A DNA stretch of 31,280 nt, taken from a virus. The notes below the pieces were generated by a model. That model worked only from the letters and a program-made list of their open reading frames with translations. It searched no databases and had not been told where the DNA came from. Location: positions 1 to 31,280 of the IMG/VR virus record IMGVR_UViG_3300050166_000167; one strand, 5' to 3'. Every line of letters starts with the position of its first letter. The first letter of the stretch is position 1. Below, in pieces: positions 1 through 31,280 of this stretch. The translations under genes were made by a program, and so were the position numbers.

Positions 1-363
1 TCAGGGATATTCAAACCCGGGCAATTGAGGCTCATTTTTGGCGCGTTGGGCTTGCCGGACTTGTTTGAGGATTTTGTAAATCTGGACTGCACTGAGCTTG
101 AATTGGATGATCAGGTCATCCATATTCTGGCCATTCCAGGCGTTGTAGAGATCCAAATCACGTTTTGTCAGATCAAACTGGATATCGGTGGGGATATAGA
201 TAGCCTGGCGAGCAAAACGGTGGCAGATGCCATTTGTGGCCTGGCGAGCTACTTCATCGGCCTGTTCTTTGGGAATCGCAAGCGCATCAACCAGCTCTTT
301 TGAAATGATCTCGCTGGACTCACTGACAAAGATGCGATCTTTGTTCTTGGATGGACGCTTCAT
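1..363 (-). CDS. mor: Mor/C-family transcription activator
   Basis: This 120-residue protein matches the Mor/C family, the activators that switch on middle and late transcription in Mu. The C-terminal half (about residues 65-110) has the family pattern, with DLTKRDLDLYNAWNG followed by a helix-turn-helix reading LSAVQIYKILKQVR. The N-terminal half is acidic and helical, as expected for the dimerisation part. Its ATG overlaps the stop of the gemA-like gene by four bases, so it is the last visible gene of the early leftward operon. By position it could correspond to Mor or to C. Three near-identical promoter-like elements at 13239, 25380 and 30841 are its natural candidate targets, which is inference. 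The stop codon falls on the first three bases of the window, so the gene is complete. Confidence 0.88.
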   Translation of the reverse strand: MKRPSKNKDRIFVSESSEIISKELVDALAIPKEQADEVARQATNGICHRFARQAIYIPTDIQFDLTKRDLDLYNAWNGQNMDDLIIQFKLSAVQIYKILKQVRQAQRAKNEPQLPGFEYP

Positions 364-998
364 TTTTGGTCTCCTTGCTCTGAGACTGTCTGCAGGATTT
401 CCCAGATCGGCCAGTAGTAGTCGAAAAGCGCGATGACACCACGTAATTGGGCATTGCGCAGCTGATTAAATGCAGTCAACAGGTTTTCCCGCTTGAGATC
501 ATCCTGGATGCTTTCAAAGGGCCATTTGAGGGCGATCAAGCGAGCATCCATGATCGCAGGAAGGTGCCGCATGGCCCATGTTTTTAGGCCTTCAACAAGC
601 ATGTCTGGGCGTCGTTGCCATTGAAGATCATCGACCTTGCCCATGCGCTTTCCCCAGGCCACCAGGGCGCTCTCGCTGGGGTCTCGGACAACGCCGATGG
701 CGTGAAGCATGAGCCAGATGGCACGGGCTTTGCGCATTTCGGGGCTGGTGTCCAGGCGGCGGTCGATGTTGGATGTGGCGCGTGACTTGGGTGGGGCTGG
801 CTTGAAGCCCAGCTTCTTGAGGTGGGCAATGTACTGCCCGCGCTGGCGTGCATTGAGCTTTGATGATGAGTCCACGCCATGCAGCTGCTGTAGCAAGGCA
901 CGGTGATCTGCATCGCACAAGCCAATCTGTTTGAGGGCCAAGTGGATTTGAGCGAGGTCGCGGCGGCGAGTGTCAGGTGCTTTAGCTAGGCGGGTCAT
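360..998 (-). CDS. gemA: GemA-like regulatory protein (gp16/DUF1018 family)
   Basis: A 212-residue protein whose first 70 residues carry the GemA/gp16 signature: a helical start (DLAQIHLALKQIGL), then DADHRALLQQLHGV and LNARQRGQYIAHLKKLGF. In Mu, GemA is an early protein said to modulate host gene expression and DNA topology; its exact biochemical role is not established. The ATG at 998 overlaps the stop of the upstream Cys-rich gene (ATGA), which fixes the start; an in-frame ATG ten codons upstream would run back into that gene. It is followed directly by the Mor-family gene, the order seen in Mu-like phages. The family call is firm and the function is only what is known of relatives. Confidence 0.88.
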   Translation of the reverse strand: MTRLAKAPDTRRRDLAQIHLALKQIGLCDADHRALLQQLHGVDSSSKLNARQRGQYIAHLKKLGFKPAPPKSRATSNIDRRLDTSPEMRKARAIWLMLHAIGVVRDPSESALVAWGKRMGKVDDLQWQRRPDMLVEGLKTWAMRHLPAIMDARLIALKWPFESIQDDLKRENLLTAFNQLRNAQLRGVIALFDYYWPIWEILQTVSEQGDQK

Positions 999-1147
999 AG
1001 GCTTTTCATCCCCAGGCAATCTGGACAAGGCATCAGATAATCATTCCAAGGATCCATGCCATCCCCGCGACACCTTTTGCAGACCAGTTTGTCGTGCGTA
1101 TCGTCTTCGTCAAGCTCGTCGTCATAGTCTTCGGGTGCGGGTTTCAT
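995..1147 (-). CDS. Small Cys-rich (zinc-finger-like) acidic protein
   Basis: A 50-residue ORF. The first 20 residues are strongly acidic (EDYDDELDEDD), followed by two CxxC pairs, VCKRC (Cys 23 and 26) and PCPDC (Cys 41 and 44), a layout typical of a small zinc knuckle. It has 4-base overlaps with both neighbours: its ATG sits on the TGA of the upstream 58-residue ORF and its TGA sits on the ATG of gemA. That supports real, coupled translation. Function is unknown; small zinc-binding proteins are common in phage early operons. Confidence 0.7.
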   Translation of the reverse strand: MKPAPEDYDDELDEDDTHDKLVCKRCRGDGMDPWNDYLMPCPDCLGMKSL

Positions 1148-1320
1148 GGGGACTCCAGATAAGAGGCCACCGGCTGGATGTGCGGGCTACCTTCCGCTTG
1201 TCGTACTGTGTGACCTTGCGTCTCCGGCAACGGAATCTCGCAATTAGTCGGCCTTTCACGGGTCGGGTCGTAACCCTTCCGCTTCCAGTCATGCGCACAT
1301 TCAGCTTTTGGCTTTTTCAA
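1144..1320 (-). CDS. Small hypothetical protein, probable TTG start
   Basis: An open frame without an ATG. From TTG at 1320 it encodes 58 residues, with the core HDWKRKGYDPTRERPTNCEIP and a C-terminus ending SYLESP. Its TGA overlaps the next ATG by four bases, the junction used throughout this operon, and its composition is protein-like, unlike the other frames here. No clear Shine-Dalgarno precedes the TTG, and the codon lies inside a strong hairpin (1313-1346), so the true start could be another non-ATG codon further up; the frame stays open to a TAG near 1390. No family recognised. Confidence 0.45.
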   Translation of the reverse strand: MKKPKAECAHDWKRKGYDPTRERPTNCEIPLPETQGHTVRQAEGSPHIQPVASYLESP

Positions 1321-1346
1321 ATGGTCTTTGCAGACCGTTTGAAAAA
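1313..1346. terminator. 15-bp stem-loop, bidirectional terminator-like
   Basis: Arms at 1313-1327 and 1332-1346 pair over 15 positions with one G:T wobble around a TTGC loop. Both outer ends are A/T runs, so the hairpin ends in a T tract on either strand. It lies between the 61-residue ORF and the GemA-Mor group and covers the TTG proposed for the 58-residue ORF. It may attenuate early transcription or control that start codon. Confidence 0.55.
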
Positions 1347-1368
1347 ACCCCCTGACCGAAGCCAGGGG
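1342..1368 (-). terminator. Rho-independent terminator with TTCG loop
   Basis: On the minus strand CCCCTGGC-TTCG-GTCAGGGG forms an 8-bp stem (one G:T pair) closed by the very stable C(TTCG)G tetraloop. A short GG and then six T residues follow. This is a textbook intrinsic terminator, 51 bases after the stop of the 61-residue gene. It splits the early operon, so the GemA-Mor group needs readthrough or its own promoter. Confidence 0.7.
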
Positions 1369-1418
1369 AAAAATCGAGAGGCCAGCCGCCTAGCTCAACT
1401 CGATCAGGAGAAAACTTT

Positions 1419-1604
1419 TTAATGGACCAAGGCCAGTTCTGCTGCTGCTTGTTGCGCGGCAGCGATCCAGCAGCTTTGCTCCTCGGCGTCTAGCTCTTGC
1501 CAAGCTGGGGCGTGCCCAGCCAGCCCATTGCCAGTGTCAATGCGCCGGGCTTGCTTGCAATAAGCGGCATACATGGCCGCTGCTATTTGTGCGTAGCTTT
1601 TCAT
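1419..1604 (-). CDS. Small hypothetical protein (61 aa)
   Basis: A 61-residue Ala- and Gln-rich helical protein (SYAQIAAAMYAAYCKQARRID near the start, AWQELDAEEQSCWIAAAQQAAAEL near the end). The ATG overlaps the TGA of the 39-residue gene upstream. The gene is followed by two hairpins, so it appears to close the first block of the early operon. No family recognised. Confidence 0.6.
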   Translation of the reverse strand: MKSYAQIAAAMYAAYCKQARRIDTGNGLAGHAPAWQELDAEEQSCWIAAAQQAAAELALVH

Positions 1605-1720
1605 TGGTTGTTCTCCATGTCTTTTTCAATCGCACGCGCCACGTCGTGCTTGCCTGTCATCAATGCGATCCAACGCATTGCGCAAAGGGTTTTGCTCAGG
1701 TGAATTTGGGCTTCGCTCAT
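1601..1720 (-). CDS. Very small hypothetical protein (39 aa)
   Basis: A 39-residue ORF beginning MSEAQIHLSKTLCAMRWIAL and ending IEKDMENNQ. It is kept because both junctions overlap: its ATG shares a base with the upstream TGA (TGATG) and its own TGA overlaps the ATG of the next gene. It fills exactly the space between two otherwise separated genes. It is helical, with no recognised domain. Confidence 0.55.
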   Translation of the reverse strand: MSEAQIHLSKTLCAMRWIALMTGKHDVARAIEKDMENNQ

Positions 1721-2178
1721 CACCGGCCCCTTACAAAATCAACACCGTGGCGGTGCTTTTTGCCGTTGCCCTTGGCGCACCAAATCAGCCATGCACGGAG
1801 CATATCGGCCGCGCCGTCGGCCGTATCAGCTTCTGGCACGCCAGGCACAAGCAGCTTGCCCTCGCTGGCACCTTGGCCATGCCGGGCAAGAACACTCAGC
1901 ACGCCGTAGAGACCGGATTTAGGGCCGCTGGCGATCACGATGACTCCGCTGCCGTCCGTGTTGTCCTCGGGTGCTTTGTCGCCAATTTCGATCAGGCCAG
2001 TGGCCCAACACCAGGCGACTTGTGGGCGCATGTCGTAGTAGCTCTTGCAACCGCATTTGGGGCAGACTTTTTGGCTTACGTCGCAACCGCCAATCTTCGC
2101 GAGCTTGCTCGGCCACTCAGACTCCATGCACTGGTGGCGGCAGCGGGTGCATTTGACGGGGATGTCTTGTGCGGTCAT
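1720..2178 (-). CDS. Zinc-ribbon protein of the early operon
   Basis: A 152-residue protein with an N-terminal zinc ribbon: CTRC at Cys 10 and 13, then VCPKCGC with Cys 39 and 42 as the second knuckle (Cys 17 and 44 are extra). The remaining 100 residues are soluble and include GSGVIVIASGPKSGLYGVLS and a Trp-rich helix near the C-terminus (AWLIWCAKGNGKKHRHG). The start overlaps the TGA of the upstream gene (ATGA). Zinc ribbons of this kind usually bind nucleic acid or partner proteins; the target is not visible here. Confidence 0.7.
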   Translation of the reverse strand: MTAQDIPVKCTRCRHQCMESEWPSKLAKIGGCDVSQKVCPKCGCKSYYDMRPQVAWCWATGLIEIGDKAPEDNTDGSGVIVIASGPKSGLYGVLSVLARHGQGASEGKLLVPGVPEADTADGAADMLRAWLIWCAKGNGKKHRHGVDFVRGR

Positions 2179-2714
2179 GCGACTGCTCCAACCGCTGCAC
2201 GAAGTGCTGCGAACTCGGCAGGCCCCAGCTCAATGCTGAGAGCGCCGCGCTGGATCACAAATTGGCCGTCAGACCAAATTGCCCACCGCACATCTGACAT
2301 GCCTAGAGGTGCTACTGGCATGCTGACTTGTTTTGTGCTGGGAGCCTTGGGCTTGCGGGTAAATTTGCAGTCAGCGTCCTGCGCTGTATCAGACGATTTG
2401 ATGAAAGACCTTCCGGCATCGGTCACCTCATAACCCTTGCCTATCTTGCGCAGACGCTGTGCCTTTTTTCCGTGGTAAAGCGCGTTGCTCAGTGCGGTAC
2501 TGTCCATGTGTACTGACATCAAGTCTCTCAACGCTTCAGAGGAGACAATGCCCCCAATGTCTGCCAATGCTTTGATGACCAAATATTGAGGACTAGTGTG
2601 CTGAGTCGACTTTGCAGGTTTGTAATCCTTGGCAATGTCAAAAGCGCTGCGTACGCCTGATGTGGCGACTGGTGGGGCCCCATTGGCAGGACGAATGACT
2701 TGTGTGAATTCCAT
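2175..2714 (-). CDS. Hypothetical early protein, winged-helix-like
   Basis: A 179-residue protein read from the ATG at 2714, two bases after the DUF3164 stop. An in-frame ATG upstream would overlap DUF3164 and is rejected. The middle (about residues 35-110) has a winged-helix flavour: YLVIKALADIGGIVSSEALRD, then a second helix pair and GKGYEVTDAGRSFI like a wing and final helix. The C-terminus contains GQFVIQRGAL, which also occurs near the start of the 96-residue protein at 3330-3620. Base composition is a little more AT-rich than the neighbours. Function unknown; DNA binding is a guess. Confidence 0.65.
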   Translation of the reverse strand: MEFTQVIRPANGAPPVATSGVRSAFDIAKDYKPAKSTQHTSPQYLVIKALADIGGIVSSEALRDLMSVHMDSTALSNALYHGKKAQRLRKIGKGYEVTDAGRSFIKSSDTAQDADCKFTRKPKAPSTKQVSMPVAPLGMSDVRWAIWSDGQFVIQRGALSIELGPAEFAALRAAVGAVA

Positions 2715-2715
2715 T

Positions 2716-3333
2716 TCACACCCCCGCCACATCAAGACTGATCGCCACATACTCACCCGCCTCATTGCGCTCGTAAAAGCGGATGTAGGGCTTGGTGCTG
2801 GCCACTTGCATGCTGTCGCCGATCGCGCGGATGGCTTCGGCCCATTGGGGGTCGTCAATGTCCAGGCTGCGCAGGCCCAGCACGCGGGCGGTGCTGACGC
2901 TGCCTTGCTTGTCCACTTGGAAGGCGTTGTTGACCAATGCCTTGATGTTGGCGTTGCTGCCCTTGGCCCAGCGATGGATGCACTCGTCGATCAGCTGCTT
3001 GGCCGCCTGCAGGCGCTCGTCGAAGACGATGCTCTCTTGCATCTGCCGGATGATCTTGAAGCGGCCGTCAAAGCTCACCAGCGTGACGTTGCCTTTGACG
3101 CGACCGTATTTGACGTCGTAGTCGGCCAGGCTGCGGTCCACAAAGTCTTGCACGGCCTGCATGCTGGCGAGCTTGAAGGCCAGCAGGTCGGCGCTGGTCT
3201 GCTTGGCGGCGGTGCACAAATCTGTCACGACTTGGGTGCGGTCTTTGTCCACTGGCTTGACCAGGGCATCGGGCACCAGCGAGCCGTCTGCAGCTTGCCA
3301 GTAGCCCTTTGGGGTATCGGATTGAATGGTCAT
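2716..3333 (-). CDS. DUF3164 family phage protein
   Basis: A 205-residue protein starting MTIQSDTPKGYWQAADGSLVP, read from the ATG at 3333, which has AGAGGA in front and overlaps the preceding stop (ATGA). The pattern GYWQ..DGSLVP, KPVDKDRTQVV and the long central helical part with GNVTLVSFDGRFKI fit DUF3164, a family found almost only in Mu-like phages near the transposition genes. The molecular function is unknown. Early expression suggests a role in replicative transposition or host takeover, which is inference. Confidence 0.8.
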   Translation of the reverse strand: MTIQSDTPKGYWQAADGSLVPDALVKPVDKDRTQVVTDLCTAAKQTSADLLAFKLASMQAVQDFVDRSLADYDVKYGRVKGNVTLVSFDGRFKIIRQMQESIVFDERLQAAKQLIDECIHRWAKGSNANIKALVNNAFQVDKQGSVSTARVLGLRSLDIDDPQWAEAIRAIGDSMQVASTKPYIRFYERNEAGEYVAISLDVAGV

Positions 3334-3620
3334 GTTGTCCTCTTTTGCTGGGTAAAAAAACGGATTGGATCGGTGCATGGCGGCGTGACTCCGTAGGTGT
3401 ACGGATCACCTGGTGTGCCTGTGCCTTTACGCACAATGCACTTGTGGTGGTGCAGCGCTCGCAGCTGTTTGCCCAGGCCTGACTGATCGCTCAGCTCCAG
3501 AGCCCGCTCAATTTCGCGCAGAGCCCACCAGCCGCCCTCGTCGAGCAAAAAGCGGTGTGTGCGCAGTGCGCCGCGTTTGATCACAAACGGGTCATCGGCG
3601 TTTGGGGTGACAGTGCTCAT
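3330..3620 (-). CDS. Small winged-helix-like protein (96 aa)
   Basis: A 96-residue protein. After a short start containing FVIKRGALRTH it has RFLLDEGGWWALREIERALELS, then a helix with GLGKQLRALHHHKCIVRKG and a Tyr/Pro-rich end, which resembles a compact winged helix. It begins two bases after the preceding gene stops and overlaps DUF3164 by four bases. No named family recognised. Confidence 0.6.
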   Translation of the reverse strand: MSTVTPNADDPFVIKRGALRTHRFLLDEGGWWALREIERALELSDQSGLGKQLRALHHHKCIVRKGTGTPGDPYTYGVTPPCTDPIRFFTQQKRTT

Positions 3621-3621
3621 A

Positions 3622-3948
3622 TCAGTGCACCTGCCCTGCGGCCTGGCTCAGTGCAGCCAAGTTCTGTGCATCTGTGCTGTGCACATATCGGGCCGACAAG
3701 GTGCTGAGCAGCTCGTACACCTCAATGGGCTTGCGCTGCAAGTGCAGTAACAGCAGGCTTGACAGGGCCTCGGTCATCTCATGCAGGGTGGTGCCCAGGC
3801 CGAGTGTGCGCAGCATCATCTTTTGCATACGCTCTCGCTCTGTGGCCAGCTCCTGTTGTGTAGCTTGATGCTGCGCATATGCCAGCTGCAAGGCTTGCTC
3901 CAGCTCTTGCCGCGTCATAGTGGCCAATGTTTGAGGGTCTTGATTCAC
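3622..3948 (-). CDS. Small coiled-coil protein, GTG start
   Basis: A 108-residue protein beginning at GTG 3948, which overlaps the TGA of the gene before it (GTGA). An ATG ten codons in is the alternative start. Residues 10-60 are a Gln/Glu-rich amphipathic helix (RQELEQALQLAYAQHQATQQ), followed by a Leu-rich segment SSLLLLHLQRKPIEVYELLS. No domain recognised. The small membrane protein just before it and the coiled coil here may act together, but nothing in the sequence proves it. Confidence 0.6.
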   Translation of the reverse strand: MNQDPQTLATMTRQELEQALQLAYAQHQATQQELATERERMQKMMLRTLGLGTTLHEMTEALSSLLLLHLQRKPIEVYELLSTLSARYVHSTDAQNLAALSQAAGQVH

Positions 3949-4103
3949 ATGCCACCCCGCTGATACATATTGACTGCAGCGGCCAGCAGTGCAGCCATGA
4001 ACAGCAGGCCCAGCACACGGCCAAACCAGCGGGCCAGGCTGCGCATGTGACGGCGCTTGTGGTGCTCGATAGCACCTGGGGCAAAGTGATGGCGACGGGT
4101 CAT
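3945..4103 (-). CDS. Small single-pass membrane protein (52 aa)
   Basis: A 52-residue ORF. The first 29 residues are basic and His-rich (MTRRHHFAPGAIEHHKRRHM), followed by one hydrophobic segment, VLGLLFMAALLAAAV, and a short tail. The positive-inside rule places the N-terminus in the cytoplasm. Both ends overlap neighbours by four bases, which supports translation. Function unknown. Confidence 0.6.
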   Translation of the reverse strand: MTRRHHFAPGAIEHHKRRHMRSLARWFGRVLGLLFMAALLAAAVNMYQRGGM

Positions 4104-4261
4104 GCAGCACCACCTTTCATGATGAAAATCGCGCTGACTGTCTTGGCTTGCGGGAAGTCTGCCTTGATCTGCATCACGGCCTCAAAGCCGTCTTTGAACA
4201 GGCCATAGCACTTGCCCAGCGAACCATCGGACATGGTGATCTTGATTCGGAACAGGTTCAT
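4100..4261 (-). CDS. Small hypothetical protein (53 aa)
   Basis: A 53-residue protein starting MNLFRIKITMSDGSLGKCYG, with AGGAG seven bases before the ATG. It is an alternating beta pattern (FRIKITMSDG, TVSAIFIMKG) around a central helix (FKDGFEAVMQIKADF), a small alpha/beta fold. It follows the transposition ATPase after two bases and overlaps the next gene by four. Function unknown. Confidence 0.65.
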   Translation of the reverse strand: MNLFRIKITMSDGSLGKCYGLFKDGFEAVMQIKADFPQAKTVSAIFIMKGGAA

Positions 4262-4263
4262 GG

Positions 4264-5553
4264 TCAGACTCCTGCGATGACCTGTGCATCCACCACCGGA
4301 TAGCCTGCATCGGCTGCAGCGTTCATGGCGCGGGTGACCAGGTTGTTGACGATCAGCGGATAGCAAATGCTCTGTGCATCGGTGGGCTTGCCGCCGCGCG
4401 GCAAATGGATCAAGCGGGCGCGGATGGCATCCGCTGCATCGGGTGCAAACACCTGGTCCAGCTTGAGGCCAAAGCGAGCAAACTTGTGCGCCAGGTACGG
4501 GCCCACATCGGCATCCAGCGGGGCCAGCTCAATCAGCTCGCAGCGCTGGGTGACCTCGCGCACCTCGGGGCCAGCGTTCAGCAGGCGGCTGCGCAGCTCT
4601 GTTTGGCCGATCAGCGCCACGCCCAGCAGGGGCCGCATGCCGTCTTTCAGCTCAATGAAGCGCTTGAGGTGCTTGAGCGTGGCAATCGGCAGGCAGTGCG
4701 CCTCTTCGATCAGCAGCAGGTGCTGACGCCCACTGCGTGCGCTTTGCTGAAGCATGGTGTGCAGCTGGCGCATCAAGGCATCGGGGCTGCTCTTGCAAGT
4801 GACCGTCTCGTCCAAAGTGCGGATGATGGCGCGGGCAATCTCGCCACTCTTGAGCGTCTTGCCCTTGGTGTCTGACAGCTCCATCTGCAGAACGTACGGG
4901 CGGATAACCAGCACATCGCGCCGGTCGTCAATGATGCGCTGCTCCAAGTCTTCGGCCAGCGTGCTCTTGCCCGCACCGCTCTCGCCAGTGATGGCCACAA
5001 AGCCGTGGTGCAAGGCCGCGTCCAGCAGCACGGTGCGCACGTAGCGCACGTTGGCGGTCTGGAACACGTCGGCACTCGTCTGCACATCACGGGTAAATGG
5101 GTCACGCGGCAAATTGAAGTGCTGGCGTGCGGCTTGTGTCAGGGTCTGTTTTTGGAGTAGCATGGGAACGTCCTCTTCGGTAGTGATTGCTGGGGTGGAT
5201 GGAGCTGCGGGAACTGCCTCCCTGGCGATCGCAGCGTTTTTGCGCCCGGGGCTCATTGCAAGTGAGCCTTGGGCGTTTTCTTTGGTGCTGGCCAGCGTGG
5301 CCAGCTCATGGATGCGGACCAGCTCGCGCTGGGCCTTGCGCACACGCACCAGGCTCTCGCCACGGGCCTCCAGCAGCACACGCAAGTCGTCTTGCATCCG
5401 TGCATGTCGCTCTGCGTCTTGCATGGGCGTGCCCGCATTGACATAGCGTTTCAACGTGGCATCGCTCACGCCCAGCAGGCGGGCCGCATCGCGTTGCGTC
5501 AGCAACAAGTTGTCCAGCATCTGGCGCATCTGGGTGGGTTTGGCTTGGGTCAT
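4264..5553 (-). CDS. Transposition AAA+ ATPase (MuB/TniB-like)
   Basis: A 429-residue AAA+ ATPase and partner of the transposase. The N-terminus carries a helix-turn-helix (LLTQRDAARLLGVSDATLKR, residues 17-36). Walker A is GESGAGKS at about 190-197 and Walker B is LLLIEEAH at about 279-286, followed by an IGQTELR sensor-like segment. In Mu and BcepMu this ATPase binds target DNA, stimulates the transposase and gives target immunity. The ATG at 5553 overlaps the transposase stop (ATGA). The frame stays open for another 51 codons upstream, but that stretch is the antisense-like shadow of the transposase 3' end and is rejected as a start. Confidence 0.92.
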   Translation of the reverse strand: MTQAKPTQMRQMLDNLLLTQRDAARLLGVSDATLKRYVNAGTPMQDAERHARMQDDLRVLLEARGESLVRVRKAQRELVRIHELATLASTKENAQGSLAMSPGRKNAAIAREAVPAAPSTPAITTEEDVPMLLQKQTLTQAARQHFNLPRDPFTRDVQTSADVFQTANVRYVRTVLLDAALHHGFVAITGESGAGKSTLAEDLEQRIIDDRRDVLVIRPYVLQMELSDTKGKTLKSGEIARAIIRTLDETVTCKSSPDALMRQLHTMLQQSARSGRQHLLLIEEAHCLPIATLKHLKRFIELKDGMRPLLGVALIGQTELRSRLLNAGPEVREVTQRCELIELAPLDADVGPYLAHKFARFGLKLDQVFAPDAADAIRARLIHLPRGGKPTDAQSICYPLIVNNLVTRAMNAAADAGYPVVDAQVIAGV

Positions 5554-7406
5554 CGCGCACCCCCTGCCACCACCTGCAAGCCAGCACGCACCAGCGTGCG
5601 GGCCTTGATCTGCTCCAGCGCATCCTCTGGCACACCAGCGGCATGGTCGGCCTTCAGGCGGGCAAAGCCTGCGGCGTCGAGCTTGCAGCCGTTGCGGGCC
5701 AGCCACTGCATGGCTTCAAAGTGGGTCAACACCCGCGCAGCTGGGGCGCTGGCAGCCGTGGTCACCGCAGTGCTCACATTCGGCACCACTGCTGCACCCT
5801 TGCGGTCCATCCAGGTGCGCTCTGGCGCTTGCTCAATCACCTTGAACGGGTCAATGCGCCCGCCAAATGGCACCGCCTTGGCTTTCAATTTGGCCTCGGC
5901 CTCTTCGTTGGTGGCGGCGTCCATGGCGATGCGCTGCACCTGCTCGCGGTTGTCTTCCAGCACCGTGCGTGGGGCTTGCTTCCAGTCCTCGCCAATCACA
6001 TTGGCCGTGGTGGCAAAGCCTGCATCGTCTTTGGCCACCACCGGCACCTGGTGCAGTGTTTCATGGCCATCGGCATCGCGCAGCACCACCACGGCGCCGT
6101 CTACCTGCCAGGGGTTCAGGGCCAGCTGCAGCTGCTCGCCCACCATCACGCCAGGTACGGTGCTCACATCAAATTCGCGGCCCTTGTAATTGACGCGCAG
6201 CTTGTCGGTCACCTTGCGGGACTCGGGCTGGTCGTTGACCAAGGCGCGGCAATGCTCCAGCGGTGGTGCAATGCGCAGCTGGTCAGCGGTGATCGTCATC
6301 CACATGTCGTAGCGCGTGCGTGCATGGCGGCTGTGCAGGCGGTTGGCGTTGAACCACCGGGCCCACCGCTGCGCCTGCGCATTCAGCTCGTCCAGGCTTT
6401 GCACAGGCTGAAAGCGCAGCGCACTCTCAAAGCTCTTTTCGATCAAGTCACGAGCTTTTTCAACCTGGCCAGTGGCGCGGGCATTGCCTGCAGCGTGGGC
6501 AATCGTTTCCACACCCAGGCGGCGAGTCAGGTTGGCAAAGTTGCCACTGGTGTTGGCGCTGCCCATGTCCATCATCAAGATGCGCGGCACCCCGTGGAAA
6601 GGATCGCCATCACGCTTACTGATGCCGAAGAGGAAAGACTCAATCAAATTGGCCGCACTCTCGGCACCCAACACATAGTGCACCCCAATGGAGCCACTGT
6701 AGTGGTCGGTCCACTCATAAGACCACACCCGGTCAGACTCAATGCGCTTGAGGTTGGCAGGCTTGTTTTTGTAAAAGGCCTTGTGCTGCATGACCTGCAA
6801 GCCAGACTCTTTGGGCGTCTTGGCGTCCAGGTAATACAGCACGCACATGCTGGCGTCGATCTGCCACACATGGTTGGGGTGCAGGCTGCGCAGCTCCAGC
6901 GCAGGGCTGGCGCGGTTGATCTGGTCAGGGTGCAGGCCATAGCCGCGCAAGGCACTGGCTACTGCGCTCTCACTCAGGGGCACCACCTCACCCGTGGCTG
7001 CGTCGGTGCGCTCGGCACGCACCTCGTTGTTGGCGCGCAATTGTTCCAGGGCGTCTTTCATGCTCAGCAGGCGCTTGCCCGTCTTGCGGTGGCTGGCCAT
7101 CAGGTACGCGCTGATGGTGGCAGCCTCTGCCAGGCTCAGGCTCACAGCACCGGCGTCGGCGCGCTGCTTGCGCTGGGGGCGCACCGCCACCTGCGCCATG
7201 TAGCGGTGCAGCGTGGCCTGGTTGATGCCCAAGTCCTTGCACGCCTGCGCATAAATGGCACCCTTTTGCCCATGCGCCGCAGCCGCTGCCTGCTGCACCA
7301 CAGCCTGCACGCTTTGTGCCATGAGGGGGGTAAGAGCCATATCGGGTGCCTGCTGTGCGGGTATGCGGGTGGGTGCGCTGGTGTGGGGGCTCAGGCGTTG
7401 GCCCAT
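5550..7406 (-). CDS. DDE transposase (MuA/TnsB-like)
   Basis: A 618-residue transposase that cuts and joins phage ends during integration and replicative transposition. The catalytic triad is visible: Asp184 in WQIDAS, Asp280 in LMMDMGSANT and Glu316 in GQVEKARD, with 35 residues between the last two, the classic DD35E spacing of the retroviral-integrase fold. The N-terminus has a helix-turn-helix (ACKDLGINQATLHRYM), and a beta-barrel region lies around residues 400-480 (KLRVNYKGREFDVSTVPGV). The start at 7406 has GAGGTGG in front and overlaps the upstream gene by 16 bases; an ATG 22 codons in is the alternative. It is more like BcepMu/TnsB-type proteins than MuA itself. Confidence 0.93.
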   Translation of the reverse strand: MGQRLSPHTSAPTRIPAQQAPDMALTPLMAQSVQAVVQQAAAAAHGQKGAIYAQACKDLGINQATLHRYMAQVAVRPQRKQRADAGAVSLSLAEAATISAYLMASHRKTGKRLLSMKDALEQLRANNEVRAERTDAATGEVVPLSESAVASALRGYGLHPDQINRASPALELRSLHPNHVWQIDASMCVLYYLDAKTPKESGLQVMQHKAFYKNKPANLKRIESDRVWSYEWTDHYSGSIGVHYVLGAESAANLIESFLFGISKRDGDPFHGVPRILMMDMGSANTSGNFANLTRRLGVETIAHAAGNARATGQVEKARDLIEKSFESALRFQPVQSLDELNAQAQRWARWFNANRLHSRHARTRYDMWMTITADQLRIAPPLEHCRALVNDQPESRKVTDKLRVNYKGREFDVSTVPGVMVGEQLQLALNPWQVDGAVVVLRDADGHETLHQVPVVAKDDAGFATTANVIGEDWKQAPRTVLEDNREQVQRIAMDAATNEEAEAKLKAKAVPFGGRIDPFKVIEQAPERTWMDRKGAAVVPNVSTAVTTAASAPAARVLTHFEAMQWLARNGCKLDAAGFARLKADHAAGVPEDALEQIKARTLVRAGLQVVAGGAR

Positions 7407-8311
7407 TGCGCCACCTCGGCTGCCAGTTGTTCGTCTGCCGCATTGCTCACATCGGGCAGGTTGAACTTTTCGCGGATGGCGTTGATCTCGGCCTGCAGCT
7501 GGCCCACCATGCCAGCCATGGTCACCATGACAGCATCGCCCCTGTGCGTCAGGTAGTGCTGGGTCAAAGCATCCAGGCTGGCCCGCACCTTGCCGCGCAC
7601 CATGCCCAGGGCCTCTGTGGCGTACTCTTGGGCTTCTTTGGTCAGGTCCACCAGCACCGCATCTGGCTCTTGCGTCTGGATGCGTTTGGCCTGTATTTGC
7701 AGCTTGGTCAGCTTCTTGCTTAAGTCGGCCCGCGCATCCTCGCCCGCCTGGTGCTCAGCCTTCAGCTCGCGCAGCGCGGTGCGCAGCTCTTTCACGCTCA
7801 TGGTGGCCACATCGTCCAGGCTCAGCTCGCCCGTTTGCCCAAAGTTGGCCAGCTCGTCAATCTGCTCGTCGTCCAAAACCAACATCTCGAACAGCTTGGA
7901 TTGGCCACCTATGGCATCCGTCAAATGTCTCGACGTCGAGACATTTGAAAATTTGGTGGCCGATTGCATGAACTTCACAGCAACCTTGCGATCTATGCCC
8001 AGAACATCCAAGCGGGCAATGAAGTTGCCAGGGCCGCAAGCCGCCTTCAGCACCGCCAGCCCACGCCCCACCTCCAGGCAAGCCTCCACGCTGCGGCGCA
8101 TGTTGGCCGCAATGTCGCGCTGGATCAGGTCCGGGTCTGTGGCGTCAGCGGGCAGCTGGTAGCCCAGCGTGGCCGCTGTGGCACGCACCAGGGCGTTTTG
8201 CTCCTGGTTGTGGGCCACCAGGGCATTGGCGCTGGTGCTGAGCTGGTCAATGGCCTGTGTGTTGGCATCAATGACCGTGGTGTTGGCGGGGGCGGTGGGT
8301 TTGCGTGACAT
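7391..8311 (-). CDS. DUF3102-like early phage protein
   Basis: A 306-residue protein directly upstream of the transposase. Residues 65-125 have the pattern NMRRSVEACLEVGRGLAVLKAACGPGNFIARLDVLGIDRKVAVKFM, which resembles DUF3102/ParB-type helix-turn-helix proteins. A conserved-looking LDDEQIDELANFGQTGELSLDDVATMSV follows, then a long coiled coil (about 170-230). It is probably a DNA-binding protein working with the transposition genes, but that is inferred. A 28-base perfect palindrome lies inside the coding sequence and encodes SNVSTSRHLT, at the linker between the HTH-like part and the rest. The ATG at 8311 lacks an obvious Shine-Dalgarno. Confidence 0.75.
   Translation of the reverse strand: MSRKPTAPANTTVIDANTQAIDQLSTSANALVAHNQEQNALVRATAATLGYQLPADATDPDLIQRDIAANMRRSVEACLEVGRGLAVLKAACGPGNFIARLDVLGIDRKVAVKFMQSATKFSNVSTSRHLTDAIGGQSKLFEMLVLDDEQIDELANFGQTGELSLDDVATMSVKELRTALRELKAEHQAGEDARADLSKKLTKLQIQAKRIQTQEPDAVLVDLTKEAQEYATEALGMVRGKVRASLDALTQHYLTHRGDAVMVTMAGMVGQLQAEINAIREKFNLPDVSNAADEQLAAEVAQWANA
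7921..7948. repeat. 28-bp perfect palindrome inside a coding sequence
   Basis: The 14 bases from 7921 (TCAAATGTCTCGAC) are followed directly by their exact reverse complement, giving 28 bases with no mismatch and no spacer. The centre contains GACGTC. It lies within the DUF3102-like gene. There is no T tract, so it is not a terminator; a protein-binding or recombination site, or an RNA hairpin, is possible. Confidence 0.95.
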
Positions 8312-8347
8312 GGTTTGAATGACTCAAAGGGTTGATGAATTGGGGGG

Positions 8348-8656
8348 TTAAGCGGCGCGGGTGTAGCGCTGCTGCAGGTCGGACAGCTGCTTTTGGGCTT
8401 GGTCAAAAGCGGCCAACGTGGCCACGGCCTTGCTGCCCAGGCGGGGGCTGATGCGGGCACGGTCGCTGCCGGGTAGGCGCTCCACCAGGCCAGCGGCTTC
8501 CAGGTTCCAGAGGTCGCGGGTGATCTGTGCAGGCTTGATGCCCAGGCCCTTGGCCATTTGGCTGGGGCTCAGGCCATCAATCTCGTGGCCAAACAGGCCC
8601 ATCAGCACTTTCAGCACGCGCTGCTGCGCCTCGCAGCGGTAGTTGGGGCCGGTCAT
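8348..8656 (-). CDS. Winged-helix DNA-binding protein (MarR/IclR-like)
   Basis: A 102-residue protein with a winged helix-turn-helix: QRVLKVLMGLFGHEIDGLSPSQMAKGLGIKPAQITRDLWNLEAAGLVERL, followed by a short helical end. SPSQMAKGLGIKPAQITRDL is the recognition unit and GLVERLPGSDRARI the wing. It overlaps the preceding gene by four bases. Next to a Ner-like protein and upstream of the transposase, it is well placed to control early transcription, but its binding site is not identified. Confidence 0.72.
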   Translation of the reverse strand: MTGPNYRCEAQQRVLKVLMGLFGHEIDGLSPSQMAKGLGIKPAQITRDLWNLEAAGLVERLPGSDRARISPRLGSKAVATLAAFDQAQKQLSDLQQRYTRAA

Positions 8657-8934
8657 GCAGTGGCACCGGGTTTGAGGCTGCGGGCATCCACCGGCTTGGG
8701 GCGGGGCCGATAGGTGCCGGGCTTGACCACCACACCTTTTTTAATGCCCAGGGCCACTGCCACCTCGTGCGCTGCACCATGCAGGCACGAGCAGCGGCCA
8801 TACAGCACGGCATTGACCACATGACGGCTGTAGCCATTGTCGCGGGCCCATTGGCTCAGGTTGATGCCAGCGGCGCGCATCTCGGCCAGCTTCTCTTGGC
8901 CGCGCTGCTTCATTTGTTCGCTTTGCTTTGTCAT
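8653..8934 (-). CDS. BcepMu gp16-like DNA-binding protein (Ner-like position)
   Basis: A 93-residue protein with the motif LSQWARDNGYSRHVVNAVLYG, then HGAAHEVAVALGIKKG, the pattern of the BcepMu gp16 family of phage DNA-binding proteins. A gene in this spot near the repressor region is comparable to ner of Mu, which turns down early and repressor transcription; that functional link is inferred. No clear Shine-Dalgarno precedes the ATG at 8934; an ATG at 8913 (MKQRGQEKL) is possible. Confidence 0.78.
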   Translation of the reverse strand: MTKQSEQMKQRGQEKLAEMRAAGINLSQWARDNGYSRHVVNAVLYGRCSCLHGAAHEVAVALGIKKGVVVKPGTYRPRPKPVDARSLKPGATA

Positions 8935-8961
8935 GTTGTGTAAAAATGTGTGAATAGGTTT

Positions 8962-9471
8962 TTATGATTGAGGGGCGTTGGCTATGAAGCTGCTGATGTA
9001 AATCGAGCGCTTGCCCAGGTCTTGCTTGATGCCTTGCAGAGCTGTAGCGACTTGGTCGTCAGTCAGGCCCAAGCTGTTTTGAAGACTGATGCCCAGGGAC
9101 AGCAGATCGCTACGCATGTGCGCAGCGGGTGCGCTGGAGGACGGAAGAGGAGAAGACGATGGAGATGAGCATGCGCAAACACATTTGCAGCTTTGGGACG
9201 CTAGTGATCGAAAACGCGGGCACACATCTAAGAATTCAGGCCACCCTGTCGCCAGAGCCAACAGAAGCTCGCGAGCAGATTGATCTTGCTGTTGTTGTGC
9301 CAGGTGGCGCAGACAAAAGTCTGGCGCAGTTGAACATTGCACTTCTAGATCGAGCCCTTGAGCTGATATCCGCAACCCGCAAACATCAGCTCGACCTGAT
9401 AAGGCATTCGGGGGAATCAGGCTCACATGGGCTTGCCCAAGGGCAGGTGTGATCGGGGTGGTGTTTTTCAT
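8962..9471 (-). CDS. Hypothetical protein, doubtful; antisense to another ORF
   Basis: A 169-residue frame starting at ATG 9471 with a good Shine-Dalgarno (AGAGGGA, about five bases upstream). The C-terminal 50 residues (SDLLSLGISLQNSLGLTDDQ and onward) look protein-like, as does the very start. The middle, rich in Cys and Ser/Pro (SSPSSSPLPSSS), looks like a shadow of the opposite strand. An equally credible ORF lies antisense at 9159-9452. Either the long minus-strand gene is first in the early operon, or only its 3' part is coding. No family recognised. Confidence 0.4.
   Translation of the reverse strand: MKNTTPITPALGQAHVSLIPPNALSGRADVCGLRISAQGLDLEVQCSTAPDFCLRHLAQQQQDQSARELLLALATGWPEFLDVCPRFRSLASQSCKCVCACSSPSSSPLPSSSAPAAHMRSDLLSLGISLQNSLGLTDDQVATALQGIKQDLGKRSIYISSFIANAPQS
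9159..9452 (+). CDS. Hypothetical protein, candidate antisense gene
   Basis: A 97-residue frame beginning MEMSMRKHICSFGTLVIENA, preceded by a purine-rich Shine-Dalgarno (GAGGAGAAG). It shows alternating beta strands and an amphipathic helix (IDLAVVVPGGADKSLAQLNI and then ALLDRALELISA), a pattern that rarely arises by chance. It lies wholly inside the minus-strand frame at 8962-9471, so at most one of the two is likely to be fully coding. If real, it lies just left of the control region and reads towards it. No family recognised. Confidence 0.4.
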   Translation: MEMSMRKHICSFGTLVIENAGTHLRIQATLSPEPTEAREQIDLAVVVPGGADKSLAQLNIALLDRALELISATRKHQLDLIRHSGESGSHGLAQGQV

Positions 9472-9498
9472 GGCGTCCCTCTTGTTTCAAATTGGTGG

Positions 9499-9520
9499 AC
9501 AAATCAAAGAAACGATTTGT
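9499..9520. promoter_or_regulatory. Candidate operator: ACAAATC inverted repeat
   Basis: ACAAATC and GATTTGT form a 7-bp perfect inverted repeat with an 8-base AT-rich spacer, in the short region between leftward and rightward genes. It is a candidate operator for the HTH regulator or the Ner-like protein. The identity of the binder is inference. Confidence 0.5.
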
Positions 9521-9534
9521 TCTGAGGTGTATTG

Positions 9535-9552
9535 TGATAAAGATTTTTATCA
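9535..9552. promoter_or_regulatory. Candidate operator: TGATAAA inverted repeat
   Basis: TGATAAA-GATT-TTTATCA is a 7-bp perfect inverted repeat with a 4-base spacer, 16 bases before the GTG of the HTH regulator. Its position suits autoregulation. It differs in sequence from the repeat at 9499, so two proteins may compete in this control region. Confidence 0.55.
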
Positions 9553-9567
9553 TTTGCAAGGTCTTTC

Positions 9568-10035
9568 GTGAAAAAAGATAAAAAATTTTTCTATGGTCAT
9601 TCACGACTCATTGAAGAGCGCGAAAAAATATGGTCGACCCAACAGCAGGCCGCCGATTACTTCGGGGTAAGCCGTGTGACTTGGGGGCAATGCGAAAGGG
9701 GAAACGCCACCCCAAGCGGTGATGTCCTTGCTGGTCTTGCAGATATGGGTGCTGACGTGCACTACATCCTCACCGGCCAGCGCAGCCAGGCCGTGGCTGA
9801 GGTGGACTTGCTGCCCTCAGACGAGCGCGTGCTGGTGGACGCCTACAGGCACTGCAACGTGCAGGCCAAGCAGGCCTTGATCCAGACTGCCGCGCTGCTG
9901 TCGGCGGGCATGGCTGCGCCCAGCAAAGCGGCCAAGGCCAGCAAGAGCGTCAAGTTAGGCGGCTCGGTGTCGGGCAACGCTGTGGTGGTGGCGGGCACAG
10001 TTGCTGGGGGCATTGCCAATGGCCGCAAAAAATGA
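9568..10035 (+). CDS. HTH (XRE-like) phage regulator with Gly/Val tail
   Basis: A 155-residue protein starting at GTG with AAGG upstream. Residues 10-70 are an XRE-type helix-turn-helix (RLIEEREKIWSTQQQAADYF, then GVSRVTWGQCERGNATPSGD, then VHYILTGQRS), as in CI-like phage regulators. A helical stretch follows, then an Ala/Lys-rich linker and a C-terminal tail (131-149) with GGSVxxxAVVxxGTVxG. The same motif opens the next protein. Its position opposite the early operon, with inverted repeats in front, makes it the best candidate for the phage repressor. No protease-like cleavage domain is visible, so classical RecA-driven cleavage is not suggested. Confidence 0.8.
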   Translation: MKKDKKFFYGHSRLIEEREKIWSTQQQAADYFGVSRVTWGQCERGNATPSGDVLAGLADMGADVHYILTGQRSQAVAEVDLLPSDERVLVDAYRHCNVQAKQALIQTAALLSAGMAAPSKAAKASKSVKLGGSVSGNAVVVAGTVAGGIANGRKK

Positions 10036-10339
10036 CTGCAGCCAGCCCACTGCGCGCACCTATGTGGGCGGCAGCGTGGGCACGGGAGCTGTGGTCATCA
10101 GTGGCACGGTGCATGGGTCGGTGTCGGTCGCGGCGTCGCATGAGGTGCATGTAGACCGCCGCTGCGTGGCCGAGACCCTGCAGGCCATGAGTGCCCTGGA
10201 CGGCGATCAACGCCTGAGCGTGCTCAAGTTCATGGAGCGCGAGTTCGCGACGCAAATGGTCAAAGAACTGAGCGCCGATGCGCAGCAGCGTGTCAGGCGG
10301 TATGTGGCAGCGGTGCTTAGAGGGGCTGGAAAGTCTTGA
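10019..10339 (+). CDS. Hypothetical partner protein with matching Gly/Val motif
   Basis: A 106-residue protein whose ATG lies 17 bases inside the end of the HTH gene, in another frame. Residues 17-35 repeat the tail motif of that regulator (11 of 19 aligned positions identical, no gaps). After this comes HEVHVDRRCVAETLQAMSAL and a helical C-terminus (LSVLKFMEREFATQMVKEL) ending in basic residues. No named domain recognised. The overlap and shared motif suggest that the two proteins are co-translated and may interact through the motif; this is inference. Confidence 0.6.
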   Translation: MAAKNDCSQPTARTYVGGSVGTGAVVISGTVHGSVSVAASHEVHVDRRCVAETLQAMSALDGDQRLSVLKFMEREFATQMVKELSADAQQRVRRYVAAVLRGAGKS

Positions 10340-10370
10340 TTTGACCGGCGATGTCAGCTGCTCACAAAAA

Positions 10371-10378
10371 GGGGGGGG
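10371..10378 (+). repeat. G8 homopolymer at the ribosome-binding site
   Basis: Eight consecutive G residues follow five A residues and lie seven bases before the ATG of the DUF4041 protein, so the tract forms part of the ribosome-binding region. Poly-G tracts are prone to slipped-strand length change; a length shift here would change spacing to the start codon. Confidence 0.6.
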
Positions 10379-10384
10379 ATAAAC

Positions 10385-11803
10385 ATGGACTCAGGAACAA
10401 AAAATTTGCTGACACTCGCGGCCTTGGTGCTGTTGCCTGCTTTTTGGATGCTGAGAGCCAAATGGCTGCGGCAGGCGCATGCCAACACGGTCGCCCTTAC
10501 GCATGCCAAAAATGCCTTGTCTGAATCGGAGCAAAAGTACAAATCCCTTCAGAGTGCACACAAGGAAGAAACTGCAACACTGCAGGCTGAGATAGCCAAA
10601 TTAACCCACCGTTTGGCTGAACATGGACATCTCAACATCATGGAGTTAGAGGCTCAAAAAAGTGCACTCCAAAATGAGTTGACTCAGCTTGAGCAGCAGT
10701 GCGTCTCTGAACAGGAAAAAGCAAAGGCTGAACTTGCTCATGCGCAAACCGAGTTAAAAGTCCTGCGAATGCAAATTGTGGAGACTGAAGAAATTTCCTT
10801 GCTGCAGGATGTTGGGGTTTATCAATACCGCCATCCGCTCTCTGATGCCGTTGCCTATCAGCGAGAGCTAAACAGCATCGAGACTCGCATCAAAGCCTTC
10901 ATGAAAAATGATGACAGCGCCGTTATGGGCGCCACCAATTGGACCGTCAATGGCTCCCTGGTGCAGGGCCGAAGGATGGTGAATGAAACATCCAAGCTCA
11001 TGCTACGGGCGTTCAACGCCGAAGCCGACAATGCAGTGCGAAGCCTCAAGCCATACAAGCTAGATGCTGCCATTGATCGGTTGACAAAAGTTGCTGGAAC
11101 GATTGCCCGATTGGGTAAGACCATGGACATACGCGTTACCGATGCGTATCTGAGGCTGCGTATTCAGGAACTGGAGCTGACCGCTGATTTTTCACACAAA
11201 GCAGCAGAAGAAAAAGAGCTTGAACGTGCTGAGCGTGATCGCATGCGAGAAGAGCGCAAAGCGCAGCTAGAGCTGGAGCGTGAACGAACCCGGCTGGAAA
11301 AAGAACGCCAACATTTTGAGAATGCACTGAATGCTCTGATTCAGAAAGGTGATGAAAACGGTGCAGCCCGCCTTCGTGAGCAACTTGATGATGTACAGAG
11401 AGCAATTGAAGACGTTGACTATCGGACTGCAAACATCCGTGCTGGCTACGTGTATGTGATTTCAAATATTGGGGCATTTGGCGAAGACATGGTGAAGATC
11501 GGCATGACGCGACGGCTTGACCCAATGGATCGTGTGCGTGAATTAGGAGATGCCTCGGTCCCATTCAATTTTGATGTTCATGCTTTGTTTTTCTCCAAAG
11601 ATGCAGTGGGTATTGAAACTGCCATGCATCAGCGGCTGGCAGCTCATCGAGTTAACCGTGTCAACCTGCGGCGTGAGTTTTTTAAGGTAACCCCTCATGA
11701 TGCAAAAGCGCAACTGACGGAGTTGACGGGTGAACTATTGCAATTCACTGATACGCCCGAGGCGGTTGAATATCGGGAGAGCTTGGCGCTGGCTGCGGTT
11801 TGA
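10385..11803 (+). CDS. Membrane-anchored DUF4041 / T5orf172 (GIY-YIG-like) protein
   Basis: A 472-residue protein. Residues 7-22 are one hydrophobic segment (LLTLAALVLLPAFWML), then come a coiled coil (about 35-130), a DUF4041-like middle (about 140-255), a charged coiled coil rich in Glu/Arg (270-330) and a T5orf172 domain (about 350-440). That domain shows GYVYVISN, KIGMTRR, an ETAMHQRL helix and REFFKV, the GIY-YIG-like core. The family is found in phages and mobile elements; biochemical activity is not settled. It sits between the regulator and lysis genes, a usual site for lysogenic accessory genes, and is more AT-rich than the late genes, which suggests separate acquisition. Superinfection exclusion or defence is plausible but unproven. 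Confidence 0.82.
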   Translation: MDSGTKNLLTLAALVLLPAFWMLRAKWLRQAHANTVALTHAKNALSESEQKYKSLQSAHKEETATLQAEIAKLTHRLAEHGHLNIMELEAQKSALQNELTQLEQQCVSEQEKAKAELAHAQTELKVLRMQIVETEEISLLQDVGVYQYRHPLSDAVAYQRELNSIETRIKAFMKNDDSAVMGATNWTVNGSLVQGRRMVNETSKLMLRAFNAEADNAVRSLKPYKLDAAIDRLTKVAGTIARLGKTMDIRVTDAYLRLRIQELELTADFSHKAAEEKELERAERDRMREERKAQLELERERTRLEKERQHFENALNALIQKGDENGAARLREQLDDVQRAIEDVDYRTANIRAGYVYVISNIGAFGEDMVKIGMTRRLDPMDRVRELGDASVPFNFDVHALFFSKDAVGIETAMHQRLAAHRVNRVNLRREFFKVTPHDAKAQLTELTGELLQFTDTPEAVEYRESLALAAV

Positions 11804-11808
11804 ATGGT

Positions 11809-11827
11809 CACCACCGCAGGCCCGTGA
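11809..11827 (+). repeat. Repeated leader element, copy 1
   Basis: CACCACCGCAGGCCCGTGA occurs here and again at 12374-12392. In both places the element ends exactly 23 bases before the ATG of a small ORF (11851 and 12416). Flanking bases are also similar (GG before, CGG shortly after). Confidence 0.85.
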
Positions 11828-11850
11828 TTACGGCGATATGGGAGAGAAAA

Positions 11851-12153
11851 ATGGATGTAGAAGTCGCGCAAAAGATAAAGACGCTCGCACACATTGCAGA
11901 AACGCAAGGACGGGTTTTGGTGCAGGTCAATGCCCGCCAAGAGCTTTACAACATCGTGCTGTGCGCACTCATGGCATCGCATCCAAACCCGGCTGGCTTT
12001 GCGATGGAGGTACGGCGATGGAGCGCGCGAGCGCAATGGACTCTTGTAGACGGCGATGCTGATCCCGAAAGAGAAGCGACTCTCGATTCATTGCTATCTG
12101 CGCTGGAGTCGGCAAGTCCTGTTGAGCTGAATCTGCGGGCTCCGAAGAGCTGA
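11851..12153 (+). CDS. Hypothetical protein (100 aa)
   Basis: A 100-residue protein from the ATG at 11851, preceded by GGAGAG. An upstream in-frame start would include the repeated leader and is less likely. It opens MDVEVAQKIKTLAHIAETQG with an amphipathic helix, then strands and LVDGDADPEREATLDSLLSA. No family recognised. It follows the DUF4041 gene by 47 bases, and its 3' half is antisense to a possible minus-strand ORF (11969-12295). Confidence 0.55.
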   Translation: MDVEVAQKIKTLAHIAETQGRVLVQVNARQELYNIVLCALMASHPNPAGFAMEVRRWSARAQWTLVDGDADPEREATLDSLLSALESASPVELNLRAPKS

Positions 12154-12295
12154 GAGCGCGGCGCAGCCGTTGGAATAAATGCTTGGCGGCAGATCGCAAA
12201 CGCGCCAAACACCCGGGTGCATGACGATTTTGTTCACGCACAAGACGCTCGCCTTCAAGTGTTTTTGCAAGCATTGCAGCTTGGTAGTTGAGCAT
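11969..12295 (-). CDS. Hypothetical protein, candidate convergent gene
   Basis: A 108-residue minus-strand frame starting MLNYQAAMLAKTLEGERLVR, with GGAGG about seven bases upstream of its ATG. It is basic and helical (RLRSAAKHLFQRLRRAL). Its first 47 residues occupy sequence with no plus-strand gene; the rest overlaps the end of the 11851-12153 ORF antisense. It could be a real small gene or a remnant. No family recognised. Confidence 0.35.
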   Translation of the reverse strand: MLNYQAAMLAKTLEGERLVREQNRHAPGCLARLRSAAKHLFQRLRRALSSSEPADSAQQDLPTPAQIAMNRESLLFRDQHRRLQESIALARSIAVPPSQSQPGLDAMP

Positions 12296-12373
12296 GATGG
12301 CCTCCAGTAGTAAGGCATCCATTCTTGGACTTGCTCATGGAATTGCACAGGTAAACCAGATTGCTAAATAGGG

Positions 12374-12392
12374 CACCACCGCAGGCCCGTGA
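12374..12392 (+). repeat. Repeated leader element, copy 2
   Basis: Second exact copy of the 19-base element at 11809. Here the flanking bases complete a 6-bp inverted repeat, CCGCAG with CTGCGG around an 8-base loop. It ends 23 bases before the ATG at 12416. Confidence 0.85.
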
Positions 12393-12415
12393 CTGCGGTA
12401 ACAGGGACAACAACA

Positions 12416-12619
12416 ATGACCAACTCAAACAACAACGACAAGCCCACAAAGCAGCCTGCCATTGCACCCCTCAGCAGCGAGGTGGGGCGGGGCAATCGGC
12501 CTACAACAGAGTCTTCCGATATTCGCAAGTCTGTTCCGAGCAATGAACGGTTCTCCAGAAACGACACAACGGTCAGCTTTAGCCCTCCGCCACCAGCACC
12601 ACCGCGCCCACCCAAGTGA
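12416..12619 (+). CDS. Small disordered proline-rich protein (67 aa)
   Basis: A 67-residue polar protein beginning MTNSNNNDKPTKQ, with no hydrophobic core and a C-terminus of Pro runs (PPPPAPPRPPK). It is almost certainly disordered. Its TGA overlaps a GTG in the frame of the next gene (GTGA), suggesting coupling with the membrane protein that follows. Pro-rich tails often mediate binding. No family recognised. Confidence 0.5.
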   Translation: MTNSNNNDKPTKQPAIAPLSSEVGRGNRPTTESSDIRKSVPSNERFSRNDTTVSFSPPPPAPPRPPK

Positions 12620-12651
12620 CGGAGCAGGCTTTCTTTGCCACAATACACTGC

Positions 12652-13185
12652 ATGACAACTGCCCTGCAAACACCTGGCACCGCCGAAGACCAACAACTGG
12701 ATGCCATCTGGACCCAGCGCTGCGCCGTGCTGAACAAGGCGTGGGTGCAAGTGCGTTACCAGCGTAGGCGTCAGCGGTTTTTTGACCTGGTAGACAAGCT
12801 CACCAAGTCCGTCACCGTGGTGCTTGGTGCCTCCCTCATGGGCCGGTTTTTTGTGGAGTGGCTGCCCTGGTTGGCCACTGCCATCACTTCTTTGGGCCTG
12901 CTGGCTTTGGTGTTTGGCTACAGCGACCGCAAGCAGCAGCACAAAGACCTGGCAGAGCAAGCGGCCAAGCTGGTGGCCGACATAGAGCTTGTGCCCATGA
13001 CCGCCCTGGGTTATGACAAGACTGCCACTTGGGCTGCCGAATATGCACGCCTGGTTGCCAAGTCGCCGCCGCCACTCAAAACGCTGACCTTGGTGTGTGA
13101 GCGTGAGCAGGCCGCATCAGAGGGGCACCCAGACCATGTGGCCTTGCCAGTCTGGCCGCTGCGCGTGATTGGACACTTTTGCTAA
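12652..13185 (+). CDS. SLATT-like two-helix membrane protein
   Basis: A 177-residue protein from ATG 12652. A GTG at 12616 overlaps the upstream stop and would add 12 residues; neither start has a clear Shine-Dalgarno. A basic helical start (KAWVQVRYQRRRQRFFDLVD) is followed by two hydrophobic helices with a short turn (SVTVVLGASLMGRFFVEWL and WLATAITSLGLLALVFGY). Then comes a soluble helix with DRKQQHKDLAEQAAKLVADIE. This order resembles SLATT domains, membrane pore-like effectors of prokaryotic conflict systems, but the match is by pattern only. It is the last gene before the early/accessory terminator at 13204. Confidence 0.6.
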   Translation: MTTALQTPGTAEDQQLDAIWTQRCAVLNKAWVQVRYQRRRQRFFDLVDKLTKSVTVVLGASLMGRFFVEWLPWLATAITSLGLLALVFGYSDRKQQHKDLAEQAAKLVADIELVPMTALGYDKTATWAAEYARLVAKSPPPLKTLTLVCEREQAASEGHPDHVALPVWPLRVIGHFC

Positions 13186-13203
13186 GCCACCCCAAAGCAT
13201 TGC

Positions 13204-13228
13204 AAGCCCCGCCAGCCGGGGCTTTTTT
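13204..13228 (+). terminator. Rho-independent terminator before late promoter 1
   Basis: AAGCCCCG and CGGGGCTT pair over 8 bp around a CCAGC loop and are followed by a run of six T. It ends the rightward accessory operon, 10 bases before late promoter copy 1. Confidence 0.88.
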
Positions 13229-13238
13229 ATGCCCACCG

Positions 13239-13271
13239 TTTGCAAATCGGTTTACCTGTAGATAACGCGCG
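13239..13271 (+). promoter_or_regulatory. Late promoter element, copy 1 (lysis-packaging operon)
   Basis: This 33-base element recurs at 25380 (31 of 33 identical) and 30841 (26 of 33 identical). Shared core: GGTTT, then CTGTAG, then AAACGCGCG or TAACGCGCG. No good -35 is seen at the right distance from the AT-rich TAGATAAC, as expected for activator-dependent Mu-type late promoters. It drives the endolysin gene, like Plys of Mu. The activator is inferred to be the Mor/C-family protein. Confidence 0.78.
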
Positions 13272-13273
13272 TA

Positions 13274-13290
13274 CCCCGGCAAAGTCGGGG
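13274..13290 (+). promoter_or_regulatory. 5'-UTR hairpin at the endolysin start codon
   Basis: CCCCGGC-AAA-GTCGGGG folds into a 7-bp stem (one G:U) ending one base before the ATG at 13292. No Shine-Dalgarno is present. The protease gene has an equivalent hairpin at 25415-25432. Confidence 0.55.
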
Positions 13291-13291
13291 C

Positions 13292-13972
13292 ATGACTTCT
13301 CAAGCCACACCCAACCCCATCTACCCGCTGCCCGCCACGGCACCGTCGGGCATGCCCATGCGGGCGATTGACCTGGTGGTGATCCACTGCACGGCCACGC
13401 CTTCGGGCAAACCCATTGCACGCGGCACACCGGGCCGGCCCGGCTACCTGAGCGCTGCAGCCGTGGTCAACGCTTGGCACGCAGCGCGTGGCTTTGCACG
13501 CACGCATGCGGCCAGCAAGGTCTACACGCCCGAGCTGCCCAGCATTGGCTACCACTGGGTCATTGACCTGGACGGCACCGTACAGCCGGGCCGCCACCCT
13601 TGCGAGGTGGGCGCACATGCATCGCAATTTAACCCGCGCAGTCTGGGCATCAGCCTGGTAGGCGGTGCCGAGCGTGTGGGGCAATACACCACACACCAAT
13701 GGGCTGCGCTGCGCGAACTGGTGCAGGCCATTGGTGTGGCCTACAACGTGCCGTTAGCCCCACCCACACGCCACTACCTGATGGCTGACGCCTACACCGA
13801 GCAAGACGGCATCTGTGGCCACCGCGACCTGAGCCCCGACAAAGATGGAGACGGCCTGGTCGAGCCATTTGAGTGGCTCAAGACCTGCCCCGGCTTTGAC
13901 GTGAGCCATTGGATCAAAAACGGCCTGGTGCCCGCACCAGAAAACGTGCTGCCAACGCCAGGAGCCGTGTGA
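13292..13972 (+). CDS. N-acetylmuramoyl-L-alanine amidase (endolysin)
   Basis: A 226-residue type-2 amidase that cuts the bond between muramic acid and the stem peptide. Family residues compared with T7 lysozyme: zinc ligands His32 (VVIHCTAT), His177 (GHRDL) and Cys199 (TCPGFD), plus Tyr87 (GYHWVID) and Lys197. Between His177 and Cys199 is DKDGDGLVEPFE, which fits the 12-residue EF-hand loop. No signal peptide or SAR helix is seen, so export must depend on the holin. It is the first gene after late promoter 1. The ATG lies at the foot of a hairpin without a Shine-Dalgarno. Confidence 0.92.
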   Translation: MTSQATPNPIYPLPATAPSGMPMRAIDLVVIHCTATPSGKPIARGTPGRPGYLSAAAVVNAWHAARGFARTHAASKVYTPELPSIGYHWVIDLDGTVQPGRHPCEVGAHASQFNPRSLGISLVGGAERVGQYTTHQWAALRELVQAIGVAYNVPLAPPTRHYLMADAYTEQDGICGHRDLSPDKDGDGLVEPFEWLKTCPGFDVSHWIKNGLVPAPENVLPTPGAV

Positions 13973-14361
13973 TGTGGTTGTTTGACACACGCCTCATGCC
14001 CGAAGCAGTGCCCGTGGTCACCGCACTGCCCCTGATCGACGTGCTGCCCCTGGCGGGCTGCGTCTTGACCCTGACTGTTGCCACCTTTTTGGTGTTGCAG
14101 GTGCTGGATGTGGTCTCCACCCTGGCGGCGCTGAACGCCGGGGCACAAGAGGCCAACCCCTTGGTGCGCTGCCTGCAGCGCCACTGTGGCCCTGTAGCGG
14201 GCTTGGTGCTGTGCAAGCTGCTCATGCTGGTGCTGCTGGCCTTGATGGTGCTTTGGCAGGGCTGGCCTAGCGTGTGGGTGTGGGCACTGCTGGATGCTGT
14301 TTACCTGATGGTGTTTGTCAACAACCTGCGCACCCTGGCTGCGCAAGAAGGATCGCTGTGA
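13972..14361 (+). CDS. Small multi-pass membrane protein (DUF5658-like)
   Basis: A 129-residue hydrophobic protein with three to four membrane helices. Between the first pair and the rest is LQVLDVVSTLAALNAGAQEANPL, like the D..ST...G..E.NP pattern of DUF5658 proteins. The start shares a base with the endolysin stop and the end overlaps the holin GTG, so it is part of the lysis cassette. It could be a second holin, antiholin or pinholin; the sequence does not decide. Confidence 0.65.
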   Translation: MWLFDTRLMPEAVPVVTALPLIDVLPLAGCVLTLTVATFLVLQVLDVVSTLAALNAGAQEANPLVRCLQRHCGPVAGLVLCKLLMLVLLALMVLWQGWPSVWVWALLDAVYLMVFVNNLRTLAAQEGSL

Positions 14362-14798
14362 ACTTGCTCGACCAACTCAACTCCGCAGTCAACCCCGCTG
14401 GCTTGGTGATGGAGGCCGCCAAGGGTCTGATCGCCCGCATCTGGCCCGACCCAGCCCAGCAGGCCGAGGCGCAGCGCAAGCTGGCCGAGCTGCAGCAGTC
14501 AGGCGAGCTGCGCGGCATGGAGCTGCAGCTCAGCGCCATATTGGCCGAGGCCAACAGCACCGACACCTGGACCAGCCGCGCACGGCCCACGTTTTTGTAT
14601 GTGATGTACGCCATCTTGCTGCTGCTCGTGATGGGTGCGATCGTGGGCATATGGTGGCCTGCTCAAGTTTTTCAGGCGGCTGACAACCTGGCCAAGTTAC
14701 TCAATGCCTTGCCCGAACAGCTGTGGTGGCTGTTTGGCACGGGCTACCTGGGCTACACCGGCGCGCGGACCTGGGAAAAAGCCAAGAGCAAGGCGTAG
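14358..14798 (+). CDS. Holin, 3TM gene-transfer-agent type
   Basis: A 146-residue protein starting at GTG, overlapping the previous stop (GTGA). An N-terminal helical region (KGLIARIWPDPAQQAEAQRK and the following AELQQSGELRG) leads to RARPTFLYVMYAILLLLVMG and a later segment LPEQLWWLFGTGYLGYTGAR. The Ala/Gln-rich start, RARP before the first helix and the WW/GYLGYTGAR end match the 3TM holin family described from gene transfer agents. It would form the membrane lesion that lets the amidase reach the wall. Confidence 0.85.
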   Translation: MNLLDQLNSAVNPAGLVMEAAKGLIARIWPDPAQQAEAQRKLAELQQSGELRGMELQLSAILAEANSTDTWTSRARPTFLYVMYAILLLLVMGAIVGIWWPAQVFQAADNLAKLLNALPEQLWWLFGTGYLGYTGARTWEKAKSKA

Positions 14799-14867
14799 CC
14801 ACGCAGTCCACCTGCGCACAAGCCAGACCACAGATCGATACCCCCCATCCAAAAAAAAAGGACGCCC

Positions 14868-16055
14868 ATGTCTGAAGCACATTTGAATATCAACCTCAAG
14901 CCCGTCGATGACGCCAACCCCGTGCCCGTCAAACTGATAGGCGGCACCAGCAGCAATGGTGGAGGAGGTGGCAGCGGCATCATCGGCGTGGATACCGAGG
15001 GCACCAAGTGGCTACTTGTTGCCAACACAAGCGCTACGCCCGCGACCATCACTTACTACAAAGTAAGCGACGGCACAGTCGGCACGCCGTCGGGTGGATT
15101 CACCCCCGACGCTGATCAAAATGGGCTGACCGATACGCAGCTCCGCGCATCAGCTGTGCCAGTGTCTGCGACATCACTCCCGCTGCCTGCTGGTGCAGCT
15201 ACAGATGCATCGCTTGGCACAGACGGCACCACACCCCCAACCATTGCTGGCACAGGCGTGCGTGGCTGGCTCCGCGGCATTTACGAAAAATTGACTGGGA
15301 CGTTGACCGTCACAGGCCCGCTGACCGATACGCAGCTTCGGGCATCAGCTGTGGTCGTGTCTGCGAACAACAATGTACTGCAATCAGTCAACAACACGTC
15401 GACTGCTCAATTGGCGGCTGCTGCCACCTTCACAGGCACTTGGGACAGCGGAGATGCGCTGCTGGCCGAATCTGCGCAGCTCATGGTGACGAGTGACCAG
15501 ACTGGTACCTTGTACATCGACCAGTCGCAAGATACGGCGGGCTCCGTCGGGGTACAGACCAAAAGCTACGCCATAACGGCGGGTGTTGCATTCAATACCG
15601 CCATCGGCGTCATTGGCAAAGCCCTTCGAGTTCGCTTCACCAACAATGGGTCAGCTGCGACGACCACGTTTGCGATCAGTACGATCTTCACGCCCATCAT
15701 GAGCGTCTTGCCTACAGCGCTCACGCAAAAAGGCAGTTTGCGCACCGCTAATCAAGAAAATGTGTCGGTGACGCTGACACAAAACGTCAAGTCCCTCACC
15801 GCAAGCACATCGACCGAACTGGTCGCGGCCAACTCAAGCCGCCAGTATTTGGCAATCCAGGTCATCGGCACCTCGGGCATCAACTTGAATATCGGCGCAG
15901 ACGCCACGGTCAACAGCGGCTGGGCAATTTCGCCGGCAAGCGCTACAGGCGGTCAGGGCGGGGCAATGACGTGGGATGCTGGCGTGGTCACGCAGCAACA
16001 GATCAAGGCCATCAGCGCCGCTGCGACGACGGTTGTTGTTTGGGAAGGAATTTAA
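14868..16055 (+). CDS. Repeat-bearing virion structural protein (head fibre/decoration-like)
   Basis: A 395-residue protein with a strong Shine-Dalgarno (AAAGGACG). It is Thr/Ser/Ala/Gly-rich with beta-strand composition and contains the unit LTDTQLRASA twice (about residues 87 and 152), encoded by a 47-base direct repeat. This unit occurs in many phage structural proteins. A Gly-rich stretch (SSNGGGGGSG) lies near the N-terminus. Placed with the esterase protein between lysis and packaging genes, it may form part of a surface fibre; this is inference. No enzymatic motif seen. Confidence 0.6.
   Translation: MSEAHLNINLKPVDDANPVPVKLIGGTSSNGGGGGSGIIGVDTEGTKWLLVANTSATPATITYYKVSDGTVGTPSGGFTPDADQNGLTDTQLRASAVPVSATSLPLPAGAATDASLGTDGTTPPTIAGTGVRGWLRGIYEKLTGTLTVTGPLTDTQLRASAVVVSANNNVLQSVNNTSTAQLAAAATFTGTWDSGDALLAESAQLMVTSDQTGTLYIDQSQDTAGSVGVQTKSYAITAGVAFNTAIGVIGKALRVRFTNNGSAATTTFAISTIFTPIMSVLPTALTQKGSLRTANQENVSVTLTQNVKSLTASTSTELVAANSSRQYLAIQVIGTSGINLNIGADATVNSGWAISPASATGGQGGAMTWDAGVVTQQQIKAISAAATTVVVWEGI
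15125..15171 (+). repeat. Direct repeat, unit 1 (47 bp)
   Basis: Begins GCTGACCGATACGCAGCT and recurs at 15320-15366 with a few substitutions. Both copies are in the same frame and encode LTDTQLRASAV. Confidence 0.8.
15320..15366 (+). repeat. Direct repeat, unit 2 (47 bp)
   Basis: Second copy of the repeat at 15125, 195 bases downstream, a multiple of three, so the duplication keeps the reading frame. Confidence 0.8.
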
Positions 16056-16057
16056 CC

Positions 16058-18790
16058 ATGGCTGCATCTCTGCCTCCAGTTGACCTGTCAAAGACAAAAA
16101 GTCTTGTGCCTGATTACTACTACGTCATTGTGGTGGCGGGGCAGTCAAACACTTGTTACGGTGAGGGCCAAGCCTTCCCCGACACCTATGACTCAGTGCA
16201 TCCACGAATCAAACAGCTCGCGCGGCGCACCAACACCAAGACATCAAGCACCACAGGCAATGTGGCATGCTCCTACAACGACATCATCCCCTTGGACTGG
16301 TGCCCGCACGGTGTTGAGGACATGGCCGCACGTGGGCACGCGGCCGCAATTGCAGCAGATGCTCGCCAATATGGCTGCGTGAGCTTTGCGCAAAGTCTGG
16401 CCAAACGCTTGCTGCCATCGCTACCCGATAACGCGGGAATTTTGATTGTGTCCACCACACGGGGCGGGTCTGCGTTTACGCAAGGGACTGACCAGGCATA
16501 TAGCGCAACCACAGGTGCGCCTGCATCATCGACCCGATGGGGTATCACTGGAGGCTTGGCTTCCAACGGCGGAAAAACAGCGCTCTACCTCGACATGCGT
16601 GACCGCACCAAGGCGGCACTGAACAAAAACCCACAAAACATTTTGTTGGCGGTGGTTTGGATGCAGGGCGAGTTTGACCAAACGGGCACACCAGGCAATC
16701 ACAAGTCGATGTTTGAGGCGCAGGTCAACGATTTCCGAACCGAGCTCAACAACACAAACCGCGCCCAGTGTTTGGGGCTTGACGCTGCTAAGGTGCCATG
16801 GATTTGCGGGGACACCACCATTTATTTTCAAAGCAGCGTCGCCAACTTCACGCAGGTGTACGAGGGAACGTACCTCAACACCACTTTGAGCAATGTGTAC
16901 TACACCCGTGTGGGTAAGGACGAACTGGGCAACTGGACTGCCACAAACGCCGTTGCAGATGACCCCGATGTTGTCGTCGGTGTGCCTGCGACGCTGGCGA
17001 ATATCACCAGCTCTTTGGTCGGCGCAACGCTTGGCGGCGCCAACTTGGCGTCAGGGGGCGCAACGGTATCGAGCTGGACAGTAGGCGCAACAGAGACAAC
17101 AGCTTGGCTACTTTTGGTTGATGCAGGCTTTACCAAGGGCGTCAAAGTCGCATTTAGCACAGACAACTCAGGGCAATTGCTGGTGCGCGCAACCGATGCA
17201 GCCTACGCAACGGGGTCTGTGATTGCAACATGGGATGCCGCAACAAAAACCACGGGCACTGTGGTTACCACGGATGCGGGGGCAGGGTACGGCGTAAAGA
17301 CGCTGACCATCAACGGTACAGTCGTCAATCCTGCTGGCTACGTGACCGCCACCGCCACCACGGCGGTAGCCAACGTCTCTACGTCAAAGGCTTACTACGG
17401 GTCAGCCAGCCGCACCTCCTCGGACTGGATCAGCAGCACACGCAACAGCCACTTCTCGAGCTGGGCGCATCGCACGATCATCGCGGAAAGATTTTCTGCG
17501 GCCATCACTCAAACAGCGGGTCGCTTGCTGCCTGGCATTACCTCGCCAAAGGCGGGTGGTGCGCCGAGCAGTTATGTGCAGGGCGTGAGCCTGTCTGGCT
17601 CCAACATTGTGGTGAGCACACGCAACGACATCACGGGGGGCACGGCGACTGCAAATATCCCCATCCCAGCCACTTCGGTGGTGAATTACGCACCGTCTAT
17701 CCTGACCGTGGGCTACAACAGCCGCCGTGGTGATGGCACGATGAAGGCGCAGGGCTTTACGGGCTCGCTGGAGTTTGCCGCCAACACGGCTGCCATTGCA
17801 GGGGCTACGGTCATCGATGGAGCCGCCGCAAATAATCTGTACACGCTGACGAATGCAATCACGCATCCCGATGGTCAAGGGGGGTACACCTACAGGCACA
17901 TGGTCACCACGGTTGGCAATGGTGAGTGGTACAAGACCAATGCGGGTGTGAACATTGCCGACCTTGCCAAGCTCATCACGTTTGGTGGTTCTGCGCAAGT
18001 CCGCGCCAAAATCACCGACGCGTATGTGGCGCAGTTCATGGCGGCACTGATTGCCATCGTGCATGACGGCAACACCTTGCTACCAGTAGGTAGCCTCACT
18101 GGTGTGCAGGGCACGGGCAACAACAAGCTGGCGTTTTTGGGACACTTCATTCAAGCCAAGCAGAATGGCGCTGTGAACAGTATTTACCTCTCCGCATGGC
18201 AAAACGGCGGTAACGTTGATCTGGTCAATATCCCGTTTGACAACAATTACCATGACTACAAACTGGCGTTTGCGGGCGGGGGCACACCGTCTATCACCCC
18301 GTCGATCGATAGCGTGGTGGGTACCGCACGGGCGCTGCACTATACCGGTGCAGCCAATGCGGCATATGCCACGGTGGCCGCAGCAGACACGACCACCAAG
18401 CTGGCTATAACAGACATTACGGGGAGTAGCTTGTCGCTGGGGTTTAACTTGGACACGCTCCAGTTCGTTATCTACCAAGACAACGGCAACATTGCGCTGT
18501 CGGGCATTGACGCAAATCACTCTGTCACACTGCAAAAGTACGCCCGCAGCCACACCATCACCATCCCCGATTTTGCGATCAGCCCGGGCAAGTCGATTGA
18601 GATCACGGCAGAAAACACCGGCAATGTGGTGGTGCAAGGGGCCAATAGCAATGTGCTGATTCAGCCGCTGGGCGGATCAATACCATTACCTTCTGCGGTG
18701 ACGATTGTCCGCGCAAGTGCAGATGCCCGCGCCACGTACAAGTTCACGCAGATCAGCGCCGACGGCAAGACGTGGGTGAGGACGGCGTGA
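16058..18790 (+). CDS. Large SGNH/sialate-O-acetylesterase-like fibre protein
   Basis: A 910-residue protein from ATG 16058 with GGAAGGA upstream; an in-frame start inside the previous gene is rejected. Residues 20-210 carry SGNH-esterase blocks: VVAGQSNTCYGEG with nucleophile Ser30, and VVWMQGEFDQTG at 200-210, as in carbohydrate acetylesterases (SASA/CE6-like). A possible final block, NSHFSSWAHRTIIAERFSAAI, puts the His at 465, so about 170 residues of beta-rich sequence seem to be inserted (about 285-455). The Asp usually three before that His is absent. The last 430 residues are beta-rich, with a jelly-roll-like flavour, ending YKFTQISADGKTWVRT. Likely an enzyme acting on acetylated cell-surface sugars during adsorption. 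Confidence 0.75.
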   Translation: MAASLPPVDLSKTKSLVPDYYYVIVVAGQSNTCYGEGQAFPDTYDSVHPRIKQLARRTNTKTSSTTGNVACSYNDIIPLDWCPHGVEDMAARGHAAAIAADARQYGCVSFAQSLAKRLLPSLPDNAGILIVSTTRGGSAFTQGTDQAYSATTGAPASSTRWGITGGLASNGGKTALYLDMRDRTKAALNKNPQNILLAVVWMQGEFDQTGTPGNHKSMFEAQVNDFRTELNNTNRAQCLGLDAAKVPWICGDTTIYFQSSVANFTQVYEGTYLNTTLSNVYYTRVGKDELGNWTATNAVADDPDVVVGVPATLANITSSLVGATLGGANLASGGATVSSWTVGATETTAWLLLVDAGFTKGVKVAFSTDNSGQLLVRATDAAYATGSVIATWDAATKTTGTVVTTDAGAGYGVKTLTINGTVVNPAGYVTATATTAVANVSTSKAYYGSASRTSSDWISSTRNSHFSSWAHRTIIAERFSAAITQTAGRLLPGITSPKAGGAPSSYVQGVSLSGSNIVVSTRNDITGGTATANIPIPATSVVNYAPSILTVGYNSRRGDGTMKAQGFTGSLEFAANTAAIAGATVIDGAAANNLYTLTNAITHPDGQGGYTYRHMVTTVGNGEWYKTNAGVNIADLAKLITFGGSAQVRAKITDAYVAQFMAALIAIVHDGNTLLPVGSLTGVQGTGNNKLAFLGHFIQAKQNGAVNSIYLSAWQNGGNVDLVNIPFDNNYHDYKLAFAGGGTPSITPSIDSVVGTARALHYTGAANAAYATVAAADTTTKLAITDITGSSLSLGFNLDTLQFVIYQDNGNIALSGIDANHSVTLQKYARSHTITIPDFAISPGKSIEITAENTGNVVVQGANSNVLIQPLGGSIPLPSAVTIVRASADARATYKFTQISADGKTWVRTA

Positions 18791-19065
18791 TGGAACTTGA
18801 TCCTAAATTTTGGCTCGATCTGGTGCAGTGGGTCTTTATGGGCGGCCTGGCTGTGCTCATGTGGGCGCGCAAGCCGGGCGAAGATGCCACCCGCGAGTTA
18901 CGCGAAGTTCTTGCCGAGATGGGCAAAGTGCAAATTGAAATGGCCCGCGTTCAAGAGCGCCTGGCTCAGCACGAGAACCGCATCTTGAACGGCATGGAGC
19001 TGCAAGAGCGGCGCATAGGCCGACTGGAAGATTTTTTTATGGACCACTTCAAAGACCGGAGCTAA
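18790..19065 (+). CDS. DUF2730 protein (Mu gp25-like)
   Basis: A 91-residue protein with one N-terminal hydrophobic helix (WLDLVQWVFMGGLAVLMWAR) and then a long coiled coil (EMGKVQIEMARVQERLAQHE and on). This matches DUF2730/Mu gp25, found at the start of the Mu head-packaging block. Its ATG shares a base with the TGA of the esterase gene. The function in Mu is not established; a membrane-linked accessory role is possible. Confidence 0.8.
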   Translation: MELDPKFWLDLVQWVFMGGLAVLMWARKPGEDATRELREVLAEMGKVQIEMARVQERLAQHENRILNGMELQERRIGRLEDFFMDHFKDRS

Positions 19066-19068
19066 AAA

Positions 19069-19383
19069 ATGGCCGACTTTTCGAAATTCGTCACCGCCCG
19101 GCGTCGTGGCTGCATCATGGGTGCCATGCTGGAGGCGCACCACGCCGCCCACGGCCAGACCGTTGCGCCAAGTGTGCTGCACCAGTACCTGCTCAGCATT
19201 GGCTTTAAGCCCACCTTGGTTGAGGTGGCCAAAGACACCGAATTTTTGGCAGGCAAAGGCCTGCTGGCCGTCAACCGCATTGACGGATATTTGTTTGTAG
19301 CCATCACCCAAGACGGCATTGAGTGCGCCAACCGGCGCAGCACCATTGCCGGGGTTGACACGGCCGAGACCGGTGGGGTCTAA
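19069..19383 (+). CDS. Mu gp26-like winged-helix protein (VpaChn25_0724 family)
   Basis: A 104-residue protein. The start RRRGCIMGAMLEAHHAA, the central QYLLSIGFKPTLVEVAKDTEFL and the end GLLAVNRIDGYLFVAITQDGIE follow the family pattern of a small winged helix; the position between gp25 and gp27 agrees. The function is not characterised. It may take part in packaging with the small terminase. Confidence 0.78.
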   Translation: MADFSKFVTARRRGCIMGAMLEAHHAAHGQTVAPSVLHQYLLSIGFKPTLVEVAKDTEFLAGKGLLAVNRIDGYLFVAITQDGIECANRRSTIAGVDTAETGGV

Positions 19384-19386
19384 GCC

Positions 19387-19956
19387 ATGCCACCTGTCAG
19401 CAAAATTGCCAAACTGCCTGAGCACGTGCGCAAGTGGCTGCATGCAGCCATTGTGGACAGGGCCTATGGTGACACCGCAGGCATCACGGCCAGCCTCAAC
19501 GCCATGCTCAAAGACGCAGGTGTCGACGACACGGTAGGCACCACCACCGTCAATAAAGAGGCCCAGCGCCTGCGCCAGGCCCAAGAGGCCCTGCGCACCA
19601 GCGTAGAGGCCGCCCGCATGCTGCAGCAAGACATGGGCAGTGGCGATGCCCTGGGCGGCGCTGCCATGGACATGGTCCAAAGCGAGGTGTTTCAAATCTC
19701 GCGCCGCTTGCAAGAGGCGCAAGGCATGGACGATGGCGAACGCATTGCCCTCATCAAAGACCTGAGCCTGGCCGCCAGCCGCGTGAGCCGCGCCCGCGTC
19801 AACCAAGACCGCTGGGCTACAGAGGTGCGTAGCCGAGCCGAGGCCGCAGCCAAACAAGTGCAAGACATGGCAGCCAAAGGTGGCGTGAGCGAGCGCACTG
19901 CCCAGCGCATGTATAACCTCATCATGGGCATTGCCGAGCCCAAGGCGGGTGCATGA
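19387..19956 (+). CDS. Small terminase subunit (DUF3486, Mu gp27-like)
   Basis: A 189-residue helical protein. PVSKIAKLPEHVRKWLHAAI followed by TAGITASLNAMLKDAG is the DUF3486 start, and the rest is helical and coiled. In Mu the equivalent gp27 is regarded as the small terminase that recognises the phage end and loads the motor. It overlaps the large terminase by four bases (ATGA). Confidence 0.85.
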   Translation: MPPVSKIAKLPEHVRKWLHAAIVDRAYGDTAGITASLNAMLKDAGVDDTVGTTTVNKEAQRLRQAQEALRTSVEAARMLQQDMGSGDALGGAAMDMVQSEVFQISRRLQEAQGMDDGERIALIKDLSLAASRVSRARVNQDRWATEVRSRAEAAAKQVQDMAAKGGVSERTAQRMYNLIMGIAEPKAGA

Positions 19957-21527
19957 TGGGTGAGCACATGCAGGCGCTGCTGCTGCCCTACCAAGCCGCC
20001 TGGGTGGCCGACACGGCTCAAATCAAAATCGCCGAAAAAGGCCGACGCACCGGCCTGACCTTTGCCGAGGCCGCTGACGACGTGCTGATTGCCACCCGCG
20101 CCGGGGGCGAGAACGTCTACTACATCAGCGGCAACTACGACATGGCGCGCGAGTACATTGATGCCGTGGCCCTGTGGGCCAAAGCCCTTGACGTGCTGGC
20201 CAGCGACGTGGGCGAAGGCATTTGGGGGGATGGAGAAAAAGCCGACCGCAACATCAAGACCTTTGAGGTCACATTCCCGCAAAGTGGCCACCGCATCACG
20301 GCCCTCAGCTCACGCCCCACCAACTTGCGCGGCAAGCAAGGCACCGTCGTGATCGATGAGGCCGCGTTTGCGCCGGACCTGGCGCAACTGCTCAAAGCCG
20401 CGCTGGCCATGACGGTGCGGGGCAGCCGCATCCGTATCATCAGCACCCACAACGGCGTGGACAACCCTTTTGCCGAGCTGATTGCCGACGCCCGCGCTGG
20501 CAAGCGCGGCAGCTACGGCCCAGGGCAAGACATCAACGTCCACCACATCCCCTTTAGCCTGGCCGTGCAGCAAGGCATGTACAAGCAAATTTGCGCCCGT
20601 GCCCAAAAGCCCTGGTCGCAAGTCGATGAAGACGACTGGGTGGCCAAAGCCAAAGCCATGTACAGCCAAGACGCCGATGAGGAGCTAGAGGCCATCCCCG
20701 CGCAAAGCGGCGGCAACTACCTACCGCTGGCCATGATCTTGCAGCGCATGTCTGTCGCTACGCCCATCGTGCGTGGCCGGTGGGATGTACCCTTTGCCTT
20801 GCTTGATGAGTCTGTGCGCCGCCTAGCCGTCAAGGGCTGGATCAGCGAGACGCTGGACCCGCTGCTGGCAAAGCTCAACCCACTGCACCGGCACCGCTTT
20901 GGCTGGGACTTTGCACGCGTGGCCGACTTGTCGGTGCTGACCATCACTGCGCAAGACAGCGCCCTGATTCGCCGCGTGGTGTTGGTGGTCGAGTTGGCCA
21001 ACTGCCCCTTCAGCAGCCAAGAGCAAACCCTCTGGCACATCATTGACCGCCTGCCACGCTTTGCCGGTGGCGCGATGGATGCGGGCGGCAATGGTGCGCA
21101 CATTGCAGAGACCACCGCACAGCGCTACGGCGTACAGCTGGTGCACCAGGTCAAGCTCAGCCAAAGCTGGTATGTCGAGCACATGCCCAAGCTCAAGGCT
21201 GCATTTGAAGATGGCACTTTGCAAGACATTCCGCGAGATGAAGCCCTGCAAAGCGACCTGCGGGCCATCAAGGTCATCAAAGGCATCCCCCAAGTCGTCA
21301 ACCGCGTGCAGACCAAAGACGCCGACGGCGTCAAAGTGCAGCGGCATGGTGACTACGCCATCGCCCAAGTCATGGAGTGCTACATCGCCCATGCCGAGGT
21401 CGGAGAAGTGGCCTGGCAGTCCGTGCCCGGCAAGCTGGGCAGCGCACCTCCGGTAGGGTCTGCAGCCGCATTTTTTGGGCGGCAGGCCGACCAAGACGCC
21501 TATGCGGGCAGCATGGACGGCTGGTGA
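19953..21527 (+). CDS. terL: Terminase large subunit (Mu gp28-like)
   Basis: A 524-residue packaging motor. The ATPase half has a degenerate Walker A region (IAEKGRRTGLTFAEA, about residues 26-40) and Walker B TVVIDEAAF (about 130-138), followed by RIRIISTHNG as a coupling motif. The nuclease half has FGWDFARVADLSVL with its Asp near residue 317, and AGGAMDAGGNGAHI as a second acidic site. The GRRTG form of Walker A is usual for Mu-type terminases. The ATG overlaps the gp27 stop; a second ATG follows immediately. Confidence 0.92.
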   Translation: MMGEHMQALLLPYQAAWVADTAQIKIAEKGRRTGLTFAEAADDVLIATRAGGENVYYISGNYDMAREYIDAVALWAKALDVLASDVGEGIWGDGEKADRNIKTFEVTFPQSGHRITALSSRPTNLRGKQGTVVIDEAAFAPDLAQLLKAALAMTVRGSRIRIISTHNGVDNPFAELIADARAGKRGSYGPGQDINVHHIPFSLAVQQGMYKQICARAQKPWSQVDEDDWVAKAKAMYSQDADEELEAIPAQSGGNYLPLAMILQRMSVATPIVRGRWDVPFALLDESVRRLAVKGWISETLDPLLAKLNPLHRHRFGWDFARVADLSVLTITAQDSALIRRVVLVVELANCPFSSQEQTLWHIIDRLPRFAGGAMDAGGNGAHIAETTAQRYGVQLVHQVKLSQSWYVEHMPKLKAAFEDGTLQDIPRDEALQSDLRAIKVIKGIPQVVNRVQTKDADGVKVQRHGDYAIAQVMECYIAHAEVGEVAWQSVPGKLGSAPPVGSAAAFFGRQADQDAYAGSMDGW

Positions 21528-21655
21528 TGCAGCGCAAAGCCATCCTGGACGCGCTCACGCTCACAAACGCATCCAGCCCCATGGCATTGCATACCCAACA
21601 CAAATAAAGCGCTTTAAAGCCCGATTTTCAAACACTGTCTTTTTTGGAGTAACCC

Positions 21656-23407
21656 ATGGCCACCAGCCGCATCCTTGACCAACACGGCCAACCCATCGAC
21701 ACCGGCCCGCTGCGCGAGGCTCAAAGCGTGGCCAATACGCGCTACATCAGCACCGAGCACGACAGCCACCCCAGCAGCGGCCTCACGCCCCGGCACATCC
21801 ACAGCATCCTCACCAGCGCCGAGCAAGGCGACCTGGTGGCATTGCAAGACCTGGCCGATGACATGCAAGAGCGTGATGGTCAAATCTACTCTGTGGTGCA
21901 GCAGCGCATCACCGCCGTGGCCAGTCGCGACATCACCATCACCCCGCCCAAAGGTGCCACCGAGGCCGAACGCCAAACCGCTGCCCGCGTGCAAGGCATG
22001 CTCGACGATTGCGGCTGCGACCTCAACGCCCTGGCCACCGACTTGCTCGATGGCATTTACAAAGGCTTCAGCGCGGTAGAGCAGTGGTTTGCGCCCGAGG
22101 GCGCACTCATGGCCCCACGCTGGGAGGCGCGTCAGCAGCGCATCTTTACTGTGCGCAACGTCACGCTCAACCCCGTCACAGCCACGCCCGATGCAGGCCA
22201 GTGGCTGGACGGGCGCAACGAACTGCGCCTGCGCACCACCGCCAGCACAGACGGCGAGGCGCTGCGGCCTTACAACTGGATCATCCACCGCCACAAAGCC
22301 AAAAACGGTTACCTGGCCAAACAGATTTTGGCCCGGGTGCTGGTGTGGCCCTACATCCTCAAGCACTACAGCCAGCGCGACTTTGCCGAGTTTTTGGAAA
22401 TCTATGGCTTACCCCTGCGCCTGGGCACCTACCCGGCCGGTGCCAGCGATGCCGACAAGCGCGTGCTGCTGCGTGCTGTCAGCGAGATCGGGCACAACGC
22501 GGCGGGCATCATCCCCAGCGGCATGGTCATCGATTTCAAAGAAGCCGCTAAAGGCATGGCCGCGCCGTTCATGGACATGACGTGCTACCAGGACGAAATG
22601 ATCGCCAAGATCGTGCTGGGCCAGACGCTGACCAGTGGCGAAGGCCAGCACGGCACCCAAGCCCTGGGCAACGTGCACGCGCAAACGCGCGACCTGATTC
22701 GCAACGCCGACGCCCAAGCTGTGGCCATGAGCATGACCCGCGACATGCTGTGGCCCTTTGTGCAGTTCAATGTGGCGGGCATTGACCCACGCCGCATGCC
22801 CAGCGTGCACATCGACACCAAAGACCCCAAAGACATGACCAACTTGGCTGATGGCCTGGGCAAACTGGTGGCCATGGGCGTGCGCGTGGGCAAGACTTGG
22901 GCGCAAGAAGAGGCGGGTATACCGGTGCCTGCAGACGGCGAAGAGGTGCTGACAGCACCCGCTGCAGCGCCAGTGCAAGACGCGGCGCAAACCGCGCAGC
23001 AAGTACCTGGCAAGGCACAAGACAAGACGCAAGCCAAAGCCAATGCAAAAGCACAGTTGGCAGCACTGGTAGCCCTGGCTGCGCAAGCGGGCGCACAAGC
23101 CACCACACAAGCCAGCGCGGCTCCAGCCACCCGGCGCGACGCGCTGGATGACCTGGTCAACGAAATGATGGACGAATGGGAGCCCACCATGGGTGGCCTG
23201 GTGCAGCCCCTGCTGGACGCCACAGACACCGCCATTGAAGACGGCGAGAGTATCAACAGCTTCATGGACCGCCTGCCCGCACTGCTGGGCCGCATGGACG
23301 CCAGTGCCCTGGCCGAGCTGCTGACCCGCGCAGGCTTTGTGGCCAACACCGCAGGCCAGGCCGGTGTCAACATCGCGGGCAAGCTTGACGGCCAGACCCA
23401 GCCATGA
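21656..23407 (+). CDS. Portal protein (DUF935, Mu gp29-like)
   Basis: A 583-residue portal that forms the ring for DNA entry and tail attachment. The body (residues 20-420) matches DUF935, with DGQIYSVVQQRITAVASRDI, then a clip-like region with YPAGASDADKRVLLRAVSEI, and QTLTSGEGQHGTQALGNVHA. The last 150 residues include an Ala/Gln-rich low-complexity linker (about 430-480) and a helical end. A Shine-Dalgarno TTGGAG precedes the ATG. The 128 bases before it hold only a doubtful 26-codon ORF and a 10-base palindrome. Confidence 0.92.
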   Translation: MATSRILDQHGQPIDTGPLREAQSVANTRYISTEHDSHPSSGLTPRHIHSILTSAEQGDLVALQDLADDMQERDGQIYSVVQQRITAVASRDITITPPKGATEAERQTAARVQGMLDDCGCDLNALATDLLDGIYKGFSAVEQWFAPEGALMAPRWEARQQRIFTVRNVTLNPVTATPDAGQWLDGRNELRLRTTASTDGEALRPYNWIIHRHKAKNGYLAKQILARVLVWPYILKHYSQRDFAEFLEIYGLPLRLGTYPAGASDADKRVLLRAVSEIGHNAAGIIPSGMVIDFKEAAKGMAAPFMDMTCYQDEMIAKIVLGQTLTSGEGQHGTQALGNVHAQTRDLIRNADAQAVAMSMTRDMLWPFVQFNVAGIDPRRMPSVHIDTKDPKDMTNLADGLGKLVAMGVRVGKTWAQEEAGIPVPADGEEVLTAPAAAPVQDAAQTAQQVPGKAQDKTQAKANAKAQLAALVALAAQAGAQATTQASAAPATRRDALDDLVNEMMDEWEPTMGGLVQPLLDATDTAIEDGESINSFMDRLPALLGRMDASALAELLTRAGFVANTAGQAGVNIAGKLDGQTQP

Positions 23408-24720
23408 CCACCCGCAAGCCCCCAGCCCTTGGCGTGGGCCTGGTGGCCCCGCGCGATGCCAGCGCGTTTTTTGCCAGCAAAAAGGCATTGCTGCCCAGCT
23501 ACCACTGGGACGACGTTTATGCCAGTGAGCACGCCGCTGGCGTGGCCGTGGCAGGCATCACCCAGCGCGAGGTTCTGCAACTGTTTGCCGACGAGCTGCA
23601 GCGCACCATCGATGCCGGTGGTGACCTTCGCGACTTCAAGCGCCGCGTGCAGCCCATGCTGGCCAAGGCCGGGTATTGGGGTGACGTGGAAGTGACCGAC
23701 CCCGCCACGGGCGACAAGCGCATCACCAAATTCAACCCGCGCCGCTTGGAGCTGATCTTCAACACCAACGTGCGTCAAGCGCAAACCGCTGGGCAATACC
23801 AGCGGGCGCTGGCGGCCAAGGCAGATTTTCCGTACCTGGTGTACCTCAGCCGTGACGATGCCCAGGTGCGCCCCCTGCACAGAGCATGGCACGGCACCGT
23901 GCTGCCGGTGGAGCACCCGTTTTGGCAAACGCACCTGCCCCCCTGCGGGTGGAACTGCCGCTGCCGCTTCATGTCGGTCAGCGAGTCCGACATCGAGCGC
24001 TTTGCCAAACGCGGGGTGCCCATCAAGCGCGAGCCGCCCAAGGGGTGGCAAGACACGGTGGACTATGTGCGCAAGGGCGATGCACGTGGCGAGATCATGA
24101 AAGTGCCCCGTGGCATAGACCCCGGCTTTGACCACAACCCCGCCACCAGCCGACTGCGCGGGGTGGTGCCGCAGTTTGTGGACATGCCCGTGCCCCCAAC
24201 ACCGCCCACCAGCCTGGCCCCGCTGCCGCGCCTGCCGCTGCCCACACCTGTGGCGGCTGACGTTTTGCTGCCCCAGGGGCTGACGGTGGAGCAATACATC
24301 AGCGCATTCATGCGCGAGTTTGGCCCCGGCCCTGAGCTGGGTCCCAAGGTGTTCACAGACGTGACGGGCCAAAAGCTGGTGCTGGACAAAGAGCTGTTCT
24401 GGAACCGCGTGGACAACGAATACAAAGTCCAAAAGCGTGGGCGCGAGGTCTTCATGCGCCTGCTGGCCCGCTCCATCACCGAGCCCGATGAGATATGGGT
24501 GCGCACGGAGTACCACAAAGCCAAGGGCAAAGACGTCATGCGCAGGCGTTATATCGCCCGCTTTTACATCGACCAAGAGACAAAGCCACTCATCGGCGTG
24601 TTTGAGTTGGGACCTGATGGCTGGAGCGGCATCACGACCTACCAAGCCGAGACAGAGGCCGCAGCGGAAGCGATGCTGGTCAAAGACCGTATCGGCACGC
24701 GCGTGTACGTGCGGGCATAA
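23404..24720 (+). CDS. Mu gpF-like head morphogenesis protein fused to PBECR-like nuclease
   Basis: A 438-residue two-part protein. Residues 20-210 are the SPP1 gp7/Mu F domain, with the typical HLPPCGWNCRCRF motif near 178-190; such minor head proteins sit near the portal. A Pro-rich linker (250-280) follows. Residues 290-437 hold a second domain with LVLDKELFW, DEIWVRTEYH, RRRYIARFYID and a C-terminal YVRA, matching the phage-barnase-EndoU-colicin-RelE (PBECR) class seen at the end of such proteins. This part may be an RNase-like toxin packaged or injected with the DNA. The start overlaps the portal stop (ATGA). Confidence 0.85.
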   Translation: MTTRKPPALGVGLVAPRDASAFFASKKALLPSYHWDDVYASEHAAGVAVAGITQREVLQLFADELQRTIDAGGDLRDFKRRVQPMLAKAGYWGDVEVTDPATGDKRITKFNPRRLELIFNTNVRQAQTAGQYQRALAAKADFPYLVYLSRDDAQVRPLHRAWHGTVLPVEHPFWQTHLPPCGWNCRCRFMSVSESDIERFAKRGVPIKREPPKGWQDTVDYVRKGDARGEIMKVPRGIDPGFDHNPATSRLRGVVPQFVDMPVPPTPPTSLAPLPRLPLPTPVAADVLLPQGLTVEQYISAFMREFGPGPELGPKVFTDVTGQKLVLDKELFWNRVDNEYKVQKRGREVFMRLLARSITEPDEIWVRTEYHKAKGKDVMRRRYIARFYIDQETKPLIGVFELGPDGWSGITTYQAETEAAAEAMLVKDRIGTRVYVRA

Positions 24721-24721
24721 A

Positions 24722-24751
24722 AAAACCAGCTCGCTGCCACGTGCTGGTTTT
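24722..24751 (+). terminator. Hairpin after gpF, weak terminator
   Basis: AAAACCAGC and GCTGGTTTT pair over 9 bp with a 12-base loop, immediately after the gpF stop. The T run is only four long, so readthrough to gpG is likely. Confidence 0.55.
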
Positions 24752-24823
24752 GCGTGCGTAGGATTGGAGGCCCTGGCAGGGGCTGCTCGCACGTTACGAT
24801 CATTGTAGCGAAAGGACACCACG

Positions 24824-25342
24824 ATGCAATACACAGTCGAATCCAACAGCGCCGCCATCGCAGCCGCCTTGCGCAAAGCCGCGCAAGAGATCAGCGACAC
24901 CACGCCGCTCATGGCTGCGATCGGGCAACGGCTTGAGTCCAATATCAGCGAGCGCTTTGATACCAAGACAGACCCCTCTGGAAAAGCATGGGAGCCCTAC
25001 AAAGCCATCAGTGCAGCCATTCACAAGGCCCGCACGGGCAAAGACATCACAGGCAGTCTGCTGGAGCGTACAGGCATCATGCGCGGCGGTATCGAGCATC
25101 ATGCCAGTGCCGACCAGGTAGAGGTGGGCCTGACCGCCCCCTACGCGATTTACCATGAGCTGGGCACCAGCGGCCGTGGCAAAAAAGGCGGCGGTGCCAT
25201 CCCCCGCCGTGGCATGGTGTTTGGCGCAGTCAGCGGCCAGGGCCAGGGCGCACAAGTCAGCCAGGCGCTCAGCGCGGGCGACGAGGCCGACGTGCTCGCC
25301 ATCATCCAGCGGCACATCCAGCAGGCCGCTGACGGGTTGTAA
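24824..25342 (+). CDS. Virion morphogenesis protein (Mu gpG-like)
   Basis: A 172-residue protein of the phage virion morphogenesis/tail completion family. The start has TPLMAAIGQRLESNISERFDT, then DPSGKAWEPYK, GSLLERTGIMRGGI, YAIYHELGTS and a final helix. In Mu, gpG acts in head-tail assembly. A good Shine-Dalgarno (AAAGGAC) lies upstream, about 100 bases after gpF. It is the last gene of late operon 1, followed by a hairpin at 25359. Confidence 0.88.
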   Translation: MQYTVESNSAAIAAALRKAAQEISDTTPLMAAIGQRLESNISERFDTKTDPSGKAWEPYKAISAAIHKARTGKDITGSLLERTGIMRGGIEHHASADQVEVGLTAPYAIYHELGTSGRGKKGGGAIPRRGMVFGAVSGQGQGAQVSQALSAGDEADVLAIIQRHIQQAADGL

Positions 25343-25358
25343 AACCGCAGTCCACCAC

Positions 25359-25373
25359 GGGGCCTCAGGCCCC
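25359..25373 (+). terminator. Terminator hairpin before late promoter 2
   Basis: GGGGCC-TCA-GGCCCC forms a perfect 6-bp GC stem with a 3-base loop, then TTGTCATTT. It sits six bases before late promoter copy 2, repeating the terminator-promoter layout at 13204 and 30804. Confidence 0.6.
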
Positions 25374-25379
25374 TTGTCA

Positions 25380-25412
25380 TTTGCAAAGTGGTTTACCTGT
25401 AGATAACGCGCG
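25380..25412 (+). promoter_or_regulatory. Late promoter element, copy 2 (protease-capsid operon)
   Basis: Differs from copy 1 at only two of 33 bases, both at positions 9-10. It lies 21 bases before the ATG of the I-like protease gene, like PI of Mu. Confidence 0.78.
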
Positions 25413-25414
25413 AC

Positions 25415-25432
25415 CCCCGGCAAAGTCCGGGG
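25415..25432 (+). promoter_or_regulatory. 5'-UTR hairpin at the protease start codon
   Basis: CCCCGG and CCGGGG pair over 6 bp around CAAAGT, ending one base before the ATG at 25434. Compared with 13274-13290, the stem base changes occur on both sides, keeping pairing. No Shine-Dalgarno is present. Confidence 0.55.
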
Positions 25433-25433
25433 C

Positions 25434-26768
25434 ATGCATCTCAAATTCACGCCCCATCAGCAGCCTCAGTGCGCCGTCGCACTGGGGGCCGATGTGCGCC
25501 CCATCGTCATCGAGACGGCCAGCGCATCGGGCTCTGATGTGCCTGCACGCCGCCCATCAAGCCGTGTGCAGCTGACACCGGCAGGCAGCTTTGCGGCGCG
25601 AGACGGCCGTCCCTACGGCATGCTCGTCACCGTCAAAGGCGCAGACGGCCAGCCCGTGCAGCGCACCGTCACAGCCACCGCATGGCAGCTGAGCAACAGC
25701 CAAGGCTATGCCCTGGCCGACCGACTCAATGCCCGCCACAACCCCGACTTTTACCGCACAGATGCCACCACTGCCAAAGCCAAGGCCAGCTTTGGCTTTG
25801 ACTACGAGCACCAAAGCCTAAATGCACCCACCAACGGCCAGCCTGCCCCCCGCGCAGGCAGTGGCTCGCGCTTTGAGTGGGTTTATGACGATGGGCTCTA
25901 CATCACCGATGTGACCTGGACGCCAAAGGCTGCACAGGCTATCTTGGACGGCGAATACCTCTACGTCAGCCCAGTCCTGTTTTTTGATCCCGACACCGGT
26001 GTAGTGGTCGACATATTTAACGCCGCGCTGGTCAACACCCCAGCACTGCAAGAGCTTGCGGGCCTGCAAGTCACCGCTGCCGAGCTATCGGCCCGGCTCT
26101 ATGAGCCAGCAACGCAGCATTTTTTGGAGACCCCCCCTATGACGCTCCTGGAGCAACTGATCGCCAAACTGGGCTTGCCCGCTGGCACCACCGAGGCGGC
26201 GGCGCTCAGCGCCGTGGCCACTCAACACGACAAGCTCAACGCCGTGGGCACGGCCCTGGGTGTGGACGCCGCCAAGGCAGACGCCCCCACCATCACCGCT
26301 GCCCTGTCTGCCGCCACCAATGGCCAGGCCGTGGCCGTGGCGCTGGGCGCAGCCTTGCAGCTGCCTGCCGATGCCTTGGCCACCCCGGCCACTGCCACCA
26401 GTGCTGCTGTGGCCCTGGCCGCCAAAGCAGCCACAGCGGGCGGTGCCGATGCTGCCACCCAAGCCATTGCGGGCCTGAGCGCCCAGGTGGCACAGCTCAG
26501 TGCCGCCAATGCCCAACGCGAGCTCGACGAGGTCATTGCCACCGCCAAAGGCGCAGGCAAGCTGGTGCCCGCCATGGAGCCATGGGCACGCACCCAAAGC
26601 GCTGCTGCCCTGAGCGCGTTTTTGGCCAATGCACCGGTCATTGCGCCCACCCAAGCATCGGCCCAAGGCCTGCACGCCGCCAACCCGGCGGCAGGCGCTG
26701 CCGCCTTGGGGGCAGATGCCACATCCATCGCCAGTCAGTTGGGCCTTGCGTCCACTGACCTGGCTTAA
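25434..26768 (+). CDS. Head maturation protease/scaffold (Mu gpI-like)
   Basis: A 444-residue protein. Residues 60-235 are the Mu I-type protease: YGMLVTVKG, GFDYEHQSL with a conserved His, GLYITDVTWTPKAAQAI, and EYLYVSPVLFFD with a conserved Ser in YxSP, fitting a Ser/His protease. The remaining 209 residues are Ala-rich and helical like a capsid scaffold, and can also be made alone from an internal start (26139). The protease matures the capsid by removing scaffold. First gene after late promoter 2. Confidence 0.9.
   Translation: MHLKFTPHQQPQCAVALGADVRPIVIETASASGSDVPARRPSSRVQLTPAGSFAARDGRPYGMLVTVKGADGQPVQRTVTATAWQLSNSQGYALADRLNARHNPDFYRTDATTAKAKASFGFDYEHQSLNAPTNGQPAPRAGSGSRFEWVYDDGLYITDVTWTPKAAQAILDGEYLYVSPVLFFDPDTGVVVDIFNAALVNTPALQELAGLQVTAAELSARLYEPATQHFLETPPMTLLEQLIAKLGLPAGTTEAAALSAVATQHDKLNAVGTALGVDAAKADAPTITAALSAATNGQAVAVALGAALQLPADALATPATATSAAVALAAKAATAGGADAATQAIAGLSAQVAQLSAANAQRELDEVIATAKGAGKLVPAMEPWARTQSAAALSAFLANAPVIAPTQASAQGLHAANPAAGAAALGADATSIASQLGLASTDLA
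26139..26768 (+). CDS. Scaffold protein from internal start (Mu gpZ-like)
   Basis: An in-frame ATG at codon 236 of the protease gene has TTTGGAGA about eight bases upstream and opens MTLLEQLIAKLGLPAGTTEA, exactly where the protease part ends and the scaffold part begins. In Mu the scaffold Z is made from the 3' part of gene I in the same way. The product would be 209 residues, Ala-rich and helical. Confidence 0.75.
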   Translation: MTLLEQLIAKLGLPAGTTEAAALSAVATQHDKLNAVGTALGVDAAKADAPTITAALSAATNGQAVAVALGAALQLPADALATPATATSAAVALAAKAATAGGADAATQAIAGLSAQVAQLSAANAQRELDEVIATAKGAGKLVPAMEPWARTQSAAALSAFLANAPVIAPTQASAQGLHAANPAAGAAALGADATSIASQLGLASTDLA

Positions 26769-26793
26769 CCCCATTCACTCCAGGAGCTTTTAA

Positions 26794-27225
26794 ATGACTG
26801 CTTTGACAGCAAGCAAGCCCATCAAGACCCGCGCTGGCAGCCAGCGATCTGTGGGCCTCAAGGCCGGTGCCAAGGTGTACGCAGGCGGCATTGCCGCACT
26901 GACCAGCGCAGGCTATGCCCAAGCCGGGGCTACCGCCACCGGACTCAAGGCCATTGGCTACTTTGAGACCGATGCCGACAACACCGCCGGTGCAGACGGT
27001 GCTGTGCAGGTCAGCGTGCGCCGCGACGTGGTGCTGCTGGTCAACAGCATGCTGACGGACGCCATCACGGTGGCCGACATCAATGCTACGGCCTACATCG
27101 TTGACGACCAGACGGTGTCCAAAACCAATGGCGGCGGCATGCGCAGCGCCGCTGGCCGCATCGTGGATGTGGACACCGCTGGTGTCTGGGTCGACATTGG
27201 CGAGCCCGCCATGCCCACCACCTGA
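26794..27225 (+). CDS. Capsid decoration/cement-like protein
   Basis: A 143-residue protein with AGGAG before its ATG, between scaffold and major capsid. It has a flexible basic start (TASKPIKTRAGSQRSV), then beta-strand sequence with YAGGIAALTSAGYAQAGA, YFETDADNT and VSVRRDVVLLVNS, ending IVDVDTAGVWVDIGE. Position and composition are those of small capsid cement proteins in Mu-like phages. The call rests mainly on context. Confidence 0.68.
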   Translation: MTALTASKPIKTRAGSQRSVGLKAGAKVYAGGIAALTSAGYAQAGATATGLKAIGYFETDADNTAGADGAVQVSVRRDVVLLVNSMLTDAITVADINATAYIVDDQTVSKTNGGGMRSAAGRIVDVDTAGVWVDIGEPAMPTT

Positions 27226-27275
27226 TCGGCGTCGCTGACAGGGATTTGTTTTAACTGTTCAAAAGAGATTTCATC

Positions 27276-28292
27276 ATGAAAAAATTGTTGATTGGACTGG
27301 CCTGCGGGCTGGCGATGGCGATGAGCGTGGCCTTGGCCCCCACGGCTGCACTGGCCATGGGCGTGGCTCTGTCTGGTGCGGGTGTGGCGATCACGCCCGG
27401 CAATTTGCTGGCCTTGCAAAAGGGCTACCAAAAGGTGTTTGCCGACACCATGACGGCGCTGCGCGCCAAAGACGCCACCGCTTGGCGGCGCGTGAGCATG
27501 CTGGTGCCCAGCATGTCCAGCAGCGAGCTGTATGGCTGGCTGGCCGACATTGGCGGCATCCGCAAATGGCTGGGTGACCGTGTGGTCAAGTCCCTCAGTT
27601 CTGGCGGATTTGAAATCATCAACGACCAGTATGAAGAGACCATCGGTATCAAGCGCACCGTCATCGAAGACGACAAGCTAGGCATCTACCTGCCCCGTGT
27701 GCAGCAAATGTCGCAAAACGTGGACCAGTTCCCGCACAACAACGTTTTCAACTTGCTCAAAAAGGCCGACACCACTGTGTGCTATGACGGCCAGTACCTG
27801 TGCGACGTGGACCACCCCTATGTGGCTGCTGACGGCAGCACCCAGGTGCAAAGCAACTGGGGCGGCGGCACTGGCGAGCGCTGGTTCCTCATGTGCACCA
27901 GCAAGATGGGTGCAAAACCGATGATCGTGCAGGAGCGCGAGAAGTTCAATTTCCGCGCCATGACCGATCTCAACAGCGACCACGTCTTCAAAAAAGATGA
28001 ATTCCTCTTCGGCACCGATGGCCGGTATGGCTTTGGCCCGGGCTTTTGGCAACTGCTGTACGGCAGCCGCCAACCGCTGAACACGGCTGCCTTTGAAGCA
28101 GCCCGCGCAGCCATGCTGGGCTTTAAACGCGACGGCGGCGATGTGCTCAACGTCACCCCCGAGCTGCTGGTGGTCGGCCCGTCCAACGAGGGCATTGCCC
28201 GCCGCATCGTGACCAGCATGTTGGTCAATGGCGGCGAGTCTAACCCTTGGGCCGGCACCGCAGAGGTGCTGGTGGTGCCCGAGCTGGGCTAA
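27276..28292 (+). CDS. Major capsid protein (Mu gpT-like) with signal-like N-terminus
   Basis: A 338-residue protein. From about residue 38 it matches Mu gpT: ITPGNLLALQKGYQKVFADT, then WLGDRVVKSLSSGGFEIIND, YEETIGIKRTVIEDDKLGIY, YDGQYLCDVDHPY and a C-terminal NPWAGTAEVLVVPELG. Typical gpT proteins start near the ITPGNLLALQKG part. Here 28 extra residues precede it: MKKLLIGLACGLAMAMSVAL, then APTAALA, which looks like a Sec signal peptide with an ALA cleavage site. The start at 27276 has AAGAGA upstream; a later ATG at 27357 has no Shine-Dalgarno but would give a normal length. Confidence 0.9.
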   Translation: MKKLLIGLACGLAMAMSVALAPTAALAMGVALSGAGVAITPGNLLALQKGYQKVFADTMTALRAKDATAWRRVSMLVPSMSSSELYGWLADIGGIRKWLGDRVVKSLSSGGFEIINDQYEETIGIKRTVIEDDKLGIYLPRVQQMSQNVDQFPHNNVFNLLKKADTTVCYDGQYLCDVDHPYVAADGSTQVQSNWGGGTGERWFLMCTSKMGAKPMIVQEREKFNFRAMTDLNSDHVFKKDEFLFGTDGRYGFGPGFWQLLYGSRQPLNTAAFEAARAAMLGFKRDGGDVLNVTPELLVVGPSNEGIARRIVTSMLVNGGESNPWAGTAEVLVVPELG

Positions 28293-28306
28293 GCACACCA
28301 GCAGCA

Positions 28307-28331
28307 CCCGGTCGGCTGATCGCCGATCGGG
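28307..28331 (+). terminator. Hairpin after the major capsid gene
   Basis: CCCGGTCGGC and GCCGATCGGG pair over 10 positions (one G:T) around TGATC, then TATTTCTT. It could reduce transcription beyond the capsid gene, giving more capsid than connector protein. Confidence 0.6.
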
Positions 28332-28367
28332 TATTTCTTAATAACTCCAAATTTTTCGAGGTCTAAG

Positions 28368-28688
28368 ATGTCCAAAAAAGAATCCGCCACCACCGTGGCA
28401 CCCGATGCCACTGCTGAGCAGCTGCAAGCTGCGCTGGCAGAGGCGCATGCTGCAAACGCCAAGCTGACCGCTGAGATCGAGGAGCTCAAAGGCGCGGCCA
28501 AGCAAGCATCCAAGCACGCAGGTGCTGGCACCCATGTGCGTGTATCCAGTGCCCACAAGGCTGGCCAGCATTACCGTGCGGGCCGCTTGTGGACGCGCGA
28601 TGCCACCGACGTTCACAAAGACGAAATCACCACCGAGCAGCTGGCCGCCATGCGTGCTGATGCCCAGTTGGTGGTGGTCGACCTGTAA
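28368..28688 (+). CDS. FluMu_N / HI1506-like protein
   Basis: A 106-residue protein. Residues 15-48 are a coiled helix (AEQLQAALAEAHAANAKLTA), and residues 55-105 fit the FluMu N-terminal domain: HVRVSSAHKAGQHYRAGRLW, DATDVHKDEITTEQLAAMRA and QLVVVDL. Found after gpT in FluMu-type prophages. The role is not known; the gene order suggests the head-tail joining region. Confidence 0.78.
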   Translation: MSKKESATTVAPDATAEQLQAALAEAHAANAKLTAEIEELKGAAKQASKHAGAGTHVRVSSAHKAGQHYRAGRLWTRDATDVHKDEITTEQLAAMRADAQLVVVDL

Positions 28689-28703
28689 AACGAGCACGCC
28701 GCA

Positions 28704-29135
28704 ATGACTGCAGCCTACGCTTACGCCACGCCAGATGATCTGACCACGATGTTCGGCGAACCCGCCATGCGGGCCATGTCAGACATTGACGAAGTGGCCG
28801 CTGGCGAGGTCGTGGTGCAGCGCCTGCAGCGTGCGCTGGAGACAGCCACCGGCGAGGTGGACGGCTACTTGACTGGCCGTTACGCATTGCCGCTGGCCAC
28901 CGTGCCCAGCGTGGTGCGCACGCATGTACTGTGCTTGGCCCGCTACCACCTGATGGGCGCCAGCCCAGACGACAAAGCCACTGCTGACCGCAAGGCCGCC
29001 ATGGGCTTTTTCGAAAAGGTGGCCAGTGGTGCCATTCCGCTGTTTGCCCCGGCTGAGGCGGTACTTCCCAGCAGCGCTGAGTCGACGGTGGTCATGCAAA
29101 GTGCGGGCAGCATGTTTAGCCGCACCAACTGGTAG
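28704..29135 (+). CDS. DUF1320 head-tail connector protein (Mu gp36-like)
   Basis: A 143-residue helical protein: YATPDDLTTMFGEPAMRAMS, ALETATGEVDGYLTGRYALPL and VRTHVLCLARYHLMGASPDD follow the DUF1320/gp36 pattern, the usual fold of a head-tail connector placed directly after the capsid. It probably forms a ring under the portal; this is family knowledge. Confidence 0.86.
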   Translation: MTAAYAYATPDDLTTMFGEPAMRAMSDIDEVAAGEVVVQRLQRALETATGEVDGYLTGRYALPLATVPSVVRTHVLCLARYHLMGASPDDKATADRKAAMGFFEKVASGAIPLFAPAEAVLPSSAESTVVMQSAGSMFSRTNW

Positions 29136-29141
29136 ACACGC

Positions 29142-29549
29142 ATGCTCGACCTCAAGCTGATTCGCGATCGCCTGGTGGCCATGGCCCCCGTGCTGCGCAC
29201 GATAGAGATCACAGCCGACTTTGAGACGGCCAGCAAAAAGAGCATTGCCCACCCCACGGGCTTTGTGCTGGAGCTGGGCGAGAGTTACGGGGCCAATGCG
29301 TTTGGATCAGGGCAGGTCAGCCAGGTGGTCAACAGCGAGTTTGGCGTGGTATTTGCCGTGCCCGACTTGCGCCGCGTAGACGAGAGCAGCGTGCTGCGCT
29401 TGCCCCGGCTGCAAGTGCGCCAGGCGCTGCTGGGCCATGCGCCTGACGGCTACACCGAGATCACGGCCAAGGCCTCACGCCTGCTCAGCGCAGGCCCCGT
29501 GGTGTGGTGGCTCGACAGCTACACCACCCAGTACATCATCAACTCATAG
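29142..29549 (+). CDS. Mu gp37-like tail terminator/connector protein
   Basis: A 135-residue protein starting MLDLKLIRDRLVAMAPVLRT, with LELGESYGANAFGSGQVSQV, FGVVFAVPDL and VWWLDSYTTQY. This fits the phage Gp37 family located between the connector and tail-tube genes. The likely role is closing or joining the tail end, inferred from position. Confidence 0.82.
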   Translation: MLDLKLIRDRLVAMAPVLRTIEITADFETASKKSIAHPTGFVLELGESYGANAFGSGQVSQVVNSEFGVVFAVPDLRRVDESSVLRLPRLQVRQALLGHAPDGYTEITAKASRLLSAGPVVWWLDSYTTQYIINS

Positions 29550-29557
29550 GAGCCGAC

Positions 29558-29776
29558 ATGGCAACTGCAAAAGCGCAAGACGCGTCCAGTGACTCGGGCG
29601 CATCGACCAACCCAAACACAGCCACGACGGGTGACAACACTTGGCTTGTGACGCCTGAGACTGCAGCGGTACCGGTGGCTGAGCCACTGGACTTCAGCAC
29701 AAGCGACACCTGGGGGCAAGGCGGTCGCTTTGTCGTCAACGAGCAGGGCCTGCGGGTGCCTGCACCCACCATCTGA
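29558..29776 (+). CDS. Small hypothetical protein (72 aa)
   Basis: A 72-residue protein from ATG 29558 with TAGGAG just upstream. It is polar and probably disordered for the first 45 residues (Ser/Thr/Asp/Asn-rich), ending in a conserved-looking WGQGGRFVVNEQGLRVPAPT. It lies where Mu has the small DUF2635 gene gp38, but is not clearly that family. Confidence 0.6.
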   Translation: MATAKAQDASSDSGASTNPNTATTGDNTWLVTPETAAVPVAEPLDFSTSDTWGQGGRFVVNEQGLRVPAPTI

Positions 29777-29800
29777 CCCTCATCACAAAAGGAGCCCACC

Positions 29801-31280: not shown

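Follow-up and report, generated by a model that had tools for sequence, protein, structure and literature searches.

A DNA site lying inside the gene for its own reader has a precedent in Bacillus subtilis, where parS is found within parB. In ParB/Noc proteins, binding specificity resides in residues of the recognition helix and in one residue further on (173 and 201 in ParB), and the parS site is conserved across species (PMC7383237). Phages offer two further parallels. Immunity repressors and their operators diversify together rapidly between close relatives, with exchange by recombination, and Mu, itself a transposable phage, has in its early region a cis-acting internal activation sequence with a DNA-binding domain dedicated to reading it.

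We have analysed a stretch of viral DNA of 31,280 nucleotides (positions 1 to 31,280 of IMG/VR record IMGVR_UViG_3300050166_000167, here called the window), which carries a 28-bp perfect palindrome within a DUF3102-like gene. Judging from how protein and DNA vary together across relatives, this palindrome is very probably the cognate, twofold-symmetric duplex-DNA site of the DUF3102-like protein in whose gene it lies. As in ParB/Noc, specificity would depend on few positions, a pair within the recognition helix and a third approximately 26–29 residues further on. In contrast to parS, the site is long (26 bp) and diversifies very fast, and the protein differs from ParB in having long C-terminal helices and no known ParA partner. 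Unlike an immunity repressor gene, the DUF3102-like gene lies in the early leftward operon beside the transposase and not in the repressor transcript, and there is usually one site, often within coding sequence, rather than operators at divergent promoters. Compared with the Mu internal activation sequence, it is a single long perfect dyad whose predicted reader is a separate protein and not the transposase. A search of open-licence papers returned no described function or DNA target for DUF3102 or phrog_1748; the pair would provide the first DNA target, and a readable amino-acid-to-base code, for a family of unknown function encoded beside a B3-like transposase.

Results

The 306-aa window protein matches the phrog_1748 profile with an E value of 4.6e-66 over residues 1–300. 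An earlier note, made from the sequence of the window, had called the gene DUF3102-like, a label which holds at the level of the family, since PF11300 (DUF3102) matches 72 of 81 members (best 1e-8), the window protein alone being below threshold. The same note had placed the gene next to a transposase gene, and it does lie directly upstream of one: the order in the window is winged-helix regulator, DUF3102-like gene, then transposase A and B genes (Table 1), the nearby AAA protein being a transposase B-like ATPase. The transposase gene adjoins the DUF3102-like gene in 182 of 185 relatives, and the winged-helix regulator is found just upstream in 196 of 197. The relatives with annotation are transposable phages of the B3 type (B3, Ps59, Fc22, Ps60 and D14F, for example). 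This operon is the early lytic operon in the B3 family (Fc02, PMC9936078), and in B3-like genomes it is inverted relative to Mu (PMC5977238). When compared with the PDB, the transposase profile matched retroviral integrases and gave no match to MuA.

Table 1 Positions of the palindrome, its predicted reader and neighbouring genes in the window.
Feature	Position	Strand	Basis
28-bp perfect palindrome	7921..7948		perfect symmetry and family-wide symmetric covariation
Conserved dyad, inner 26 bp of the palindrome; half-site CAAATGTCTCGAC	7922-7947		
DUF3102-like (phrog_1748) gene, 306 aa; contains the palindrome and is its predicted reader	7391..8311	-	profile match and coevolution
Predicted helix-turn-helix, residues 96-120 (helices 96-104 and 108-120)	7952..8026	-	AlphaFold2 models; substitution hot spot
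Codon for K109, the residue predicted to read base -6 (C)	7985..7987	-	coevolution statistics
Codon for V112, the residue predicted to read bases -8/-7 (GT)	7976..7978	-	coevolution statistics
Codon for S138, the residue predicted to read base -2 (A)	7898..7900	-	coevolution statistics
Transposase A-like gene (phrog_310), next downstream of the DUF3102-like gene	5550..7406	-	profile match
Small winged-helix regulator (IclR/MarR-like, phrog_1368), just upstream of the DUF3102-like gene	8348..8656	-	profile match
Divergent repressor-like HTH gene; palindrome in homologues of other phages, absent here	9568..10035	+	profile match

The palindrome consists of TCAAATGTCTCGAC followed directly by GTCGAGACATTTGA, with all 14 pairs complementary and no spacer, exactly as first described, and its chance occurrence is indeed very small, 2e-4 perfect 28-bp palindromes being expected in 31 kb at the composition of the window. 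It is the longest perfect zero-spacer palindrome of the window, the runner-up having 8-bp arms. It codes for SNVSTSRHLT (residues 122–131), a stretch situated between the predicted helix-turn-helix (HTH) and the next helix. A second site was sought in the window and none was found, half-site matches being near chance level, and an exact 24-mer search of viral contigs returned no match because the arms vary.

Relatives carry a perfect or near-perfect 26-bp dyad, in which CAAA-N5-CGAC meets GTCG-N5-TTTG, and many of the 122 loci examined show, at the equivalent position, a perfect palindrome made of different bases. Scanning viral contigs with the frame CAAA-N5-CGACGTCG-N5-TTTG gave at least 128 sites. 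Among the matches listed, the five free pairs are all complementary in 81 of 128 sites (chance 1/1024), and all but one are complementary in 30 of 128; 11 sites have three or more mismatches, one of them with a DUF3102-like gene beside it, and matches of this last kind look like chance. Scans with two other cores, AGCGCT and GTCAAC, gave the same symmetric pattern. We also collected 67 distinct sites anchored on a protein motif which, having been picked after palindromic sites were seen, may favour them slightly; the tests of the recognition code below are independent of this anchoring. In these 67 sites, pairs -8 to -5 are complementary in 60–64, with three to four main pair types, the -2 pair is complementary in 65, with A-T, T-A, C-G and G-C all occurring, and the ±1 step is always a pyrimidine followed by a purine. 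Because the free bases, including those at hairpin-loop positions, vary yet stay symmetric, we infer that the palindrome acts as duplex DNA. Relatives keeping the amino acids while freely varying the bases had been named as evidence against a DNA site; what is found is that both vary and the symmetry is kept.

The arms change together with the DUF3102-like protein. Pairs of phages (L013/L018, L017/L090 and B3/Ps59) have wholly different arms despite nearly identical transposase, transposase B, 93-aa HTH protein and repressor (0.85–1.00; for the repressor, 0.99 in L013/L018 and 0.97 in L017/L090), and these pairs differ in stretch 96–120 of the DUF3102-like protein. Residue 112 is changed in 20, and residue 109 in 19, of 22 close pairs with different arms, and neither is changed in any of 20 pairs with the same arms. 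The substitution rate of the HTH is 0.347 in arm-different and 0.104 in arm-same pairs, whereas that of the C-terminal half is unchanged (0.138 and 0.146, respectively). Pairs were chosen greedily, and five of the arm-same pairs are at 72–75% identity, so the contrast is not merely one of overall closeness. Nor is the change in the HTH a by-product of linkage, as the substitution rate is the same in the seven pairs in which the site lies outside the DUF3102-like gene. We disregarded residues 122–131, which an in-gene site itself changes, making the coupling trivial. Since the collections overlap, related sequences enter some of the counts, for which reason we worked with non-redundant sets, pair designs and a held-out set. 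Both synonymous and non-synonymous divergence are raised in the HTH stretch of arm-different pairs. Between B3 (L121) and Ps59 (L118), nearly all differences fall within codons ~96–153, with the site in between, an apparent exchange of HTH and site as one cassette by recombination.

Single residues can be related to single bases or base pairs of the half-site. Residue 112 goes with bases -8/-7 (Q with GC, R with CG, K with GG, V or A with GT and S with TT), residue 109 with base -6 (R, H or P with G; K or D with C; S or T with T or C) and residue 138 with base -2 (S with A; T with T or G, the combination of T with G occurring mostly in phages with the AGCGCT core). The window protein, with 109K, 112V and 138S, fits its own site (GT, C and A). 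For pairs with equal residues 109 and 112 taken from different protein clusters, which were below 50–60% identity, bases -8 to -6 matched at 0.87–0.91 against a null mean of 0.42, and none of 2000 shuffles reached this value. Sites in the DUF3102-like gene and sites in the repressor gene match at 0.974 when the residues are the same and at 0.386 when they differ; a broader comparison of sites in different genes, which includes unassigned intergenic sites (L152/L156), gives 0.593. In held-out phages, half-sites were predicted correctly in 81 of 94, 90 of 96 and 98 of 104 cases. The residue 112 result is the informative one, because the majority base pair accounts for only 43% of this set, while at residue 109 the majority base alone gives 81%; the test of residue 138 is weaker, as two training half-sites were the ground for accepting either of two bases with T. 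Misfits to the code are L152/L156, L389 and L369. Taken with the covariation of the HTH, the code and the held-out phages lend strong support to what had been one of several suggested roles, a binding site for the very protein in which the palindrome lies.

AlphaFold2 modelled stretch 96–120 as two helices with a turn and residues 1–95 as two long helices, and the isolated domain (residues 52–178) was modelled with a pLDDT of 89. Foldseek returned nothing significant for the isolated domain (E > 1) and only coiled-coil noise for the whole protein, and PDB profile searches with the family returned nothing meaningful. VIA-align gave Z scores of 5.2–6.8 to seven ParB-family chains (Spo0J 6.8, Caulobacter ParB 6.2, Thermus Spo0J 5.9, SopB 5.4, P1 ParB 5.2), with Raf1 equal at 6.8 and values under 8 being middling for a helical domain. 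At these middling scores, the HTH fold of ParB/Noc is the best-represented structural neighbour (4umk, 6t1f, 1vz0, 3mkz, 2ntz), and the modelled DNA-binding domain most resembles ParB domains. The full protein gave no Pfam match at E <= 1e-3, the N-terminal ParB/Srx CTPase domain included, for which reason we do not file it as ParB; sequence alone would leave room for a highly diverged CTPase domain.

The relaxed site pattern was matched in 44 of the 52 records searched whole, and the eight others hold mostly variants with changed outer bases (L039, L052, L059, L119, L244) or degenerate copies (L043, L072, L081). Most complete phage records have a single site. Of 90 non-redundant single-site phages, 76 carry it in the DUF3102-like gene, 13 in the repressor gene and one elsewhere. 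In both genes it is read in the same frame and encodes a linker of the type [SATP][NK]xx(TS)xxL, and DUF3102-like genes without the site have a different linker at that place. The proposal that a linker-encoding palindrome could be tolerated as a DNA site is supported by these site-free relatives and by the repressor linker as an alternative location. In L016, L040/L100/L202 and L189, the resident protein is better matched by the in-gene site, which leaves the other as an orphan. Six host genomes yielded two exact pattern matches, both inside prophage, and none elsewhere; the palindrome is thus not a common host repeat in these genomes, an outcome that the earlier note had also considered, and a REP-type host repeat is ruled out.

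Several records carry additional palindromes of the same type. L170:3922-5806 (IMGVR_UViG_2834269220_000007) has at least eight, nearly all with different arms (among them TCGGT, TGCGG, TGTGC, GTTGC and TGTCT), four of which are in frame inside a 298-aa ORF that is BRO/antirepressor-like by eye and has no PHROG hit. An extra mid-genome site is present in L411, L177:2208-2233, L219:1336-1361 and L410:2251-2276, that of L177 and L219 lying between the head-maturation protease and major capsid genes; the extra site fits the resident protein in L410 and does not in L411. Perfect palindromes also occur among late genes (terminase/portal, tape-measure region) in L205:1758-1785, L222:5221-5246 and L194:2853-2878, slices in which no DUF3102-like gene was seen. 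L354 and L408, which are DUF3102-like phages, have a matching in-gene site, several sites with similar arms and one perfect site with different arms.

Discussion

We propose that the DUF3102-like protein would bind the palindrome as a dimer, as the symmetry suggests, with one ParB-like HTH per 13-bp half-site. According to the statistics, residue 112 would read bases -8/-7, residue 109 base -6 and residue 138 base -2. A phage would typically hold one such site in its early region, placed in a permissive protein linker, that of the DUF3102-like gene in most phages and that of the repressor in others. With the site written into the linker of the reader's own gene, residues 109–138 and the site lie within ~90 bp here, so that reader and target could move as one cassette, as appears to have happened between B3 and Ps59. 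Once the early operon is expressed, the bound site would serve for nucleation or marking in cis on the DNA of the phage itself. With so many key-lock pairs available in nature, one can test directly how DNA-binding specificity evolves, and these pairs could be a source of orthogonal protein-site combinations for the laboratory.

Other explanations of the palindrome itself account poorly for these data. An RNA hairpin in the early transcript, controlling translation or termination before the transposase gene, had been suggested in the earlier note, and the palindrome does fold at -23.3 kcal/mol (z -4.1 against shuffles), although this is expected of any perfect palindrome. The predicted loop consists of positions ±1 and ±2, so an RNA or cruciform hairpin fails to explain why -2 covaries through all four pair types; moreover, repressor-gene sites lie kilobases away on an oppositely transcribed gene and the arms track HTH residues of the DUF3102-like protein, which makes this reading extremely improbable. 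A gyrase or resolution site, likewise suggested, found no support. The site is sometimes in the repressor gene, and the genes for the repressor, the IclR-like protein, the 93-aa HTH protein and the transposase are all neighbours, any of whose products might use it as an operator. We regard this as very unlikely, given that phages with different arms share nearly identical regulators and differ in the DUF3102-like HTH, and that the code predicts sites between DUF3102-like proteins below 60% identity; the immunity repressor is rejected as the reader, since the arms differ despite nearly identical repressors and follow the DUF3102-like protein. Occurrence in different genes, orphan copies and the contig with at least eight different palindromes would suit a small mobile or self-perfecting element, made symmetric by template switching and functionless for the phage. 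There is, however, usually one copy per phage genome and none outside prophage in six host genomes, template switching in a hairpin would not correct ±2, and the idea would leave unexplained why the arms agree with HTH residues in different genes and clades; we give such an element hardly any credence.

If the DUF3102-like protein reads the palindrome, several roles can be considered. We lean, tentatively, towards a distance-tolerant parS- or enhancer-like site serving early functions, that is, lytic transposition; a plain promoter operator is less likely because the site is tolerated in genes of opposite orientation. Local regulation, with the protein acting as a repressor or roadblock on its own operon or on the repressor gene, is possible but doubtful: L171/L201 have sites immediately ahead of the DUF3102-like gene and at the transposase B start, and L158, L161 and L235 have tandem clusters near the repressor, yet a roadblock would favour one outcome of the lysis-lysogeny choice when placed in the early operon and the other when placed in the repressor gene, and the position of the site is tied to no single promoter. 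It seems somewhat unlikely that the site is a transposition enhancer or accessory site comparable to the Mu internal activation sequence, with the DUF3102-like protein as dedicated accessory factor. The near-constant adjacency to the transposase gene favours such a role, and B3-like phages are reported to encode transposition proteins different from those of Mu (PMC5977238), but nothing links the site directly to the transposition reaction.

A further and rather unlikely idea is that transposable phages use protein and site as a self-recognition tag, on which competition between phages exerts diversifying selection. A private key-lock pair would then mark or control each phage's own DNA, and foreign locks carried by some phages, single or arrayed, would be decoys for, or sensors of, the proteins of other phages, as the L170 array may be. 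The rapid co-diversification of protein and site, together with the many different sites of that array, hints at competition between phages.

Elsewhere in the window, a 472-aa ORF beside the repressor (10385-11803, plus strand), whose C-terminus is T5orf172/GIY-YIG-type by eye, is a possible accessory or defence gene. A 939-aa ORF (15971-18790, plus strand) has a VVAGQSN motif, by eye suggestive of a sialate-O-acetylesterase-like domain, and possibly encodes a tail-associated protein. Two further inverted repeats with short loops, at 1310-1349 and 30804-30838, are terminator-like.
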